Below are positions 1-64,000 of a DNA stretch of 64,000 bases, one piece after another; the first letter of the stretch is position 1, and each line of letters opens with the position of its first letter. This stretch comes from a virus, in the IMG/VR virus record IMGVR_UViG_3300035698_002820, positions 1-64,000 of that record. One strand, written 5' to 3'. The translations under genes were made by a program, and so were the position numbers. The notes beneath the pieces are model-generated. The model was not told the origin of the DNA. It saw only the letters and a program-made list of their open reading frames with translations, and made no database searches.

Positions 1-747
1 ATCAACATTGTATGTGGTGCCATAGTTTGCATCGGGTGCATAGGTTTGTATCCGGGCATCAATTCCATCCGTCCCGTCAGGCTGCAGTGTGAGTGTCGGG
101 TCAACTACTGGCCTTGCCATTCCTGCCAAGTCGGGCAAGGTGAACAGAATGTACCACTGACTGGCAACCTGCACGAAGTCGTGGGCTATCTGGCGTACGT
201 CCTCTGGGTTGTCTGCATCATAGACGGCAGGCTTCCGCAAAAGCATAACTGGCATGCCATCGGCCAGGATTGTCCCGCCATCCCGTGTCAATCCCGTCAG
301 GCCAACAGGGAAGGCAAACTGGCCATCGGGTGGCACGTATCCACCCTTTAGTTCAATGTCTAGCTTGATGAAGTGCCCACCCATCGTTATCAAGAGGTCA
401 GCTTGCACTCGTGACCAGGTGATGCGGTTGCCCTGGCGTGATGCACCAGAGAAGGCCACTTTCTGCCATACGCCACCCATCTTGACATAAGGTGGCCCAA
501 CTTCAGCGTAGCGGCCAGTCTCTCGTGTGGGGTGGATACGCCGCATCCCATCGTTGGCCACACTGACCATCATCGGTGCTTTCGTCACGATGTGGGGACG
601 TTCAGTGATGCCTGAATCTACCCAGTTGTTGACGATGCGCTTCCAGATGCTATTCTCTTTATACGCAATAGGCTTCTGGTAGAATGTGTGCTGTATGCTT
701 CCGTCAGGAAGGTATTCTATTTCAAAGTTTCTACCTAACTCGGTCAT
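1..747 (-). CDS. Phage structural protein with C-terminal DNRLRE-like region (C-terminus outside window)
   Basis: An open frame starts at ATG 747 and runs off the left edge (249 codons seen). The N-terminal part resembles the opening of large surface or fibre proteins, with HTFYQKPIAYKENSIW near residues 20-35. Near the window edge the protein reads GIDARIQTYAPDANYGTTYN, which matches the start of DNRLRE/CBM96-type beta domains (pattern D..I..YAPD.NYGT). Such domains are common in secreted adhesins and phage fibres, so a role in the particle or in host binding is inferred. It is separated from the upstream gene by a 190-bp gap with a hairpin and a possible promoter, so it may be a separate transcription unit. 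Confidence 0.7.
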   Translation of the reverse strand, partial: MTELGRNFEIEYLPDGSIQHTFYQKPIAYKENSIWKRIVNNWVDSGITERPHIVTKAPMMVSVANDGMRRIHPTRETGRYAEVGPPYVKMGGVWQKVAFSGASRQGNRITWSRVQADLLITMGGHFIKLDIELKGGYVPPDGQFAFPVGLTGLTRDGGTILADGMPVMLLRKPAVYDADNPEDVRQIAHDFVQVASQWYILFTLPDLAGMARPVVDPTLTLQPDGTDGIDARIQTYAPDANYGTTYNVD

Positions 748-844
748 TGCGTCCTTTTCACCATAGTGTTTCAAATAGAAATAAAATCATCTGACGTCAT
801 TGGTCTGAACCATTCGAAGGCCAGGGTTAATGTCAGGGACAATA

Positions 845-895
845 ACCAGGGAATTCCCCTAGTATTATTATACGCTTTAGGCACTTCTGTGGAAT
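845..895 (-). promoter_or_regulatory. Possible leftward promoter before the DNRLRE-type gene
   Basis: The minus strand carries a perfect TATAAT at 872-867 and, just downstream, the palindrome GGGAATTCCC (849-858) that could be an operator. No good -35 box lies 16-18 bp upstream, so this is a weak call. It sits directly downstream of a strong hairpin, where a new transcript would be expected to begin. Confidence 0.3.
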
Positions 896-931
896 AAGGC
901 ACACCCCCGAATGTGCAGGGTGTGCCTTATT
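893..931 (-). terminator. Perfect 14-bp hairpin, probable terminator
   Basis: AATAAGGCACACCC (893-906) pairs perfectly with GGGTGTGCCTTATT (918-931) around an 11-nt loop. It starts 8 bases after the end of the membrane-protein gene. The stem ends in A/T-rich bases on both sides, so it could act in both directions. There is no long U tract after it on the minus strand. Confidence 0.65.
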
Positions 932-938
932 GTTACAA

Positions 939-1298
939 TCAACCAGGTATTGGCACCAGGATGTGAGCCGCATGATAATCCATGCTCCTATACCAGTCAC
1001 GGTATTTCACGAATCCTAGCCATGCCACGTCCTTCCACTGTTGCGGCGTGACAAAGGTTCCAAGAAATGTCCTTTGAATTGTATTGACATAGATAATCAT
1101 GGCAAAGGCATCTATCTGCCCACGGGTGATGTTGGTCAGTTCATCTCCTGCCTTAAACTTGATGTAATCAAGCAGCTCCTTCAGCAGCCCATCAAGAGTA
1201 TTGTTCTTCCAACGCAGGAACACATATCTGCCAAACAGCACAACCGCCGTTATCAGTACCAGAAGCACCTGCCAATTTGCTATCAACCATTCTTTCAT
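939..1298 (-). CDS. Small protein with one N-terminal membrane segment
   Basis: 119 residues. Residues about 9-27 (WQVLLVLITAVVLFGRYVF) form one membrane segment followed by RWK, which predicts a cytoplasmic or periplasmic soluble tail of about 90 residues. A single-pass layout with an amphipathic tail is seen in some phage holins of the LLH type, but I see no decisive motif. A good ribosome site (GAGGAGG) lies upstream. It is the last gene before the hairpin at 893-931. Function unknown; holin-like is only a possibility. Confidence 0.7.
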   Translation of the reverse strand: MKEWLIANWQVLLVLITAVVLFGRYVFLRWKNNTLDGLLKELLDYIKFKAGDELTNITRGQIDAFAMIIYVNTIQRTFLGTFVTPQQWKDVAWLGFVKYRDWYRSMDYHAAHILVPIPG

Positions 1299-1351
1299 TG
1301 TTTCACACTACCTCCTCATATTTTAGTGGTATGTTCATTGCCAAACAAACA

Positions 1352-2428
1352 TCACATTTCTATCTTTGCACCACCTCCTACTTTAGTCTGCCTGATACTA
1401 TTGAAGTCAGTACGCCAGGTTCCATCACTCTGCTTGTACTGAAGCAGCGTAGTGTAAGCAGGCACAGGTGGCCTGACACCCAGCCTACCCTGTATAGCAT
1501 AATCCATTCCTTGCAAGGTAATGCTTGCCCCTAGCTCCATAAGGCACAGATAGCCACCATTTGGGTAGGCTATGCCTAGTTGGTGGGTGTGTGCCTGGGC
1601 TACTACACGCCAGGGTGCCAGATGCAGTGGTCCTTGCCAATGAGTCAGCCATTTATTCAGATTCTCTGCTGCTCTCAACTGCAGAGTACTTGTTGTATCA
1701 GCATGGCCCACAACCAAGTCTCCCCATTGTCCAAAGAAGCGTGCAGTTTCTATTTCTTTCACAGGTTGAGTCATCTGCACATTAGGCAGATCTTTTGCCA
1801 TGAGTTTGAACAGATTCAATTGTGGTGAGAATAACTGCATCAAATCCACAAGAGCAGTAGGCAAGTTGGATTTCATCATGGTCTTCAGCAGACGTTTGCC
1901 ATGGTTATCATCCACCACATGAACCTGTACAGCATTATCACTCAGGAGAGTCAGCAGTGCTGTTCCATGCTGTATCTCTTCTTTGGGGTCAACGTGCTTG
2001 CGGTGGACAAAGCTACTGACAGCATGCCAATCCAGCAAATCACCACTATGGATTATCACATCATATGGCCCATCTGCTAGAAATGCTGCTATCACATCAA
2101 GGTCTTCGTAAGGACAGTGAGTATCACCAATGATGCCAATATAGCGCAGGTTCTCAGCCAGCACTGGTTCATGACGAATTTCTCGGATGTCTGGTATTGT
2201 ACGTTCCAGCCACTCATTCCATTGCAGTAGAAGTCCATCAAAAGTCAAGCTGCGACTGATGTAGGGACGTGCATCTTCCACTGTCATGCCAATTGATTTC
2301 AGGTGCTTGTATCGTTTGCTTACTACGTCCCGGCTACGTCTTAGTCTGTAACCTATTGATGGCCAGGTGTGCTTTTCTTGTTCCCTGAACCAGATGATTT
2401 GTGCATCATCACGGTGTGTAAATGGCAA
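1352..2428 (-). CDS. Calcineurin-like metallophosphoesterase with N-terminal HTH-like segment
   Basis: The conserved metal-site motifs appear in family order: GDTHCP, GDLLD, DNHGK, GHAD and a final HTHQ. These bind two metal ions in calcineurin-type phosphoesterases, including phage serine/threonine phosphatases and 2',3'-cyclic phosphatases. The first 50 residues (TWPSIGYRLRRSRDVVSKRY) look like a small helix-turn-helix. Start choice: TTG at 2428 follows GGAGGAG at a 7-nt spacing and lies just after the upstream stop; ATG 2482 is an alternative that would overlap the RuvC-like gene by 53 bp. The substrate could be a phosphoprotein or a nucleic-acid end. Its place after the resolvase suggests a DNA-processing link, which is inference. 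Confidence 0.85.
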   Translation of the reverse strand: MPFTHRDDAQIIWFREQEKHTWPSIGYRLRRSRDVVSKRYKHLKSIGMTVEDARPYISRSLTFDGLLLQWNEWLERTIPDIREIRHEPVLAENLRYIGIIGDTHCPYEDLDVIAAFLADGPYDVIIHSGDLLDWHAVSSFVHRKHVDPKEEIQHGTALLTLLSDNAVQVHVVDDNHGKRLLKTMMKSNLPTALVDLMQLFSPQLNLFKLMAKDLPNVQMTQPVKEIETARFFGQWGDLVVGHADTTSTLQLRAAENLNKWLTHWQGPLHLAPWRVVAQAHTHQLGIAYPNGGYLCLMELGASITLQGMDYAIQGRLGVRPPVPAYTTLLQYKQSDGTWRTDFNSIRQTKVGGGAKIEM

Positions 2429-2429
2429 T

Positions 2430-2852
2430 CTATTGCTCCTCCGACTGAGCACCATAAAGAGCCACACAATATGCATCAGCATAGTGGTGGTGTGCTGGCA
2501 CCCAACCCTTTTGTGATACGAATTTGATTGTTTCTTTTTTAGTCACCCGTGTTTTATCAAAGATGGTACTGCGCCACGTGCTGACATTGACTAGATGAAC
2601 CTGATGATAAGGGACGCTAGCAATCAGCAATGCTTGAATACGCAGCATCTTTTGACTGAACCGGGCATCTTCAATCCAGATAGCATCTATGTTGAGGTCC
2701 TCAGCAATTGCACTGAAGTCCTTTGCAAACTGTTGCTGGTGATGAGGCTGTGTGGATTCCATCTTGACTGTAAATGCCAGAGTAAATTCCTCACCATCTA
2801 GTAAAACACAGTGTGCATCCGTTGGCCCATAGTCAATTCCCAGAATTCTCAT
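2430..2852 (-). CDS. RuvC-like Holliday junction resolvase
   Basis: 140 residues with an RNase H fold pattern: LGIDYG near the N-terminus (first Asp), IWIEDARFS near residue 59 (acidic residue on the second strand) and HHYADAYCVALYG near the C-terminus (last Asp pair). This is the arrangement of RuvC and of phage resolvases that cut four-way junctions in replication and packaging intermediates. It follows the RecA and Cas4-like nuclease genes, so it completes a recombination block. ATG 2852 has an AGGAGG site and overlaps the upstream stop as ATGA. Confidence 0.8.
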   Translation of the reverse strand: MRILGIDYGPTDAHCVLLDGEEFTLAFTVKMESTQPHHQQQFAKDFSAIAEDLNIDAIWIEDARFSQKMLRIQALLIASVPYHQVHLVNVSTWRSTIFDKTRVTKKETIKFVSQKGWVPAHHHYADAYCVALYGAQSEEQ

Positions 2853-3472
2853 CTGCTATCCTCCTGTGTAAAATGCCAAACCTCAAGGCCATAATGTTCC
2901 ATCAAATAGGTATCTCTGTCTACTGTTTTTTGTGCCTCTTGTTTTGGTGTAGTGCCCTTGAATGGATTGCCTTCAAAATGGAATGGCCCATCAGCCTCTA
3001 AAGCAAGATGACAACTGGGTACGTATGCATCCACAATGTAAGGTGGGAATGGTACTTCAGTCAAGTATTTTTCATCGTGGGCCTCTATCATCTTGTATAG
3101 TGCTTTTTCAAGTTTTGTTGGGCATGTCTGCTTGGCAATTGACTGTGCTTTGACCATATTTGCTTTGCCTTCTGGTGTCTGCAGATATATTTCCATACTG
3201 GTTCTTCTTTTAGCAGCTGCTTCAAATGTCCATGCTGTCTGGCGTGCTTTAGACATATCTTTAGGTTTACCTAAATTGGCTTGACAAGCTGCAGAAGTAT
3301 CATGCGGCACACCTGTGTGACTAATGCTTTTCTTAGCATTTGCTGCAGATGTATTTGCTGCTGCTTGTGCCCTGGCCAAATCTGCCTGTCCCTTTGGTGT
3401 TTGTGCCCATGCCTTCTTTACAGCACTCATTGTGTTTTTAGATGCCTGTGTATGTTTACTGTCCTTTCTCAT
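2849..3472 (-). CDS. EDxHD/Vsr-fold homing endonuclease with TPEG-type modular repeats
   Basis: 207 residues. The N-terminal two thirds carry repeated short modules (QTPKGQADLARAQAAA, QTPEGKANMVKAQSIA) like NUMOD-type DNA-binding repeats of homing endonucleases. The C-terminal part (about 120-205) reads TKLEKALYKMIEA, IVDAYVPSCHLALEADGPFH and a final HYGLEVWHFTQED. This matches the Vsr/DUF559-like nuclease fold used by EDxHD homing enzymes: an early Glu, a central Asp, then EADG. It sits between two recombination genes with an ATGA overlap upstream and downstream, so it is inserted without breaking the operon. It is a free-standing endonuclease; no intron or intein is visible. Confidence 0.8.
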   Translation of the reverse strand: MRKDSKHTQASKNTMSAVKKAWAQTPKGQADLARAQAAANTSAANAKKSISHTGVPHDTSAACQANLGKPKDMSKARQTAWTFEAAAKRRTSMEIYLQTPEGKANMVKAQSIAKQTCPTKLEKALYKMIEAHDEKYLTEVPFPPYIVDAYVPSCHLALEADGPFHFEGNPFKGTTPKQEAQKTVDRDTYLMEHYGLEVWHFTQEDSR

Positions 3473-3960
3473 ATACCACCACTGCGATGCATTAATTCTC
3501 GTACCGAAATTGCTCTGGATGTTGTGGCATACAGACCATCATAAATGTCAAATGTCTTGGCCAATGTAGCAAGCAGAATCTTGTGACGTGTTAAGTCTTT
3601 ATACAGCCGCATCAGTTCCACATCCTGCTGACGTGCATCAGCAATCATGGCGTCCTTCAGCCGCTTTTTAGGTGCAGCCAATTCAAGCAGTCCAACTGCA
3701 GCCCATAGCTGCTGAGCATATTCTGCCTCAATACACTTAGTCTTTGTCTGAACCTGAGCAAGCAGCCAGGTCTGTCTACCACGCAGTGCTCCCAATTGCA
3801 TCAATAGATTGCCCAGGTCTGCATTGTTAGTATCATCCAGGTTGGTTGGGAAGTCCACATGCTGATGAGGCAAATCAGTAACCTGGGCAAGTCCCAGTCC
3901 TTCCAGTATCTCAGCAATCAGTTTATCTTCATCTTTCCAGCCCACATTTACCCCCAGCAC
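3469..3960 (-). CDS. Helical phage protein of unknown function in the recombination block
   Basis: 163 residues, starting at GTG 3960. It is predicted to be nearly all alpha-helix, with charged segments near residues 55-80 and 95-140 that could form coiled coils. No motif recognised. It lies directly after the Cas4-like nuclease gene (13-bp overlap), so a partner of that nuclease or a recombination mediator is possible; this is context only. Confidence 0.65.
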   Translation of the reverse strand: MLGVNVGWKDEDKLIAEILEGLGLAQVTDLPHQHVDFPTNLDDTNNADLGNLLMQLGALRGRQTWLLAQVQTKTKCIEAEYAQQLWAAVGLLELAAPKKRLKDAMIADARQQDVELMRLYKDLTRHKILLATLAKTFDIYDGLYATTSRAISVRELMHRSGGI

Positions 3961-4634
3961 TGTCCTTTGTAGTCACAGTACTTGCAAAGTTTTGCACCTT
4001 TGCTATTGACTGGCTTATCTGGTATCTGGCCAGTTTCAACTGCCATTTTTATGATGCGTAGCTTGGCCAGAATCACCTTGACATACTCAAGGTTGTATTT
4101 GATATAGAATACCTTTATCTCAGCACTGTCCCTGCCTTCATAAAGGACGAATGCTTGCCTTATGTCTCCCTCTAGCAGGTGCATTGCCAACTGAGCCTGG
4201 GTAAAGGCATCTGATTTGGCCCTCTTCAGATACTTCATAGCATATGAGTTATATGACTTGAGTTCTACTACCCACTGTGTGTCCAGGTTGCCAGGCTGTC
4301 GTACAATCATGTCTACTTTGCCTGAAATTGGTGGGTCTTCACACCCGAACCGCTTTTCAGCAGCAACTAACAGGCCCATCTTGGAAAAGTATCCATTATA
4401 CCGGGTGTGCATTGCTGTGCCATTGTGACCCAGCCTCATCACCCAGGTAGGCACTGGTGTAGCTCTGACACCAGTCATCTTGTAGAAGATTGCCCTGGGA
4501 CACTTGACTGCATGGCTGGCCCAGAAGTTCTTTGGTGTATATGCTTTCCACCGTCCTGTAGTGTCCAGGTGAGAATCAATAGCCTTACTCACCCAGTCAC
4601 TTTGTGGTTGCTTAAGTTTATCTACCAATGCCAT
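3948..4634 (-). CDS. PD-(D/E)XK nuclease of the Cas4/AddB-like type
   Basis: 228 residues. The core motifs are a His in NGTAMHTRYN (near residue 77), GKVDMIV (Asp) and VVELKSYN (ExK), the order of the PD-(D/E)XK exonuclease fold. A Cys in VKCPRAIF near residue 44 and a C-terminal cluster CKYCDYKGQC could hold an iron-sulfur cluster, as in Cas4 and AddB. In phages these proteins usually act as exonucleases in recombination; there is no CRISPR array here. ATG 4634 has an AAGGAG site. It follows recA, with a homing endonuclease gene between them. Confidence 0.8.
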   Translation of the reverse strand: MALVDKLKQPQSDWVSKAIDSHLDTTGRWKAYTPKNFWASHAVKCPRAIFYKMTGVRATPVPTWVMRLGHNGTAMHTRYNGYFSKMGLLVAAEKRFGCEDPPISGKVDMIVRQPGNLDTQWVVELKSYNSYAMKYLKRAKSDAFTQAQLAMHLLEGDIRQAFVLYEGRDSAEIKVFYIKYNLEYVKVILAKLRIIKMAVETGQIPDKPVNSKGAKLCKYCDYKGQCWG

Positions 4635-5325
4635 CTATATCTCCTTGTTCTGCTACTGTTATGGCAGCCACTTGAATCATATCAATGATTCGGTCCCAAT
4701 TGCCTTTTCTTAGCAACATTGCTTCTGGGAACCTAATGGTGGCCACTCCATAGTGTTCAAAAATGTAGGCATCTCTGACAGCATCCTTTTTAGCATCATG
4801 CCAGTAATCACCGTCTGCTTCTAAGGCAAGGTTGGCTTCGGGGATATAGCAATCTACATGATAAGGGTAAAATGCATGCTCTGTATCGAACGAAAACCCT
4901 GCAGCAGTTATTGCTGCTTGTAAAACAAGATGGCATTTAGTATTGGTTGTTGTGTGTATTGATGCCATTTGGCATTTCTCCATTTGAATCTGTCCTTCTG
5001 GTGTCTGCATACGGTGTTTTGCTGCATTACTTCTGTTGATATTTGCTTCAGGTGTACGTGCTGCCATGACTACCTTGGCCATGTTAATCTTGCCTTCTGG
5101 CGTATTTGCTCTATATCTACTTGCAGCAATCATTTTGGCCCTTATCACAGGGTCTGCCCAACTACGCCTTATGCCAGCACTTCTTGCAGCATTTACTTCA
5201 GGTGTGTGCAGCACTGCTTGTGCTTGGGCAATACAGACAGGCCTGCCTTCTCGATATTGATGTTTAAGTACAGCACTTCTGCTAGCTCTCATTTTCTCGG
5301 TACGAACATATATTCCTTTAGGCAC
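4618..5325 (-). CDS. Second EDxHD/Vsr-fold homing endonuclease with TPEG-type repeats
   Basis: 235 residues from GTG 5325. It opens with MPKGIYVRTEKMRASRS, the typical start of NUMOD3-type homing proteins. At least three repeats follow (NTPEGKINMAKVVMAARTPE, QTPEGQIQMEKCQMA). The nuclease part has YPYHVDCYIPEANLALEADG and then HYGVATIRFPE, closely parallel to the homologue at 2849. It overlaps recA by 8 bp and the Cas4-like gene by 17 bp, so it splits neither gene. Two related enzymes flanking the same block suggest repeated invasion. Confidence 0.8.
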   Translation of the reverse strand: MPKGIYVRTEKMRASRSAVLKHQYREGRPVCIAQAQAVLHTPEVNAARSAGIRRSWADPVIRAKMIAASRYRANTPEGKINMAKVVMAARTPEANINRSNAAKHRMQTPEGQIQMEKCQMASIHTTTNTKCHLVLQAAITAAGFSFDTEHAFYPYHVDCYIPEANLALEADGDYWHDAKKDAVRDAYIFEHYGVATIRFPEAMLLRKGNWDRIIDMIQVAAITVAEQGDIDGIGR

Positions 5326-6238
5326 TTATTGCCTCTTTGAATTCACCTAGATGCTCCTTGATATATACTATCACAGCAACTTTGCCCAGCCACTTATCAT
5401 CACCCATATAGTAGTATGGGCCTTTCTGGGTGATGATGTCTTTATCCAGTGCTAATTCAAATAGCATATGGCTATGGTCAATGCTGCCATCAAAAAGCAT
5501 TGGCACCACACACTCCAGATATGGAGGATAAAGTTTGTTTTTGACAGTTACCAACTTGATATTGGTACCTACTTTGTGTCCATCTTCAATAATCCAACTT
5601 GACCTTGATGCCCGCAGCATTATGCTGGCATGGAATGTCTGGCCTTTGCCTCCTGGCAGTGTCTCAGGATTGCCAAACTTAGTCATCTTCATACGTGGCT
5701 GTTGGATGATAATGAAAATGCAATGCTCATTTACGGCCGTAATCTTGCGCATGGCCTTATTTATCATCCTGGCCTGAAGTGCCATGCCGTGATGGCCTGT
5801 ATCTTCTTCGTGCTCTTTTGCAGGCAGCAAAGCAGCAAAACTATCCACAACGACCATGTCCATGCACTGTACTGCTACTTCTGCAATGTCCAGGGCAGTC
5901 TCACCAGTTAGTGGCTTGGTCACAATAAGCTTACTGATATCAACACCAGTCTTTGCCCACCACGTAGCATCATAGCACCGTTCTGCATCTATTAACAGTA
6001 CAGTGCCATCTTGTTCCTGCATGGCCTTGACAATCTTTTGTGCTAGAAATGTCTTGCCTACACCATACTCACCATAGAGGATGTAAGTACGCCCACGCGC
6101 CAACCCTCTACCACCTGTAAGAATGGCATCCAATGTGGCTATGCCTGTGGACACATATTCAGTGGCCAGACGGTCATCATCACCAGGCAGAATGAGTGTC
6201 TTTTTGAAATGCTTAGTCAGTGTTGTCAGTTTATTCAT
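5318..6238 (-). CDS. recA: RecA-family recombinase
   Basis: 306 residues. Walker A is GEYGVGKT at about 56-63 and Walker B is MVVVDSFAAL at about 128-137; the Gln-containing IIIIQQPRMK segment and the GGKGQTFHASIMLRASR region follow in RecA order. It would form filaments on single-stranded DNA for strand exchange. It is shorter than bacterial RecA (about 350) and close to phage recombinases such as UvsX. ATG 6238 is chosen; TTG 6247 in the same frame is possible. It heads the recombination block, directly after thyX. Confidence 0.88.
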   Translation of the reverse strand: MNKLTTLTKHFKKTLILPGDDDRLATEYVSTGIATLDAILTGGRGLARGRTYILYGEYGVGKTFLAQKIVKAMQEQDGTVLLIDAERCYDATWWAKTGVDISKLIVTKPLTGETALDIAEVAVQCMDMVVVDSFAALLPAKEHEEDTGHHGMALQARMINKAMRKITAVNEHCIFIIIQQPRMKMTKFGNPETLPGGKGQTFHASIMLRASRSSWIIEDGHKVGTNIKLVTVKNKLYPPYLECVVPMLFDGSIDHSHMLFELALDKDIITQKGPYYYMGDDKWLGKVAVIVYIKEHLGEFKEAISA

Positions 6239-6945
6239 TTTAGCCAATAATCTGCCTCACGCATTGGGTATTTCTTTTGCATTGGGCACGGTCTGTCAAA
6301 CACTGACCCAAACGGGCAATGCTGGTCATGAACACACACTGGCACCAGATAGTCTGCAAACAATTCACCCATCTTGTCCAGGACTTCTATTTTCATCATT
6401 GTGACCAACTGCTTCCATAAAGGTTGTGCCTGTGTGCACAGCCTGGAGGCAGCTATCCCTACCAATGCACGATAATTGATATCAAGGCCGATGAAAGTCA
6501 GGGTGTCCATGGGTAACACACCACGGGCATCTTGTATTGATGCTCCTCCCTGAATAAGCTGGTGATAACATCTCATGTTCCTTCGCATGGCTAGTTCGTA
6601 TGCAGCTGCTGATAGTGGATGTTCCTCATCAAAGGGATGGTGATACCAGGCTTGGCCATCATCTACCAGAGTGAAACGCAAGCTTGTTTGTGAATAACTA
6701 GCACCAACACGTGTACGAACCATTTGGTGAGTCATCCACCGTGGAATATCAAACACATTGAAGTTTAGCAGCACTGCTTCCAGTGGGCCTTGTAAGTGAG
6801 TGTTAAAAACATCATTGGTATACTTCACTGCCTCACGGTCAGAGATTTCATCCAATGAACGCACCATCTGCCCACGATAGTTTCTGACACGTGCAGCAAT
6901 GGTTGCAGCAGGCCTGGGTGTAAAGTTAATCAGATGGACTTCCAT
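6235..6945 (-). CDS. thyX: Flavin-dependent thymidylate synthase ThyX
   Basis: 236 residues. The ThyX signature (RHRx7-8S.R type) appears as VRTRVGASYSQTSLRF near residue 80, with Thr in place of the middle His and QTS in place of the usual NE.S. The family makes dTMP from dUMP using FAD and methylenetetrahydrofolate. Further ThyX-like features are a long helical centre and the C-terminal READYW. ATG 6945 follows GGGAGG. It is grouped with the dCMP deaminase and MazG genes, which supply or protect the dUMP pool. Confidence 0.85.
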   Translation of the reverse strand: MEVHLINFTPRPAATIAARVRNYRGQMVRSLDEISDREAVKYTNDVFNTHLQGPLEAVLLNFNVFDIPRWMTHQMVRTRVGASYSQTSLRFTLVDDGQAWYHHPFDEEHPLSAAAYELAMRRNMRCYHQLIQGGASIQDARGVLPMDTLTFIGLDINYRALVGIAASRLCTQAQPLWKQLVTMMKIEVLDKMGELFADYLVPVCVHDQHCPFGSVFDRPCPMQKKYPMREADYWLK

Positions 6946-7258
6946 CAATTACCTCCCTCATTGATGCTGGTGCCATATTGCTTTTCAGTGCGATGCCGAA
7001 CACATTGCTGTACTCTTCTAGTGGCACCCACCAATTGTACTCTGCCACTTCTGCTTTAGTCATCAATTCTGATTTGGGTTCAAGGATAATCCAAAACACA
7101 TCCAGTGCAGATTGCATCTGAAATGCTGTGTGTGGCCCATCAGCCTTTGCCAGACGATAGCCAACACCAGCAGCATCACAAAAAATGCCCCGGTGTCCCT
7201 TCCCACACCAGTCTACTGTCACGAACCAAGCAGCTTCTTCTTGCTTCTCTTCTAGCAT
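6926..7258 (-). CDS. Unknown small protein in the nucleotide-metabolism cluster
   Basis: 110 residues. I chose ATG 7258 because AGGAGACAC lies directly before it; ATG 7270 is also in frame. The sequence has mixed strands (WFVTVDWCGKGHRGIFCD) and no motif I recognise. It overlaps thyX by 20 bp and follows the deaminase gene, so it is co-transcribed with them. Confidence 0.6.
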   Translation of the reverse strand: MLEEKQEEAAWFVTVDWCGKGHRGIFCDAAGVGYRLAKADGPHTAFQMQSALDVFWIILEPKSELMTKAEVAEYNWWVPLEEYSNVFGIALKSNMAPASMREVIDGSPSD

Positions 7259-7293
7259 GTGTCTCCTCATCTAATATTGTCTGCACACGAATC

Positions 7294-7884
7294 TCATAAA
7301 ACATTGCCTTCAGCATCCATTTTGCCAGTTGCCACAGCAAAGGCTGATGCATATGCCTCTTCAATAGTCAATCGAACTGGTATCCAGTCATCTGCTGGAC
7401 AAATTGACATATCAAATGGGCCCAAACCCTGGTCAATTGCCCACTTCAATGCTACAGGCACCACCACTGTGGCAATGCCTGCGGCACGCATAAGCCGTGC
7501 ACACGTAGTACAGTAGAACCCAGGCACCTTGTTGATGAATCGTTTTGTAGTACCAGCATACAAGCCTGCAATGTACATTGTCCCACCAAGGCAACTCTCA
7601 CCAAGGTTAAGGGTCCTAATCATAGCAACTTGTTCTGCATGAACACCATAGCACAGTTCATGTTGTGTACCAGATGGGACATCCTTACGCAGGCAAGTGC
7701 CACAAGATACTGGTATTTCTTCATCAGCTGGCCCAACCAATTTGCCATTGATGCCCCCAATTTGTCTGCCACCTGTTGTTACTAAAAAAGCACCATATTG
7801 CATCTTCTGACATGGTGATGCTGCTGACAGAAGTACACACCAAGTAAGTATCATTCTGTCTTCTGCTTTGCCTATGGTAGCCAT
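7294..7884 (-). CDS. Deoxycytidylate deaminase-family protein
   Basis: 196 residues. The zinc and proton-shuttle motif HAEQVAM lies near residue 82 and the second motif GFYCTTCARLM (PCxxC type) near residue 125. Together they define the cytidine/dCMP deaminase fold. dCMP deaminase makes dUMP, the substrate of ThyX two genes downstream. The segment between the motifs and the N-terminal SCGTCLRKDVPSG resemble dCMP deaminases more than tRNA-editing ones. ATG 7884 has AAGGAG at a 5-nt spacing; GTG 7890 is an alternative. Confidence 0.8.
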   Translation of the reverse strand: MATIGKAEDRMILTWCVLLSAASPCQKMQYGAFLVTTGGRQIGGINGKLVGPADEEIPVSCGTCLRKDVPSGTQHELCYGVHAEQVAMIRTLNLGESCLGGTMYIAGLYAGTTKRFINKVPGFYCTTCARLMRAAGIATVVVPVALKWAIDQGLGPFDMSICPADDWIPVRLTIEEAYASAFAVATGKMDAEGNVL

Positions 7885-7886
7885 GT

Positions 7887-8342
7887 TCACTCCTTGTGGT
7901 GAAGACTTTGCTTGACATCATAGCCGTCTGGATAACGTGCTTGTAGTTTGTCAATGTTGAGTGCCATGACTGTTTCAAATGGCATGCCCATAGCTGCAAG
8001 GACAACTGCTATGTACCACAACACATCTCCTATTTCATCCAGAACCTTCATCCAGTCCAATGGTTCAGTGTCACCATGAAACAGAAACTTCTTGGCAATG
8101 TCTGATAACTCACCAGCCTCAGAAGCAATACCAAGCAGGCCGTGCATTATCTGTGTCTCATTATCAGTCAATTCTCTGATATCATAAGGAGACAGTGTGC
8201 GCACTACTTCTTTGATGTATTCAGCTGGAGCAGATATTGAGCTGAGAATCTGTGTAGAACCTCTACGGATTCCTTTACAGAATGGGCAACTCTTTCTACC
8301 CTCCTGCCAATCTCTACCACAGTCAATGCAAATCTTTCCCAC
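7887..8342 (-). CDS. MazG-like nucleotide pyrophosphohydrolase with N-terminal zinc ribbon
   Basis: 151 residues from GTG 8342 behind AGGAGG. Residues 4-25 carry CIDCGRDW and CPFCKG, a zinc ribbon not usual for MazG. The helical catalytic part has EAGELSDIAKK and DEIGDVLWYIAV, the ExxE...ExxD metal-binding pattern of MazG and dUTPase-like all-alpha pyrophosphatases. It would hydrolyse nucleoside triphosphates or a signalling nucleotide such as ppGpp. The 22-bp repeat at 8354-8375 overlaps its leader. Confidence 0.82.
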   Translation of the reverse strand: MGKICIDCGRDWQEGRKSCPFCKGIRRGSTQILSSISAPAEYIKEVVRTLSPYDIRELTDNETQIMHGLLGIASEAGELSDIAKKFLFHGDTEPLDWMKVLDEIGDVLWYIAVVLAAMGMPFETVMALNIDKLQARYPDGYDVKQSLHHKE

Positions 8343-8353
8343 ACCAGCCTCCT

Positions 8354-8375
8354 CTTAACAGTCGTCAGGCAGTCA
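8354..8375 (-). repeat. Dispersed 22-bp junction repeat, copy A
   Basis: Minus-strand sequence TGACTG-CCTG-ACGACTGTTAAG. Two GACTG half sites lie 11 bp apart in the same orientation. It spans the dnaE stop codon and lies just before the AGGAGG of the mazG-like gene. Five other copies share this layout and orientation. Confidence 0.6.
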
Positions 8376-11300
8376 CGGCTGTTTGCTTCTGCCATCGTTT
8401 ATACATGGTTGATAGCTTGTATGCCTTGCAGCCTCTGTGGATATCAAGTGCCCAATCATCATCATTCAACCTAGCAAGCTGCAAGATAATGTCTTTGCCC
8501 ATGCGCAGCACTGTCTGTTTGTGGTAGAACTGTTTGTGCCCGGCTGCCCATACAATAAATGGGATGGAACCACTTCCATCCTCAATCATGCAGAATGACA
8601 TTTCGTGATTATTCTTGTCAATGTTGGTTCTGATGCTACGCACTGTGCCTAGAATGCTGATGTTTTCTTGGCCTGATGCCACAGCATCTGCAATAGTCAT
8701 GATGTGCATTGCTTCTCTGAATTCACCATACTTATCCAGAGGATGGACATACAGTGCTTGTTCAAATTCATTTAAGGGCTGGTGTGCTTCTAGTTTGGCT
8801 TGCAATTCATCTAGTCCACACAAGCCAACTGCCCATAGCAACTTCATATATGGGTTGGATTCTACCTTCACAATGAGTGGTACACCTACACCATTGTTGA
8901 TAATATCAGCATTGGCATCATATAGCTTGGTTACAACACGTACTCTCTGGGAGCCAGTTGCATCTCCCACATCCAGGTCAACATACCTAGCATTCCACGG
9001 TGCTTGCATCATGCGTTCCACTTGTTTCATGCGGTCTTCTGTAACATCACCTACTTCAAACTGCCCTACCCTATTGTATTTGATTTCAACAACTGTGCCC
9101 TTGAGCATCATTATTTGGCTTTTGCCGCTGAAGTCAATGTCTCCAATAGAAGCAAAATTCACATGTGGGCCAAAGCCTGCACACAGTGGCTCATAATGAG
9201 TTATCAAGTGCTCTTGAAGTGGTAGTGGATAAACTGAGGCAGCCATTCTGGCCTTTTGTAGTGCGTCCCATTCAGCTGGTTCCTTGGTAAACTGTGTCCA
9301 CAGCACATCTCTTGCACCAAAACAATCAAATGCACCTACCTTGATAAGTGATTTGATGACTCTGGCATTGCACTTTCTACGTACTATTTTATCCAGGAAA
9401 TCTTGGAATGAAATATATGGTCGGTGGGCCACTATCTCTTCCAGTGCCTTGTCCCCACAGAATTTGATGTCTGCCAGACTTGCTCTGATGCCCTTTGGTG
9501 TAGGCAAGAATTGGTCAGCACTTTCATTGATGTCTGGTGGCAGTAATTTCATTCCATTTCTGGTCATTGCTGCAATGTATTCTCTTACCCTATCCAGGTC
9601 CTTCTCACCTGATAGCCAAGCTGCCCAGAACTGCTGTGGGTAGTGAACACGTAGCCACATACACCAATAAGAAATGTGTGAGTAAGCAGTAGCATGCCCA
9701 AGATTGAATCCATAACTGCCAAAGTGTAGAATGCTGGTGTACAAAGTATCAGCCATCTTTTCACCCATCTTGCGTTCCAGACAACCATCAATGAAATAAC
9801 GTCTGTGCATCTCCAGTGACTCTACACCTGTGGATTTAGCTATCTTCTTCCTCATTTTGTCTACTTCAACAGCCGGGAAGCCAGCTAACTGCCTAAACAA
9901 AGCCATCACCTGTTCCTGGAAGATGACAATGCCCATGGTATTCTTGGTAATTTCATCATAGATAGGGTGCAGTTTTCTGATTTCTTCTGTGCCCTTACGT
10001 CTGCGTAGATACCTGGCACACAATCCAGAACGCATACCAGAAGGCCTGTACAGTGCATTCAAGTTTATAACATCTATGAAGTTCTCAACAGGTGCTTCTT
10101 GACAAACACGCATCATGCCACGGCTGTCAAACTGAAAGATGCCTGCTAGATTGCCTGCATCAAATTGTTCATACACTTCTGGACTATCCAGAGGCACATT
10201 GTACAGGTCAAGGTCTTCATCATCTATCAGTGCCAGTGCATATTGTAGTTGAGTCAGCGTAGATAGTCCTAGAACATCCAATTTGAGCAGTCCTATTTTA
10301 TCATCATCACGGTGGTCCGTGGCTGTGACAATATTGTCTTTGCGTCGTTCCAGTGGCACATATTCTACTACTGGTTTGGGTGTCACAATGAGGCCTGCTG
10401 CATGAATGCCACCATGCCTAAACAAACCTTCCAGTTTCTTGCACAATGGTATCACCTGTGGATGTCGTTTTGCATACTCTTGAGCTTCTTTGAATTCAGA
10501 CAAAGTATCAAGAGCAGTCAAAGAAGCACGGGCATCACCACTGCTGCGAGTAAATACCAGTTTAGTGACCCTGTTTGTCTCATCATAGGAGATGCCCAAT
10601 ACTCTGCCAATATCCTTGAGTACCATCCTGCCCTTCATGCTGCCATAGGTACCAATGTGAGCAACATGGTCATCACCATATGTCTCACGCAGATACTGTT
10701 CAATTCTACCACGGTCACAGTCTGGGTAATCCATGTCAATATCTGGACTTGTTACCCGCTGTGGTGCAATGAATCTGTCAAAATCCAACCCATGATAGAT
10801 AGGGTCAACCTGAGTAATGTCCAGCAGGTAGCACACCAGACTGGATGCTGATGAGCCTCTGCCTGGGCCAGCCAGAATGCCCTGGCTCTGTACCCACTGA
10901 TACAAGTCCCATACAATCAACAGATAATTGACAAAGTCCAGTTCCTTGATACGTCCTAGCTCATATCTGAGACGGTCAATATACAGCTGCCTGGTGGTTT
11001 GTATATCAAGTCCAAGATGCTTGGCTGTTTTGCTGACTTGCAGCTTCTGCCAGTTGCCTTTAACAAGATTATACATGAAAGCAAAAGGAGGCATGCCATC
11101 AGGCACCTGCTTGCACAAAGGTGTAATATTGTGTCCAAGTGCCAGCCGTCCATCAATATCTTCAGCAATGCGTATAGTCTCATCCAGCATCTGATTGACA
11201 AAAGACAGTGGTATATCTGCATAGTATTGCTGGAATGAGACAAGCATCTGTGCTCTATTTTTGGGGCACAGCTGCACCAAATCAGATTGCATTTTGGGCT

Positions 11301-12000
11301 TGGCCAGGGTTGATTTTGTCTGTATGCATAGAAGCACATCGTGAGCAAACCAATCATCCATGCCTGGATAGTGAGCATCAGTCGTACAGATGGCCTTGAT
11401 GCCTGTTTTATGGGCAATGGACATCAGCCCCATATTGACAGCTACTTGCTGGCGATAAAATGCCCGACCATCAGCTGTGTCTCTGGGCACTAGTGGCATC
11501 AGCTCCAGATAGAAGTTGTCTGCAAACCTATCATAGAACTTCAAAGCTACCTGGGTTGCTTCATCATGTTGCCCATCAATTATCAGCCGTGGTATCTCAC
11601 CACTAGCACAAGCTGAGCTGATAAGTAGGCCGTCCCCATAACGGTCAAGTAAGCTCCAATTGATGGTTGGTTTGTAGTAGAACCCTTCAGTATGGGCTGT
11701 AGATGATAACCTCATCAGGTTACGAAGGCCTGCATCAGTCTGAGCCAGCACTAGCAAGTGGAATTTGGTACGTTGCCGTTCAGGTGCCATGTACATTTCA
11801 CAACCAAGTATGGACTTAATACCAGCCTCATCAGCTGCAACTTGCATCTGATAAATGCCACCCATTGCTCCATGGTCAGTGATAGCAATAGCAGACTGTT
11901 CCAATTCAACAGCCTTTGCTACCAGCTGCTGTGGGGTCTGCATTCCATCAAGTAGACTGTAATGGGTGTGATTGTGTAGTGAAACATACTGGTCAGTCAT
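8365..12000 (-). CDS. dnaE: DNA polymerase III alpha subunit (C-family polymerase) with PHP domain
   Basis: 1211 residues. The PHP domain opens with SLHNHTHYSLLDG and contains AITDHGAMGG and TTDAHYPG. The polymerase centre has GPGRGSSASS near residue 380 and PDIDMDYPD near 419-427, the catalytic Asp pair, followed by HIGTYGSMKGRM. A helix-hairpin-helix region (ASLADIKFCGDKALEEIV) and an OB-fold tail follow, so it is full-length DnaE-type. It is the replicative polymerase of this phage; no separate proofreading or clamp gene is seen. ATG 12000 is preferred over 12063 because it directly precedes SLHNH and overlaps the upstream stop by only 8 bp. Confidence 0.93.
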   Translation of the reverse strand: MTDQYVSLHNHTHYSLLDGMQTPQQLVAKAVELEQSAIAITDHGAMGGIYQMQVAADEAGIKSILGCEMYMAPERQRTKFHLLVLAQTDAGLRNLMRLSSTAHTEGFYYKPTINWSLLDRYGDGLLISSACASGEIPRLIIDGQHDEATQVALKFYDRFADNFYLELMPLVPRDTADGRAFYRQQVAVNMGLMSIAHKTGIKAICTTDAHYPGMDDWFAHDVLLCIQTKSTLAKPKMQSDLVQLCPKNRAQMLVSFQQYYADIPLSFVNQMLDETIRIAEDIDGRLALGHNITPLCKQVPDGMPPFAFMYNLVKGNWQKLQVSKTAKHLGLDIQTTRQLYIDRLRYELGRIKELDFVNYLLIVWDLYQWVQSQGILAGPGRGSSASSLVCYLLDITQVDPIYHGLDFDRFIAPQRVTSPDIDMDYPDCDRGRIEQYLRETYGDDHVAHIGTYGSMKGRMVLKDIGRVLGISYDETNRVTKLVFTRSSGDARASLTALDTLSEFKEAQEYAKRHPQVIPLCKKLEGLFRHGGIHAAGLIVTPKPVVEYVPLERRKDNIVTATDHRDDDKIGLLKLDVLGLSTLTQLQYALALIDDEDLDLYNVPLDSPEVYEQFDAGNLAGIFQFDSRGMMRVCQEAPVENFIDVINLNALYRPSGMRSGLCARYLRRRKGTEEIRKLHPIYDEITKNTMGIVIFQEQVMALFRQLAGFPAVEVDKMRKKIAKSTGVESLEMHRRYFIDGCLERKMGEKMADTLYTSILHFGSYGFNLGHATAYSHISYWCMWLRVHYPQQFWAAWLSGEKDLDRVREYIAAMTRNGMKLLPPDINESADQFLPTPKGIRASLADIKFCGDKALEEIVAHRPYISFQDFLDKIVRRKCNARVIKSLIKVGAFDCFGARDVLWTQFTKEPAEWDALQKARMAASVYPLPLQEHLITHYEPLCAGFGPHVNFASIGDIDFSGKSQIMMLKGTVVEIKYNRVGQFEVGDVTEDRMKQVERMMQAPWNARYVDLDVGDATGSQRVRVVTKLYDANADIINNGVGVPLIVKVESNPYMKLLWAVGLCGLDELQAKLEAHQPLNEFEQALYVHPLDKYGEFREAMHIMTIADAVASGQENISILGTVRSIRTNIDKNNHEMSFCMIEDGSGSIPFIVWAAGHKQFYHKQTVLRMGKDIILQLARLNDDDWALDIHRGCKAYKLSTMYKRWQKQTAVTA

Positions 12001-12610
12001 TAAGGTACTCCCATGCAAGTCTTCTGTACTTCTCTCTGTCCCAGCCGTCCTGTTCTGTCTCATACATAATGATAATCAGAAAAGCATAGACTGCCATATC
12101 AATGAGTGTTTCTTCTACTGTTTCGTTAACTTTGTGGCACCCTTTGTGTTTGATGGAGCGTAGCCGTTCCTTCTTGCTGATTGAGATGATGATGCCAGCA
12201 TAGTATAGAGGCATATCAAATGGTGCACAATAAGCCATGAAATTGGATAGGGGATGTTCAGAGGCATAGTCATGGTTCTTAATGCTGTGTGTATTGTCCA
12301 TCTTATCCAGCCATTCAAGCATGCCATCTATCAGTGTAGGGATGTTTACTAGATGATTTGCTTTGTGGCATATGGCAGCTGCCATAGCCAGGCTGGCAAT
12401 CCACAGACATTGAATCTCTATGGTTCTCATGTCAGATAGGCTGTGTAGGTGCTCTGTTATCAGTTCAACTGCTGCATCATAAGCAGAACATTCTTCCACA
12501 GTCATGATTACTGTGAGACGTTCGTGCACGTGCTTGGCCACTTCTTCGATGTTAGAACGCATGGACTGTGTCAACTTGTAAAATCGTGGTGAACCGTGCC
12601 TCTCTGTCAT
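11993..12610 (-). CDS. DUF1599-like / MazG-related helical phage protein
   Basis: 205 residues, all helical. The C-terminal half reads NHDYASEHPLSNF, then KKERLRSIKHKG and VEETLIDMAVYAFLIIIMYE. This resembles phage nucleotide-modification-associated (DUF1599-type) and MazG-fold proteins, in which a late E-x-x-D motif binds metal. A nucleotide-related function is inferred. ATG 12610 overlaps the upstream stop as ATGA. Confidence 0.6.
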   Translation of the reverse strand: MTERHGSPRFYKLTQSMRSNIEEVAKHVHERLTVIMTVEECSAYDAAVELITEHLHSLSDMRTIEIQCLWIASLAMAAAICHKANHLVNIPTLIDGMLEWLDKMDNTHSIKNHDYASEHPLSNFMAYCAPFDMPLYYAGIIISISKKERLRSIKHKGCHKVNETVEETLIDMAVYAFLIIIMYETEQDGWDREKYRRLAWEYLND

Positions 12611-13392
12611 TCTCTATCTCCTGCCCAAAAAGTGCCGGCCTGTTCTGCTCCATCCATCCTGATACAGCTGCCACTCAAATATGCCCCACGCTCCAACAAG
12701 GATAGAATAACCCAAGCCACTTCGCGTGTACTAGCAAACCGGTTGGCAGGCACAAGAGCACGGCGCATTTTCTTCCATTCTTCTATGGTGCTACCACGTT
12801 GTTCAACCAGACATGTATTTACTAGCTTGTCCATTGGGGTATCTTCCACAACACCCAGGTCTAACTGAATAACAGAAAAACGACGTGGTGCCAATTCACG
12901 TGCCAAGCACTGGGTCAAGGCCTGCAGGCCACGTTTGGATGCAGCATAAGCAAATGTTTTGGTGCGTGGGATATCAGCAGCATTGGAGCCAATGTTGACA
13001 ATCATCTTGGTGCCAAATTGATTGCCACACGTAGCCACAAATGCCTTGATGCAGATGAACGGTGCAAGCAGGTTATTTCTCAGTGTGTGTTCAAACTGCC
13101 CCATGGTATACCCATCAAGGCTGCCTAGAACATTGACACCCATACAATTGACAAGGCCATGAATGTCCCCATATTCTTGTTGTACCTGCCAGAAGATGGC
13201 CATCATGGAGTCCCAGTCAGCACAATCAGCCAGGTATGTTTTGACACCATTTGGAGGTACTTGCATCAAACTGCCATTCTGGTTATCAACTGCTGCCACA
13301 TTGTACTTACCAGCATGCAATGCCTGAACAACAGCAGCACCAATATTGCCGTAGTTAGCTGCTCCCATCACAATTACGGTCTTTCTGTCCAT
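12607..13392 (-). CDS. Short-chain dehydrogenase/reductase
   Basis: 261 residues with a Rossmann fold. The glycine motif is GAANYGNIG near the N-terminus, NCMG replaces the usual NAAG, and the catalytic Ser and YxxxK appear as NIGSNAAD and FAYAASKRG. Family members oxidise or reduce alcohols or ketones with NAD(P); the substrate is not evident. A redox enzyme in a replication block is unusual. It may act with the FAD-type enzyme at 14889. ATG 13392 is chosen because it overlaps the upstream stop by one base (TAATG). Confidence 0.85.
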   Translation of the reverse strand: MDRKTVIVMGAANYGNIGAAVVQALHAGKYNVAAVDNQNGSLMQVPPNGVKTYLADCADWDSMMAIFWQVQQEYGDIHGLVNCMGVNVLGSLDGYTMGQFEHTLRNNLLAPFICIKAFVATCGNQFGTKMIVNIGSNAADIPRTKTFAYAASKRGLQALTQCLARELAPRRFSVIQLDLGVVEDTPMDKLVNTCLVEQRGSTIEEWKKMRRALVPANRFASTREVAWVILSLLERGAYLSGSCIRMDGAEQAGTFWAGDRE

Positions 13393-13946
13393 TAGTCCTC
13401 CAATAGTGCTTCTATTTGACCATGACATGATTGACACAAGCACACTAGATTATCCAAGCTGTTATCCTGACTAATTCTAAATGGAACTTTGTGATGCACA
13501 TCTGGTTCTTGCCCCATTTCTTCTTGAGTCAAGCCACAATTCTGACAAGTGTGATTGTCTCTTTCAAGTGCTAGTTTACGTTGCTTGTGCCAATCTGAGC
13601 CATAATTGAATGATGTGCCTCCTTTCCAATTACCATTAAGTGCACCGCTTCTCTTGGCTATTTCTTCTTGTGTATGAACACGTCTTGTTTGTGCAGCACC
13701 TATTCTGTCCTTGGCCTCTTGTGTATGGGTGCATGTGTGGCCCAATGCACGTTGGTTGCCTATCATAACAGTGTGTATTGCCATCTTGTGCTTCTCAGAC
13801 AATGTACGGCCTGTCAATGCAGCACTTATTGTGGCCCCTTGTTCCAGTGTGCGGTGGCTGCCTGTATTGGCCTGCCATGCAATGACTTGTGCCTTGGCCA
13901 AAATAATCTTGTGTTTTTCAGTTCTTGGGTATACACCTGAAGGCAT
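13392..13946 (-). CDS. HNH homing endonuclease with NUMOD3-type repeats
   Basis: 184 residues. It begins MPSGVYPRTEKHKI and has NUMOD3-like modules (GRTLSEKHKMAIHTVMIGNQ). The nuclease part has CQNCGLTQEEM, DVHHKVPFR and NLVCLCQSCHG, so both zinc pairs and the HNH catalytic residues are present. It fits exactly between the SDR and the dUTPase-HAD genes with one-base overlaps on both sides, so it is a free-standing inserted gene. Confidence 0.88.
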   Translation of the reverse strand: MPSGVYPRTEKHKIILAKAQVIAWQANTGSHRTLEQGATISAALTGRTLSEKHKMAIHTVMIGNQRALGHTCTHTQEAKDRIGAAQTRRVHTQEEIAKRSGALNGNWKGGTSFNYGSDWHKQRKLALERDNHTCQNCGLTQEEMGQEPDVHHKVPFRISQDNSLDNLVCLCQSCHGQIEALLED

Positions 13947-14902
13947 TATTCTTCTAGTAACATTCTTATATCCGCAGTGATAGTGCGATAGATTTCATCC
14001 CAATCTTGTACCCTGGCAATATTAGGATGTTTCAAGTTTCCATTGTATGGCTGCTCCAACAGCAAGACAGGAGTGCCATCAGATGCCAATTCAAAGGCAT
14101 ATTTGTCATGGTCTTCAACAAAGAACAGACATTTAGCAGGATATATGTTGCGTCGTAGGGCATCTGATTTGTCCCTGCTGAACAACAGCATATCATAGGG
14201 TATGCCATATGTCTTCAACCATTCTGATGTATCATAGAAGATGCGATGTGCACGGGTCTGCCGTCTGGATGTGATAATGACAATCTTGTAACCCAGACGT
14301 TGTAACTTGCGTAGTATCTCAGCAGCCCTGGGATAAATAGGCAGCGTAATAAACCCACCTGATTCTTCAAATGCTTCCTTCAGCTGCTCCAAAGTGTGCT
14401 GGTCAATGTCAAATGCTTCAGCAAAATTGTAGGCAAGAGGCACACTGGTTCGCATTGTGTATCCTTGCTGTCTAACATAATCCCTGAAACCAGTGACATA
14501 ATCAGCTACACACCCATCCAAGTCGATGCCGATGATTTTAGTTCCCTCTTGTAGAACCATTTGTTCTGCCAACCATCTAGCATCTACACGGTCAGATTTG
14601 GCCATGAATTGCTCAAAGAACTCTTCTGGTGTGATATCATAAAGCAAAGCAATTGACAGGATGTATTTGAAGGCATCTACCAGTTCTTCAAGCATGTTGC
14701 CCCGGATAAACGGCTGTCTTGATAGATGGTGTAACTTGAAATTGGTGCACCTGATGATGCCCATGACTTCATCAATCATGGCCATCACATATTCCTTTAC
14801 CAGCTGTTCAGTATCTAGTTGGGCATGACTTGTCGCCAGGTTCTGCTGCTGTCTCTTTTGCCTGGCCCATAGAGCAGATAGTTCATTGTTATATTGACTC
14901 AT
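13946..14902 (-). CDS. Fusion of dUTPase-like (all-alpha) domain and HAD 5'-nucleotidase domain
   Basis: 318 residues. The first about 125 residues resemble dimeric dUTPase/MazG-fold enzymes (MLEELVDAFKYILSIALLYD, then ITPEEFFEQFMAKSDRVDAR). The second half is a HAD domain of the NT5C type: IGIDLDGCVADY (DxD nucleophile), VIITSRRQ (motif II) and FFVEDHDKYAFE (motif IV). The fusion could turn dUTP into dUMP and then act on the monophosphate, or remove aberrant nucleotides. ATG 14902 is used; the longer in-frame version would overlap the neighbour by about 150 bp. Confidence 0.82.
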   Translation of the reverse strand: MSQYNNELSALWARQKRQQQNLATSHAQLDTEQLVKEYVMAMIDEVMGIIRCTNFKLHHLSRQPFIRGNMLEELVDAFKYILSIALLYDITPEEFFEQFMAKSDRVDARWLAEQMVLQEGTKIIGIDLDGCVADYVTGFRDYVRQQGYTMRTSVPLAYNFAEAFDIDQHTLEQLKEAFEESGGFITLPIYPRAAEILRKLQRLGYKIVIITSRRQTRAHRIFYDTSEWLKTYGIPYDMLLFSRDKSDALRRNIYPAKCLFFVEDHDKYAFELASDGTPVLLLEQPYNGNLKHPNIARVQDWDEIYRTITADIRMLLEE

Positions 14903-15878
14903 GTGGTATCTCCCCATTCTGTTTTTCATACATCCGTGCAACAAGAGTATCTGCCCTGACATTGTGCCGCCACTCTGCCATTCTACCCCATGGCCTGTAG
15001 CCCATGCCATACAGCTTATCAATGTACTCATCAGCAAGTGCTCTGTGCTGTGGCATCTCTACGATATGGCCCAGTTTTGTATGCTGGGTGCTGATGATGG
15101 TAGTCTGTTCCCCAAACATTGCTCCATAAGCTGCTGTCATTGTTGGGTGTAGTTCTGGTTGTCTGGATGATGTTTCCATCACAGCCAGATGTGCTCTACC
15201 CATGGGCCATGATACTCTATAAAATGGGATATCAGGTTCTGGGAAGTAAACGTAGTCCCATGTATGCTGCAAGTGTGTCCTGCTGTATGCTACATAGGTA
15301 TTTACTAGTACAGCTGGCAACCCACTCACATCTATATCCAGCACTTGCTGCATCACATGGGGCAATGGCACAGTCAGATAGCACTGGTCAAAGTAAACCG
15401 GTGGACTATCCTTGAATACTATTGTGTGGTCCTGGAAACCAATAACCTGCTTATTCCATTGAATGTGTGTCCACATCATTTGTAGCAGGTGATTGTATAT
15501 TGTGTACCAGGGATAGCCTCTGTGCATTGGGACATTGTTCTGTGAGGCACGATTCATCAGACTTGCTTGGACTTCTGGTGCCAGTGATGTAGTCCACAGG
15601 TGTCTAGTCTTAAGCAGGTGAGCAGCTATCATTTCTGGTGTTGCTTTGCAATGAGCCACAGTTTCACCCTGCCAGGAGATGCCACCTTGTACTGGCACCA
15701 TTGTTGTTTCCAGGCCCAGCTGCTTCACCCAATCATCAACATGTTTAGTGCTGTGTAAATAGTGCAGGCCTGATTGCTGCCTAACAGGCCCAGAAGTCAT
15801 GTCATATACAGTAGCATCCTTGTGAAAGTAAGCAGCAATCAGGCCACTCATACCTGCCCCAACAATTATCCTTTTCAC
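14889..15878 (-). CDS. FAD/NAD(P)-dependent oxidoreductase
   Basis: 329 residues. It opens with KRIIVGAGMSGLIAAYF, the GxGxxG dinucleotide-binding motif at the very N-terminus, followed by an acidic strand end (VYDM). The rest is consistent with a flavin monooxygenase or amine-oxidase-like fold but has no diagnostic motif. The start is GTG 15878 behind GGAAGGAG, placed right after the upstream stop. An in-frame ATG at 15986 would overlap the previous gene by over 100 bp. Substrate unknown; phage copies of this class are uncommon. Confidence 0.75.
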   Translation of the reverse strand: MKRIIVGAGMSGLIAAYFHKDATVYDMTSGPVRQQSGLHYLHSTKHVDDWVKQLGLETTMVPVQGGISWQGETVAHCKATPEMIAAHLLKTRHLWTTSLAPEVQASLMNRASQNNVPMHRGYPWYTIYNHLLQMMWTHIQWNKQVIGFQDHTIVFKDSPPVYFDQCYLTVPLPHVMQQVLDIDVSGLPAVLVNTYVAYSRTHLQHTWDYVYFPEPDIPFYRVSWPMGRAHLAVMETSSRQPELHPTMTAAYGAMFGEQTTIISTQHTKLGHIVEMPQHRALADEYIDKLYGMGYRPWGRMAEWRHNVRADTLVARMYEKQNGEIPHESI

Positions 15879-15879
15879 A

Positions 15880-16077
15880 CTATTCTCCTTCCGTTTGCAC
15901 CTGTGCCATGAAGTTATCAATGGCAGTTCGGACTGAAGGAACAGCACCATCACAGCTTGTTTCGTGAAGTCGCCATCCTCTACCATGCTGTGATGTCCGC
16001 AGAATCACTGTGCCTGTGTATTCAGCACCATCAGTTAGTTTCTGCAGAAAGTCCAGCCGTTCTTTATCTGTCGGCAC
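15880..16077 (-). CDS. Small unknown protein
   Basis: 65 residues with a short alternating region (GTVILRTSQHGRGWRLHETS). It lies between the 120-residue gene and the flavin enzyme with almost no spacing. No motif recognised. Confidence 0.55.
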   Translation of the reverse strand: MPTDKERLDFLQKLTDGAEYTGTVILRTSQHGRGWRLHETSCDGAVPSVRTAIDNFMAQVQTEGE

Positions 16078-16081
16078 TATT

Positions 16082-16444
16082 CTACTCCACCAGTCCTTTT
16101 GCTTTCAGTTCGGTGTGTGTGGCTGCTGCTGCCTTCACTGCCTGCTTCAGTTTCTTGTCGTGTGCTAGCAGTGTCTTGGCAATCAACTTCATCTGTTCAG
16201 ACAGAGCACCGGCTGTTGTTTCATCTGATGCTGAACCCAGTGCCTCACCCAGTTTCAGCTCCATCACCTGACTGGCTCCATCCCACACCTGGATGACTGT
16301 CTGCATAGCAGACTGCATCTGGGCATCAACGTCCCCATCTACTTCGATGCCTTGGATGCTGATAGTAGGTTTGATGAATTCGTGGCTATTGGGACCACCA
16401 ATAGCAACTGTCAATCCAATGTCTACACCTATTGTGACTGACAT
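16082..16444 (-). CDS. Phage protein linked to the SSB-like gene, unknown function
   Basis: 120 residues. The N-terminal half is beta-rich (MSVTIGVDIGLTVAIGGP, then SIQGIEVDGDVDAQ) and the rest is helical and Lys/Ala-rich at the C-terminus. It starts behind GAGGAGG two bases after the SSB-like gene. A conserved partner of the SSB is plausible from position, not from a motif. Confidence 0.6.
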   Translation of the reverse strand: MSVTIGVDIGLTVAIGGPNSHEFIKPTISIQGIEVDGDVDAQMQSAMQTVIQVWDGASQVMELKLGEALGSASDETTAGALSEQMKLIAKTLLAHDKKLKQAVKAAAATHTELKAKGLVE

Positions 16445-16446
16445 GT

Positions 16447-17217
16447 TTAGTCCTCCTCTTCCTCATCAAAGAACGTATCAAGAGATGACAATTGAGCCAG
16501 CAATGCATTGACGTCCTGTATGCCAGCAGCTGCCTTTACTGGTGCAGCAGCTACTTCTTCTTTCTTCGCTGCCACAGTTGTCTTGAAGGCTGCCTGAGAT
16601 GTGCCATCCATCATGACTTCATCCAACATTGCACCCCAGATTGGAGGCAGTTCAGGTATGTCTTCATTGAAGACAGAAGGGTCATCAGGGTCAAATGTGT
16701 AGGTAGTGTTCTGGGACTTGCCCTTCCTACTGACATCATAGTCACGGTCACTCAACGTCCCACGCTTATCGAAGTAGGCAGTCAAAGTGCAACTGACACG
16801 CCAGCCCTGGGAGAACAGCATCGGGCCATCAACTTCCTCTTTGAATAGGGTGGTCTGACCAACTACTACTGCTTCCCACCCATCGTCCTTCTGCTGTGTG
16901 TGCAAGACATAGTGTACCCACAGCCACATGCCAAACCTGAAACCAGGGCTGTTGCCTGCATCACAGTGTTCACATGCACCAGAATCTTTAGTGCAAGCAA
17001 ACATTTTCCACCATCTACGTCCTGTCTTACTGACTTGTGGCATGCTATGGAAGTCTCCTGATACCACAGCAGTTTCAAAGTCAGTGATGAACCGCACCTT
17101 GGCACTCTCACCGTCCTTTAGGAACAACTTGGGAACGAATGTACCAAAGCCAGCTACGGCCTCATCAATTTCAGACTGCCGTTCACGCATAGCAGCCAAG
17201 CCTGTTAGCATACTCAT
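16447..17217 (-). CDS. Single-stranded DNA-binding protein-like, zinc-containing
   Basis: 256 residues. A cysteine knot ACTKDSGACEHCDAG lies near residues 73-88 and aromatic-rich strands follow, reminiscent of T4 gp32-type proteins. The protein ends in a strongly acidic tail (TFFDEEEED), the usual protein-interaction tip of SSBs. It would coat single strands during replication and recombination. ATG 17217 has GAGGAGG at a good spacing; TTG 17223 is in frame upstream. It sits between the primase/sigma genes and the polymerase. Confidence 0.75.
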   Translation of the reverse strand: MSMLTGLAAMRERQSEIDEAVAGFGTFVPKLFLKDGESAKVRFITDFETAVVSGDFHSMPQVSKTGRRWWKMFACTKDSGACEHCDAGNSPGFRFGMWLWVHYVLHTQQKDDGWEAVVVGQTTLFKEEVDGPMLFSQGWRVSCTLTAYFDKRGTLSDRDYDVSRKGKSQNTTYTFDPDDPSVFNEDIPELPPIWGAMLDEVMMDGTSQAAFKTTVAAKKEEVAAAPVKAAAGIQDVNALLAQLSSLDTFFDEEEED

Positions 17218-17219
17218 TT

Positions 17220-17783
17220 TCAATCCTCCTCTGTATTATTGTTGATAAAGTGCTTGCGCCGCACTTCTTCCAGTACTTCAGCAATTAAGGAAGTATACAA
17301 GATGCCAGGTGCCTGTGATGCTACTGCAATATCTTCAGCCGTTGCCCTTGCTATAAATAGTTCTGCTGCGTGCACATGAGCAGTACTCAGCTGTGTAGCC
17401 TCATCCAGTAGAATCTGACGCCAGTTTGTCACATTACGTACACTCATAGCATCATTGACTGTACACAACATCCTGTCCAGCTTATCTCCGTGGTTGTCAC
17501 TGCCGAAAAGGTCAGTAAAGGTGAATGTGTTTCTACGTCCATCATTATAGCCATAGCGCAGTAATGATGTAGCTTTATACTTGAGGCACACTCTGAGGTA
17601 ATTCTCAAATGGGCCTTCTTCTGGTTTATATGAACCCCAGGCCATCACAAATGTCATCAGAAGTTCTTGTTCAACATCTTCTGCTTCCATGCCTGGGACA
17701 TATATTTTGGTGGCCATCTTGTGTATGACTGATTGCCATTCTATCAGAACAGCCTCAATGCTCTGGCCATCAATTACTTGCAC
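17220..17783 (-). CDS. Sigma-70 region 2-like protein
   Basis: 187 residues from GTG 17783 behind GAGGTAAACA. Residues about 15-80 read like sigma region 2: EDVEQELLMTFVMAWGSYKP, then FENYLRVCLKYKATSLLR. The C-terminal third is helical and could be a diverged region 4, but I see no clear -35-reading helix. It may redirect host RNA polymerase to phage promoters, or may be only a sigma-like fold. Confidence 0.65.
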   Translation of the reverse strand: MQVIDGQSIEAVLIEWQSVIHKMATKIYVPGMEAEDVEQELLMTFVMAWGSYKPEEGPFENYLRVCLKYKATSLLRYGYNDGRRNTFTFTDLFGSDNHGDKLDRMLCTVNDAMSVRNVTNWRQILLDEATQLSTAHVHAAELFIARATAEDIAVASQAPGILYTSLIAEVLEEVRRKHFINNNTEED

Positions 17784-18732
17784 TGTTTACCTCACATTGC
17801 TGCATGAGCCAAAGACTATACCACATAGCATTTGTCAATGCATATCGCACCTGACTTACTGACAAATCTGCAGGGTCACAACCTGTACTGTCTGGAGGAT
17901 ACTTGGCAATGAATACTGCCATCTTGTCCTGCAACTGCGTAGCAATTTTGTCTGTGGCTATGGCACCTGCCTCATCATTGTCAAAAAACAGAGTTACTGT
18001 ATGGGCACGCTGTAGTACCATCCTTATCTGAACTGCTGATATGGATGAGCCAAAGACTGCTACTGCATTATCAAACCCATACTGGTGTAGCCTCAGGCAG
18101 CTTGTTGGTCCTTCAGTCAAGATGAGCACCCTGCTATTGCCTGCTCTGTGTAGGCCAAATAAGATGCTGTTACGTGGTGTTCCATGGTCATGGTGGTATT
18201 TGTTTTCACCCTCAAGAGGATGAATCAAACGTCTGGTAGCTCCAACAACCATCCCCCATGGGTCACGAACTGGAATGACAACTGCACGTCGCATCTTATC
18301 ATAGCCAACGTCCCACTCCCTAGAGAAAGGTTCATCAAATCCCCTAGTTTCTGTCCAATAAGGATGGATGTAGGCAGGGTCATAATTCTCAAGCACCACC
18401 TGGCGGTACTTTGTGGTTGGCTGAAAAGCCTGAGTATTGAGTAGCTTGAGCATTTCTGTCTGACTATAAGCTGATGCCAGCTGCAGCAGCTGTCTCACAG
18501 ATGCCATCATGTTATCACCTGTCATCAGGTGCCACAGTTGAGTGATGTTACCTGCTCCACAGCCCTTGTGACACATCCACAACCCGGTCTTTTTGTTGAC
18601 AGCAAAGCTGGGGTTGGTGTCAGTGTGAAATGGACAATGAGCATAGTACTCACTGGATGTTGCTTGTGAGATACGAATGCCCAATGCATTTAACACCCGT
18701 TTGACTTGCAACTGCTTACCATGGTAGTTCAT
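17770..18732 (-). CDS. DnaG-type DNA primase
   Basis: 320 residues. The CHC2-type zinc ribbon CPFHTDTNPSF with MCHKGCGAGN lies near residues 28-60. The TOPRIM domain follows: VLILTEGPTSCLRL (Glu) and FFDNDEAGA (DxD). It makes RNA primers for the DnaE polymerase. It lacks a clear helicase-binding domain, consistent with the separate DnaB-type gene at 21428. ATG 18732 is used (ATG 18735 is adjacent); the longer frame would overlap the DUF5679 gene. Confidence 0.87.
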   Translation of the reverse strand: MNYHGKQLQVKRVLNALGIRISQATSSEYYAHCPFHTDTNPSFAVNKKTGLWMCHKGCGAGNITQLWHLMTGDNMMASVRQLLQLASAYSQTEMLKLLNTQAFQPTTKYRQVVLENYDPAYIHPYWTETRGFDEPFSREWDVGYDKMRRAVVIPVRDPWGMVVGATRRLIHPLEGENKYHHDHGTPRNSILFGLHRAGNSRVLILTEGPTSCLRLHQYGFDNAVAVFGSSISAVQIRMVLQRAHTVTLFFDNDEAGAIATDKIATQLQDKMAVFIAKYPPDSTGCDPADLSVSQVRYALTNAMWYSLWLMQQCEVNSASN

Positions 18733-19285
18733 CATCTTCTCCGTGGTGTGGTAAGTCAATGCCGTACAATGCTGCACGTTTTTTGGACAAGAACTTAAAC
18801 ATCCCAGCACCACATACAGGACAACTGCCTTTAGCTGCCAAGCGGCCATTCTTCATGGTTACTTCTTTGGCATCTTTTATGACTCTCTTCTCCCTGCACT
18901 TAACACAGTAGCCTTCCACTTCCATAGCCACATTCAATAGCAGGTCAAAATGGCCACCCAATATGTCTTGCTTTTTCTTGCGCCAGTCTGCTTCTTGCTG
19001 CTCTAATTCTCTACGTGCCTCTGCATGGCCTGTGGTTGCCTCTTGTTCTTCATCAAAGATGGTGAAGGTTTTGCCGCAGTCATTACAGAGACAGTGTGTG
19101 GCCCACCCAACTTGACTACAGTGTGTACGAGTCAATATGGTGTGTGATAAGTGGGGACAGACAGGCTTTTTATCTGTCAACTGCTCATCGAAAACAAGTG
19201 AAGCTGTGCCACACATCGGGCATGTGTAAGACGTTATCCATCCTGCCTGATTATCGTGCCACCGTTTGATTACTATGGTTTTCAC
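18716..19285 (-). CDS. Zinc-ribbon protein with C-terminal DUF5679 domain
   Basis: 189 residues from GTG 19285 with AGGAG. Two N-terminal ribbons (TCPMCGTASL, CLCNDCGKTF) and a coiled segment precede a C-terminal GYCVKCREKRVIKD...GSCPVCGAGMFKF, which matches the DUF5679 pattern (YCVKCR...CPVCG). Such small domains are found beside primases and topoisomerases, which fits its place directly before the primase gene. Function not known. Confidence 0.72.
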   Translation of the reverse strand: MKTIVIKRWHDNQAGWITSYTCPMCGTASLVFDEQLTDKKPVCPHLSHTILTRTHCSQVGWATHCLCNDCGKTFTIFDEEQEATTGHAEARRELEQQEADWRKKKQDILGGHFDLLLNVAMEVEGYCVKCREKRVIKDAKEVTMKNGRLAAKGSCPVCGAGMFKFLSKKRAALYGIDLPHHGEDDELPW

Positions 19286-19379
19286 AGCTTCTCCTATTCT
19301 TCAGGTATTTCAGAAAAGTACCAAGTACTATGCCACACAGCACAGCCAAAAAGCCCATCAGTATATCTACAGTACCCAC
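19251..19379 (-). CDS. 42-residue single-pass membrane micro-protein
   Basis: A short frame starts at GTG 19379 behind GGGAGG (spacing 6). The protein has one membrane segment (FLAVLCGIVLGTFL) followed by KYLKNRR, so N-out/C-in is predicted. It overlaps the start of the next gene by 35 bp, giving translational coupling. ATG 19358 is an alternative start. Function unknown. Confidence 0.55.
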   Translation of the reverse strand: MGTVDILMGFLAVLCGIVLGTFLKYLKNRRSCENHSNQTVAR

Positions 19380-19392
19380 AGCACACCTCCCA

Positions 19393-19414
19393 CTTAACAG
19401 TCGTTATGCAGTCA
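19393..19414 (-). repeat. Dispersed 22-bp junction repeat, copy B
   Basis: Minus-strand TGACTG-CATA-ACGACTGTTAAG. It spans the clpP stop codon and lies just before the GGGAGG of the micro-protein gene. Same orientation as the other copies. Confidence 0.6.
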
Positions 19415-20024
19415 CCACTTTGTCAATCAAACCGTATTCCAGTGCTTCTTCCAGGTTGAACCACAAGTCCTTTTTCCAGATGTGTTGCTCTACTTCTTCT
19501 TGTGTCCTGCCAGTAGCCTCAGCTAGAATACCTGATAAGACAGCCTGCAGCTTTTTCATTTCTACTACTTGCTCTGCCAAATCAGAAGTTGTTTCATTGG
19601 AGAAGAATTTGAATTGACTGACTTCATGGATAAGCAAGCGTGCATTGGGCATCATCTCACGTGTACTGCCGGCCTGCAAGACAATACAGGCCATACTGGC
19701 GGCTGTGCCACTTGCCATAGTTGTGACATGTATGCCCTTAGCACGTGCCAGCATAATGTAGTCATAGATGGCCAATCCAGCTTGGACTTCACCGCCCTGG
19801 CTGTGGATAATGATTTTGATGGGGGTGGTGTCCTGATTTATCAGGTATTCTAGTTCTTCATTGAAACGTGCAGCATCTGATGAATAGATTTCACCTTCAA
19901 TGGACACAACCCTGCGCTCCAATCTGTGCTGGCGCAGCCGGTCATAGAACCCTAAACCTAACATCCTAGATGCCTCCGCATCACTTATCTGGGCCAGTTC
20001 TTCAGGGCACTTATCTGCTCTCAT
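19404..20024 (-). CDS. ClpP-like serine protease
   Basis: 206 residues. The catalytic triad is visible: Ser in ASGTAASMAC, His in ARLLIHEVS and Asp in WKKDLWF. IHSQGGEVQAGLAIYDYI forms the oxyanion region. The length is normal for ClpP. It lies in the replication block, far from the capsid genes, so it is less likely to be the prohead protease and may degrade host or phage regulators with a host Clp ATPase. ATG 20024 has AAGGAGAG at the right distance; the 16-codon longer frame has no such site. Confidence 0.85.
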   Translation of the reverse strand: MRADKCPEELAQISDAEASRMLGLGFYDRLRQHRLERRVVSIEGEIYSSDAARFNEELEYLINQDTTPIKIIIHSQGGEVQAGLAIYDYIMLARAKGIHVTTMASGTAASMACIVLQAGSTREMMPNARLLIHEVSQFKFFSNETTSDLAEQVVEMKKLQAVLSGILAEATGRTQEEVEQHIWKKDLWFNLEEALEYGLIDKVVTA

Positions 20025-20086
20025 GATTCTCTCCTTTGGGTGGAATTTTTTGGAACCCTTTTCATCTCTCATAAAATGCGTTGTTT

Positions 20087-20527
20087 TTATCCAATACCTG
20101 GGTTGGCATCCATTATTTGTTCACCAGCCTCATCAGGTGCCGTGTTCTCCCAGTCAATCTCACCAATTGCAGTTATCCAGTCTTGCAGACCATCAATGCG
20201 TTCTTGTAACAGCATACCTGCATCACTTGAATCTTGCAATTGATATGGCATGTTGTCATAACTGCACTGACACTCATCTGCCATTTCTTCCAGTCCTGCC
20301 GTCAGCTCACCAGCATCATCTTCATTCATTATTTCACCACCCAGGATACTATCTTCAAGAGCATACAGGCTTGATAGAAATGCTGACCCAGTCAACTGTG
20401 AACGGGATGGCCTGGATGTGCTGTAGCGTTTGGCACCATATCTGAATTTCCACCACCAGTAAGACTCACCTGCCTTGACTGCTGGGTTGTCCTTACGTGC
20501 CTTTTTTACGAAATGTGCTCTCGCCAT
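20087..20527 (-). CDS. Conserved phage protein of unknown function
   Basis: 146 residues. The N-terminus MARAHFVKKARKDNP...GESYWWWKFRYG is a pattern I have seen in phage hypotheticals. A basic aromatic N-terminus and an acidic C-terminal half suggest nucleic-acid or protein binding. It overlaps the gene upstream by 22 bp. No function can be assigned. Confidence 0.65.
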   Translation of the reverse strand: MARAHFVKKARKDNPAVKAGESYWWWKFRYGAKRYSTSRPSRSQLTGSAFLSSLYALEDSILGGEIMNEDDAGELTAGLEEMADECQCSYDNMPYQLQDSSDAGMLLQERIDGLQDWITAIGEIDWENTAPDEAGEQIMDANPGIG

Positions 20528-20898
20528 GATATAGCCTCCTCTTCATTTCTTGTACCACGTGCAGGGCAGTAATCTGGCCACTGTGGGTCACTTGCACATT
20601 GGCTGCGGTATTCACATTCAAAACATACGTCAGGTATTGAACCTTGTTGCTTTTTCATTGCCAGCACTTTCAGTATGTCCTGTCTGGCAGCAGAGTACAG
20701 AAGCACATTAGGCACATCTCCACGCCTAACAGTCTCAACTAGAGGACCATGTAATATCTTCATAGTTTCTCTACGTACTGTGAGATTCTCTGCATACTTT
20801 ACTACGTGTGCTGCTGCTCCCTGGATAGTATAGGCTGTAATGTGGTAAGTGCGTTTTACCAGTTCTACACTGACAGTAGTTACTTTGAAACCAGGCAT
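20506..20898 (-). CDS. Unknown protein with CxxC...C cluster
   Basis: 130 residues. The C-terminal CFECEYRSQCASDPQWPDYC could bind zinc or an iron-sulfur cluster. The N-terminal half is beta-rich (KVTTVSVELVKRTYHITAY). GAGGAGG lies before ATG 20898. It follows the structured RNA region at 20935-21068. Confidence 0.6.
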   Translation of the reverse strand: MPGFKVTTVSVELVKRTYHITAYTIQGAAAHVVKYAENLTVRRETMKILHGPLVETVRRGDVPNVLLYSAARQDILKVLAMKKQQGSIPDVCFECEYRSQCASDPQWPDYCPARGTRNEEEAISWREHIS

Positions 20899-20934
20899 TT
20901 TGCCCTCCTCTTTTATCTGCGGATGACTAGCAGT

Positions 20935-21068
20935 AAGGAATATAGAATGTGCGGAATCGAACCGCTTCTCTCAGTTAAGTCTGCGGATCAAGCAGACACG
21001 CCAAGCGCATGGAGCCGCCATATCAGGTATACCAGTATGATCGCACATGCTGGTATTCTATACTCCTT
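20935..21068 (-). ncRNA. Structured RNA candidate with tRNA-like arms
   Basis: This fills a gene-free gap. The ends (21068-21055 and 20948-20935 on the minus strand) form a 14-bp stem; its one odd pair is G-U on the minus strand but A-C on the plus strand. Inside are GTCTGC-TTGATCC-GCAGAC (7-nt loop like an anticodon arm, GAT), GCGG-TTCGATT-CCGC (identical to a tRNA T arm), ACCAG..CTGGT and ATGG-CGGCT-CCAT. A normal cloverleaf does not fit because the 5' region is too long and lacks a D loop with GG. It could be a diverged tRNA or a regulatory RNA. Confidence 0.5.
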
Positions 21069-21080
21069 ATTGCCAGCTAT

Positions 21081-21431
21081 CTAGCTACTGCGCAACTTGA
21101 TTGTTACAGATGGTGCTGATTTTGTGAATGGTATTTCTTTAACACCTACACACTCACAGACTGCCTTCCAATCTATTGCTTCTGCCTGTGGTATGATGGT
21201 TGTGAATTTCTCAACAGTAGCTACATCAAACCACGGAGGATTGTTGGCAGCAGTCTTGTAATCGAACTTCCTGCGTCCTCCACTGTAGGATGCTGTTACA
21301 TTGCCTACCTTCTGTGTTGCACCAAGTTCTATCACAGCACCCTTGATTTGCCTAGCAAGTATATCAAGTGCACGCCTGAGCTTCTCCCATTCAAGCATTT
21401 TGAAAGCCAGTTCTGATGCATCCATTTTCAT
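21081..21431 (-). CDS. Unknown phage protein after the helicase gene
   Basis: 116 residues. A helical N-terminus (SELAFKMLEWEKLRRALDIL) is followed by a beta segment (VGNVTASYSGGRRKFDY) and a helical end. ATG 21431 overlaps the helicase stop as ATGA. No motif recognised; a replication accessory role is possible from position. Confidence 0.6.
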   Translation of the reverse strand: MKMDASELAFKMLEWEKLRRALDILARQIKGAVIELGATQKVGNVTASYSGGRRKFDYKTAANNPPWFDVATVEKFTTIIPQAEAIDWKAVCECVGVKEIPFTKSAPSVTIKLRSS

Positions 21432-22690
21432 TCTCCTAATAAGGTTAATGCTTCATCAAATATATCCGTAACTTCACCGATTTTGCCACGGTCAATACCA
21501 AATGAGATAACAAATGGTTTAGCTACACCACTACGTCGTGCTGCCTGTACCCCAATTTGCCTGAATTTTGGGTCACCCTGGGGCATTGCCATGCTGATGA
21601 CATAATCACAAGCTTGTCCAACTGCGTCACCCAAAACAATGTCCTGTAGTTTGGGCAGTTTAGCAACCTTTACCTGGCGGCCTGCCTGGGATGTTACAAT
21701 GATAGGCACATTGCAGTTGATAGCCACACTTTTCAGACCATATGCAATATGGTACATTTTCATCCAACTTTGCTCAGCACCTTCAACATCTTGCAGCAGT
21801 GGCATGCCATCCACACACACCAGGTCTGGCTTATGCCTTTGAATGAATGCCTCAACTGCAGGTACAGAAAAAGGCTTGCCCTCATCACAGCTTGCTGTCA
21901 CCCAATCTTTACGTTTGGCAGCATTAGTCAAGAATTCCCTATACTGCTGGACATTGATGTCCTTGCCTTGACCTAAACCTGTGTTGCTGAAACCACCCAT
22001 CAGGGTATCCCAGCGGGCATTGACTTCTTCTACAGGCATTTCTGGTGATAAAAATAAAATGCGTTGTCCTGCTCTGTATGCTGTGCACCCTATGTGCATA
22101 AGTAACCAACTTTTGCCCAATTTAGGTCTGCCGATAATGCCTACAAGCATACCAGGACGCCAGCCACCAAACAAGGCATCCAATGTATCAAAGCCAGTTG
22201 GGATACCTACAAGTCCTTTTTGACTTACAGTCAATGCACGCTCAACATATTCATCAGCACGCTCAAGTGCATTGCCATCTGTATGGCTGATAGCATTGAA
22301 AGGCATCCTGATGCAGCCCTTCAGTTCTTCACTCATGAGGGCAATTGTTTCAGCAGGCAAGGCCATCAAATTGGGAATGTGCTTAACCATCACTTGCTGA
22401 GCTGACAAATACATTGTGTGCTCAAGCAACAAATCTATGTAATAACCCAGAGCATAGTCTGATTCTGATAAAACTAATTCAGGCCAACGTCCAGCCAGCA
22501 CCTGTGCTGATGGTACGGTTTGATAGCGTTTGGAGTACTCATAGACAAATTCCAGCACATCAGCATAAACATGAAAATCTTCTGGTGTAACATTGGCTCC
22601 TTTTAACCTGGCAATATCACCTGCATCGTGGACACAGGATAGAATGCCCAATTCAATAGTGCTGGTGACTGCTACTTGACTATCTGGCAC
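21428..22690 (-). CDS. Replicative DNA helicase, DnaB type
   Basis: 420 residues from GTG 22690. The N-terminal helical domain is followed by the RecA-fold core: GIPTGFDTLDALFGGWRPG, Walker A GRPKLGKSW, LFLSPEM, Walker B-like DLVCVDGMPLL and VPIIVTSQAGR. This is the standard order of DnaB/phage gp41-type hexameric helicases. With the separate primase and DnaE it makes up the fork machinery. A homing endonuclease gene lies directly upstream, overlapping by 11 bp. Confidence 0.88.
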   Translation of the reverse strand: MPDSQVAVTSTIELGILSCVHDAGDIARLKGANVTPEDFHVYADVLEFVYEYSKRYQTVPSAQVLAGRWPELVLSESDYALGYYIDLLLEHTMYLSAQQVMVKHIPNLMALPAETIALMSEELKGCIRMPFNAISHTDGNALERADEYVERALTVSQKGLVGIPTGFDTLDALFGGWRPGMLVGIIGRPKLGKSWLLMHIGCTAYRAGQRILFLSPEMPVEEVNARWDTLMGGFSNTGLGQGKDINVQQYREFLTNAAKRKDWVTASCDEGKPFSVPAVEAFIQRHKPDLVCVDGMPLLQDVEGAEQSWMKMYHIAYGLKSVAINCNVPIIVTSQAGRQVKVAKLPKLQDIVLGDAVGQACDYVISMAMPQGDPKFRQIGVQAARRSGVAKPFVISFGIDRGKIGEVTDIFDEALTLLGE

Positions 22691-23171
22691 GTTCTACCTC
22701 TGGGTGGCACACTACACACAGACACACAAGATTACTTAGGTTGTTGTCCTGTGTTTCATTGAATGAGATTTTGTGATGAACATCCAATTCTCTACCCAGC
22801 TTTTCTTCAGTCACACTGCATTTCTGACAAGTATAATTATCTCTTGCACGTGCCAGCTTACGCTGTCCAGGCCAATCTGGGCCATAGTGGTGTGGTTTGC
22901 CACCCTTCCAGAAACAACTATTTTTACCACTTTTTGCTTCTATCTGCTCTTGTGACTGCTTATAACCCAATGCATATTGGTTGCCCAATAACCTAGTGCT
23001 CATTGCACCTTTCTGTTCTGGTGTCATTCCACTACTACCTGCAGCATTCTGATTGCCCATTCTTGAGATGCTCATCCTGGCCTTTGTTTCTTCAGAATGC
23101 TTCATGTCTGTATGAGTAACACTCATTTTATTCTTAGATGCTTGTGAATGTTTGAATCCCTTTTTAGGCAC
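22680..23171 (-). CDS. HNH homing endonuclease with NUMOD3-type repeats
   Basis: 163 residues. I chose GTG 23171 because AAGGAG lies 7 nt before it and the result, PKKGFKHSQASKNKMS, is a typical opening for the family. NUMOD3-like modules follow, then CQKCSVTEEKL, DVHHKISFN and NLVCLCVVCHP, giving a complete zinc and HNH site. It is closely similar to the enzyme at 13392 and likewise occupies a junction in the replication block without extra spacing. Confidence 0.87.
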   Translation of the reverse strand: MPKKGFKHSQASKNKMSVTHTDMKHSEETKARMSISRMGNQNAAGSSGMTPEQKGAMSTRLLGNQYALGYKQSQEQIEAKSGKNSCFWKGGKPHHYGPDWPGQRKLARARDNYTCQKCSVTEEKLGRELDVHHKISFNETQDNNLSNLVCLCVVCHPEVERAR

Positions 23172-23748
23172 GTCCAAGCTCCTTCTCCCACTTCTTTACT
23201 AATGCATTTAGCAGTTTCTGTGCTTCATCATTGTCACTATCGGCCATTACACACAAGTGCTTGAAAATTCTGAGCTGCTCTGGGTCTTGGATAAACTGCA
23301 TGATGAACCGTGCCTTTGCAGTCTTTATGGTGATGCCCAAATCAGCAAGCCAGCCAGTGATGAATCCGCTGTTAAGCATGTTAATGGTAATGTCATCTAC
23401 AGTCTGTACTACGTAGCCCAGTAAGTGATATAGCATATATGGGTCACCAGCCATCTGGAGTACTCTTTTCATCATGCCTGCGTCCTTCACCAGGCTGTGA
23501 GGCATCATACGCTTATGAATAGTATAGAACAGGTCATACAGCAAAAAACACCACTCGTGAAGATTAAGTTCATCAGGCCACTTGCCATGGTAGTTGATGT
23601 ACTGTTTACGCATTCTTGGCCCAACATCACCCAGACTGGGTATGTTTGCTATGTCTTTTTTAGGCTTTGGTTTGACTTCAGACACAAGCTTAGTTTCAAT
23701 CTGCTTGGATTGAGTCAGCCTGAATGCCCACCCTGTTGCTGTTCCCAT
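23164..23748 (-). CDS. Unknown helical protein before the helicase
   Basis: 194 residues from ATG 23748 (GGGAGA upstream). It has a basic N-terminal third (KQIETKLVSEVKPKPKKD) and a helical remainder with several tryptophan/tyrosine positions. The place between ParB-like and helicase genes would suit a helicase loader or replication accessory factor, but I see no ATPase motif. It overlaps the gene at 23696 by 53 bp. Confidence 0.6.
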   Translation of the reverse strand: MGTATGWAFRLTQSKQIETKLVSEVKPKPKKDIANIPSLGDVGPRMRKQYINYHGKWPDELNLHEWCFLLYDLFYTIHKRMMPHSLVKDAGMMKRVLQMAGDPYMLYHLLGYVVQTVDDITINMLNSGFITGWLADLGITIKTAKARFIMQFIQDPEQLRIFKHLCVMADSDNDEAQKLLNALVKKWEKELGRA

Positions 23749-23890
23749 CAACTTTCTCCCTGAGCAAACGTATCTCTGCAATCAGTTCTGGCACATCTTG
23801 ATATAGCCAGTTTAGAATCTCTTCATTTGACAGTGGATAGGAAGGTGCTAACACAGCTTCAATTTCTTGTAACTTTTCTTCAGTTATCAT
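23696..23890 (-). CDS. Small acidic helical protein
   Basis: 64 residues, mostly charged helix (EEKLQEIEAVLAPSYPLSNE). It overlaps its neighbours at both ends. Function unknown. Confidence 0.5.
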   Translation of the reverse strand: MITEEKLQEIEAVLAPSYPLSNEEILNWLYQDVPELIAEIRLLREKVDGNSNRVGIQADSIQAD

Positions 23891-24839
23891 AAAGACTTTC
23901 CAAATTCACTGCCAACTCAAGATACCCAGCACTCCAGAATTTAAGTTCCTCAACCATCTGCTCAATGTCCTCTACACTCATGGCATTCTTAAGTGCCTCT
24001 GGTTGGCTGATGAACCGTTCAAGTGCCCGATTGCCACGCATTAGCTTAAGCCACTTGTTCTGTGTCTTTCTGGCTATACTGATTCTTGCTTTTGATTGTT
24101 CAACTACCTTCATGCGCTTGGACAATTTGAATACCAGCCATGTAGTATCATAGCTGTATTCAATCAACTCACGTACAGTACTGATGATAGCATTTTCATA
24201 TTCTTGCTGTGTTAATAGGCCTGCTACAACCTGCTTGTGACCGTCCCTAGCAACTTCAACCAGCATCTTCAAGTTGGCCTCAGAAACCCTGCCTGCTATG
24301 ATGTCTGGCCATATTGGCTGTGGCAGCTTGCTGATGCTATGGTAATAGTCTACTTTGTCCTTACTGATGCCTAGCAAGGCAGCTACAACATCTCTGGTCT
24401 GTCCATAATCCAGCCGTTTTCCAGCTGCTTTTCTGGGTCTTCCTCTTGGCTTAGCATGCAATTCCCACAATGCATCAATGAGTATTGCCATCTCCCATGA
24501 AGACAACCGTCTGCGCAACGCATTATCCAAGACACCCAGTTCATATGCATCACGTTCATCCACTATCTCTGGCAGCACATGGCATTCAACTGTCTTCCAC
24601 CCTAGTTCCTGTGCGATGCGCAGACGGTGTTTGCCACCCACAACTGTCTTTTCATCGTGCATAACCAGAAGTGGGTCACGCATGCCGTCACGTACAATGT
24701 TCTTCTTCAATGCATGATAAAGTAAATCAGGCATGCCGACAAAAGTAGCCTCAATATTTGCAAGTATCTGCAATTGATTGGTTGGAAGCTCTTTGTCTTC
24801 ACATGCCTGAAATACTTTCAATGCCTGGGTATTATCCAA
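23880..24839 (-). CDS. ParB/Spo0J-like DNA-binding protein
   Basis: 319 residues. The ParB/Srx N-terminal domain is marked by KTVVGGKHRLRIAQELGW (GxHR) with VECHVLPEIVDERDAYELG after it. A KorB-like helix-turn-helix follows (DVVAALLGISKDKVDYY, then SKLPQPIWPDIIAGRVSE). The usual GERR box is replaced by GGKHR, so CTP binding is uncertain. In phages such proteins act in DNA partition or regulation; no parA is in the window. Start TTG 24839 is preferred because AGGAG precedes it; TTG 24917 would overlap the upstream gene. Confidence 0.8.
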   Translation of the reverse strand: MDNTQALKVFQACEDKELPTNQLQILANIEATFVGMPDLLYHALKKNIVRDGMRDPLLVMHDEKTVVGGKHRLRIAQELGWKTVECHVLPEIVDERDAYELGVLDNALRRRLSSWEMAILIDALWELHAKPRGRPRKAAGKRLDYGQTRDVVAALLGISKDKVDYYHSISKLPQPIWPDIIAGRVSEANLKMLVEVARDGHKQVVAGLLTQQEYENAIISTVRELIEYSYDTTWLVFKLSKRMKVVEQSKARISIARKTQNKWLKLMRGNRALERFISQPEALKNAMSVEDIEQMVEELKFWSAGYLELAVNLESLYDN

Positions 24840-24861
24840 TGTACTCCTACACAGATGTGCT

Positions 24862-25068
24862 TTACTGTGGGGAAATGTCTCCCAAATCTCTAACAATCTG
24901 GTCAATGGCTTCCTCAAGGTCAGTCAATTTATCCAGTGCTTTGCTGACCAGTGTAGTAGCCTCATCAAGTTTCTCTATGCACGTCTCAGCATCATCAGTT
25001 GTGTTATTGTAACTCAGGTCAACAATGCTTTCAAGTATACTACGTACTTCTTCAATAATGACTGCCAT
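24862..25068 (-). CDS. Small coiled-coil protein
   Basis: 68 residues, almost entirely helical with heptad-like spacing (ETCIEKLDEATTLVSKALDK). It overlaps the previous gene as TGATG. Function unknown. Confidence 0.55.
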   Translation of the reverse strand: MAVIIEEVRSILESIVDLSYNNTTDDAETCIEKLDEATTLVSKALDKLTDLEEAIDQIVRDLGDISPQ

Positions 25069-25265
25069 CACGCCTCCAATTGATGAACATCTACTTTAGC
25101 CGTTTGCACCGCAATACCACCAGCCTGTCCACACTTAGGACAGACCATCTGGTCAAGTGGTTTTAGCTTATCACCAGAATGAATGTCCTCATATTCAGCT
25201 GTGAAACGTGCCTGGCAGTGAACACATACCACAGCAACAGTTATAGCTGCAGTAATAGTGAACAT
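25068..25265 (-). CDS. Small zinc-ribbon protein
   Basis: 65 residues with CVHC near residue 14 and CPKC near residue 42, a split zinc ribbon. It joins its upstream neighbour with a TAATG overlap. Function unknown. Confidence 0.55.
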   Translation of the reverse strand: MFTITAAITVAVVCVHCQARFTAEYEDIHSGDKLKPLDQMVCPKCGQAGGIAVQTAKVDVHQLEA

Positions 25266-25810
25266 TAGAAGGGAACCTCCCCGGCATTATAGTACGAGCA
25301 TTCATCTGTGTGCCCAATAAGACATCCACATTCAGGACAAGCAGCTGCTGTATTATCAGTGTCCCGCTGCTTCAGCCGGTCAACATCACGCACTATGTCC
25401 TTCTGCGCAGCAGTCAGGTTATCAATCCGCTTTGCCAGTAATTCATAAGCGTGCCGGTTCTGTCGCTGAACAGCAGCTTGAGCATTGATTCTGCCTTCGA
25501 GTGCTCTAGTGGCATTCTTCCAGGTCAGTGTGTCCCGCAACAGCTGGGCAACCAGTTTGAAGAATGGCTGCAGTTCTTCCATCTTCTGTTCCAGTCCTGC
25601 CATTGCTTGCACAGCCTTTTCTGCACTGTCAACGCAGCCAATGTCAACAAGCATGCTGTTACTGCGTTCACTCACTGATGTACGATAGTCAGTGAAACAC
25701 CGCAATATTAGCTGCCATCGCAGAGCATCTACATTGCCACTGAATGGAACATGAATGGTGACATGATTTAGGCCAAGTTTGATGTTGTCTATCCTTGATG
25801 TGATATACAT
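25265..25810 (-). CDS. Coiled-coil protein with C-terminal zinc ribbon
   Basis: 181 residues. The N-terminal 60 residues are mixed alpha/beta, the centre (about 65-150) is a long coiled coil, and the C-terminus has CPECGCLIGHTDEC. AAAGGAG precedes ATG 25810. Function unknown; the layout suggests an oligomeric scaffold or nucleic-acid binding protein. Confidence 0.6.
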   Translation of the reverse strand: MYITSRIDNIKLGLNHVTIHVPFSGNVDALRWQLILRCFTDYRTSVSERSNSMLVDIGCVDSAEKAVQAMAGLEQKMEELQPFFKLVAQLLRDTLTWKNATRALEGRINAQAAVQRQNRHAYELLAKRIDNLTAAQKDIVRDVDRLKQRDTDNTAAACPECGCLIGHTDECSYYNAGEVPF

Positions 25811-25814
25811 CCGA

Positions 25815-25904
25815 TTACTCCTTTTTTTCTATCTGATATTGATTGACCAGGGATGACTGTCCAACTTCTGCTGGATAGCCATCAACGTATAAGTGATTTG
25901 TCAT
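25815..25904 (-). CDS. 29-residue micro-protein, coupled to the frame upstream
   Basis: It starts as TGATG with the stop of the 50-residue frame and ends inside the ribosome site of the next gene (stop four bases before its ATG). It is soluble and contains HLYVDGYPAEVGQ. An in-frame ATG at 25964 would give 49 residues. Low certainty because of its size. Confidence 0.35.
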   Translation of the reverse strand: MTNHLYVDGYPAEVGQSSLVNQYQIEKKE

Positions 25905-26056
25905 CACCAGCCCATTCTCAATATGTTGTCCATACGTTCTTTCGGCGCATGGCTTAAAAACCATTCAACATAATACGCAGTCATCCCTGGTGAAAGACTG
26001 CTGCTTGTGCCTCCCTGGGCGAATTGTCTGCCGAAGTCTGGTAACTGGTTTATCAT
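25904..26056 (-). CDS. 50-residue micro-protein
   Basis: An ATG at 26056 opens a frame starting MINQLPDFGRQF and ending in PKERMDNILRMGW, with aromatic and charged residues spread as in a real small protein. It ends in a TGATG coupling to the next micro-frame. The ribosome site (AACAAGG) is close to the start and weak. A 14-bp inverted repeat (25846-25859 with 25978-25991) lies partly in it. Confidence 0.4.
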   Translation of the reverse strand: MINQLPDFGRQFAQGGTSSSLSPGMTAYYVEWFLSHAPKERMDNILRMGW

Positions 26057-26132
26057 CCCTTGTTGGGCCGGATCGTGCCCATCCAGGCTACACAGGCCAA
26101 TTCACAATCTATTCGGGACCAGCATCCACTTG

Positions 26133-26246
26133 TTAACCAGCAGTCCTCTGCTTAACAGTCGTACAACAGTCATCACATTTAAAATGCGTTGACGGCATGT
26201 TTTGTATCAATATTGCTGGGTGATGGATGAAATGCGTTTTTTTCAT
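26133..26246 (-). CDS. 37-residue Cys/His-rich micro-protein
   Basis: A frame from ATG 26246 gives a protein with HHPAILIQ and CDDCC near the C-terminus, a possible metal site. The 22-bp junction repeat copy C lies inside its end. It has a good -10-like region upstream (TATAGTATAAAG) but no clear ribosome site, so this is tentative. Confidence 0.3.
   Translation of the reverse strand: MKKTHFIHHPAILIQNMPSTHFKCDDCCTTVKQRTAG
26151..26172 (-). repeat. Dispersed 22-bp junction repeat, copy C
   Basis: Minus-strand TGACTG-TTGT-ACGACTGTTAAG, in a nearly gene-free stretch rather than at a long gene's end. Same orientation as the other copies. Confidence 0.6.
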
Positions 26247-26279
26247 TGCAAAATAACTTATATACTTTATACTATAACT

Positions 26280-26318
26280 AAAGTATCTATTAGTATCATT
26301 AGTACTAATAGATACCTT
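26280..26318 (-). terminator. AT-rich 13-bp hairpin, probable terminator
   Basis: GTATCTATTAGTA (26283-26295) pairs perfectly with TACTAATAGATAC (26303-26315) around a 7-nt loop. The next pair outward is G-U only in minus-strand RNA, after which two A-U pairs continue the stem, so a leftward transcript is favoured. It follows the gene ending at 26349 and is followed by TTTAGTTAT, a weak U tract, and an AT-rich promoter-like stretch. Confidence 0.5.
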
Positions 26319-26348
26319 ATAGTCCGTACATAGTTCTTTGGAATCGTG

Positions 26349-26651
26349 TTAAAATGTGGGTGGTATTGGTCCGTGCACTCTGGCAACTGGAGAAGCAGTT
26401 GGTGCAGGTACCATGGCCAATGCAAAGGCTGCCAGCAGGTTCTGTGCCAGCTCGGAGTGTTCCATAGTGAAGTCAATGAATCTTTTGTTCATCAGATGCA
26501 AGGCCAGTTCATTGGCAACTACGATTATGGTTCCCTTGCCTTCTCTGTCTGTGGTCATGATGACAGCAGCAGTATCACCATCCAGCTGCATGCTCTGATA
26601 CTCACCATCTGCCCAGGTGATGTCTATTTTCTTGATTTGCTTTCTGTCCAT
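26349..26651 (-). CDS. Unknown small protein
   Basis: 100 residues. The N-terminal 50 residues are beta-rich (KKIDITWADGEYQSMQLDGD), then a helical section and a Pro/Ala-rich tail (PAPTASPVARVHGPIPP). AGGAACAATG precedes the start. It is the last gene before the hairpin at 26283-26315. Confidence 0.6.
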   Translation of the reverse strand: MDRKQIKKIDITWADGEYQSMQLDGDTAAVIMTTDREGKGTIIVVANELALHLMNKRFIDFTMEHSELAQNLLAAFALAMVPAPTASPVARVHGPIPPTF

Positions 26652-26848
26652 TGTTCCTCCATATTTTGTGAATTTGTGTTGCTTTGTGCTTCCAGAAGAG
26701 GCAGAAGTTCCTTGTATGTCAAAGGCTTTTCACACTCTTCAACAGGATGGTACCTGGTGCATGGCCAGTATCCAGAACTCTGTACAGGGTGACCCAGCTG
26801 GCATCTGTTAAGTGAGAATGCTCTGCATCCAGCACAGGTTCTTTTCAT
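26624..26848 (-). CDS. Small Cys-rich protein
   Basis: 74 residues from ATG 26848 (ATG 26851 adjacent). The N-terminal third has CAGCRAFSLNRCQLG and two more Cys, enough for one metal site. The rest is polar and low in complexity. It overlaps the next gene by 28 bp. Confidence 0.5.
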   Translation of the reverse strand: MKRTCAGCRAFSLNRCQLGHPVQSSGYWPCTRYHPVEECEKPLTYKELLPLLEAQSNTNSQNMEEQWTESKSRK

Positions 26849-26852
26849 CATC

Positions 26853-27473
26853 TTACATTTCCTCTGTCTCTTCTTCCAGGCCGGCATTGTCTTTCCACTC
26901 TCTGATGACTTTTCTGTAATGCTTGCCTGCTGCCTTTTTCGATGTGAAAACAGTGAAATCAAGCACTTCATTGCATCTGACCACAACTTGATATGGTTTG
27001 CTTTTGGGCCTGGCATCACTATTGTGCAGCCAATACACCCAGCAGTTGTTGTGTGTGAATGTGACATCATAAACTTTCCACTCAGGTGGGTCAACCCATG
27101 TGGTAGTGTTCTTTATGATGTCTTGAATCTGTGCCTGGCATTGAGTATCTGTCAGGACACCTGTGTGGACAACCCTACTGGGTTTGCCTTTCAGGCATTC
27201 TAGCAGTTCAGCTGCTCCATCCCTGTCCCTAATGCCTTGAATGTAAGTGCCAGCATGGGTATGCCAGGTGTGCTTGATACACCGCCAGCCCATTTCACGA
27301 CACAGTAGCTTGTGGAACTCTTTGAGTATAACTGCAGGGTCATTGCCATCCAGTTTCATTGATTCTGTTACCTCCCTACGTATTTGTGGTGATATGAATA
27401 AAACAGTAGACCTGCCACACTTGCTACATGTGTCCAGGCCACTGAACCTTCTGCATTTAGGACATAGATTCAT
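26853..27473 (-). CDS. Unknown protein with N-terminal zinc ribbon
   Basis: 206 residues from ATG 27473. MNLCPKCRRF and DTCSKCGR form a ribbon at the N-terminus. The middle is helical and the C-terminal 80 residues are mixed strands and basic helices (KYRKVIREW-type, ending acidic). An upstream in-frame ATG would overlap the neighbour by 170 bp and is not used. Function unknown. Confidence 0.6.
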   Translation of the reverse strand: MNLCPKCRRFSGLDTCSKCGRSTVLFISPQIRREVTESMKLDGNDPAVILKEFHKLLCREMGWRCIKHTWHTHAGTYIQGIRDRDGAAELLECLKGKPSRVVHTGVLTDTQCQAQIQDIIKNTTTWVDPPEWKVYDVTFTHNNCWVYWLHNSDARPKSKPYQVVVRCNEVLDFTVFTSKKAAGKHYRKVIREWKDNAGLEEETEEM

Positions 27474-27738
27474 TGTTCCCCTGTGGTGCTGTTTTCTGCT
27501 GTGGCTTCCCATCTTTGTTAAGCACCTGGTATGGTACGTTAGTGAAGGCAAATTCTGTGGATGTGCCCCACCCACACGCATTGCAGTAAGCCCAGTAATC
27601 ACTGGTAACACCGTAGCCCTCATGCTTACCGCATTTTGGACAGGGTTCAGTGAGTGCTTGAAATGGCATCACAGCTATGGCACCTGGCTTCTGGAGGAAG
27701 TCTTTCCACTCTTCATAAACTGTTGGTCTGGCCATCAT
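27457..27738 (-). CDS. Small zinc-ribbon protein
   Basis: 93 residues with CPKCGKHEGYG and YCNACGWG, a clean ribbon of the type found in DNA-primase and transcription-factor ribbons. Function unknown. Confidence 0.58.
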   Translation of the reverse strand: MMARPTVYEEWKDFLQKPGAIAVMPFQALTEPCPKCGKHEGYGVTSDYWAYCNACGWGTSTEFAFTNVPYQVLNKDGKPQQKTAPQGNNESMS

Positions 27739-28124
27739 TACTCCCCTATGGCTTCAGATATCACGGTGTCTATAGCCTGGGCCCAACCACTCAGTTTGCT
27801 TACACAGTCAGGACAGAACTGGATGTTGTCTGGGGGAATCCCTATTAGGCAATCTTGGCAGAATTTGACAGAGCAGCCTTCACACTCCTCAAGCTCAGCA
27901 CCATTCACACCTTCAGCGACATTGCAGCAGTTGCATTCAGGGATGGATTCGTATTCAATCGGGTTACTGTTCTCTGAGACAAATTGCATAGCACAGTCGT
28001 TGTCGTCACACAGATGAACACCACTGACTAGCGTTGACCTGGTGGCCACATTGCTGCAATAAGAGCATATGGGCTCCTCATTGACTTCCCAGATGTAGCC
28101 CATTGAAACTGCTTGTTTAGCCAT
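27738..28124 (-). CDS. Cys-rich protein with RING- or FYVE-like metal sites
   Basis: 128 residues with about 14 cysteines in pairs: CSYC, CDDNDC, CNCC, CEGC, CQDC, CPDC. The spacing CEGCSVKFCQDC...CPDC resembles cross-brace zinc domains. It could hold two or three zinc ions. Function unknown; protein-protein binding is most likely. Confidence 0.6.
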   Translation of the reverse strand: MAKQAVSMGYIWEVNEEPICSYCSNVATRSTLVSGVHLCDDNDCAMQFVSENSNPIEYESIPECNCCNVAEGVNGAELEECEGCSVKFCQDCLIGIPPDNIQFCPDCVSKLSGWAQAIDTVISEAIGE

Positions 28125-28132
28125 GGTGCCTT

Positions 28133-28369
28133 CTATCTTCTGATTCTACGCCTACGCTTGGATTGACGTACAGCACGGGCAGCACGCCACTCACGGTTGC
28201 GGCTAGATGCTTCCATGTGTCGTTCAGGATGCTTGACACGGTCTGCCGCCTGCCATTTGCGATTTCTATCACGTTCTGCATCTGTAGGCAGCACATTATG
28301 TATCACAATGTCTTTTATGCCTGAATTGTGTGATGGGCCAGTGACTGGACCACGCATTTTGTGTACCAT
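28133..28369 (-). CDS. Small strongly basic protein
   Basis: 78 residues ending in a run of Arg/Lys (RQSKRRRRIRR). An HNH-like KHPERHMEASSRNREWR pattern is also basic. Nucleic-acid binding is inferred from charge only. Confidence 0.5.
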   Translation of the reverse strand: MVHKMRGPVTGPSHNSGIKDIVIHNVLPTDAERDRNRKWQAADRVKHPERHMEASSRNREWRAARAVRQSKRRRRIRR

Positions 28370-28387
28370 TAGTTCTTCCTCTTTATG

Positions 28388-28636
28388 TCATCTTTGGTCT
28401 GGTGCAGCAACAAGGGCAAGGCTGGGGAACAATGCTTCACAAACTGCCTGTTCACCGAGAATGCGGCTGCCTTGAGGTATACTGCTGTGTCCAATGTTAT
28501 TGGCAGGGTCATATGGGCAGCGGTACAACCTATACACACCTGGATGTACCATTATTGCCTTGATGACGTAGAGCATCACATCACCATGACGAATGTCATC
28601 TGGGCAAATCTCGTAAGCATCAACTATTCTTGGCAT
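28388..28636 (-). CDS. Unknown small protein
   Basis: 82 residues from ATG 28636 (AAGGAG upstream). Compact alpha/beta content (IVDAYEICPDDIRHGDVMLY). No motif recognised. Confidence 0.5.
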   Translation of the reverse strand: MPRIVDAYEICPDDIRHGDVMLYVIKAIMVHPGVYRLYRCPYDPANNIGHSSIPQGSRILGEQAVCEALFPSLALVAAPDQR

Positions 28637-28678
28637 CATCTCTCCTTTGTGGTAGTATCTCTGCTTGTTAAGTGAAGC

Positions 28679-29311
28679 TCATGACTCATGCTCATTGAAC
28701 GCTTCAATGGCCTTGTCTAAGTTGTCGCCAGCATAGGTGAGGGAGCCTGCTTGGCTGAACACTACCCACTCACATTGGTCATTGCATGCCAGCATAGCAT
28801 GATTGCCACGCACTCTTGTATTGGCCATTTGGAGCATCCCCTTGACGTTGTCCAGCGTCCTACTGGCAGCAATCAACTTGATAGCCGTCTCTGAATGCAT
28901 GATGGTGGTGGTGCGGTGCTTCTTGTACACGGTAGGCCTGGGTAGGCTTGCCTCTGGGCAATGAAGGGCAACAGCCCTGCCACCAATGTCAATCTCATTG
29001 GGCAGTGGATTCACTCGCATAGTCACTTCCATGTCGCAGTGGAGGCAACGCATGGATGATACCAGGACATTGCCACCTTTGACTGGGCCCATGACGTGTC
29101 CCCTAAAGTTAGTTGCCTCAAATGCTTGTCGTGTGAGCTCCAGGTGCTTGTCAAAGTCGGCTATGGTGGGGAAGTCGGCCTGCCCAAATGAAGCAGGCTT
29201 CTTACGTGCTGCCTCATATGCTTCAGGGTCAAAGTGATAGTGCTTCTCAGGGTCATAGGGCAGCAGTGTTTCTTCTTCTTGTTGACGACCATGGTGCTTT
29301 TCAGGTAACAT
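28679..29311 (-). CDS. Unknown protein with internal CxxC
   Basis: 210 residues. The N-terminal 60 residues are charged (YDPEKHYHFDPEAYEAARKK). A CLHC pair lies near residue 89 and CNDQC further on, possibly one metal site. The C-terminus is acidic. Function unknown. Confidence 0.55.
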   Translation of the reverse strand: MLPEKHHGRQQEEETLLPYDPEKHYHFDPEAYEAARKKPASFGQADFPTIADFDKHLELTRQAFEATNFRGHVMGPVKGGNVLVSSMRCLHCDMEVTMRVNPLPNEIDIGGRAVALHCPEASLPRPTVYKKHRTTTIMHSETAIKLIAASRTLDNVKGMLQMANTRVRGNHAMLACNDQCEWVVFSQAGSLTYAGDNLDKAIEAFNEHES

Positions 29312-29322
29312 AGGTCTCCTTC

Positions 29323-29637
29323 CTATCTGTCTGTGAGCTCAAGTATCCACTCTTTTCGCCACATCTCACCAGTGCTCATGTGCTCATACAAGCCAGTGCG
29401 TGAGATGCGGCAAAAACAATGTGTGGCACCTGTGCTCTTGATTTGTATGGAGTACCAACGCATTGTGTCACGCTGTGTGAAGCACATCCGCTGGCATACT
29501 GTCCCGTGTGTTGGAGCACTTGGAGCATCTGGAACAAGGCCCAGAGCATCCAGCATGATGTGTGGAGCATCCTTTGGCATTGTGAGCAGCATCAGAGCAA
29601 GCAAGATGCCCCATGCCAGCACTTGACGTTTTGTCAT
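29323..29637 (-). CDS. Small protein with N-terminal membrane or signal segment
   Basis: 104 residues. LAWGILLALMLLTMP near residues 7-21 is a membrane or signal segment; the rest carries four cysteines and would be exported if the segment is a signal. ATG 29637 overlaps the upstream stop as ATGA. Confidence 0.55.
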   Translation of the reverse strand: MTKRQVLAWGILLALMLLTMPKDAPHIMLDALGLVPDAPSAPTHGTVCQRMCFTQRDTMRWYSIQIKSTGATHCFCRISRTGLYEHMSTGEMWRKEWILELTDR

Positions 29638-29882
29638 GACGTGCTCTTCTTCATGCGTCTACGTCTACGCTTGGCATTGTGCTTGCGTCGGCGCACTCTC
29701 TTCTTGTCCTTACGCATCTTCTTACGTCGGATACGCAGCGACTTCTTTCTGCGGTCACGATGCTTGAGCCAGCCAGCAGTCTTCTTGGCAGGGTTGGTGC
29801 GCTTGATGGACTGTTGCAGCCTGCGTACTTTATCTGCGAAACTGAAGTCGTCACCAATCCTGGGTGTGTTATCTATAGTCAT
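29634..29882 (-). CDS. Extremely basic protamine-like protein
   Basis: 82 residues; residues about 34-79 are nearly all Arg and Lys (KHRDRRKKSLRIRRKKMRKD and onward). Such charge suggests binding to DNA or RNA, for example genome compaction or host nucleoid interference. No structural domain is visible. The function is inferred from composition. Confidence 0.55.
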   Translation of the reverse strand: MTIDNTPRIGDDFSFADKVRRLQQSIKRTNPAKKTAGWLKHRDRRKKSLRIRRKKMRKDKKRVRRRKHNAKRRRRRMKKSTS

Positions 29883-29918
29883 TCTCCTTTCTCAAATGCA
29901 GCCGTAAATCGGCTGATA

Positions 29919-30233
29919 TTATGGTTTCAGTCCAGTGTCGAGTAGGTCTTCATCAAGCCAGCGGTGACATGTCAGACACCACCACTCTGCTCCAATCTCA
30001 CCATGCGTCTTCAAGCTGCTGCGAAGCAACTTGCCTTCACAATACGGGCACACTGACGCAATGCCGTCACGTCGTTCATCTTCTTCTGGGTTGACGTTGA
30101 CAATGGTTCCAGCAGTGATGATGTTGCCACCAAAAGCACTGTCAATAGCATGGCGCACTGCATCATATGTGCCAGGCAAGGTGATTCTTTCATCGTCAAC
30201 CATCATGCTGATTCTCAGAGTCAATTTGCGCAT
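29919..30233 (-). CDS. Zinc-ribbon protein
   Basis: 104 residues. A beta-rich N-terminus (LTLRISMMVDDERITLPGTY) is followed by CPYC and CLTCHRW, a zinc ribbon near the C-terminus. Function unknown. Confidence 0.55.
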   Translation of the reverse strand: MRKLTLRISMMVDDERITLPGTYDAVRHAIDSAFGGNIITAGTIVNVNPEEDERRDGIASVCPYCEGKLLRSSLKTHGEIGAEWWCLTCHRWLDEDLLDTGLKP

Positions 30234-30241
30234 GCTTCTCC

Positions 30242-30631
30242 TTATGTGGGTCTGCCAGGGCTGGTGAGGTACTTGTCTTTCATGTCCTTACGGTACCACT
30301 TATAGCTAGTCAGTGCATCCACTAGCTTGACGTGTGAGCCAATTCTGATAGCTGGAAATTTCTCTGGCATAGGTTGGACTGCTCTGACATATGCTCTGCC
30401 TATTGGCACATTCACACGTGCTATGAAAATGCGTGGTCCTGGGGTGCCATCTCGTAGCTTGAATCCGTGTGTTTCAACAATCCAATCCCACCCGTGCAGG
30501 TCAGCTATGCTGCCTTCTATACATCTACCTGCTGTGGTAAAGTTCTCCACAGTTCCATTCCATCGCAGGTTGAATCGTCTGTTGCTGTTGAACCTGCCAC
30601 TGTTTGGGTTGACATACAATTCATTTGGCAT
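30242..30631 (-). CDS. Unknown phage protein downstream of the structured RNA
   Basis: 129 residues with a beta-rich core (GPRIFIARVNVPIGRAYVRA). AAGGAG precedes ATG 30631 and lies 8 nt after the large hairpin at 30653-30780, so its translation could respond to that structure. Function unknown. Confidence 0.55.
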   Translation of the reverse strand: MPNELYVNPNSGRFNSNRRFNLRWNGTVENFTTAGRCIEGSIADLHGWDWIVETHGFKLRDGTPGPRIFIARVNVPIGRAYVRAVQPMPEKFPAIRIGSHVKLVDALTSYKWYRKDMKDKYLTSPGRPT

Positions 30632-30652
30632 TGTTACTACTCCTTTGTGATT

Positions 30653-30780
30653 GATTCCTACTGCCTGCTACTCTGGTGGGTGTGACACCCCGATGGGGCA
30701 GAGTGGCTACCTGGCTGAAAAGGAACGGATGAACAGGCAGGTAGCAGCTGTGCTGAACAGAGTAGCAGGCAGCAGGAATC
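30653..30780 (-). ncRNA. Structured RNA element with 23-bp closing stem
   Basis: On the minus strand 30780-30758 pairs with 30675-30653 along 23 bp, with only one G-U pair; that position is A-C on the plus strand, which favours leftward RNA. Inside lie GCTACCTG..CAGGTAGC and the alternative hairpins CCCC-ATC-GGGG and GGGTG-TCA-CACCC, which share bases and could switch. The element fills almost the whole gap between two genes and ends 8 nt before a ribosome site. It could be a regulatory leader, an RNase III site or a terminator-like switch. Confidence 0.6.
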
Positions 30781-30799
30781 AGTCCTGCTGCGCCCTATA

Positions 30800-31228
30800 C
30801 TACACACCAAACCATTTGGCAACATCACACCAGGTGCCGGCCACCAGTGCTTCACTGAAGTCATTTTCTTTGCCATATACCTGGGCACGTTCATCTTCAG
30901 GTGTGACATCATATCCATCACGCGGTGTGATGCAGTAGATGACATCTCTTGATTCGATATCACAGAACCTGAAGTCATCATACAGCTCACCACACACTGG
31001 GCAGTTGTTCTTGAAGAACACATACATGGTGTCTTGGTTGACTCTGGGTGACTGAGCCAGCTGCTTTACCAGGCTGCCCAGGCACTGTGTCTTTGCAACC
31101 AGTTCTCTGTCTTCACAGAACCAGTCGTACCAGCCTGCCTCACACTGGGTGTGCACATCAGCAGCATCATAGTCACCATTGTTGAAGTGTTCAATCCATT
31201 CACGTAGTGTCATCCGTTTTTTATCCAC
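30800..31228 (-). CDS. Conserved phage protein of the YVFFKNNCP type
   Basis: 142 residues. The segment MYVFFKNNCPVCGELYDDFR followed by DVIYCITP is one I recognise from phage hypothetical proteins, where it is strongly conserved; function unknown. I chose GTG 31228 because AAGGAG lies 4 nt before it. The extra Cys in NCPVCG could be metal-binding. Confidence 0.65.
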   Translation of the reverse strand: MDKKRMTLREWIEHFNNGDYDAADVHTQCEAGWYDWFCEDRELVAKTQCLGSLVKQLAQSPRVNQDTMYVFFKNNCPVCGELYDDFRFCDIESRDVIYCITPRDGYDVTPEDERAQVYGKENDFSEALVAGTWCDVAKWFGV

Positions 31229-31766
31229 CGTGCTCCTTCCATTCACTAACTTGCTGTGTGATGATGGTTTGTGGCTCTTCTACTACTTCTTCAAGCAAGA
31301 CAAAGCTCAATGCTTCAGCACCAGAACCTCTGACCCACCTGCCTTCGTACTGGTAGTACCACGGTCCTTCATCAGGCACATCTGTATCAAGTTCACGCAC
31401 CACAAGGTAGCTTTGATAGCCATATTCATTCTCATCCTGCTTGGCCTCAAGCTGCTTGGGTGTACTGACGTCCTCAGCACTCATCAGTTCCTTGAGGCTT
31501 TGGAACTTGACACCACCTTTGCCGTATGATTCGTCCCAGCCAGTGAAACCCAGCACTTCACATACGTCAACACCATTGTTGTAGTGGGCATATCCTGCAA
31601 GTACTACCATGCCTGCTTTCAGTTCGGTCTGCTGAATGCGCCTGATGCCACGAAACATACTGCCATTCGTAGCTCTGATGGTATCACCTTTAGCAATACA
31701 CCTGATGAGATAACGGGTATCAGTATTATCACCCGTCCAAAATTCTCTCTGGTCAAAAACAGTCAT
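31221..31766 (-). CDS. Unknown protein
   Basis: 181 residues from ATG 31766, which follows AAGGAAGGA. The N-terminal half is beta-rich (GDTIRATNGSMFRGIRR), the C-terminal half has charged helices. No motif recognised. Confidence 0.6.
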   Translation of the reverse strand: MTVFDQREFWTGDNTDTRYLIRCIAKGDTIRATNGSMFRGIRRIQQTELKAGMVVLAGYAHYNNGVDVCEVLGFTGWDESYGKGGVKFQSLKELMSAEDVSTPKQLEAKQDENEYGYQSYLVVRELDTDVPDEGPWYYQYEGRWVRGSGAEALSFVLLEEVVEEPQTIITQQVSEWKEHGG

Positions 31767-31780
31767 GGCATTCCTTCCTT

Positions 31781-32056
31781 TCAGTATATGAAGTCGCTCT
31801 CGAATGGCCATTCATCAAGGGCACGGGTGTCTGCGTAAGCATCCCTGATGTTGTTGATTGCACGCAGGATGTCAGCAGTATAGCCATTCAGGCCCAAACT
31901 TTTGAGGTACGTGTTGAACAGATGGTCAGGTGTGATGTGCTTGATTGCTTCGTCCTCTGATGAATCACCACCATCTATCCCCAGTGATATTCTTGCAGCA
32001 GCCAACACATCAGTGGATTCAATTGCCTCAAAATCTTTCATTCCAGTTTCAGCCAT
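31781..32056 (-). CDS. Small acidic helical protein
   Basis: 91 residues, with an acidic loop (DGGDSSEDEA) between helices. It overlaps the next gene by 8 bp. Function unknown. Confidence 0.55.
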   Translation of the reverse strand: MAETGMKDFEAIESTDVLAAARISLGIDGGDSSEDEAIKHITPDHLFNTYLKSLGLNGYTADILRAINNIRDAYADTRALDEWPFESDFIY

Positions 32057-32360
32057 TGAATTGTGCCTCCCATATTTCTACACGTGCTATGTCTGCCCCC
32101 ATCCAGGAACCAAAGTCCAGGTCAGTATCACGGTTGAGGTAGAGCATCAGCCATTCAACAAGTAGAGTAGCTGATGCCTTGGAACTGAATGTGCCCAGCC
32201 ACACAGCTTCTTCAGAATTGTACCATGCCCGTATCTCTGTTTGGTCAGGACGCACTTCAGTTGGCCGGTCATACATGACTACGTCACGAATCTTCGTGAA
32301 CTGAATCATGTGGTTGGTGCCTGGCACTAGAAGAAATGTGCGATTCTTGGGGACTGCCAT
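32049..32360 (-). CDS. Unknown small protein
   Basis: 103 residues, alternating strands and helices (HMIQFTKIRDVVMYDRPTEV). No motif recognised. Confidence 0.55.
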   Translation of the reverse strand: MAVPKNRTFLLVPGTNHMIQFTKIRDVVMYDRPTEVRPDQTEIRAWYNSEEAVWLGTFSSKASATLLVEWLMLYLNRDTDLDFGSWMGADIARVEIWEAQFNG

Positions 32361-32363
32361 TGG

Positions 32364-32642
32364 CTACCTCCTACCAATTGATGGTGGCCTGCCGTGCGTC
32401 TGTGCCATGATGAATTGCCGCTTTGCACCGCAGCAACTGCACGTAGCCACACCCAGGTCAATGTGCTCACCCACTCTGGCACGTGCCACTTGATTCAGGG
32501 TGGCTGGTATCAGGAATGCTCCACCAGGGATGTACTTCATTCTGTTGGCACTGGGACATCCAGTCCCCCGCTTGCCAGGAATTGGGTTATGGCCGAACGC
32601 ACCATACCCACCGTCTTGAACACCTATTACAACTTGCTGCAT
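32364..32642 (-). CDS. Small protein with CxCCG motif
   Basis: 92 residues. The centre is rich in Gly/Pro, and CSCCGAKRQF near the C-terminus with an earlier Cys could bind one metal ion. It begins after the junction repeat copy D and has GGGAGC as ribosome site. Confidence 0.5.
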   Translation of the reverse strand: MQQVVIGVQDGGYGAFGHNPIPGKRGTGCPSANRMKYIPGGAFLIPATLNQVARARVGEHIDLGVATCSCCGAKRQFIMAQTHGRPPSIGRR

Positions 32643-32678
32643 GTCAAGCTCCCTTCATTCAAAATGTGTGGTTTCTTA

Positions 32679-32700
32679 CTTAACAGTCGTATCACAGTCA
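32679..32700 (-). repeat. Dispersed 22-bp junction repeat, copy D
   Basis: Minus-strand TGACTG-TGAT-ACGACTGTTAAG, between the stop of one gene and the start of the next. The 15 bases before it (GCACATTT) and after it (ACACATTT) are shared with copy E, so D and E are a longer duplication. Confidence 0.6.
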
Positions 32701-32717
32701 AAATGTGCTGTCAAGCA

Positions 32718-32942
32718 CTAGTAGGTTCCATCACCAACCTGAACACCATCAAAGTCATACAAGCCATCTCCAACAGCATCCAGCACTTCAGTGGTGCCGT
32801 AGTCATCCAGGACGTCCTGCAGCTGTCCTGAGTTCCATAGTTCAACAACTTGTACCTCTGTTCTGTCCAGCAACTGTGCCAGTTCTTCAGTGCTCATAGT
32901 GAAGTTCAAACTGCAGTTGATGCCTGAAATTTTCTGTGCCAT
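32718..32942 (-). CDS. Small acidic protein
   Basis: 74 residues; helical N-terminal half (TEELAQLLDRTEVQVVELWN) and an acidic C-terminus. No motif recognised. Confidence 0.5.
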   Translation of the reverse strand: MAQKISGINCSLNFTMSTEELAQLLDRTEVQVVELWNSGQLQDVLDDYGTTEVLDAVGDGLYDFDGVQVGDGTY

Positions 32943-32944
32943 GA

Positions 32945-33217
32945 TTATCCTTCCTCTCTGTTTGCTTGTTCATGCCTTTTGATAGCCTGGCGCATCTCTG
33001 CTTCAAACCATACTCCAGCCCATGAATTGTAGCAGAATCGTATTTCACCCTGGCCTAGCAAGTCTGCATCGAAAACAGCTATGTGTTTGGGTTCCTCAAA
33101 TACGATGGCTACCATGTGGATGTTTTGTGCTATGTAAGTGAACCTGATGACATAGAACGGTTCACCACTGATGCCATTGCGGTGACGGGCAACCTCAATG
33201 ATGTCACACTTTGACAT
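32945..33217 (-). CDS. Unknown small protein
   Basis: 90 residues from ATG 33217 behind AAGGAGG. Beta-rich (GEPFYVIRFTYIAQNIHMVA) with a basic helical end. No motif recognised. Confidence 0.55.
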   Translation of the reverse strand: MSKCDIIEVARHRNGISGEPFYVIRFTYIAQNIHMVAIVFEEPKHIAVFDADLLGQGEIRFCYNSWAGVWFEAEMRQAIKRHEQANREEG

Positions 33218-33467
33218 TTTGTTCCTCCTTTTGAAGATACTTAATTGCATTCTGTAGTAACACACAGCTATCCTTAAATCCACCGAGTGCACGGTTGCAC
33301 TTACCACACAGCAGCCCACGCACAGTGCCCAGCCCAATACCCAAAACAGCATAGTGAGCTGGGCACATGTTGGCCCACACCCCTAAGATAGTCATGCCAT
33401 CATACTCTGCTGGTGTTGAGCAGAAGTTGCATTCTGGCAGAGATGAGACAGCTACCTGATTACTCAT
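33204..33467 (-). CDS. Endonuclease VII-like zinc protein
   Basis: 87 residues. CNFCSTP, then a His and RGLLCGKCNRALGGFKDS followed by a helix LLQNAIKYLQ match the endonuclease VII (His-Me finger) pattern of zinc pairs and RGLLC..CN..LG...D. The usual catalytic HDH motif reads PAHYAVLG and may be altered, so activity is uncertain. Relatives cut branched DNA or act as homing enzymes. Confidence 0.65.
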   Translation of the reverse strand: MSNQVAVSSLPECNFCSTPAEYDGMTILGVWANMCPAHYAVLGIGLGTVRGLLCGKCNRALGGFKDSCVLLQNAIKYLQKEEQNVKV

Positions 33468-33494
33468 GTGAGTTCCTTTCAGAAATGTGTTGTC

Positions 33495-33947
33495 TTACTT
33501 ATCGGTCGTCATACAGTCAAAATGTGCTGTGAGCACACCCACAATCTCTGGCCACGTCATATCCTTGAATTGTTTGCGTAGTCCTCTCAAGGCACAGTGG
33601 TCAGCGTTTGTGGCTTGCCCTAGCATCAAGTTGACTGCTGCCCTCATTCGTCTGGGTGTCGTGATATCAGCTAGAGCAACAAGCAGGCGCACATTCAATG
33701 AATCATCACTAAATTGCCCTGCTGCGTCACGAAAGGCATCCTGGTCATTGCTAGCCTGCCACCCGTTTTCTTCCATCTCACTCAGACTCAGGCAAGTCAC
33801 ATTGTCCTGGCCAAATCGCTGTTGCTGAATGACATTGTTGTGGTCAATGGGTGTCAATCTGTCTTCACGCAACAATGCCTCATACTCTGCAAACAGTAAT
33901 TCATTCTTTCTGTATGTTATTGCCCAATATACTCCAATTTCATCCAT
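33495..33947 (-). CDS. Unknown protein ending in the junction repeat
   Basis: 150 residues, mostly helical (RRMRAAVNLMLGQATNADHC). Its last codons are formed by the repeat copy E. Function unknown. Confidence 0.55.
   Translation of the reverse strand: MDEIGVYWAITYRKNELLFAEYEALLREDRLTPIDHNNVIQQQRFGQDNVTCLSLSEMEENGWQASNDQDAFRDAAGQFSDDSLNVRLLVALADITTPRRMRAAVNLMLGQATNADHCALRGLRKQFKDMTWPEIVGVLTAHFDCMTTDK
33498..33519 (-). repeat. Dispersed 22-bp junction repeat, copy E
   Basis: Minus-strand TGACTG-TATG-ACGACCGATAAG, overlapping the 3' end of the gene. It shares flanking bases with copy D. The most diverged copy in the second half site. Confidence 0.55.
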
Positions 33948-33949
33948 AC

Positions 33950-34324
33950 TTAGTCACCATCCTTTTCGTGCCAATTTATCTCTTGGCATTCCATGACATA
34001 CAGTTCAGCATCTTTGCCATCTCTCAACCATTCAACCAGGCTATCAGTGCGTGCTGTCTGGCTGAACGGACGCCATGGGCTGCTCCAGTTGTTGGCACGT
34101 TCTACGTGCGTTTTGAAATCACCAGGTTCTGGGTCATCATCATCATATTCCCAGTCGCTGATGTGTGGGTTGCCCCATTCATACAGCTGGTCTTTGATAG
34201 TATCTTCAAACGTAGTCTTGATGCTCTCCAGCCGGTCAAACTCAGCCAGTAGTGCTTGATAGTCTTGGTTGGCAGCACACACTTCATCAGCAATCATCTG
34301 GGTGGCAATCGGCACTCCAGGCAT
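33950..34324 (-). CDS. Acidic unknown protein
   Basis: 124 residues with an N-terminal coiled coil (DYQALLAEFDRLESIKTTFE) and an acidic patch (YDDDDPEPGD). No motif recognised. Confidence 0.55.
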   Translation of the reverse strand: MPGVPIATQMIADEVCAANQDYQALLAEFDRLESIKTTFEDTIKDQLYEWGNPHISDWEYDDDDPEPGDFKTHVERANNWSSPWRPFSQTARTDSLVEWLRDGKDAELYVMECQEINWHEKDGD

Positions 34325-34370
34325 CCATGTGTGTCAGCATTGTGATGACTAAGAAGTAAGCAAACCTCAT
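34287..34370 (-). CDS. 27-residue signal-like micro-protein
   Basis: ATG 34370 overlaps the upstream stop as ATGA, with GGGAGG about 11 nt upstream. The protein is MRFAYFLVITMLTHMDAWSA followed by a short polar tail with two Cys, so it looks like a signal or membrane segment. It overlaps the next gene start by 38 bp. Function unknown. Confidence 0.45.
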   Translation of the reverse strand: MRFAYFLVITMLTHMDAWSADCHPDDC

Positions 34371-34627
34371 TGATGCACTACCTCCCTCTGGCAGTTCATA
34401 GATGGCCTTTTGCTGGTGCGCTGCAGGTACTCTTCTTCAGAGTGTGGTATATAAAATGCACGGCACTCACCACCATAGTTCTGAGGACAATCTGCACACA
34501 CTTCTTGTGATACCTTTGCTATCTTGCTAGTTGTAAGCACAATCAGCGGTTTGGTCACAAGCTGGTCAAAGTCCCTGTCAGCAGGCAGATGTCCACCTTC
34601 TCTTCTGTCCTGATAGAAGTCGCTCAT
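34367..34627 (-). CDS. Small Cys-containing protein
   Basis: 86 residues from ATG 34627, which overlaps the upstream stop as ATGA. A C-x-x-C and a later C (VCADCPQNYGGEC) could bind metal or an iron-sulfur cluster. Confidence 0.5.
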   Translation of the reverse strand: MSDFYQDRREGGHLPADRDFDQLVTKPLIVLTTSKIAKVSQEVCADCPQNYGGECRAFYIPHSEEEYLQRTSKRPSMNCQREVVHQ

Positions 34628-34848
34628 TTGTCTCCTTCCTGACCGGTGTAGTTCATACACCATTGGTCAAATGCTTGGATTTTGCTCCAGATGCCATCAT
34701 CCTTGTACTGGTGGTCATAGTACTTGTTCCTGAGTGCACGTACCTCTGCCTGGCCAAAGTTCTCACAGATGCCTTGCTGGGATACTCTCAGTATCAGATG
34801 GTCTTTTGTTCTTGCGATGATGCGTGAGATTCTTCCTCTGTCATCCAT
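34624..34848 (-). CDS. Small unknown protein
   Basis: 74 residues, basic and helical in the N-terminal half (GRISRIIARTKDHLILRVSQ). No motif recognised. Confidence 0.5.
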   Translation of the reverse strand: MDDRGRISRIIARTKDHLILRVSQQGICENFGQAEVRALRNKYYDHQYKDDGIWSKIQAFDQWCMNYTGQEGDK

Positions 34849-34852
34849 TACA

Positions 34853-35230
34853 TTATCCTCTTCTGCCTGTTAAGGCAACAACTAGATGGTCATGGGTAAA
34901 TTGCTGACGCAGTGTGCTGTGGTTGTCATCATTAGCATTGTGCCAGTACGTAACTGCCCAACCTTTGAGATTGAAAGAAAAGACGTCACATCCAGAGCGC
35001 ACAACAACACGTATTTCTCTCCATCTATTGCTGTCGTGGACTTCAATCACCAGGCCAGAACGCAGCACTTCTTTAGCAGTAAAATGTGCTGTTTGACCAT
35101 TTTGTGCTTTGGCTGTAAACTGGTTATAGCAGTGGTGAGTGAGTGCTTGGAATGATGCTCTGACGGTCTGCTTGAGCTGATGGGCTTTGTGCTTATCTGC
35201 CTTGTCCCACGTGCTTCTATGGGTTCTCAT
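34853..35230 (-). CDS. Basic unknown protein
   Basis: 125 residues with a basic, His-rich N-terminal half (DKADKHKAHQLKQTVRAS) and a beta-rich centre. It is coupled to the gene upstream by an ATGA overlap. No function seen. Confidence 0.55.
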   Translation of the reverse strand: MRTHRSTWDKADKHKAHQLKQTVRASFQALTHHCYNQFTAKAQNGQTAHFTAKEVLRSGLVIEVHDSNRWREIRVVVRSGCDVFSFNLKGWAVTYWHNANDDNHSTLRQQFTHDHLVVALTGRRG

Positions 35231-35652
35231 GCTGCCTCCAGCTGCGCAATGAAGTCACGCATGTCATCTTTGTCTACATACCACCCGATGAGGTAGTGCT
35301 GGGTCATGCCAATGTGCCCATAGTAGCTGCTTGCAGCTGGTAATGGAACGATGAACAAGTGACGGCTGAGCATGAGTGCCTCACGTGCTATGCCGGCCAT
35401 CAGACATCTGCCGTAGCCAGTAGCACAGGTAGCAAGGTGAAAAACATCCACACACTGCCCCACCAGCAACACATCATTCAAGTGGAAACTGGCTATGCCT
35501 ACAACAGTGTCATCACCTGTTCGCAGCGTTATACCACAGGAGCCTTCTGCGATGTCCAAATAGGCATCTGTTCCCATCTCACGTCTGTCACCTTCAGGCC
35601 ACTGCCTGATAGTTGCTTCATCTTCCAGTCTAGCATCTTGTTCAATCTTCAT
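35227..35652 (-). CDS. GNAT-like acetyltransferase
   Basis: 141 residues from ATG 35652 (ATGA overlap upstream). The order DTVVGIASFHLNDVLLVGQ, VDVFHLATCATGYGRCLM (motif A-like, shortened glycine loop) and SYYGHIGM followed by a hydrophobic strand fits a small GNAT fold. It would transfer acetyl from acetyl-CoA to an unknown amine. A looped G-x-G in motif A is only partly kept, so the call is moderate. Confidence 0.6.
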   Translation of the reverse strand: MKIEQDARLEDEATIRQWPEGDRREMGTDAYLDIAEGSCGITLRTGDDTVVGIASFHLNDVLLVGQCVDVFHLATCATGYGRCLMAGIAREALMLSRHLFIVPLPAASSYYGHIGMTQHYLIGWYVDKDDMRDFIAQLEAA

Positions 35653-36254
35653 AGCTGCTGTACCTCTGCAAGTGGAAAGAGCACCTGAAGTTCTTGAACG
35701 TGCCCTGCCCAATACTTATTGTGGACTGAGCGGTACCACCGCTCACCATTAGCTCTCTGTATGACGTGGGCAAATTCATGGATGACTAGTTCCCATACTC
35801 CACGCAGGCCGGTGTGGGATAGATAGCCACCGTCATGCCACTCAGTCCATAGATACCTGTAAGTGGCGTATTCATAGAATCCCTTTTCATATGCTCTGCG
35901 CACTGACTCATACTTGAAGTTGATGTTGGTGCCTGCAGTGGAGATTCTGCCATTGCGGAAGATTGGCTTGCCTGAATACCCATACTCAGCAAAAAGCTTC
36001 TCTGCAAACCTGTAGGCAAATCGGGTGATTGGGTCAGCCAGTATCTTGTTGAGCACCGCAGCTGGTGCCTTCTTCAGCTTTGGCCCAATTGGTTTGACTG
36101 GTGCTTGAACCTTGTCATCCTTTGGATCCTGAAAGTCTTCTGGACGTTTGCCACACTTTGGGCAGTAGTGGAAACTGCCTTGACTTGGTGTCCAGTTGTC
36201 TTCAAAGTACACGTGGCAGTCAGGACATCTTTTCAGTGCTGATGACTTGGTCAT
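35649..36254 (-). CDS. SprT-like zinc metalloprotein with N-terminal zinc ribbon
   Basis: 201 residues from ATG 36254. The N-terminal ribbon is CPDCHVYF with CPKCGKRPED. The C-terminal half has LVIHEFAHVIQRAN, an HExxH motif, and HNKYWAGHVQELQVLFP, which holds a likely third ligand. The order resembles SprT/Wss1-type proteases, which often carry a ribbon at one end. It may cleave DNA-bound proteins or host factors. Confidence 0.7.
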   Translation of the reverse strand: MTKSSALKRCPDCHVYFEDNWTPSQGSFHYCPKCGKRPEDFQDPKDDKVQAPVKPIGPKLKKAPAAVLNKILADPITRFAYRFAEKLFAEYGYSGKPIFRNGRISTAGTNINFKYESVRRAYEKGFYEYATYRYLWTEWHDGGYLSHTGLRGVWELVIHEFAHVIQRANGERWYRSVHNKYWAGHVQELQVLFPLAEVQQL

Positions 36255-36772
36255 TTCACCACCTTCTGGTGTGCTGCGCGGGTGCAGTCCCCACACACTT
36301 TGCCCATCATTGCTTCGACAGGATTCATCGGACGGTAGCACACTTCACATTCAGCTGCTGCTGCTGCCCTGTCCAGTTCTGGATGTGATGGTAGTGGAGC
36401 AGGTGATTCACTCTTTGGGTCGTGCGGGCACCTGTCACAGATGCCAGGGCAGATGTCACGGATGGGACAAGTTGATCTGTTTGCCTCAAAGTCATCATAC
36501 AGTGCCTGTGTTGCGCTGTTCATTTTATCTCCCTGCTGCACCAGTGTTTTGGGCACGCCATCAACTGCAATGTAAAACGGTCTGCCCTTCTCTATGCGCT
36601 GCCAGATGGTCAGTTGGTGGTGCTGCACAACGTAACGCATCTTTTCAACAGCCTCCTCTTCAGGCATGGTTCTGCCATCAACTGAAATCTCTTTTTTACG
36701 TGGGTATCTGGTGGCTGTTCTGCCTGTTTGCTCATACTGCTCAATGAGGTTATTGATATTGCTATCTGCCAT
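36251..36772 (-). CDS. Unknown protein with several CxxC pairs
   Basis: 173 residues. CPIRDICPGICDRC and CEVCYRP...CGDC provide two possible metal sites in the C-terminal half; the N-terminal half is polar and helical. No function recognised. Confidence 0.55.
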   Translation of the reverse strand: MADSNINNLIEQYEQTGRTATRYPRKKEISVDGRTMPEEEAVEKMRYVVQHHQLTIWQRIEKGRPFYIAVDGVPKTLVQQGDKMNSATQALYDDFEANRSTCPIRDICPGICDRCPHDPKSESPAPLPSHPELDRAAAAAECEVCYRPMNPVEAMMGKVCGDCTRAAHQKVVK

Positions 36773-36834
36773 TTGCTTATTCCTCTTTGGCCTGTACTCT
36801 CACCCCAGGCCTGAATTCTCTGATGAACGGATGC

Positions 36835-37167
36835 CTATTTGTTGCGGTTGATTTGAGGCACTACTGAGCTGCTCATTGGATCACAGTCGCTGTAGTCAGC
36901 ATCGTCCTCTATGGTATCACCCAGCGTAAAGCCCATCATCATCTTCTTCTCTTCCATTTCGGCATGCTCTTGCATAGCCTTCAGTTCTTCATTCAGCTTG
37001 CTGACATTCAGTCGTTCGCCTAGTGGGCAGCGAACATAGCCCATAGCTTGGTGAGCAAATGGGCAGCCTACACAATAGTCCTGATGGAGTGTGCCTTTCA
37101 CTATTCTAGCCAATCGGCATTGTTCCATCCGTCGTCTTACCACGATCCTCTTCCTATCGTGCTTCAT
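36835..37167 (-). CDS. First gene of the left transcription unit, unknown
   Basis: 110 residues with a basic N-terminus (MKHDRKRIVVRRRMEQCR), a Cys cluster (YCVGCPFAHQ...RCPLGER) and an acidic C-terminus. It has GGGAGG before its ATG and lies directly after the gene-free control region, so it is the first gene read from the promoter there. Confidence 0.6.
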   Translation of the reverse strand: MKHDRKRIVVRRRMEQCRLARIVKGTLHQDYCVGCPFAHQAMGYVRCPLGERLNVSKLNEELKAMQEHAEMEEKKMMMGFTLGDTIEDDADYSDCDPMSSSVVPQINRNK

Positions 37168-37197
37168 TCTATTTGCCTCCCTTCATAGTGCGGTGGG

Positions 37198-37250
37198 TTC
37201 AGCACTAGTGCTTGCCTTCATTATATATAAGGGCAAACAGCAGTGCCGAA
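37198..37250 (-). promoter_or_regulatory. Candidate leftward promoter of the left transcription unit
   Basis: A perfect TATAAT reads at 37225-37220 with a partial -35 (TCGGCA) 18 bp upstream. The start site would fall about 40 bases before the gene at 37167. The -35 match is poor, so this is a modest call. Confidence 0.4.
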
Positions 37251-37496
37251 ACACCGCTGTCTCATCATATAGCCTATTCTCTTTGAAAGAGTTCCAGCAG
37301 CCTTCTGATTCCCTTTGGTCTCAGGTGAAGAATCTGGCCAGACAACAACCCAGCCAGGTGAAGTGAAGTGATGCCTATGACGGGTGATTGATAGTGAAGG
37401 TGAGTGCCTACTGCCCTTTGCTCTTGAGTTTTTAAGGTTCAGACTAGATTTACTTTCACCTATAAGTATAGTCCATATCCATTTTCTTGGCTAATC

Positions 37497-37638
37497 GAAA
37501 ACCCAGAGAAACCAACTGAAACGTGATGAATATAATATTCGTCACGCTTCAAGCAGATTCTCATGACTTCAAGCATATTCTTATCGTTTCAAGGGGATCA
37601 TAAGCGTGGTTGACGTTTCAGGCGATTCTATATGATTC
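37497..37638. repeat. 10-bp phased GAA/TTC array with central palindrome
   Basis: GAA triplets start at 37497, 37508, 37518 and 37528; after the palindrome GAATATAATATTC (37528-37540), TTC triplets start at 37538, 37548, 37558, 37568, 37578 and 37588, exactly 10 bp apart, then at 37617, 37626 and 37636. Thus the array reads as direct decamers that flip orientation at the palindrome, which extends to CGTGA..TCACG (522-546). Decamers such as GAAACCAACT recur in the second array. A phased set of sites on one face of the helix suggests cooperative protein binding. Confidence 0.75.
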
Positions 37639-37738
37639 CAACGGCCTAAAAAGACCCACTAGAATGGGTTCTGCCGGGCAAGCTCACTCATAGAATCGCT
37701 TGCGTGGGCTAGATCACCTTGATTTCTCAAAATTGCTT

Positions 37739-37912
37739 GAAACCAAGAGAAACCAGGCGAAACAAAAAGAATAGCGCAAACGTAAAACGCCATTTTTGAC
37801 TCATAAAATTGCCCCCTAGAAACCAACTGAAACAAAGAGAAGCCCAGAGAAGTCCATTGAAATGAGTGAGCCTTGAAACAAAGAGAAACCGCTTGAATAG
37901 ATAGTGCTTGAA
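37739..37912 (+). repeat. Second GAA decamer array
   Basis: GAA triplets start at 37739, 37749, 37759, 37769; then at 37819, 37829, 37839, 37849, 37859; then 37875, 37885, 37895 and 37910. The first nine share the same 10-bp phase across a 50-bp gap; the next group is shifted by 6 bp. Consensus GAAACCAA followed by G/C and A/T. The unit is in one orientation only. It lies 100 bp from the first array with the same consensus. Confidence 0.75.
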
Positions 37913-37970
37913 TAGCGTGCTTTGCCCGATAAAATGATTTGTGTGTATTACTTTATTTTTCACGCCTGCC

Positions 37971-38127
37971 CTATACATTTTATTATGGCCGTTCTATACA
38001 TTTTGTCAAGGCACACCATAAGATAATCGCAAGGTTACCCATAGAACAGACGTAAAGGCAGCCATAAGATAATGTTATGGCCATCCTTGTCATTTTGTTC
38101 TGGTGAGCCTATACAAAATGTTATGGC
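37971..38127. repeat. CTATACATTTT / GCCATAA repeat cluster
   Basis: CTATACATTTT begins at 37971 and again at 37994; CTATACAAAATGTTATGGC begins at 38109; GCCATAAGATAATGTTATGGC at 38061-38081 is an inverted repeat of GCCATAA. The TTATGGC/GCCATAA half occurs at least five times in both orientations. These look like operator sites around the promoter at 37982-38009, distinct from the GAA arrays. Confidence 0.6.
37982..38009 (-). promoter_or_regulatory. Strong sigma70-like leftward promoter
   Basis: On the minus strand TTGACA (38009-38004) and CATAAT (37987-37982) are separated by 16 bp. The promoter overlaps two copies of the CTATACATTTT repeat, so a protein bound there would block it. It would transcribe through both GAA arrays toward the gene at 37167. 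Confidence 0.6.
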
Positions 38128-38242
38128 TTGCCTTGGAGCCTGCTTGGTGGGCGAGTCGCTTTTCGTGTGTGCGCCCACTAGTGGTGTACCGTCATGCATT
38201 ATAGGTACAGAAAACAACCCTACTCCTAAAATATAGAAATAA

Positions 38243-38288
38243 AAAAAAGTACACCAGTCCCAGCAAAGGCCACTGAATGTACTTTTTT
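38243..38288 (-). terminator. Intrinsic terminator ending the right transcription unit
   Basis: The 11-bp stem AAAAAAGTACA (38243-38253) pairs with TGTACTTTTTT (38278-38288), with an inner 4-bp CAGT/ACTG stem. On the minus strand it is followed by eight U residues. It begins about 105 bases after the gene ending at 38395, and marks the end of the right-hand transcript. It also has six U on the plus strand, so it may be bidirectional. Confidence 0.8.
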
Positions 38289-38394
38289 ATGAGGGAGATA
38301 GAAAAACTACTCCCCCTATCGCGTTAAGTGTATGGGTGGGACGGAGAATAAGCACGCCGGGGTGTCGCCGCCACCATTTCTTATGTTAAGGGTC

Positions 38395-38688
38395 TTATGG
38401 CTTTTCAGGTTGTGGTAATGTCTGGCCACAAGCTCTGCAACGTCTACGCTCTGGAGGAGGTTCGCTACGCAGCTCTGAAACAGCTACGTGTGGCACAGCA
38501 CCGTTTAACGCACGTACTGTTACCATTTTGCCTTGAGGGGAGAATTCTGCTCTACAGGCCCATCCTACACGTCTTCTGTCTGGATGCCAGAGAATATCAC
38601 CGTAGTAAACTGGTGTACCGTCCTTCAACTTGAATAGAATGTCTTGCCTGTACTTCTGTGCTGTAGTTGGGAATCCTCTATTGGGCAT
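38395..38688 (-). CDS. Unknown protein with C-terminal CRACG
   Basis: 97 residues from ATG 38688 (GTG 38703 also in frame). Beta-rich middle and a C-terminal CRACGQTLP half-ribbon after a proline-arginine stretch. Function unknown. Last gene before the terminator. Confidence 0.5.
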   Translation of the reverse strand: MPNRGFPTTAQKYRQDILFKLKDGTPVYYGDILWHPDRRRVGWACRAEFSPQGKMVTVRALNGAVPHVAVSELRSEPPPERRRCRACGQTLPQPEKP

Positions 38689-38863
38689 CTTTGATAACCT
38701 CACTTATTCTGGCAAGGATTTCACGCCAGATACCATCATTCTTTGTTTCCTTTGACTCGATGATGTCCCAGTAGAAGTCTGATTCTAGCCAGCCATGTAG
38801 TTCTAAATCATCTTGCAGCTGTTTTATATTTTCTGGGTCACCCTCAATTATCAATAGGGACAT
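38678..38863 (-). CDS. Small acidic protein
   Basis: 61 residues from ATG 38863 (GGAGG upstream; a second ATG lies six bases earlier). One beta segment then charged helices (ENIKQLQDDLELHGWLESDF). Function unknown. Confidence 0.45.
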   Translation of the reverse strand: MSLLIIEGDPENIKQLQDDLELHGWLESDFYWDIIESKETKNDGIWREILARISEVIKDAQ

Positions 38864-39041
38864 CTTCATCCTCCAAATTATCCAACATTTTAAATGTAAG
38901 GCCAGCCTCCTTGACAAAGGGAAGGTGTTTTGCACAGGCCCCATATTCATCTCCATCATCATTCCAGTAAGTAGCAACAGCAAACCGTGTTATCCCATTC
39001 GCTAAACACATATCACAGCAAGCTACAAGTTGATAACTCAT
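38844..39041 (-). CDS. Small protein with CxxC
   Basis: 65 residues with CCDMC near the N-terminus and a Cys near residue 37. It overlaps the upstream stop as ATGA. Function unknown. Confidence 0.45.
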   Translation of the reverse strand: MSYQLVACCDMCLANGITRFAVATYWNDDGDEYGACAKHLPFVKEAGLTFKMLDNLEDEDVPIDN

Positions 39042-39184
39042 CGTGTTTTCCCTTTCTGAAAGAACTTGAAACCAATGCCCAGCACTTCTTCCTTGAATGG
39101 CTTGAGTCCCTTCTTTTTCTTGGTCAGCCCGGCACGCCTTTGGTATTTCTTTTTGTCATGCTTAACTTTGGTCTTAGAAGCCAT
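39038..39184 (-). CDS. Lysine-rich small basic protein
   Basis: 48 residues, about one third Lys/Arg (KVKHDKKKYQRRAGLTKKKK). A ribosomal-protein-like or nucleic-acid binding role is possible. No strong ribosome site is seen. Confidence 0.4.
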   Translation of the reverse strand: MASKTKVKHDKKKYQRRAGLTKKKKGLKPFKEEVLGIGFKFFQKGKTR

Positions 39185-39185
39185 T

Positions 39186-39572
39186 TTAAATGCCTGTTTT
39201 CCATCCTTTTGAGATTTCTGCAAGTTTGAGAGCCGCCTGGGTAGCAGATATACCCCATACTTCGTTCTGGCACCTACTAGTATTTGGGTCACCAGTGCTG
39301 GTTGTAGTGAAATAAGTGACATCTTCACCACTCATATTGAGCTTAGAAATGACTAAATCCAGCTGTTTTGCGGCTGCTTTTGCTGGAATCTCTGTCCACT
39401 GCTGCCACTCACGCTCTCCCTGTATCACCGTAAAACTGCATATACGTGCACCAGGAACTTCCAGTGCCTCATCCTGGTCAAAAGAATGTCCGCACCATAG
39501 GCAGATTCTGTCCCCATTTCTATCTGGAGCAGTTAAGTCTGTATTCTCACACTGTGGGCATGCTGCTTCCAT
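39186..39572 (-). CDS. Zinc-ribbon protein
   Basis: 128 residues. N-terminal CPQCENTDL with CLWCGHSF is a clean ribbon; the C-terminal part is mixed. Start has AAGGGG. Function unknown. Confidence 0.55.
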   Translation of the reverse strand: MEAACPQCENTDLTAPDRNGDRICLWCGHSFDQDEALEVPGARICSFTVIQGEREWQQWTEIPAKAAAKQLDLVISKLNMSGEDVTYFTTTSTGDPNTSRCQNEVWGISATQAALKLAEISKGWKTGI

Positions 39573-39891
39573 GAGTTCCCCTTTCTGCTATTTCAGTAAA
39601 GTCTGATTCTTGTAGGGCTGCCAATAGTTCATTGAAATCCTTGAGGATGGGCTTGCGTTTCATACCACAGTTTGGGCACTTGTATCTGCCATCAGCACAC
39701 TTAGAATGTAGCTGACTGGTGTGGCATTGAAAGCAGTATAGCATTTTCTCTTCTTCATCTTCAGAAGCTTGGATGAGCAGCTTAATCTTCTGTGCTGCTA
39801 AGCGTTCTTCTTCTGCTGCTGCACGGTCAACCCTGCCTGCCCATTCGTGGTCTGAATGCTCAAAGCCTTCCTCATCATTTACGTACTTCAT
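39547..39891 (-). CDS. Zinc-ribbon protein with coiled coil
   Basis: 114 residues from ATG 39891. A helical Glu/Lys-rich segment precedes CFQCHTSQLH and CPNCGMKR. Function unknown. The longer in-frame version would overlap the upstream membrane gene. Confidence 0.5.
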   Translation of the reverse strand: MKYVNDEEGFEHSDHEWAGRVDRAAAEEERLAAQKIKLLIQASEDEEEKMLYCFQCHTSQLHSKCADGRYKCPNCGMKRKPILKDFNELLAALQESDFTEIAERGTHGSSMPTV

Positions 39892-40096
39892 TATGATACA
39901 TTTCCTCCCACTCTTGTGCGTCCTTGTTCCAGAAATAAATCGCACCATCTAGTCTGAATGTCGGCCAGATTGTGTGTGTTTCTTTGTATATCTGGTGCCA
40001 GATGTTTACAAGTATGAGTCCCATCAGTACAAGCCATATAGCCAGAGCATAGAACAGGTGTGTGACCCATGTGATGAGCAAGGCTGTATTTATCAC
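39875..40096 (-). CDS. Small single-pass membrane protein
   Basis: 73 residues. LLITWVTHLFYALAIWLVLM followed by GLILVNIW gives one long or two short membrane segments, then an amphipathic polar C-terminus. Close to the next gene with a 4-bp overlap. Function unknown. Confidence 0.55.
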   Translation of the reverse strand: MINTALLITWVTHLFYALAIWLVLMGLILVNIWHQIYKETHTIWPTFRLDGAIYFWNKDAQEWEEMYHNEVRK

Positions 40097-40956
40097 CCTA
40101 TTGCTCCTGTGCCATCACCTGGCATAATCACACCAGCTGTTGTTGCTGCTAGCATATCTGCTTCTTGCTGCAGCATATTGGCCTTGTGCATCTTCCCACT
40201 GCAGTGTCCTGCCCACTCATGTCTGTTCATGGCCACAAAGTCACATGGTTCACAGAATTTGTACTGCTCAAGAATCACACCAGGAGTATCTTGTGGAACA
40301 TCTTCTACAGGTGTGTGTAGAGCATCTTGGGGTGTGTGTGAAGTAAGGTCAATATGTGGAGCATTATCCACATACTCTGGCAGCATCTCACCTTCCACTG
40401 CTTCTACTGTGAGCACTTGCTCAGCATCCAATGCTTCCATGCTCTGCTTTACCTGCAAGTTCCAGAACACACGCTGCCCATGCAAGCCGATGATGAGCAC
40501 ACCAATCAGCGACAGAACATATCCCAGAGCAACAAGCAGCGCAGTGTCTTGGATGTTCAGTTGCTCCAGCAGCACAAGAGGCGTGCTGTGTTCAGTCATG
40601 TATGCCCAGATGATGAAACCTTCCATGAGTACTGAGATGGCAATTGCTATCTGGCAAAGAGCAACTGGCAAATGCCACTTCTTGGCAGTGGCCATATTGT
40701 CCTTCTTTCTACGCTGCAGTTCCCAGGCAGCATACCCACCTGCTGTTTCCACAGCAGTGGTGAAGAGTATTGCAGCTACTCCATTACCCACCATCTTTTT
40801 GAAGAACCAGTATGTACAGGGCGCACTCATTACCTGGGACACAATGAACAAGATGGAATTTGTGATGAAGAAGAATGCATCTTGAATATCTGATAGCCAG
40901 CCGGCAATCTTCTGGCTGGATGTAATGACAACGTTCCTTCCTACTGTTTTAGCCAT
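40093..40956 (-). CDS. Multi-pass membrane protein with C-terminal C2H2 zinc finger
   Basis: 287 residues. About four membrane segments occupy residues 25-165. A polar linker with Pro/Asp/Thr repeats then leads to CEPCDFVAMNRHEWAGHCSGKMH, which fits Cx2Cx12Hx5H, a C2H2 finger. This combination is unusual in phage proteins. It could tether a nucleic acid or a protein to the membrane. ATG 40956 has AAGGAG. Confidence 0.65.
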   Translation of the reverse strand: MAKTVGRNVVITSSQKIAGWLSDIQDAFFFITNSILFIVSQVMSAPCTYWFFKKMVGNGVAAILFTTAVETAGGYAAWELQRRKKDNMATAKKWHLPVALCQIAIAISVLMEGFIIWAYMTEHSTPLVLLEQLNIQDTALLVALGYVLSLIGVLIIGLHGQRVFWNLQVKQSMEALDAEQVLTVEAVEGEMLPEYVDNAPHIDLTSHTPQDALHTPVEDVPQDTPGVILEQYKFCEPCDFVAMNRHEWAGHCSGKMHKANMLQQEADMLAATTAGVIMPGDGTGAIG

Positions 40957-40986
40957 ATAGCTCCTTGTTTATTTACTGACCGTTGA

Positions 40987-41403
40987 TTACGGTTCAACGG
41001 CCAACACCTTGAAGTGCCACCTACTTTGAGTAGAAGGCTCATCTAGTTTTTCTGGCCATCTGTGATATAGATGAAGTTGGTATGTGCCTGAGCCATAAAC
41101 AATGTCACCAGGTCTGAATCCTAGCTGCACCCTGTCTTGCTGTGATAGGGCATACAAACACCCATCAGTTGGGTCTTCTCTAATGAAAATTCCATAAGCC
41201 AGGCCAATGTACTTATCAGTCGCATCTGCCCACCCATAGAATCCTTGTTCAATGACTGCTGCATAAGTATTGGGGAATTGAGTAGAGGCAACACGGTTCT
41301 TGATGACAAAGCCAATTGCTGTGGCTGCATCTGCATCATCAAGTATACCAACCTCACCTATCATTATGCTGGCAATCAGTATCAGTATCTGTACAAAAGA
41401 CAT
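40987..41403 (-). CDS. SleB-like cell-wall hydrolase (endolysin candidate)
   Basis: 138 residues. A short hydrophobic N-terminus is followed by GEVGILDDADAATAIGFVIKNRV and FPNTYAAVIEQGFYGW, which match the SleB/CwlJ hydrolase motif (GEARGE..., NRV, FP.T...V..Q). The first catalytic Glu is in GEVG. It would cut the glycan strand of peptidoglycan and serve in lysis. The N-terminus may be a signal or a membrane anchor. AAGGAG before ATG 41403. Confidence 0.7.
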   Translation of the reverse strand: MSFVQILILIASIMIGEVGILDDADAATAIGFVIKNRVASTQFPNTYAAVIEQGFYGWADATDKYIGLAYGIFIREDPTDGCLYALSQQDRVQLGFRPGDIVYGSGTYQLHLYHRWPEKLDEPSTQSRWHFKVLAVEP

Positions 41404-41426
41404 GACACACTCCTTTCTTCTTCAAA

Positions 41427-41498
41427 CAGGCCAGAGTGGATTCGAACCACCATCGGTGCTTTTGGAGAGCACTATCCTACCAATTGGAAGACTGGCCT
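41427..41498 (-). tRNA. tRNA-Trp (CCA)
   Basis: Acceptor AGGCCAG/CTGGCCT, D arm, anticodon stem GTGCT/AGCAC with loop CTCCAAA (anticodon CCA), variable loop and T arm GTGG-TTCGAAT-CCAC. All arms pair well; the discriminator is G. Confidence 0.93.
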
Positions 41499-41539
41499 GT
41501 GTGTTTCAGTTAATCACTGGTGAATTGATGAGAACATCT

Positions 41540-41698
41540 TTAAGGGACGCTGAAGTGTTCACCCCATTGTTGCACATATTCTGTGTATGGTGGTGGCAGT
41601 GTCCATATGCTGGCATAGCCTGCGGCTTCGAAGGATTCTTCGGCACTGACGATGAATTCAACGGCCTTGTAGTCATTTGTCCCGAAATATGTCCACAC
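41540..41698 (-). CDS. Small acidic protein between two tRNA genes
   Basis: A 52-residue frame from GTG 41698 has protein-like composition (YFGTNDYKAVEFIVSAEESF, then YASIWTLPPPYTEYV). An in-frame ATG upstream lies in the tRNA-Pro gene, so GTG is preferred. The ribosome site (AGAAG) is weak. Confidence 0.4.
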   Translation of the reverse strand: MWTYFGTNDYKAVEFIVSAEESFEAAGYASIWTLPPPYTEYVQQWGEHFSVP

Positions 41699-41715
41699 CG
41701 TTCTTCTGGTGTGCC

Positions 41716-41793
41716 AGTCGGGTGAGCAGGATTTGAACCTGCGGCCACTTGCGTCCAAGGCAAGGATGCTACCTGACTACACCACCACCCGAC
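41716..41793 (-). tRNA. tRNA-Pro (TGG)
   Basis: Acceptor GTCGGGT/ACCCGAC, D arm with GG in the loop, anticodon stem CTTGC/GCAAG with loop CTTGGAC (anticodon TGG) and T arm with TTCAAAT. The extra length is in the D/variable parts. Confidence 0.9.
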
Positions 41794-41800
41794 AGAATCT

Positions 41801-42829
41801 TTACTTCGATTCCAGTACTGAATTCACATGCTTGTCCAGGTTGTTAATGAAGTAGGCCAAGTCATCTAACACTAGAGTCTGGCCCCACTCTATCAATTGC
41901 AGCTTGGGAGTGATGTAGGGTGGGCTGGACACTGTGCTGGCATACAGGGTGTATGGGACTGCACCGTAGCTCCTGATGATGTATTCCAATTCATCCTGTT
42001 TGTTTGCCCAATATCGCCTGGATTTTGCTACACGGGCACGTTCTTCAAAAGTTGTATTGATAGTCAGATGCTTCCACAGTTTGAAAACTGGGTAGAGGGG
42101 AGTATCTATCAATTCAGCCTCAACGTAACTCAGTGAACTGTCTCGCAACTCTTTGACTAATGGCCTGACAGCATAGTGATTGCCGTGATTGGCCATAGCT
42201 GCTAGTATTTCAAAGGTGAGCACCTGGTTCGATGCTTCCATGTATCCCACTGGCTCACCGCACACTCCCTGTACATGCCCTAGTTCATGAACCAGGGTGG
42301 CCAAGATGGATGTAGCATCGTTCCAAGGTGATGCATAGTTTTGAGAACGGTAGTTGAGTATTGCATAATGACCGGCACAACTTGCCCTTCCCAAGATGTG
42401 GAAGTGGTACTGCCCATCACCAGGGATAAAGGCTATTGAAGCAGGCCAGACTGCATCATTCTCACCGTGCAATCCTTCGTAGTAGTAGTAGGGCAGAACT
42501 TCCAGAGTGAACTTGCAGAGAAGTTCGCTGTTAGTTTTTATCCCCCAGCATTGGAACGAACCCCCATAATCTTCTGTGTTCAGGTCTTTTACTTCACCAT
42601 CTGGTATGAGAGGTATCAGTGGCAGCTTATCGTAGGCCTTGTCCATTGTAGCTGCCATCTCTGCTGCAGTCCACAGCACTCTTCCCTGCCCCAGTGCAGA
42701 AGATACTGCTGGAGCAACTATGACAGAAGCTACAATGCCTGCAATGATAAGCAGGGGCAATATCCCTCTGACTTGCCATACAATGTAGCGTTTAAGCAGA
42801 CTGCCTAATGTGACCAAAAAGTCTTTCAT
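41801..42829 (-). CDS. Membrane-anchored protein with HELGH zinc-protease motif
   Basis: 342 residues. A membrane segment lies near residues 23-45 (LPLLIIAGIVASVIVAPAV). The soluble part carries SILATLVHELGHVQGVC, the HExxH zinc motif; a Glu in YMEASNQVLTFE may be the third ligand. This suggests a zincin metalloprotease acting at the cell envelope or on the virion surface. It is the last protein gene before the hydrolase and tRNA genes. Confidence 0.65.
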   Translation of the reverse strand: MKDFLVTLGSLLKRYIVWQVRGILPLLIIAGIVASVIVAPAVSSALGQGRVLWTAAEMAATMDKAYDKLPLIPLIPDGEVKDLNTEDYGGSFQCWGIKTNSELLCKFTLEVLPYYYYEGLHGENDAVWPASIAFIPGDGQYHFHILGRASCAGHYAILNYRSQNYASPWNDATSILATLVHELGHVQGVCGEPVGYMEASNQVLTFEILAAMANHGNHYAVRPLVKELRDSSLSYVEAELIDTPLYPVFKLWKHLTINTTFEERARVAKSRRYWANKQDELEYIIRSYGAVPYTLYASTVSSPPYITPKLQLIEWGQTLVLDDLAYFINNLDKHVNSVLESK

Positions 42830-42877
42830 GGTGCCTCCTTATTTCTATGTTCTTCTTTCCATCACCAGACTGCACAG

Positions 42878-43051
42878 TTACAGTCCAAAATACTTACACA
42901 GTATCATGATTGGGATAGCAATTAGTGCAGCACCAGACAGAATACCAATGAGAATGCCAATACTGATGACCAGGCCTGCTATTGCTTCTGCTGTGCTTTC
43001 ATCTGTAGAACAATGATTTGGCAGTATTGGATTGTGAGATTTACGATGCAT
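42878..43051 (-). CDS. 57-residue membrane micro-protein
   Basis: Starts at ATG 43051 behind AGGAGGAAC at a normal spacing. A polar N-terminus precedes a long hydrophobic stretch (GLVISIGILIGILSGAALIA) and IMILCKYFGL. It is a good candidate for a real single-pass protein, perhaps holin-like or an inner-membrane accessory. It lies directly downstream of the tRNA-Leu gene. Confidence 0.6.
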   Translation of the reverse strand: MHRKSHNPILPNHCSTDESTAEAIAGLVISIGILIGILSGAALIAIPIMILCKYFGL

Positions 43052-43066
43052 TATGTTCCTCCTCAG

Positions 43067-43140
43067 TACAGGAGACAGGATTCGAACCTGCAGTGAAGTG
43101 GGTCTAAGCCACTTGCCTTTGCCATTTAGGCCACTCCTGC
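43067..43140 (-). tRNA. tRNA-Leu (TAG) with class I variable loop
   Basis: Acceptor GCAGGAG/CTCCTGT, D stem GCCT/AGGC, anticodon stem AGTGG/CCACT with loop CTTAGAC (anticodon TAG) and T arm GCAGG-TTCGAAT-CCTGT. The variable loop is only 5 nt, whereas tRNA-Leu normally has a long variable arm. Identity Leu follows from the anticodon alone. Confidence 0.8.
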
Positions 43141-43143
43141 TTA

Positions 43144-43217
43144 AGCTGATGAGTGGAATCGAACCACTGACAAGTGCCTTACAAGGACACTGCTCTACCT
43201 GGCTGAGCTACACCAGC
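43144..43217 (-). tRNA. tRNA-Thr (TGT)
   Basis: Acceptor GCTGGTG/CATCAGC, D stem GCTC/GAGC, anticodon loop CTTGTAA (anticodon TGT) in a stem with one G-U pair, and T arm with TTCGATT. All arms present. Confidence 0.92.
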
Positions 43218-43220
43218 AAG

Positions 43221-43295
43221 AGGGATGGGCTGGAATCGAACCAGCAATATTCCTGGGTCACAGCCAAGTGCGTTACCATTTACGCTCACCATCCC
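43221..43295 (-). tRNA. tRNA-His (GTG)
   Basis: Acceptor GGGATGG/CCATCCC, anticodon stem CTTGG/CCAGG with loop CTGTGAC (anticodon GTG) and T arm GCTGG-TTCGATT-CCAGC. The base before the 5' end is T rather than the G usually added at -1. Confidence 0.88.
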
Positions 43296-43299
43296 ATAG

Positions 43300-43373
43300 T
43301 AGCGGGAGCCAGATTCGAACTGGCATTCTCTGGATTATGAGACCAGTGTGCTGACCAATTGCACTATCCCGCA
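43300..43373 (-). tRNA. tRNA with CAT anticodon (Met or Ile2)
   Basis: Acceptor TGCGGGA/TCCCGCT with a T-T mismatch at 1-72, D stem GTGC/GCAC, anticodon stem CTGGT/TCCAG with a mismatch at the loop end and loop CTCATAA, T arm GCCAG-TTCGAAT-CTGGC. Met or lysidine-modified Ile cannot be separated by sequence here. The 1-72 mismatch recalls initiators but the anticodon stem lacks their GGG pairs. Confidence 0.75.
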
Positions 43374-43454
43374 GTGTACTATGTCTGCTATTATTGCAAC
43401 AGCAAATGGCACACCTTCACGTAGGCATGCCCATAGGTAAATGGCTGTTTTCAT
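43335..43454 (-). CDS. 39-residue membrane micro-protein
   Basis: Starts at ATG 43454 with AAGGAGTG at an 8-nt spacing. Residues about 14-37 are hydrophobic (VPFAVAIIADIVHCGIVQLV). Its 3' half overlaps the tRNA-Met gene, so it would need to be read through before tRNA processing. Function unknown. Confidence 0.45.
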   Translation of the reverse strand: MKTAIYLWACLREGVPFAVAIIADIVHCGIVQLVSTLVS

Positions 43455-43469
43455 AAATGTGGCACTCCT

Positions 43470-43574
43470 TTATGAGAAGATGTGCTGTAGTATCCAGCTA
43501 CCAAAACAGATAGCAGACAAGATTACTAAACATCCTACAAAAAGTGAAGCCTCATTGAATGGGAATTTTTTCAC
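43470..43574 (-). CDS. 34-residue membrane micro-protein
   Basis: Starts at GTG 43574 with AAGGAG five bases upstream, an excellent site. A short basic start (MKKF) precedes a membrane segment (SLFVGCLVILSAICFGSWIL). It ends just before the ribosome site of the next micro-gene. It looks like a real single-pass protein. Confidence 0.55.
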   Translation of the reverse strand: MKKFPFNEASLFVGCLVILSAICFGSWILQHIFS

Positions 43575-43589
43575 CTAAACTCCTTATGG

Positions 43590-43663
43590 TGGAAGCAGTG
43601 GGATTCGAACCCACGACTTTCTCCGTGCAAAAGAGATACTCTCCCAGATTGAGTTATGCCCCC
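43590..43663 (-). tRNA. tRNA-Ala (TGC)
   Basis: Acceptor GGGGGCA/TGCTTCC (two G-U), D stem ACTC/GAGT, anticodon stem TCTCT/GGAGA with loop TTTGCAC (anticodon TGC), T arm GTGGG-TTCGAAT-CCCAC. Discriminator A followed by CCACC in the DNA. Confidence 0.92.
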
Positions 43664-43671
43664 ACCTTCTA

Positions 43672-43693
43672 CCTATCAGTCGTTACTCAGTCA
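43672..43693 (-). repeat. Dispersed 22-bp junction repeat, copy F
   Basis: Minus-strand TGACTG-AGTA-ACGACTGATAGG. It spans the stop codon of the gene at 43683 and lies before the tRNA-Ala gene. The last four bases diverge most. Confidence 0.55.
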
Positions 43694-44165
43694 CTTTGAG
43701 CTGTACTTCAATTCTGAAACTGAATCTGCCCCGACCACAGGTTGGCCGCCATGAGCCAGGCTTGACACCACCCCTGGGATATTCGTTCCTCAGGTTTGTT
43801 ATGATGTTGGTGATATCCAGCATGCCATCTTCAAAGAGTATTTCATAGGACGTTGGAATGCCTAGATGCTGCCATTCCAAGTATCCATTCTCATCTGTAG
43901 TACCCCATGCATTGGGGTGCTCATAGGCCTGCCCTTCAGATGGCATGGTGGTGAATGCAATCTTCAAGCCATGCACAGGATTGCCTTCTGCATTTTCCAC
44001 CCATATTTTGAACATCCTGTAGCCTGGTGAAGGACCATTTTCATCAGATGTTAGCCGGTGAAGTTTTGTGACTGTGAGTGTATCACTGTCACCAACTAAA
44101 GGCATCTCATCTTCAATCTCACGCTCATACCATTCTTCTTGCCACTTTTCCATTTGTACCTCCAT
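43683..44165 (-). CDS. Unknown protein with Ig-like / CarboxypepD-like section
   Basis: 160 residues. The centre (FKIWVENAEGNPVHGLKIAF, then WGTTDENGYLEW) resembles beta-sandwich domains with a GTTDENG turn. An acidic N-terminal helix precedes it. Such domains are seen in virion or surface proteins. Identity is tentative. Confidence 0.55.
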   Translation of the reverse strand: MEVQMEKWQEEWYEREIEDEMPLVGDSDTLTVTKLHRLTSDENGPSPGYRMFKIWVENAEGNPVHGLKIAFTTMPSEGQAYEHPNAWGTTDENGYLEWQHLGIPTSYEILFEDGMLDITNIITNLRNEYPRGGVKPGSWRPTCGRGRFSFRIEVQLKVTE

Positions 44166-44595
44166 TATTTGATGTATAGATTATCCAACCCAGCAGTGCA
44201 GTAATCAACCCAATCACAAGGAAGGACAGGCCCACACTGGCAGTCTGCATGAGTGCGTGCATACGGTCTTGACGGGTCAGGGCATTGGCTACAGAGGCCA
44301 GGAGCCTACTTCTAGCCACAGCATATTCCATTTCCACATCTCTGCCAGCCAATATCTCTTTTTCACGCCAGATGTCCAGTTCTGCCAATGTCTGAGTCGT
44401 CAGTTCCTTTTGTGATGCCAGTTCAGTCTGGGCAGTTGTCAGCTCCAATTGGGCAATCCTGACATCTTCACTATTGAAGATGTCAAAGTCAGATATGATG
44501 TTTCTAGCTGTGAATACAACACACCCAGCAGCCATCAACACTCCCAGAAGGAGTAGAACAATGCCTACCAGTTTGAATACAGTCTTCTTCTTCAT
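44125..44595 (-). CDS. Lipobox protein with coiled coil and C-terminal membrane segment
   Basis: 156 residues from ATG 44595. MKKKTVFKLVGIVLLLLGVL followed by MAAGC forms a signal with a possible lipobox. The middle (IAQLELTTAQTELASQKELT) is a coiled coil, and the end (VGLSFLVIGLITALLGWIIY) a membrane segment. The neighbour at 44592 has the same plan. A two-membrane-anchored layout would suit a spanin-like function. Confidence 0.6.
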   Translation of the reverse strand: MKKKTVFKLVGIVLLLLGVLMAAGCVVFTARNIISDFDIFNSEDVRIAQLELTTAQTELASQKELTTQTLAELDIWREKEILAGRDVEMEYAVARSRLLASVANALTRQDRMHALMQTASVGLSFLVIGLITALLGWIIYTSNNGGTNGKVARRMV

Positions 44596-45029
44596 TGCTT
44601 TCTCCTGAGTGGGCCATTGGGTGATTCCAATACCCAGGCAATCAACAGACCAAGACCAAAGAGTAATATGCCGGCAATCAGTACCCAGACAATCTGCAGA
44701 ATGATGTGCCCTACTGTCTGCCACTCAATTGTCTTGGCTGCTGCATCTTTGAGAATGTTATCACCCTTAACCTGCTCTAGTTCAACTTCCTTTTCTGTTC
44801 CCAAGCGATTCTCTTCTGCTGTTTTGAAGTCATAGTAGGACTGTTCTGTTTTCTTTTCTTGTGTTGCCAGCCCAACCTTTGCTGTTTCAGTTTCTTGTAC
44901 TGCTATGCGTTCTTTGGCTCCACAGCTGACAGCACCACCTAGTAGAGTAAGTGATGCCAACAGCACAAGAACCAAAGTGCTTACCAGTCCACGTTCATCA
45001 TTACATAGGGACAAGTTCTCCCTCCTCAT
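44592..45029 (-). CDS. Second lipobox and coiled-coil membrane protein
   Basis: 145 residues as listed. The N-terminal hydrophobic stretch ends in LLGGAVSCGAK, a possible lipobox; a helical charged middle and a C-terminal membrane segment (IVWVLIAGILLFGLGLLIAW) follow. The start is unsure: a TTG just after AGGAGGGAGAAC would trim about five residues. Same plan as the gene downstream. Confidence 0.55.
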   Translation of the reverse strand: MRRENLSLCNDERGLVSTLVLVLLASLTLLGGAVSCGAKERIAVQETETAKVGLATQEKKTEQSYYDFKTAEENRLGTEKEVELEQVKGDNILKDAAAKTIEWQTVGHIILQIVWVLIAGILLFGLGLLIAWVLESPNGPLRRKQ

Positions 45030-45702
45030 TCACAATGTACTTATGTTGTCCACTTGATGGAGCAAGATACTGGGCCCAGGCACCATTATAGTCCTTAAAG
45101 GCCATTTTACCATGCCCTTCTCCAGTTATAATGCCACGGTTTCTGAATTGTTTCATGACTGCCTTCCATTCAGTTTCAGTACAGATTTCACAGTCACGTA
45201 CAATGTTGGCTCTGCTCCAGCTTGCACCATCAGTATAGAACATCTTCATGATAGTAGTAGCAACAGCCGAAAGTCTGTTTTCTGTATAGGTTGGACGTTC
45301 ATAAGGCACATTGACATCAATGTCCTCATCATCTGCAAATAAACCTTCAAGCTGGTCAAGCATACGCATAGACCACTTTTCTTGTTGGTGGAATGGCCAC
45401 CAAACTTCAATCAGAAAGTTAAGACCACCGACACCACATGCTGCTAGTGGCCCTGGCCACCAGCAAATGGTTAATGCTGACCAGATGTAGTTGAACAGTC
45501 CACCACCATCATAATAGCCAATGGCCAGTCTGACAAGGTGCAGCACAATGAAGCACACAATATCAATCATAAGTGCTGCAGCTGCCAGCAATCGCACAGG
45601 CAAAGCGAAGTCAACAGGTATGCCTCTAGTTGATGTTTCTTTTGTCTGTGGGAAGATTCGGGCAAGCAACCATCCCATCCAGCCACGCCTGCCACCCATC
45701 AT
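45001..45702 (-). CDS. Two-segment membrane protein with C-terminal winged-helix-like domain
   Basis: 233 residues. Membrane segments lie near residues 38-60 and 73-98. The C-terminal part (TETEWKAVMKQFRNRGIITGEG) looks like a winged helix. No catalytic motif. AAGGAG precedes ATG 45702. Its place between fibre and lipobox genes suggests an envelope function. Confidence 0.55.
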   Translation of the reverse strand: MMGGRRGWMGWLLARIFPQTKETSTRGIPVDFALPVRLLAAAALMIDIVCFIVLHLVRLAIGYYDGGGLFNYIWSALTICWWPGPLAACGVGGLNFLIEVWWPFHQQEKWSMRMLDQLEGLFADDEDIDVNVPYERPTYTENRLSAVATTIMKMFYTDGASWSRANIVRDCEICTETEWKAVMKQFRNRGIITGEGHGKMAFKDYNGAWAQYLAPSSGQHKYIVNEEGELVPM

Positions 45703-45717
45703 GGTTGCACTCCTTTA

Positions 45718-45924
45718 CTACATATTGCCTGCGATAGTTATCAAGCCACTGATGAGACGTTCACCAACTGCGATGACAGCAATTGTCTTGATGAGCAGGG
45801 CCATGTGCTCCTGTTCGTTGCCGATGATTTTATCTAGCTTGGTACAGATGTGAGTGTATTGCTCACTCAGTTTTGCCTGACCTATCTCAAGACTGGTCAG
45901 GCGGTTCTCCGTTGTCTCCCCCAT
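45718..45924 (-). CDS. XhlA/holin-like small protein
   Basis: 68 residues. A coiled coil (ENRLTSLEIGQAKLSEQYTH) followed by one membrane segment (ALLIKTIAVIAVGERLISGL) is the plan of hemolysin XhlA-type holin partners. Pore formation or endolysin release is inferred. Confidence 0.6.
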   Translation of the reverse strand: MGETTENRLTSLEIGQAKLSEQYTHICTKLDKIIGNEQEHMALLIKTIAVIAVGERLISGLITIAGNM

Positions 45925-46237
45925 TCTCTTCTACCTCTTCTTCTGGGATAGGTGGCATCATTGCCATCTGTAATGCTTGTTCTGTGAATTGGCGAGCAAT
46001 TGTAGATAATACATCACTGATTTGCTGCGCCGCTTGTGAAGTAGTTGGTACACCAAGTACAGCTACTTGCTGTGAACCTGGAATGCCTGGTTTCCACATG
46101 ATTGTGACACCCCATAGTGGTTCAGTGATTATCTTAAGTAATCGGGCAATACCAACCTCTAACTGTGTATAGTCTTCAATACCAAGTTGCTCACAGAGAA
46201 TGTTGACTACCTTACCTTTTGAAAGTTTGTCTGCCAT
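45887..46237 (-). CDS. Unknown virion-associated or accessory protein
   Basis: 116 residues with helical ends and an acidic C-terminus (EEEVEENGGDNGEPPD). It overlaps the holin-like gene by 38 bp. No motif recognised. Confidence 0.5.
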   Translation of the reverse strand: MADKLSKGKVVNILCEQLGIEDYTQLEVGIARLLKIITEPLWGVTIMWKPGIPGSQQVAVLGVPTTSQAAQQISDVLSTIARQFTEQALQMAMMPPIPEEEVEENGGDNGEPPDQS

Positions 46238-46297
46238 TGTTCTTCCTCCTTATATTTTTATGGTGCTCCATCATGCCTCCTTGAGTTAAACTTTGTT

Positions 46298-49200
46298 TTA
46301 CGGCTCTATTGCTAGTTGTGTCCATGTTGAACCTCCGTTACACGAAGCAGCCCACACATATTTTGAGCCATTGTAGTAAAAACGTAAGATGCCAAACCCA
46401 TCGGCCACTCCGCCTGTTGCATAGGCGCGGTAATCGGCCAAAGCCCCGGCCTTACCATAATTGATGTGTGCATTATTAGCGTCAAGGCGCAAGTTTTCTG
46501 TGCCGTTTACCGCAAAGCGAAGGAAGTTTGATTCGCTCCAAATAACCTCATGTTCGTCAGTGTCAAAGGCGATGCCTTGTGCCTCATCACCTCCTTTGAG
46601 ACGAATAGCATGGCTCAAAGTACTTGTTTGTAGGTCTTCCAGGTCTATACCATACTTAAACCTTGCGGTGAGTACAATGCCAGCGTATTCACGATAAGTG
46701 CCCCAGCCTTGCATCCAAAGGCCGACTGAGTTGAAGTGCCCTGCATAATTAGTTTGCCCCCCAGCAGAACCTGGATTTTTACCAAACCAAGCTGAGGCTT
46801 CACTGTTTTCTTCTTTGTACATTTGAATCATCAAGCCACGGTTTCGGCAGGTTGCATTTCGGTTGATGATTATTTCGTTGGTAATCTGGCTGTCTACAAC
46901 ACCAGATATGAGTCTAATCTCTATCCCACTCATGTCCTTTACATGACCAGAAGTTGGAGCGCTGCCATCAATTTCGCCATGAACACCGTAGCCATGTATT
47001 GAACCCATATCAGATAGTGCTAAACGAGCATGAAAGGCTTCAGCGTATGTCCAACTCACGGGGTCGCCATGTTCGTCCCCAAATCCATCATCTAAATCAA
47101 CAGTTCCCACAATGGCACGTCCTTCACCATTGTATGCTGAGGCTATTGCATGTTTAATTTCTACATGATGACTGTTAATAGGAGCTTGTGCAGTAATTTT
47201 AAGAGGCCCATCAGTGTCATAGATTCTAAACGCCGTCCAGTTATCGGGGTAAATATACGTTCCCTGGTCAGTCCACAAGCCACCTCCACCAGCTGCCAAC
47301 TGTGTTAAAGTCTTTTCAGCAGTGTTTGGGTCTTTGAACACAAGGTCGTTGCCATCTATTTCTATATAATAACCCGTATCAAACTTAACGGTGTGGTTGG
47401 TAGTACCTGACAGGTCTATCCCGCCAATGCCCTTAAAGTATGTGTGGGCAGTACTAACGACCATCCGGCTGTTAGTGCCAATCACGAAATCAAAATAATC
47501 ATTCGCTACGTTATACTCTATGTAATCGTCCGCAGCAAACCTGATACGACGCTGAGTGCCAGCCAAAGTAATATCGCCAAGACTAATTGTGGCCTCACCT
47601 TCAACAGCAGCTATTGCTTCAGAATTCAGATATTTGGTATGGTGTGCACTTGTAGGGGCATCTGAAAGATTGCTATGTGCTCTGGTGGCCAAATCAGCTA
47701 GACTACTACCAGTCTTATTCAAATTAGACCACGGCAGAGTTCCTGTGTGAGGGCCAGTAGCAGTTGCTAAAACATGGGCAGATGGAGAACCTTTAGATTC
47801 AAAAACAAATTCAGTTCCTGTATAAACAAGAATCTTGTCACTACCAATAGCGGCAACGTTGACTGTCTTATTTACAATTCGGCTAGCATCTCGAAGCTGT
47901 CCTATTGCAACAAGCCCACTAATCTGTGCCCAGGCCACTGTACTTGTTACTTCATCAAAAGCGGGCCATCTAACTGCATAATCAGGTTTACTTGTAATAT
48001 CTGCCCAAGCAGTGGTGTGTGATTGGACTTGTACCTTTGTTGAACCTTCAAGTTTTGCTGAATCTGCTGCTTGGCCTGTTAAAGTAAGAAAGTCAGGATC
48101 ATGATATTCATTGCCATGCTCTTCCATCCCACCAGCAGAAGTGGCCCACACCATTGAAGTGCCATTGTATTTTAGATATTTGTTAGTTTCAGGAGCAGCT
48201 ATTGTTTTGCCCATGATACGACTGGCATCACGCAATTGTCCAAGTGAAACAAGTCCACTGATTTGTGCCCAAGTTGCTGCTCCTGTCACTTCACTAAAAG
48301 CAGGCCATCTTATAGTATATGTTGGTTCATCCGTGATATCTGCCCAGGCAGTACTGTGTGCTTTTGGGTTGTGGAGCTGTGCACCTGATAGAGCATTGTG
48401 AAGCAATTCTTCAGTCAAATCACCATGTAATTCAGTGACTACATATTTGGCATCAGTAGGTGCACCACTGCCTCCCGCAGCAGCCAGCTGAGTTAGTGTT
48501 TTTTCAGCAGTATTTGCGTCTTTGAATAATAAATCACCACTAACACCTTTCTTGATATAGTATCCAGTATCAAATAAGATTTGACGATTTAAGGCACCAA
48601 GAAGACTAAGGCCATCATGATTCAGTTCTGCTACTGCTGTAGGGCCACCACCAGAATATAGTCTCCATTCAAATTTGGCCCCACCAGCAGTATCAGCATT
48701 AAGAATCCCAAATGTCATAATGTCAGTATTTACAGTGTGGACTATGTAGTCATTGACATCAAAAGTGATTAATCCTGTATCATAGGGGTTCTCATCGGCT
48801 GCCCAAAAAAGATTAAGGTCTTCATATTCTTCAGTATCCTTGTCATATCGTCTCCACCTTAAGGTGTGGTAACCGCTTGTTTCATCAAAATCAAGAAAGT
48901 ACCTGTAGTCTTCATTCTCATATAGGACAACTTCACCATCGGTGTTGACTGTAAGATTATTGACTACAAGTGGGTCAGTATCACCAATATCTCCCCATTG
49001 TAATTCTGCCCAAGCAAATGTTGTAATATCAGTAGCACGAACAACATGACCTATTGTTAAGTTTGATGCTGTGTGATAGCTATTGACTAGTGTATGTGGG
49101 TCTGGTGCGCCGCCACCACCCTTAGTTTCAAAAACAAATTTAGTGCCATCGGCCTTGTAAACAAGAACCTTATCATCACCAATGTCAGTAATGTCAATTG

Positions 49201-49828
49201 TCTTGTTTACAATTCGACTTGCATCTCGTAATTTGCCTACATCTACAAGCCCACTAATCTGTGCCCAGGCTACTGTACTTGTTACTTCGTCAAAAGCGGG
49301 CCAACGAGTTGCATAATCAGGCTTACTTGTAACTTCAGCATGTGTGGGCCAGCGGGCTGCATAGTCAGGCAAGTCTGCGATGTCACTCCAAGGCAATGTG
49401 CTAGTGTGTGGCCCAGATGTTCCTAATATGTGTGCAGTAGGTGTGCGTTCTGCACTACTATCATCTAGTGTGGCATCTGAAACTTTTAAGTTGAGATTGG
49501 CAAGAGTATCAGTAGTATGTTTTGCACCACCCAATGTGTGGGCAGATGGAGTAAATATTTCTGGTTTGTCAACAACTTCAGTCCAATCAGGCCATCTAAT
49601 TGCATAATCAGGTTTGCTGCCAATGTCTCCCCATTGTAGCTCTGCCCAGGCAAATGATCCTGCACCAATGGCACGAATGACATGTCCTACTGTTAAGCCT
49701 GTTGCTGTGTGATAACCACTACTAAGGGCATGTTGTACAAGTGCACCTATGAGACTGCCACTGGTAGCACTACCACTACTAAGTGCAGGTGATTGTAAAT
49801 TGACTTCTCTCACAATACGGCGTTTCAT
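46298..49828 (-). CDS. Long repetitive tail fibre protein
   Basis: 1176 residues. Several units read WADITSKPDYAVRWPAFDEV and WAQISGLVAIGQLRDASRIV, in slightly different versions, separated by beta-rich sections. Tryptophan- and Asp-rich short repeats like these are typical of trimeric phage fibres. The last 250 residues are non-repetitive (GSAGGQTNYAGHFNS, LRLDANNAHINYGK) and likely form the receptor-binding end. It is the last large gene of the tail module. No chaperone domain with a clear autoprotease is seen. Confidence 0.85.
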   Translation of the reverse strand: MKRRIVREVNLQSPALSSGSATSGSLIGALVQHALSSGYHTATGLTVGHVIRAIGAGSFAWAELQWGDIGSKPDYAIRWPDWTEVVDKPEIFTPSAHTLGGAKHTTDTLANLNLKVSDATLDDSSAERTPTAHILGTSGPHTSTLPWSDIADLPDYAARWPTHAEVTSKPDYATRWPAFDEVTSTVAWAQISGLVDVGKLRDASRIVNKTIDITDIGDDKVLVYKADGTKFVFETKGGGGAPDPHTLVNSYHTASNLTIGHVVRATDITTFAWAELQWGDIGDTDPLVVNNLTVNTDGEVVLYENEDYRYFLDFDETSGYHTLRWRRYDKDTEEYEDLNLFWAADENPYDTGLITFDVNDYIVHTVNTDIMTFGILNADTAGGAKFEWRLYSGGGPTAVAELNHDGLSLLGALNRQILFDTGYYIKKGVSGDLLFKDANTAEKTLTQLAAAGGSGAPTDAKYVVTELHGDLTEELLHNALSGAQLHNPKAHSTAWADITDEPTYTIRWPAFSEVTGAATWAQISGLVSLGQLRDASRIMGKTIAAPETNKYLKYNGTSMVWATSAGGMEEHGNEYHDPDFLTLTGQAADSAKLEGSTKVQVQSHTTAWADITSKPDYAVRWPAFDEVTSTVAWAQISGLVAIGQLRDASRIVNKTVNVAAIGSDKILVYTGTEFVFESKGSPSAHVLATATGPHTGTLPWSNLNKTGSSLADLATRAHSNLSDAPTSAHHTKYLNSEAIAAVEGEATISLGDITLAGTQRRIRFAADDYIEYNVANDYFDFVIGTNSRMVVSTAHTYFKGIGGIDLSGTTNHTVKFDTGYYIEIDGNDLVFKDPNTAEKTLTQLAAGGGGLWTDQGTYIYPDNWTAFRIYDTDGPLKITAQAPINSHHVEIKHAIASAYNGEGRAIVGTVDLDDGFGDEHGDPVSWTYAEAFHARLALSDMGSIHGYGVHGEIDGSAPTSGHVKDMSGIEIRLISGVVDSQITNEIIINRNATCRNRGLMIQMYKEENSEASAWFGKNPGSAGGQTNYAGHFNSVGLWMQGWGTYREYAGIVLTARFKYGIDLEDLQTSTLSHAIRLKGGDEAQGIAFDTDEHEVIWSESNFLRFAVNGTENLRLDANNAHINYGKAGALADYRAYATGGVADGFGILRFYYNGSKYVWAASCNGGSTWTQLAIEP

Positions 49829-50766
49829 ACTGTAATATCCTCATAGGCACATGCCAGTTCAAAAGTGGAATCTTCAAACCTACGGTCATAGATTTCACCA
49901 GGTGTACGTTCAGTCTCGATGTAATAAAGTGCACCATATGGCAACCATTGTAGCTCATTCAAATCAAGAGTGCCCCATTCAGTCATGGGACTGCCAGGAT
50001 TGACATCTGCAAAAGCATGGCTGAATCCCATGAATATGATAGTGCCTGCACCAAGATGATACAGCCAGCGTGATTTGTGCATGATACCATAGCTACAAAA
50101 GCATCCATCAATTTTGTTAGCTTGGAAGCCAGGTTTGCGTACAGCCCAGTTAGCAGAATGTAGATGGCCCTTTAACCACAATAGGTTCTGAGAGAAGGTA
50201 TAGAATTGTGGATACTCTGTTGCTGTGTTACCCCTGCCTGGATCTAAATGCTCCCATGCAAGAAGCTCTTGCCAAGTTCCTGTGTTATTTGGTATGGGAA
50301 TGTCAGCTTCATAAATGAAATAGCATCGGCCTGTGTTCTCATGATAATCTTCGCTACTTTTGTGTCTGACCTGAATAGGATAATGGTTGCCAATTACCAG
50401 CCCTTGAGCAGTCAGGTCAATTGGACTGGACATGCTTACCCAACCTTGTGGTGGTTCAGTGCTTTGGGCTGAACCAATAATCACCTCATTGTAGAGTAGT
50501 TCAATATATCCTATACGGCCTAGCTTGCCTTTTACTTGGATATCAACATACAGAGTATTTGACTTGTGTCTAATGTAGCCAAGCCACAGATCTTTCCATG
50601 TAGCTGCTTCAGCAACGTGATGGATGTGCTCATCACCACCAAAGGGCATATTTGGCATGCCATACCAGCTTTGTAGGAATGCCAGATTATTGACAACGGC
50701 ATTTAGTTGTCTGGCTGCACAGTATTCATCATCCATGAAGTTGCTGTCAGGCTCCCATAATTGCAT
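49825..50766 (-). CDS. Tail or fibre-associated beta-domain protein
   Basis: 313 residues from ATG 50766 (GTG 50784 is in frame upstream). A segment TEPPQGWVSMSSPIDLTAQG followed by HYPIQVRHKSSE parallels the product of 50768 and suggests a shared beta-domain. It sits between distal tail and fibre genes, so a connector or adhesin role is inferred. Confidence 0.65.
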   Translation of the reverse strand: MQLWEPDSNFMDDEYCAARQLNAVVNNLAFLQSWYGMPNMPFGGDEHIHHVAEAATWKDLWLGYIRHKSNTLYVDIQVKGKLGRIGYIELLYNEVIIGSAQSTEPPQGWVSMSSPIDLTAQGLVIGNHYPIQVRHKSSEDYHENTGRCYFIYEADIPIPNNTGTWQELLAWEHLDPGRGNTATEYPQFYTFSQNLLWLKGHLHSANWAVRKPGFQANKIDGCFCSYGIMHKSRWLYHLGAGTIIFMGFSHAFADVNPGSPMTEWGTLDLNELQWLPYGALYYIETERTPGEIYDRRFEDSTFELACAYEDITV

Positions 50767-50767
50767 T

Positions 50768-51265
50768 TTAGATTTCACTCTCACTGACGGCCTTTACTTC
50801 TAGCAAATATCCACTCCAGTCGTCTGGAGCTGCTTTTGTTTCCACTTGCACCGTATACCATTCATATACAGGCAGGCTTAGGCCACTGATATCAATTGGA
50901 CTATCAATTGAATACCATTGACCACCTTCAACAGGGTTGTGTGTAGCTGTCTTGGTATCAATTACATTGCCATCTACAAGCAATCTGATCATGGCATCAT
51001 TGCCAACGTCTGTTGCTTGAATTCGAACATTGGAATATATCAAATCAAATTGATGAAGAATTCGACCTGCCCAACAAATTCTCCAGTCTTGTGCTTTTGT
51101 ATAGGGATCACCTATGGTATATTCCTCATAGTATCCCCAAAAAGCATGACCACCACACAAATCTAACTGTGTTTTAATCCAGTTCAAATCAGTTAGAATA
51201 TCTAACATATCTTGGTGGTCACTTACACCACCATCTGTGAAAACGGGAGGAGTTACCCAACTCAT
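50768..51265 (-). CDS. Tail-associated beta-domain protein, paralogue of the next gene's domain
   Basis: 165 residues. EGGQWYSIDSPIDISGLSLP and WYTVQVETKAAPDD match the segment of the 49825 product. TAGGAG before ATG 51265. It may be a single-domain fibre connector. Confidence 0.65.
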   Translation of the reverse strand: MSWVTPPVFTDGGVSDHQDMLDILTDLNWIKTQLDLCGGHAFWGYYEEYTIGDPYTKAQDWRICWAGRILHQFDLIYSNVRIQATDVGNDAMIRLLVDGNVIDTKTATHNPVEGGQWYSIDSPIDISGLSLPVYEWYTVQVETKAAPDDWSGYLLEVKAVSESEI

Positions 51266-51277
51266 AAAATTTGTCTC

Positions 51278-52711
51278 CTAATACCAAAGGTGTCCATGAT
51301 TTTCTTGTGAAGCATTTCCATATTTTGATGTTCCCCATAGAAAATAATCATCTACCTGAAACAAATCTGATTCGAGTAATTCAAATGTCATTGTGAATTT
51401 GTTTACTAGTGACCAAGTTATGCGTGTAATGAAGCAGTCCAAACTGGAGCCTGAATGGGCCTCTACCAGTGTGACCCTGTCTCCTAGTGTCAGACCTGTT
51501 ACTCCAGGTACACTATCTAAGCGGTATCGCAAACGTGGTGTGCTTAATCGGTCACACATCATATTGGCAATTGATTGGGCATGAGCTTCAGTTTGAACGT
51601 ATATATTAACAGGCAATGTTCTGACAACTCTGCCATATGTGTCAATGCTGCTTTGATTAAGAGCAAATACCTTGCGAGATAGCCTGCCCAGTACTGGTAT
51701 GCCACGCACAACAAAGTGAGTAATGAATAGACCATAAGTTGCGTGATTGTTGGTTATCTCATAGGTTAATGTTTGTGCAGTAGTAGATATGAGTTCCCAA
51801 CTTATCTGGCCGTTGACATCCAGACCATAGCTACTAGATGCGAGAATATCTACACCTACGACCAGATCAGCTACACTAACAGCAGGATTCATCAAACGAC
51901 ATGTGACAATGCGCACTTCACCTGGTTTGAGCAAATATGGTTCACCACCAGACCATATTTGCTGAGTACGGCTTGCTGCTCTGGGTGTGTATTCTATACG
52001 AACATCATTGGCAAATCCTTGCCAGTCATAGCCTAATAGACAACTGCCAAAATTGGCCACGGTGAAAGTATGCTGGCTGGATGCGTGCTTAAGCCAATGG
52101 ACTGCATTCTCAATGTGCAGAATGCCTGCCGCATCATAGAACATTCTGCCCATTTCAGCATCGACAATTGCACGCAATTCTTGATAAATACTTTCATCAT
52201 CCATCCAGGTAAATGGCAGGTGATATAAACCTGGGTCAACTACAGCACTGACATCTCCTATTAATGCAAGCAAAATAGCAATGTATTGGTCTGTACGTTT
52301 ATTGCAGTATAATGCTGTACTAGTTGCAAAATCTATTGCTACATGACTTCCATCAAGACAGGCAAGAGTAGTGATGTGTGCTTTGGTATCTTCGTCCCAG
52401 CCATCAATGGCACCAGAAAACATGTGAGTGGCAGCCTCATCTACACCAATCTTGAGACGTACTGAAACAGTACGCATTTTACCACTGCCTATGTATGCAT
52501 ACAATGCTCCAGCAGCATACTCAGCTGAGAATCGTTTGGTGCTATTATTCAGCCGTATTCGGACTGAATTAGCCTGGGCAGTACCAATAAGTGCACTGCT
52601 AGAACCACCAACCAGCAGGATGTCTCCAGAAGCTCCTTCAAGGTAGGCAGTTTCATCAATCCAGTCTGTGCCATTCCATCTGATTTCTAGCTGCTTGTTG
52701 ATAGTTCTCAT
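51278..52711 (-). CDS. Distal tail / baseplate hub-like protein
   Basis: 477 residues. The N-terminal half is beta-rich with RFSAEYAAGALYAYIGSGKM and MFSGAIDGWDEDTK; the middle has a conserved YNKRTDQ-like helix and the C-terminus VPGVTGLTLGDRVTL. This is the plan of siphovirus tail hub (Tal/gp27-like) proteins. It follows a small distal tail-like gene with an ATGA overlap. Confidence 0.7.
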   Translation of the reverse strand: MRTINKQLEIRWNGTDWIDETAYLEGASGDILLVGGSSSALIGTAQANSVRIRLNNSTKRFSAEYAAGALYAYIGSGKMRTVSVRLKIGVDEAATHMFSGAIDGWDEDTKAHITTLACLDGSHVAIDFATSTALYCNKRTDQYIAILLALIGDVSAVVDPGLYHLPFTWMDDESIYQELRAIVDAEMGRMFYDAAGILHIENAVHWLKHASSQHTFTVANFGSCLLGYDWQGFANDVRIEYTPRAASRTQQIWSGGEPYLLKPGEVRIVTCRLMNPAVSVADLVVGVDILASSSYGLDVNGQISWELISTTAQTLTYEITNNHATYGLFITHFVVRGIPVLGRLSRKVFALNQSSIDTYGRVVRTLPVNIYVQTEAHAQSIANMMCDRLSTPRLRYRLDSVPGVTGLTLGDRVTLVEAHSGSSLDCFITRITWSLVNKFTMTFELLESDLFQVDDYFLWGTSKYGNASQENHGHLWY

Positions 52712-53049
52712 TTTTCTTCCAATACAAGAGAAATATGGAAACGTATAGGGTCAGTACTGTCTGTCAGTTCAATGCTCAGTGGTTCAATCATTTCAACATC
52801 ATGTTGGGCTGCATCAAAATCAATCAGGGACAGTGTAACACACTGGGCTTGTGTGATGATAGCGTTCTTCTGTGTGGCTGTCAACCAACGCCAGCTGATG
52901 CGCCATGACCACTTGCGGGCTATTAGGTCATATTCTATGCTGCCATCTTGCAGTTCATGTTTTGCACCCTTAGCCTTTAGAGTAGGGCTGAATGTTTTTG
53001 GCCGTTCCAGTGTGACTTCAGAATTCTTTACTCCTAACTTGATACTCAT
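52708..53049 (-). CDS. Small distal tail-like protein
   Basis: 113 residues, beta-rich, placed right after the tape measure gene where siphoviruses encode Dit-type proteins. TLERPKTFSPTLKAKG and SWRISWRWLTATQKN are the clearest segments. ATG overlaps the upstream stop. Assignment is positional. Confidence 0.55.
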   Translation of the reverse strand: MSIKLGVKNSEVTLERPKTFSPTLKAKGAKHELQDGSIEYDLIARKWSWRISWRWLTATQKNAIITQAQCVTLSLIDFDAAQHDVEMIEPLSIELTDSTDPIRFHISLVLEEK

Positions 53050-56000
53050 TCTACTGGTCCCCCAAATTCCTGGTTGCCTGTTGCCCGCTTGTCTTCCTGG
53101 ATACGTCTGGTGATATCAGCCAGAACCAGTGTGACATCTACCATTCCTAATTCAACACCAATATGGAATGTTGCTCCTTCAATCTCCTCTGCAATGCCCT
53201 GGATGATTTTTGCACCCAATTCAGCACCTGTCTCAAACACATCTGCACCAAGGTCTTCATTGTCCCTGATGTCCTGACGTAATCGGTGCTTGACTTCTTC
53301 ACCTACATCTGCTTGTTCTAAACCAAGATTGAATCCGCCAGACATATGGCCAGCAAGCAATTCTCCCTGGAACAAGGCATCTGGCCCAAGTTCAATATCA
53401 AACTGGCCAAAAGTATTCATGATGTTCTGCTTAATGGCTGTCCAGTCTACTGCGCCAGGGACGTTCTCACCAGCAAAGATGCTGGCAAAGAATTTAGATA
53501 CCCACTGCCGTCTCACTTCAGGTGAGCCAGCTACAACTTCAGCAGGCATGTACTTCTCCCAAGCACTACCTGCAAATTGAGCAGTCCGTTGCACAGTGGT
53601 GATAATGCCTTTCTGAATAGCAGCCCAGTCAATCTCTTCTGGCATCAGGCCTGCATAGAAGACTTTCAGTTGTTCATCAACCCACTGCTGCCTGGCACCT
53701 TCACCCTTGCCACGCACTGCCTCAGGTATCATAGATTCCCACATGTTCCCTGGGATAACTGCAGCCCTTAACCGTCTGGCATATTCGTCCCATTTCTCTA
53801 CGTAGTCACCAACATAGGTAAGCTGTACATCTAACCAGGTAACATCTGTTTCTTCCAGTCCCAGGCCTGCTCTGAGTGCATTAGACATATCTGTCTGGAT
53901 ACGTTCCATCTCACGCGCTGCTTGTTCCTGTTCACGCACCCAGGATTCATGAGCACGCGCTGCTTCTCTTGCTGCTGTTTCTTCTTCATTAGCCAGAGTA
54001 ATCATGGCAGAATATTGGCCAGGATTCTCTGCGGCCCAGGTAGCAAGCTCTTGTGCATCAGCCAGACCAATCTGTGTGCTTAGGTTATACAAATCCCACA
54101 TGCGGCCTGGGATACCACCAAATTCACTTACAAGGTGAGGGAACATACGTAAGAATGCTTCTTGCTCACGTAGAAAATCTTCATGTGCCTGTTCTGAATC
54201 CTTCTGTGCTTGTTCTTCTTGTTTAGCCAGAGCAACTAGAGCAACATATTCTCCAGGGTGTTCTTCTATCCAAGCAGTAAGTTCCTGGGCTTCTGCCATG
54301 CCAAGTTCTGTCTGCTTGATGTATAGGTCCCACATGCGTTCAGGAATATCACCGAACTCCCCAACCAGCTGTGGGAATCTCTGTAGGAACATCTGTTGCT
54401 GACGTAGAAAGTTTTGATTTGCCTGCTCTGAATCTCTTGCTGCTTGTTCTTGTTGCTTGACCATAACAGTCATTGCTGTTGCTTCCATGGGGTGTGTTTC
54501 CACCCATGTAGCCAGTTCAACAACCTGTTCCAAACTGAGTTCACTCTGGTGTGTGAACATGTCCCATATATTTGACGACATGTTGACAAATGTTTCTGCT
54601 ATCTGCGGATACTGACGTATCAGTCCTATCTGTGTTTGTAACCAGGTAGCATGCTTACGTTCTGCTTCTTTTTGTTCTTGCTCTTCTTCTCTGGACAGAG
54701 CAATCATAGCAGAATACTGGGCTGGATGGGCAGTTATCCATGTAGCAAGTTCATTTGCCTGGGACAAACCAAGCTCTGTCTGTTTGTTGTATAGGTCCCA
54801 GATGCGTTTAGGGATTTCACCAAATTCATCAGCCAGGTGTGGGAATTGACGTAAGAAGGTGGTGAGACTGCGACCACTCTGTGTCATATCCAGCACAACC
54901 TGATATGCAGCACCACTTATTCCTTCAAGTGAGATGCCCATCTTTTCTGCTGTTATTGATAATCTCTGATACTGTTCTTCCAGGCTTGCAGCCATTTCAT
55001 CAGAAGCTTGTGCCATCTGTGCATTTTCAGACAGTGCCTGTGTAACTACTGCTACCTGTCCTGCAAATGCTCTGTATACTTCTATGTTCTCCATGACAAT
55101 CTGGCCTGTGGCTGTGCCGGCCTCAACTTGGTTCCATTGTTCTTCTGTCAAGGCTGGTACGGCCCATTGTAGCCGGTCTAGCAAGTCCAGATACTCATCA
55201 TAGGAACCTGTCATATCCATAAGGATACGTTGCTGCTGTGTCCACTGGAAGGCCATGTTACTATCTGCTTCAGTCCATACCTGCATCATTGCTGTTGCAT
55301 GTTTGATTGCAGGAACTAGATAGTCTTGAATAGCAGGACTCATAGCAAGGTCAAAGAACTTGCCCATCTCGATGCGTGCTTCTGCTGTTGATGCTGACAA
55401 TTCATTGTAGACATCTGAGGCAAAGTCAACTTCACCACCCATATCCTTAACAATTTGATTGCCTCTGGCTAACACTTCATTGACACGTACCTGCAGCTTT
55501 TCTTCTTCAGACAATTCATCTGATGCTATGCCAATACTGTCAGCATATTCATCATAAGCCTTCTTGAAGTCAACCATCAGTCCTAATCGGCGCAGGCCTA
55601 GACTGTAGCCAGATGCCATGTTGCGTGCAATGGTTGTGTAAACATCATTGATTGTACGGCCAGTCAACAGTGCTTCTGCACGTGCAATTTGCATCAGCTC
55701 ACCAGTTCTGTCACCAATCTTCCCTTCAGTCATCATCAGTGCCAGTGCTGCTAACTGTGCAGCCTGATATTGGTTGACTGTATCGTGGGACAGGTCAATC
55801 ATATCTGCAGTAATAGCAGCAGCATTCTGATGGAAATTTACTGCTAACTGATTGAAACCACGCACCAGGTCTTCTGCACGTGTGCCGGTGGCAGCTAGTT
55901 CTATGGCCTGATTGATACCAGATATGACATCTGTTATTGCCCTCTTCAAGAAGAACCAAGTTGCAGCATACTCACCCAGGGCTATGTCAGCAATGCGAGT

Positions 56001-56360
56001 ACCACGTGCAATACCTCCCATGCCTTTGTCTGCAACTTCTCCTGTTTCTTTGGCCAGTGGGATGAGTTCTTGAAACTTCATGACTGTTGCTTTCAAAGCT
56101 TCTGCTGAAGTTTTGCCACCCTTCAGCATTTTGTCAAAGAACTCCTGGACTTTTGGCCCACCCTTATCCACAATAGCCAGGAAGGCAATCATTGGTGCGG
56201 GCATACCTTTCATCTCATCCTTGGCTGTCTTTGCTGCATCTTTACAGACATCCTTGAATGTACGCAAAGCCTTAACTGCATTTTCTACAGCACTTGATGT
56301 TTCTGCAGAAGCAGTAATCTGTATGCCTACTTTTTTGGCTACTTCATCCATCTGGCCCAT
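53046..56360 (-). CDS. Tape measure protein with about 78-residue repeats
   Basis: 1104 residues, long helical protein after the G/GT chaperones, as expected for a tape measure. Membrane-like or hydrophobic stretches lie in the first third (ADIALGEYAATWFFLKRAIT). At least four repeats share WDLYxKQTELGLxxAxELATW followed by a polar helix (EEEQEQKEAERKHATW) in about 78-residue units, e.g. WDMFTHQSELSLEQVVELATW and WDLYIKQTELGMAEAQELTAW. Its length sets the tail length; about 1100 residues would correspond to a tail around 160 nm if all helical. Confidence 0.85.
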   Translation of the reverse strand: MGQMDEVAKKVGIQITASAETSSAVENAVKALRTFKDVCKDAAKTAKDEMKGMPAPMIAFLAIVDKGGPKVQEFFDKMLKGGKTSAEALKATVMKFQELIPLAKETGEVADKGMGGIARGTRIADIALGEYAATWFFLKRAITDVISGINQAIELAATGTRAEDLVRGFNQLAVNFHQNAAAITADMIDLSHDTVNQYQAAQLAALALMMTEGKIGDRTGELMQIARAEALLTGRTINDVYTTIARNMASGYSLGLRRLGLMVDFKKAYDEYADSIGIASDELSEEEKLQVRVNEVLARGNQIVKDMGGEVDFASDVYNELSASTAEARIEMGKFFDLAMSPAIQDYLVPAIKHATAMMQVWTEADSNMAFQWTQQQRILMDMTGSYDEYLDLLDRLQWAVPALTEEQWNQVEAGTATGQIVMENIEVYRAFAGQVAVVTQALSENAQMAQASDEMAASLEEQYQRLSITAEKMGISLEGISGAAYQVVLDMTQSGRSLTTFLRQFPHLADEFGEIPKRIWDLYNKQTELGLSQANELATWITAHPAQYSAMIALSREEEQEQKEAERKHATWLQTQIGLIRQYPQIAETFVNMSSNIWDMFTHQSELSLEQVVELATWVETHPMEATAMTVMVKQQEQAARDSEQANQNFLRQQQMFLQRFPQLVGEFGDIPERMWDLYIKQTELGMAEAQELTAWIEEHPGEYVALVALAKQEEQAQKDSEQAHEDFLREQEAFLRMFPHLVSEFGGIPGRMWDLYNLSTQIGLADAQELATWAAENPGQYSAMITLANEEETAAREAARAHESWVREQEQAAREMERIQTDMSNALRAGLGLEETDVTWLDVQLTYVGDYVEKWDEYARRLRAAVIPGNMWESMIPEAVRGKGEGARQQWVDEQLKVFYAGLMPEEIDWAAIQKGIITTVQRTAQFAGSAWEKYMPAEVVAGSPEVRRQWVSKFFASIFAGENVPGAVDWTAIKQNIMNTFGQFDIELGPDALFQGELLAGHMSGGFNLGLEQADVGEEVKHRLRQDIRDNEDLGADVFETGAELGAKIIQGIAEEIEGATFHIGVELGMVDVTLVLADITRRIQEDKRATGNQEFGGPVE

Positions 56361-56384
56361 AACTTACCTCAAAAGCAGAACGCA

Positions 56385-56609
56385 CTAACTAGTGGATGCC
56401 ACATGCTGTGCCTGAACCATCTCAAAATAATCTCTGTAATCACTCAGGCTCAATTCCTCTTGTACTTTATTGAGTAATAGCATGTGAAGCAATCGTTGCC
56501 ATGTCAACTGGAATAGACTGACATTCAGAGGAATCTCTTCTCCCTCTTTACGGCCGAAAGCACCTACCAACTGTATAATGCGTTCTGCTTCTCTGTCTTC
56601 ATCTAGCTT
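56385..56609 (-). CDS. Tail assembly chaperone extension (GT part, read by -1 frameshift)
   Basis: This frame is open from the A9 slippery run (56608-56616) and continues with KLDEDREAERIIQLVGAFGR for about 74 residues beyond the shift; the shift is -1 at A AAA AAG. It has its own ATG at 56570 but lacks a good ribosome site there. G-GT frameshifting before the tape measure gene is conserved in long-tailed phages. Confidence 0.75.
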   Translation of the reverse strand, partial: KLDEDREAERIIQLVGAFGRKEGEEIPLNVSLFQLTWQRLLHMLLLNKVQEELSLSDYRDYFEMVQAQHVASTS

Positions 56610-57046
56610 TTTTTTTCATCAGCATCTGGTGTAGATGCCAGCATGGAACATGAACCACCCAGAGCAATACTGAATGTGCCCCATTCTGTTATGATGTCTT
56701 CATTGCCCAGTTTCAGCTGGGTGACTAAACTTGCAAACAGTAGAAGCACACCCTTATCAAGCTTCTTTTCATATCCATCATCATCATGTGGCAGAGGCAG
56801 TTCTATTGCTACTCCATCATCATCTGCAATACTCAGCTGCCACTTGATTATTTGGCATTTGAAAAGTTCACGCAGCCATTGTGCTGTGCTCTTTTGGATG
56901 TCTGTCTTCAGTATGCCTGCTAATTCATCTGCTTTTGCCATAGACAGACTGTGACGTGGTAGTATCTCGATGAATTCGTTCTCATCAAAGGTGTGGGATG
57001 GAATACTGATGGTGCCCAGCTTGATGTGGATGATTCTACGCTGCAT
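56603..57046 (-). CDS. Tail assembly chaperone (G-like)
   Basis: 147 residues ending DADEKKS at the slippery run. A beta-rich N-terminus, a helical middle and an acidic end fit the G protein of tail assembly. AAGGAGG precedes the start. A -1 shift at A9 fuses it to the next frame. It lies between the tail tube gene and the tape measure gene, the standard place. Confidence 0.8.
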   Translation of the reverse strand: MQRRIIHIKLGTISIPSHTFDENEFIEILPRHSLSMAKADELAGILKTDIQKSTAQWLRELFKCQIIKWQLSIADDDGVAIELPLPHDDDGYEKKLDKGVLLLFASLVTQLKLGNEDIITEWGTFSIALGGSCSMLASTPDADEKKS

Positions 57047-57060
57047 TTGTCCTCCTTAGA

Positions 57061-58278
57061 TTATGCGGCCCAGTTTTTCACTCCAGCAACGATTACAACA
57101 GATGCTGCAGCCTTTAGTACAGTGTCTCTCATGGCCTTGAAAGTGATGTTAGCCACCTTGAAAGCACCCAGTTTTTGTACTTCCAGTACCTGATAGTCTA
57201 CCACTGGCAGATTCATTGTGAATGAACGATATTGTGCAGGACTAGTGCCTGCGATTGCAACAGGGTCAGTTGCTACTATCTGCCATACAGTCTGTGTGCC
57301 TGCTTCCCAACGGTCATACTCCACCATGTTTCTGAACAAGATGACCATGCGGCCTGACACAAGTGCTTCACCATATGCCCTATCACTTGGAGCATTTGCA
57401 CCAATGGCAGTCTTGACCATCTCTGCATTGTTTTCCCATGTGCTAGACAACCGAACAACATCGTTGAATTCTGCTGGTGAACTACCAAACTCAGCCATTT
57501 TGATAGCCACATTCCAAGATGGGATGGGTTTGAATAGTGGGTCAGTATAGCTGGCATATTTGTCAACCATGGTTGGTGCTTTGGCCACTAGCTCAAAGGT
57601 ATTGTCCAGGATGCCATCATCAGCACTTGCGTCCCATTCCAGGGTTGCACTGCCTACAACACCACCTGTAAGCTGCTTCATTTTCTCTGTAGCAGCCTTG
57701 TCTCCCTCATATGCTTGTATTGAAACTGATGGTGGGATGACATACAGTGATGTTGCATTATCCAGATAGGTGATTGTGTGTTTCCATGCTGCAGCACGGC
57801 ACGTCCAAACAACAGTGCCATCTGCAACAGTCAAGCCAGGAGTTGTAGGCCATTCAGGCTCACCAACAGCAGCATCACCAGCAGTTGTACACTCATAGAT
57901 GTGCAGAAGTTCACCACCTATTGGTGTAACAAAGTCAAGTAATTCATATGCAGCCTCAGCCACATACGCAGTAGGACTCTGTTCAACTGTGACTTTGTTG
58001 CTGCCAATTGCTGCCCACCACAGTAATGTGCTGATATCAGCCAAGAATGCACCAGGTAGGGTCAGTGCTCCAAGTTTGCGGCCAACAGTTACCAAGTTGG
58101 AGGCCCACCTGTCTCCTACCCCTGCCTTGGCGTAGATTTTAGTTAAGTCGTGAGTGATGCGCCATCTGTCCGTATCAATAGGTAGCTCCACCATTTTAGC
58201 TGATAGAGTGCCCCATTCTGTCTCTTCACGGCCAAGTAGGGCAAATCCCTCAAGTGCACTAGAAATTTCGTTTGCCAT
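57061..58278 (-). CDS. Major tail tube protein
   Basis: 405 residues. Beta-rich, with VSIQAYEGDKAATEKMKQLT and YRSFTMNLPVVDYQVLE as internal landmarks. It lies between the tail terminator and the chaperone pair, the normal place of the tube gene,  and is longer than minimal tube proteins (about 200), so it may carry an extra surface domain. Confidence 0.75.
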   Translation of the reverse strand: MANEISSALEGFALLGREETEWGTLSAKMVELPIDTDRWRITHDLTKIYAKAGVGDRWASNLVTVGRKLGALTLPGAFLADISTLLWWAAIGSNKVTVEQSPTAYVAEAAYELLDFVTPIGGELLHIYECTTAGDAAVGEPEWPTTPGLTVADGTVVWTCRAAAWKHTITYLDNATSLYVIPPSVSIQAYEGDKAATEKMKQLTGGVVGSATLEWDASADDGILDNTFELVAKAPTMVDKYASYTDPLFKPIPSWNVAIKMAEFGSSPAEFNDVVRLSSTWENNAEMVKTAIGANAPSDRAYGEALVSGRMVILFRNMVEYDRWEAGTQTVWQIVATDPVAIAGTSPAQYRSFTMNLPVVDYQVLEVQKLGAFKVANITFKAMRDTVLKAAASVVIVAGVKNWAA

Positions 58279-58287
58279 TTTTACCTC

Positions 58288-58701
58288 TCATTCAGTTTTG
58301 TAAAAACACATCAGCATGTTATCAACATACCGGTATGTTTCTCCTATGATTTTACGAACACCTGCATCCCCGTCAGTCAGAACTGCAGCTGTAACAGTGC
58401 CATTGAGTGATTTGTTGTCAGCAAATGCAGGTGCCAATTCTTCTTCCAGAATGGTAAGCAGCTGAGTTTCACACAGGGCTTCGTTGTCTTGCCATTTGAC
58501 GTACAATGTTACAACAAAGGAATACGTCTCAGTAGCCTGCTTATTGGCTATTGGATGGTGTGTGTACCTGCCCAGTTTGATAGTGAGAGTAGGACTCTGA
58601 CCATTGAAAGTCTTGGGTTCACCCTTTACTACTGCTTGAATGGATGGGCATCCTGCTAGTGCTATATTTTTGACTTGCTCAAAGGCTGCTAATAGGTTCA
58701 T
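58288..58701 (-). CDS. Tail terminator protein
   Basis: 137 residues. The N-terminal helix and the TLTIKLGRYTHHP segment fit the small alpha/beta tail-terminator fold. Position between head closure/gp10 and the tube gene supports this. Overlaps the upstream gene as ATGA. Confidence 0.65.
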   Translation of the reverse strand: MNLLAAFEQVKNIALAGCPSIQAVVKGEPKTFNGQSPTLTIKLGRYTHHPIANKQATETYSFVVTLYVKWQDNEALCETQLLTILEEELAPAFADNKSLNGTVTAAVLTDGDAGVRKIIGETYRYVDNMLMCFYKTE

Positions 58702-59024
58702 GATAGTCCTTGTTTCAGTGCCTCAGTTACTGCTGTCATAAAGAACAATGTCAGCTTGTTGATATCAACACTTTTGGATAAGAAGTGAGTGCCAGGCACG
58801 CCTGGATGTTTGTGTACTGCTCCTACAATGATTGTGCCTTCAACTCCGTCCATTTGAAATGCTAATGCCTTTTTGACTCTGGGCAGGATTGTGATGTAGC
58901 CACCACCTGGGACATGAAGACCAGAACCAAATTCTTGGGCTGGAGCATAATTCTTCTCTGAGAATACCTCTCCGTACACACTTTGTTTACTCACATCATC
59001 CCCAGACACCTGGCATCTCTTCAT
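58698..59024 (-). CDS. gp10-like protein, C-terminal part (broken frame)
   Basis: Its protein reads SVYGEVFSEKNYAPAQEFGS near the start, the conserved middle of HK97 gp10-type proteins, and HFLSKSVD near the C-terminus. The N-terminal half of the family is encoded in the overlapping frame at 58996. A one-base change in the TGGGGATGATG region would join them. ATG 59024 has no good ribosome site, so this may be a broken or frameshifted gene. Confidence 0.6.
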   Translation of the reverse strand: MKRCQVSGDDVSKQSVYGEVFSEKNYAPAQEFGSGLHVPGGGYITILPRVKKALAFQMDGVEGTIIVGAVHKHPGVPGTHFLSKSVDINKLTLFFMTAVTEALKQGLS

Positions 59025-59235
59025 ATACTGCTCTTTGAATGCTGGCGGCCATTTCTCCTGTTAATTTGGGAGCATTGATAACTGCTGTACGTTGAACATC
59101 TGCTGTTCCTAGCTCCATGCCTTGTACTAGACCAATGTGAGTTAGAAGATCAAAGTCTGTGTTCTCTAGTTTACGGATGTATCTTTCAAGCACTTCAACA
59201 TCGATGGTAATTTCAATCATCAGTGGATGAGCCAT
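58996..59235 (-). CDS. gp10-like protein, N-terminal part (broken frame)
   Basis: 79 residues, ending APKLTGEMAASIQRAVYEEM, which is the family's N-terminal half up to the linker helix. The stop lies in TGGGGATGA; reading on in the +1 frame gives DDVSKQSVYGEVF of the next frame. gp10 proteins normally act in head-tail joining. Confidence 0.6.
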   Translation of the reverse strand: MAHPLMIEITIDVEVLERYIRKLENTDFDLLTHIGLVQGMELGTADVQRTAVINAPKLTGEMAASIQRAVYEEMPGVWG

Positions 59236-59537
59236 GCAAATACTTCAAGTGTTTCTTCGTCCCACTGGTCAACACCCTCTATGTGCCATTCTGTCCCATC
59301 TGGGCCAGTAAGCACATCTCCTTCTAGTATGCCCAGTTCTGTTGTGTAGGCTACTTTCACTTCATACGGTGTGTTTGGTGCTTTGGCAAGGCGCAGCATA
59401 GGCACTAAGGGCCAGAACCGAGTCATTAGTACACCAGATTTCCAAACAACTGGCACACCAATCTTGCCACTTTCATCTGCAACAGGATTACGTTTGACTA
59501 CATATGCAGTATCATAGAAGTATTTGCCGGTTCTCAT
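59220..59537 (-). CDS. Head closure / head-tail connector protein
   Basis: 105 residues. A beta-barrel-like middle (YTTELGILEGDVLTGPDGTE) fits small head-closure (gp9/gp16-like) proteins. It lies between the adaptor and gp10-like genes, the usual order. Confidence 0.65.
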   Translation of the reverse strand: MRTGKYFYDTAYVVKRNPVADESGKIGVPVVWKSGVLMTRFWPLVPMLRLAKAPNTPYEVKVAYTTELGILEGDVLTGPDGTEWHIEGVDQWDEETLEVFAWLIH

Positions 59538-59959
59538 TCAACATCAGCAAGACTCATTTCACCACCAGCACCGAATGTAGTGCCAGGGTAATCATATTCA
59601 ATGACATCAGAAACCAGCACTGCTTCAGTACCACTCATGTTCTTGATGCGTCGTGCTATATTGGATGCAATCTGGGATAGGAACTCACGCTTTGGCCCCA
59701 TGGTTGTATCTACCAGCAAAGCAAAGTGGTTATATAGTTTAGTCAGCATGAAATATGTGACACGGGACACCATGCGGTTGATATTTGCTTCATCAACATC
59801 TTCAGTCAGTGCATAGCCTAGTTCACGCCACGCCATGTCAATGCAAAATGTCATGTCACCTTCAGTCTTGGTGCCATCAGGTCTGACATTCCACTCTGCA
59901 TCAGTCATCAAGCCTGATAACTGGTCTTCAACAACCTGTGCGATTTGGCTTCTATCCAT
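59534..59959 (-). CDS. Head-tail adaptor (gp6/gp15-like)
   Basis: 141 residues, mostly helical, right after the major capsid gene. SNIARRIKNMSGTEAVLVSD and an acidic C-terminus fit the small helical adaptor fold. Overlaps the next gene. Assignment mainly by order. Confidence 0.6.
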   Translation of the reverse strand: MDRSQIAQVVEDQLSGLMTDAEWNVRPDGTKTEGDMTFCIDMAWRELGYALTEDVDEANINRMVSRVTYFMLTKLYNHFALLVDTTMGPKREFLSQIASNIARRIKNMSGTEAVLVSDVIEYDYPGTTFGAGGEMSLADVE

Positions 59960-59972
59960 ATTTATTCAGGAA

Positions 59973-60005
59973 GTAGGAGGGAGACGTGATGTGTCTCCCT
60001 CCTAC
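59973..60005 (-). terminator. Perfect 13-bp hairpin after the capsid gene
   Basis: GTAGGAGGGAGAC (59973-59985) pairs with GTCTCCCTCCTAC (59993-60005) around GTGATGT. It starts about 10 bases after the capsid stop and lies 14 bases before the adaptor start. No long U tract follows on the minus strand, so it may attenuate or protect the capsid mRNA rather than stop all transcription. The 5' arm also contains GGAGG that could be masked. Confidence 0.65.
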
Positions 60006-60014
60006 CATATTTGT

Positions 60015-61154
60015 TTATGCTAGTGGGTCATACACAAGGTCAGGCACTACGTATGCAGCTGCCCCACCTGCAAAGTACATGACAGCACCATTACCACGTT
60101 GCTGAATACCCATCCCATAGTAGCGGTGGAACTCAGCACCCAGGAATGGGTACAGATAGAGATTGTCACGGATGATGCGTAGTCCCTTGAATGCTGCATC
60201 AGCAGGCTCAAGGTAGGCCATAGGCATTTTGTCAGGTGTACCCTCTGCAGACCAGCAAACAACGTAGTTGTCAGGCATCTCCCAGCTGCGCACTACAATA
60301 GCACCGTAGTACATCCCTACCTGAGTCATGAATGCGTTGAGTGGCACTTCTGCTGTCAGAGTTGCCTGTGTTGTACCTGTGGTAGAATATCCAGGTTGAC
60401 CAAAGCCTGACACTGCGATAATCTTCTGTGCGGCTGTGAAGGCCATGATGGTAGCGACTGTGGTTGGGCTGGCTAGAATGAACACCTTATTGACAAAGCC
60501 GTGTTCCTTGACAGTATCAATTTGTGCCTTTAGTTCAACCTCAGTTACAGTTGCTGAGTCTTTGAAAGTGAAGTGATTGTGGCCAGGAGCAAACGTATGT
60601 TGTCCCCTGCGTGGTGGCTTATCGTTGTCCGCATCCCCATAGTAGAATGGGTAGTTGGTGTATGTTCTGCGGTCAAGTGGGTCAACGACAGTTGCTGGTG
60701 CATTATCGAAAAAGCGAGCCAACATAGCAAAGTAACGCTGTCTGGCATCAGCCTCAAGAATAGCATTGAAACGGTTCACGATGGCTCCAGCACTCTTGTT
60801 AACCATCTGGAACAACTTTGTCCAGCCGAACGATGCTTGGAAACCTTCAAGACCAACTTCCACGATATTCCATTTGACTTTGCCATAAGCATCAGCCTTA
60901 CCGAACTCACCTATCGGTGTGAAGACTGCGCCACCGCCCTCAATAACCTCCTTAACTTTTTCAGAAGTACGGGTACAGAATGTGCTGAGTATAGTCAGTT
61001 CTTTCTTGTTCCATTCAGCAGTTGCAAGAACAACTTTGTCCCACAGCTCCAGCATGGTAACTTGCTGACCATCAGGATACGTAAACTTGTACTCAATTGC
61101 ATCTGAGGCCCATACGCCTGATTCATAAACTTGCGTTTGGTTTGGGTATGCCAT
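60015..61154 (-). CDS. Major capsid protein
   Basis: 379 residues. The order fits: between decoration and adaptor genes. Beta-rich core with GEFGKADAYGKVKWNIVEVG, a domain with TFKDSATVTEVELKAQ and a C-terminal hydrophobic Gly/Ala end. Length is normal for HK97-fold capsids without a fused protease. Lacks a clear propeptide, consistent with a separate scaffold at 61991. Confidence 0.8.
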   Translation of the reverse strand: MAYPNQTQVYESGVWASDAIEYKFTYPDGQQVTMLELWDKVVLATAEWNKKELTILSTFCTRTSEKVKEVIEGGGAVFTPIGEFGKADAYGKVKWNIVEVGLEGFQASFGWTKLFQMVNKSAGAIVNRFNAILEADARQRYFAMLARFFDNAPATVVDPLDRRTYTNYPFYYGDADNDKPPRRGQHTFAPGHNHFTFKDSATVTEVELKAQIDTVKEHGFVNKVFILASPTTVATIMAFTAAQKIIAVSGFGQPGYSTTGTTQATLTAEVPLNAFMTQVGMYYGAIVVRSWEMPDNYVVCWSAEGTPDKMPMAYLEPADAAFKGLRIIRDNLYLYPFLGAEFHRYYGMGIQQRGNGAVMYFAGGAAAYVVPDLVYDPLA

Positions 61155-61194
61155 AGTTTTTTTCAGTTCAGGGCTTTGATGGCCCTATGTTATA

Positions 61195-61974
61195 TTATGC
61201 TGCTTGAATGGTGTGGTATCCTTTTTCAAGACATGCTCTTGCAATGGTTGCAGACAACTGATAGGCAACCACTTGAATCAGGTCACCAGCAGTATCTGGG
61301 GCAGTCTCAGTAAGCAGGCCAGTGCCAGCTTCATCCAGATAGGATACGAAGCCAGGTGTCTGGGCTACTACTGTCCACTCGAATTCAATTTCGTTCGGGT
61401 TGGTAATGAGTCCAACAGTTAGAGCATCATCACCCACCACAATTGAATCTGCCACTCCGATTGCTCCAAGTGCAGTACCAGTAGCTGCATTGGCTATGAC
61501 TGCCTTACCACCACTGATAGCCAGTAGCATGCCAACCGAAGTTGTCACGCCATTATTGACTATGATGGTAATGCCTTGAATCAGAACAGAGTTATAGATG
61601 TCCACACTCACACGGACTTTCTTCGTTGCGTAGCATGTCCCAACTTTCTGGATAAGCCACCCAACCAATGCAGGCTTGGTATATACCATTGCACCAGCCA
61701 GGCCCAAGTACATCTGGGCACCAACTGTTGCGCCAGTGACACCACCCACACGAATCTCCTTGAAGAGTTCACACCCCTTTTCGTGGGCCTGGTATGAGCG
61801 TGCTACAATGCCCACTGCAGGAACGATAGTGGCTGCTGGGTCAGCGTTTGCTGCTACGACTTTTGAGGCTACAATTCCAACTAGCATACCTTCCTTGAGT
61901 GCTACAGTACCTACCTGTAGTTCACGCAGTAGGGTATCTGAGAATTGGATTACCATGTATGTTGTTGCTGCCAT
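61195..61974 (-). CDS. Head decoration / stabilisation protein
   Basis: 259 residues. Rich in Gly, Ala and Val (GTGLLTETAPDTAGDL), with beta-rich repeats; placed between scaffold and capsid genes as in many phages. Decoration of the capsid surface is inferred. Confidence 0.65.
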   Translation of the reverse strand: MAATTYMVIQFSDTLLRELQVGTVALKEGMLVGIVASKVVAANADPAATIVPAVGIVARSYQAHEKGCELFKEIRVGGVTGATVGAQMYLGLAGAMVYTKPALVGWLIQKVGTCYATKKVRVSVDIYNSVLIQGITIIVNNGVTTSVGMLLAISGGKAVIANAATGTALGAIGVADSIVVGDDALTVGLITNPNEIEFEWTVVAQTPGFVSYLDEAGTGLLTETAPDTAGDLIQVVAYQLSATIARACLEKGYHTIQAA

Positions 61975-61990
61975 TAGTTTTTACCTCACA

Positions 61991-62719
61991 TTAGTATTGA
62001 GTAGCCAGCGCAGGAACCAACTTTTGCAAGTCGCTTTTCTCAGTAGTTGTGCTTACCTTTCTACTGTCCTGGCCCTTACTCTTTGTTGATTTTGGTGTAC
62101 CTTGGGGCTTTGGTTCTACCTCAAATGCCTTCATATAGCCTGTAATTTCGTCCTTGATGGACTGCTCAACCTGTGTAGTCCGTGCTGTTTCGTACTCCTC
62201 CTTTTCCATCAGCTCCAGTTCTTCTGGAGCAATGTTTAGAGTAGCACTGATTAATGGACGTACATACTTGAATGCCACGCCTGCATCTTCCTTAGTAAGT
62301 GTCTCATAGAGTGCAGCACGTAGTGCATTATCAACCTGCAGTCCTTCATTTACGAGTTTCTCAGTTATCAGAGAAGCATTCAGTTCTGCTACAACCCTTT
62401 CCCAGTCCGCCTCATCATCAGTATCTGTGTCACTACCAGGTTTCTTCTTGGCAGCTTCTGCCAGTTGCGCATTCAAGTCAGCAACTTCTGCCTTGAGTCT
62501 GCGCACATACTTTGTATGAACGTCCTGCCTAGCTGTATCACTAGCAGATTGCAGTAGACGTTTGATAGCGTCAGTGTCAGCCAATGCTGCTACTCCTACT
62601 TCCCCAACCAGTTCCATGAAGGCTGCATAGTCCAGCCCATTTTCACCCACCAGTAACTTGGCCAGGTCTTCAACAGTAACAACAATAGGTGTCTCCTCAC
62701 CACTCTTTGGTTCTGTCAT
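61991..62719 (-). CDS. Scaffold protein-like
   Basis: 242 residues. A helical, highly charged middle (RRLKAEVADLNAQLAEAAKK) with an acidic stretch (DTDTDDEADWE) and a C-terminal disordered Ser/Lys tail. This composition and the place before the decoration and capsid genes fit a head scaffold. Confidence 0.7.
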   Translation of the reverse strand: MTEPKSGEETPIVVTVEDLAKLLVGENGLDYAAFMELVGEVGVAALADTDAIKRLLQSASDTARQDVHTKYVRRLKAEVADLNAQLAEAAKKKPGSDTDTDDEADWERVVAELNASLITEKLVNEGLQVDNALRAALYETLTKEDAGVAFKYVRPLISATLNIAPEELELMEKEEYETARTTQVEQSIKDEITGYMKAFEVEPKPQGTPKSTKSKGQDSRKVSTTTEKSDLQKLVPALATQY

Positions 62720-63108
62720 TCTTCCTCCCTAGTTTTGTGTGAACAATCAGCATTGGTGGGCTGATGTTCTGCCACAGGTCTTACTACGCTTCTACAACTA
62801 CCCAGGCCAGCTAAACAACGTAGCCATCGAAAGAACTGTTTAGCGTTCCCAGGATATTCCATGCCTTCACCACAAAACCAACCGGCGTCCTGCAGTTTGG
62901 CATTGCGGATTCGGCATGGCTGGTGTTCAGGTGTTTTGAAAACAATATGTCCTCTTGTTCTTTCACTGACGTACATCCTGATGACAAGATTGAAACCAGC
63001 ACGCACATCATACATGTACAGTACATCACGCAGGCACACTACGCCATAGCACATGAATTGCATGTTCCTGCTTTCTAAAACATAAAACTTGTGAGTGTCA
63101 AATTTCAC
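62716..63108 (-). CDS. Unknown protein in the head module
   Basis: 130 residues from GTG 63108. Cys- and Arg-rich (RCLAGLGSCRSVVR). It overlaps the scaffold start by 4 bp. Its place between head morphogenesis and scaffold genes suggests a particle role, unproven. Confidence 0.5.
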   Translation of the reverse strand: MKFDTHKFYVLESRNMQFMCYGVVCLRDVLYMYDVRAGFNLVIRMYVSERTRGHIVFKTPEHQPCRIRNAKLQDAGWFCGEGMEYPGNAKQFFRWLRCLAGLGSCRSVVRPVAEHQPTNADCSHKTREEE

Positions 63109-63144
63109 GTGATGTGCTCCCTGCTATTATACTATACGTTGTAC

Positions 63145-64000
63145 TCACTTCTTTGATTTTGCACGTTGCTTCTTTTCAACCCTAGCTGCTTTACGCAGTG
63201 CTTTGGTACTTGTGCCGTGTGGGTCAAGCAGCTTGTGCCAGGTCACAATTGTAGTGCGGCACCTGACATGGAAGGGTGGAAATAGAAAGTTGCCGTACAC
63301 TGTCTTAAATGGCCTGCCAACATCCACAATCTTGCCATGAATGGCCAAGCAACAGTCAGTTGTTCTTTCATCAATGGCTGCAATAGCCTGCTTGCGTATT
63401 GCTGGAACACGTTTCTGAGTCTGGGTCATGCCTATCTGCTTGGACATGTTGTGTGCTTTCAGCAGTACCATCCTGGTCAGTATCTCACAGCCACTGCGGC
63501 TTCTCTGCCAGATACTCTGTGGCACAAGTGTTTCTGAAAGTAGCAGTCTGGTGATTGTGCTTACATCCTTGCCCTGGATAGCTGCAGTTCTGAAAGTAAA
63601 TAGCACTTTGTTTCTGAGGTTTTCTGTGAAATATTCAACTTCATCTATGACAGATTCCAGAGTAAGTTCAACCATTACTGGGTCAAAACGTCCAAATGTA
63701 ATGCCCAGGCCAATTGAATTCAACTCGATGACATAGTTATCCAAAGTAAGTTCAATGATTTCACTACGTCCTGCACTGATGATGTTTACCAACTCACCTT
63801 TGAGTATGGCTATTCTCTGCTCAATTTGCTGAATAATGCCAGCATGGCGTGCCAGTGTGATTCTCTGAGCAGCATTTTTAGGCATGCCAAGTTGGGCCCA
63901 CCTATCTAAAATGGCTTGCAGTTCTGTTCGCATTGTGGTGCGAGCATCTTCATATGCCAAGAGTGTCTGGGCTGTAGTGGCATCTTCAATGCTCCATATT
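63145..64000 (-). CDS. Head morphogenesis protein (SPP1 gp7 / Mu F-like), N-terminus outside window
   Basis: At least 285 codons, open to the window edge. A long helical part is followed by IDERTTDCCLAIHGKIVDVG and FPPFHVRCRTTIV, the C-terminal metal-site pattern of Mu F/gp7-type proteins (DERT..C..LHG, PPxHxxCR). A small basic tail follows. Family members are minor head proteins that associate with the portal. The portal gene would lie just to the right. Confidence 0.8.
   Translation of the reverse strand, partial: IWSIEDATTAQTLLAYEDARTTMRTELQAILDRWAQLGMPKNAAQRITLARHAGIIQQIEQRIAILKGELVNIISAGRSEIIELTLDNYVIELNSIGLGITFGRFDPVMVELTLESVIDEVEYFTENLRNKVLFTFRTAAIQGKDVSTITRLLLSETLVPQSIWQRSRSGCEILTRMVLLKAHNMSKQIGMTQTQKRVPAIRKQAIAAIDERTTDCCLAIHGKIVDVGRPFKTVYGNFLFPPFHVRCRTTIVTWHKLLDPHGTSTKALRKAARVEKKQRAKSKK

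Follow-up and report, generated by a model that had tools for sequence, protein, structure and literature searches.

A composite array of 10-bp decamers and 23-bp iterons in the longest gene-free region of a divergent phage: a candidate replication origin with transcription control

Introduction

The question raised by this locus is what role is played by a stretch of phage DNA that holds no annotated gene, yet carries GAA and TTC triplets repeated at steps of exactly one helical turn. The DNA analysed, referred to here as the window, comprises 64,000 bases and corresponds to bases 1-64000 of a record of 71,301 bases. The original prediction proposed a replication, partition or regulatory centre. 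Its general content, a cis-acting site, fits all the evidence gathered here, whereas the partition option is disfavoured. The element is of an ordinary kind, a cis-acting site array, found in an unusually divergent phage.

Results

The decamer arrays

Recomputation of the triplet positions reproduced the predicted 10-bp steps at every start (Table 1), together with the flip from GAA to TTC at a palindrome. A rightward orientation is common to sets C, D and E, of which C and D keep a single 10-bp register, and near-phase TTC triplets continue beyond set B at 37617, 37626 and 37636. The unit had been given as GAAACCAAx; the GAA core is indeed nearly invariant, but the rest is looser (A 13/26, C 17/26, then variable).

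Table 1. Features of the control region and the adjoining gene (window coordinates)
Feature	Position	Strand	Remarks
Gene opening next block	36835-37167	-	110 aa; no Pfam match; no relative found in IMG/VR
Control region, gene-free	37168-38394	.	1227 bp; longest gap between annotated genes
Promoter-like P2	37220-37249	-	TCGGCA-18-TATAAT (10/12); ~50 bp upstream of gene 36835-37167
Decamer set A	37508-37537	+	GAA at 37508, 37518, 37528
Palindrome	37522-37546	.	CGTGATGAATATAATATTCGTCACG; centre 37534; convergence point of sets A and B
Decamer set B	37538-37590	-	TTC at 37538, 37548, 37558, 37568, 37578, 37588; also a 20-bp tandem (CTTCAAGCAGATTCTCATCA)
Weak terminator-like hairpin	37654-37669	-	Between sets B and C; number of such hairpins not above chance
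Decamer set C	37739-37771	+	GAA at 37739, 37749, 37759, 37769; GAAACCAAGA GAAACCAGGC GAAACAAAAA GAA
Decamer set D	37819-37861	+	GAA at 37819, 37829, 37839, 37849, 37859; five units; 80 bp (eight steps) past set C
Decamer set E	37875-37897	+	GAA at 37875, 37885, 37895; three units; extra GAA at 37910
Seven tandem 23-bp iterons	37970-38130	.	Starts at 37970 + 23n
Promoter-like P1	37982-38009	-	TTGACA-16-CATAAT (11/12); within iterons 1 and 2
AT-richest 50 bp of region	38200-38249	.	74%; overlaps T run of terminator-like hairpin
Terminator-like hairpin with T run	38243-38288	-	Ends upstream gene block; RNA fold z = -2.4; inverted repeat I9

The periodicity is far stronger than composition would give. 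Between 37497 and 37912, 11 GAA pairs lie at distance 10 (0.66 expected, and at most 4 in any of 500 dinucleotide shuffles), and TTC behaves likewise (6 pairs vs 0.11 expected). When the whole 1.2-kb gap was shuffled 1000 times with dinucleotides preserved and runs of at least three triplets were counted, the real gap held 21 triplets in such runs, the longest of six, while the shuffles gave a mean of 0.02 and a maximum of 3; the proposed periodicity thus withstands the shuffle test. No other triplet, and no spacing from 7 to 14, approaches this signal within the gap. Across the 64 kb, the 416-bp segments richest in 10-bp pairs all overlap the 37497-37912 region (17 vs a maximum of 3 elsewhere), and no comparable decamer site was found elsewhere in the 71.3-kb genome.

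Iterons, promoters and layout of the region

A second array, absent from the original prediction, lies immediately to the right of the decamers and consists of seven tandem iterons: CCTATACATTTTATTATGGCCGT, TCTATACATTTTGTCAAGGCACA, CCATAAGATAATCGCAAGGTTAC and CCATAGAACAGACGTAAAGGCAG as copies 1-4, followed by CCATAAGATAATGTTATGGCCAT, CCTTGTCATTTTGTTCTGGTGAG and CCTATACAAAATGTTATGGCTTG as copies 5-7. The lag-23 identity reaches 0.567 here, higher than anywhere else in the window (mean 0.251, sd 0.041), and exceeds the highest value obtained at any lag from 4 to 59 in 300 shuffles (0.475). Several copies form imperfect palindromes around an A/T centre, the best being GCCATAAgATaaTGTTATGGC at 38061. 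Promoter-like P1 scores highest among the intergenic sigma-70-like matches; in all 71 kb just one further site, which is intragenic, ranks with it. P1 sits in the iterons, outside the decamers.

The surrounding gap had been called the only long gene-free region. It is the longest, but two others, 25811-26852 and the tRNA-containing 42830-43682, are also long. An 83-aa open reading frame within it gave no match in a PHROGs search. The two transcription units said to flank the gap are present, and both run in the same direction on the minus strand; the region lies between the terminator-like hairpin at 38243-38288 and promoter-like P2 of the next gene block.

The phage and its relatives

The first 127 bases of the 71.3-kb record are identical to its last 127; the record is therefore probably a complete, circularly assembled genome, with ends that represent assembly overlap or terminal redundancy. 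The minus strand carries every annotated gene. Among the gene products are a DnaE-type polymerase, DnaB, primase, RecA, ClpP, ThyX and other nucleotide enzymes, a major capsid protein and a portal-like protein; there are also seven tRNAs, and tRNAs were the only Rfam matches. A protein with sigma-70 region 2 (window 17220-17783, minus; E 1.8e-06, above the cut-off) could set late or middle promoters. Two HNH endonuclease genes (window 22680-23177 and 13392-13946, minus), one with NUMOD3, stand beside DnaB or in the replication block, and both are probably free-standing homing endonucleases. The tyrosine integrase model PF00589 found no match in the genome, while it matched in all 14 control genomes. 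Taken with the phage's own DnaE, DnaB, primase, RecA and sigma factor, this makes the phage look lytic.

Relatives are distant throughout. Megablast found no close relative, nor did searches with the polymerase (best 37%), with the genes flanking the gap or, against IMG/VR, with the capsid protein (best 28%). The polymerase, the best-conserved protein among those tested, is only about 36% identical to that of any annotated phage. Capsid and terminase show distant kinship (21-29%), mainly to phages of Mycobacterium, Gordonia and Microbacterium, and an actinobacterial host is our guess. A search for the decamer pattern in sets of 31 and 33 distant relatives returned one chance-like match. Structure predictions made without alignments were poor, with a mean pLDDT of 58 and 43, and the fold search gave no match.

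Decamers in other genomes

Arrays with a GAAAC core were found in 76 viral contigs and those with the reversed core in 50, but an arbitrary control core, GACAA, gave at least 120; among the matches listed, spacer-divergent arrays likewise numbered at least 26 for GACAA vs 16 for GAAAC. With a control core that equals or outnumbers it, GAAAC shows no enrichment and carries no special signal, and a specific "GAAAC code" was rejected. Judged from these searches, it is the 10-bp pitch that recurs widely in phages.

In four viral contigs (L012, L052, L063 and L058), the GAAAC decamers lie inside genes that match replication-initiation families or their homologues. Because 10 is not a multiple of 3 and the linkers are out of phase with the codons, these intragenic decamers are to be read as DNA-level sites. 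A parallel is offered by lambdoid phages, where the origin lies inside the O gene and its repeats are DNA-level sites (PMC7466680).

GACAA decamers with variable spacers also occur within long open reading frames (L430, L437, L442, L443, L472, L478, L479, L482, L483 and L486), and in L430 and L442 an oppositely directed GACAA array lies ~60 bp away. They look like another decamer-type site family in phages.

Among Bacteroidota, GAAAC arrays with variable spacers were observed in ten sequences (L336, L352, L376, L343, L357, L380, L338, L319, L337 and L342). In several genera a small Cys-rich gene follows the array at a distance of 60-96 bp, and the HTH_17 domain was confirmed in all four such genes scanned (L336, L343, L380 and L319). 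Upstream of most of these arrays the closest gene, at 185-211 bp, resembles mnmE (confirmed by Pfam in L336, L343 and L319). The arrangement looks like a conserved control site.

In an Ignavibacteriaceae MAG (L372, 480-1120), the stretch separating dnaA from rnpA contains a decamer run, GAAACCCCGTGAAACATTGTGAAACCCCGTGAAAC, next to DnaA-box-like TTATCCACA sites. This run is a possible origin element and is counted in favour of the origin reading discussed below.

Discussion

A replication origin with promoter control

The two arrays are best understood as a single composite cis-acting site, which would most likely, with a rough probability of 0.45, be a replication origin with built-in transcription control. 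An origin is favoured because the two large arrays are found together at a single locus and the phage brings its own replisome. With both arrays in the longest gap and nowhere else, one cis site is expected rather than scattered operators; with its own DnaE-type polymerase, DnaB, primase and RecA, the phage must initiate its own replication. Each array consists of tandem repeats of initiator-binding type at this one locus, as iteron origins do, binding itself being a prediction. Iteron origins are one of two well-documented kinds of site with such an anatomy, the other being the operators of head-to-tail winged-helix proteins; the PLE and SPP1 origins compared below and the decamers within the initiator genes of L012, L052, L063 and L058 also speak for an origin. 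What can be read directly in the DNA comprises the two arrays, their restriction to a single locus, the sites resembling promoters and terminators, and the replisome genes; from these we infer the binding and opening steps and the protein identities that follow. A candidate phage initiator would bind the seven 23-bp iterons, and the decamers may be coated, one protomer per helical turn, by a further domain of this initiator or by a separate factor, folding the 400-bp arm. Neighbouring AT-rich DNA would then open and the phage DnaB helicase could be loaded. Transcription from the iteron-embedded promoter would cross the decamers and may aid activation, and initiator binding would turn that promoter off.

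Several observations count against an origin. The DnaB gene lies 15 kb from the site, the AT-rich stretch at 38200-38249 coincides in part with the terminator-like hairpin, and the Bacteroidota GAAAC arrays precede HTH_17 genes instead. Nor is the GAAAC core special, given how frequent the GACAA control is. A strand-composition switch, which would support an origin without defining one, is absent at the site, and the third-position GC skew changes at ~25.8 kb. The initiator models RepA_N, HTH_36 and phrog_1408 gave no match in this genome, in which most small genes have no family.

A transcriptional switch

It is quite possible, and only a little less probable, that the region instead serves transcription alone, as a switch of the early genes at 37.2-26 kb. 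The decamers would then be occupied head to tail by a small winged-helix protein (Apl/Cox/Xis or BldC type), each turn taking one protomer, and this protein would bend the DNA and set the levels of P1 and P2. The 23-bp iterons, overlapping P1, would act as operators for a second regulator. The exact 10-bp steps agree with the direct repeats, one helical turn apart, that characterise this protein group: in phage 186, Apl binds cooperatively, and with bending, to direct repeats at 10-11 bp that are situated between early promoters (PMC7498355), each RdfS protomer covers ~10 bp (PMC11963761), and Streptomyces BldC forms filaments on ~9-bp direct repeats (PMC5859096). The placement of P1 inside the iterons, the position of the control region at the head of a gene block that has the same direction as the preceding one and is set off from it by a terminator-like hairpin, and the Bacteroidota decamers ahead of HTH_17 genes are also consistent with a switch. 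However, the HTH_17 profile has no match in the phage genome, where a small winged-helix regulator was not found. The ~20 decamers over 400 bp far exceed Apl's seven, they start ~250 bp upstream of P2, and no isolated copies of either the decamer or the 23-bp iteron occur at other promoters of the genome.

Partition, bent DNA and recombination

Partition is very improbable. On this reading the arrays would serve as the target of the ParB-like protein at 23880 or as a centromere, of either the ParMRC (ribbon-helix-helix) or the TubZRC kind. They do resemble parC, in which split tandem arrays surround a promoter and the 10-bp repeats are bound by ParR (PMC5016525). A ParB-like gene is present in the phage, as the original prediction stated; it is supported by PHROGs at 3e-18 and weakly by Pfam and PDB sequences, but it lies 13 kb away, has no ParA partner and shows no tie to the array. 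In favour of partition, half-sites of parS contain GTGAAAC. Partition is disfavoured because no motor protein was found: the ParA ATPase model gave a sub-cut-off match only, and there was no actin-like or tubulin-like match among the proteins scanned with Pfam. The ParM model failed to match in its controls and thus carries no weight on partition. Canonical type II and III centromeres adjoin their operon, whereas no par operon occurs at this site, and no integrase or other plasmid-like sign was found.

About equally improbable is an intrinsically bent or structural DNA, such as a packaging site, that has no sequence-specific binder. A-runs in 10-bp phase can bend DNA, but wedge-model curvature at the arrays lies at about the 98th percentile of the window, with many other sites ranking higher; moreover, the decamer units have a direction, which reverses at a palindrome, and bending leaves the 23-bp iterons unexplained. 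Least probable of all is a site of attachment or recombination whose repeats are of the excisionase type; the decamer pitch is typical of such sites, but the missing PF00589 integrase speaks against it.

Significance

As a candidate origin with promoter control, the site is probably the place at which this highly divergent phage starts or controls the replication of its genome and its early transcription, and its arrays provide a concrete DNA bait for catching the binding protein. They also point to a wider, cataloguable class of 10-bp-pitch site arrays in phages. A bolder generalisation, which we consider doubtful, is that 10-bp pentamer ladders with variable spacers form a general class of phage origins or control sites that has largely escaped recognition, placed inside initiator genes or, as here, in gene-free DNA beside 23-bp iterons, and that the initiator of this phage would belong to a new family polymerising along one DNA face.

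Comparison with known systems

Like the present site, the arrays of Apl, of the excisionase/Cox/Xis proteins and of BldC lie near early promoters and are built of directional repeats spaced about one turn apart (PMC7498355, PMC5859096). In contrast to them, this site has many more units, in both orientations, with 23-bp iterons alongside, and neither an integrase nor an HTH_17 gene was found. In the parC site of ParMRC plasmids, too, repeats with a period close to one turn stand in tandem, grouped into blocks on either side of a promoter (PMC5016525), but here ParM and ParR genes were not found and no par operon is adjacent.

Among origins, that of the ICP1 satellite PLE (NCR3, RepA) lies in a non-coding region and contains several repeat families, including iterons in tandem that are semi-palindromic about an A/T centre (PMC7145576). 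The PLE is a satellite with RepA, whereas the present element belongs to a phage in which RepA_N was not found and carries an additional array of 10-bp pitch. Bacillus phage SPP1, whose origins oriR and oriL are served by gp38, also uses direct repeats; its oriR is intergenic, with direct repeats and AT-rich DNA in a segment flanked by transcription signals (PMC6316719). The likeness concerns layout, and here a gp38-like initiator was not recognised and a second array family is present. Finally, the decamers inside the initiator genes of the four viral contigs have the same GAAAC core, 10-bp pitch and variable spacers; there the array lies within the initiator gene, whereas here it lies between genes.
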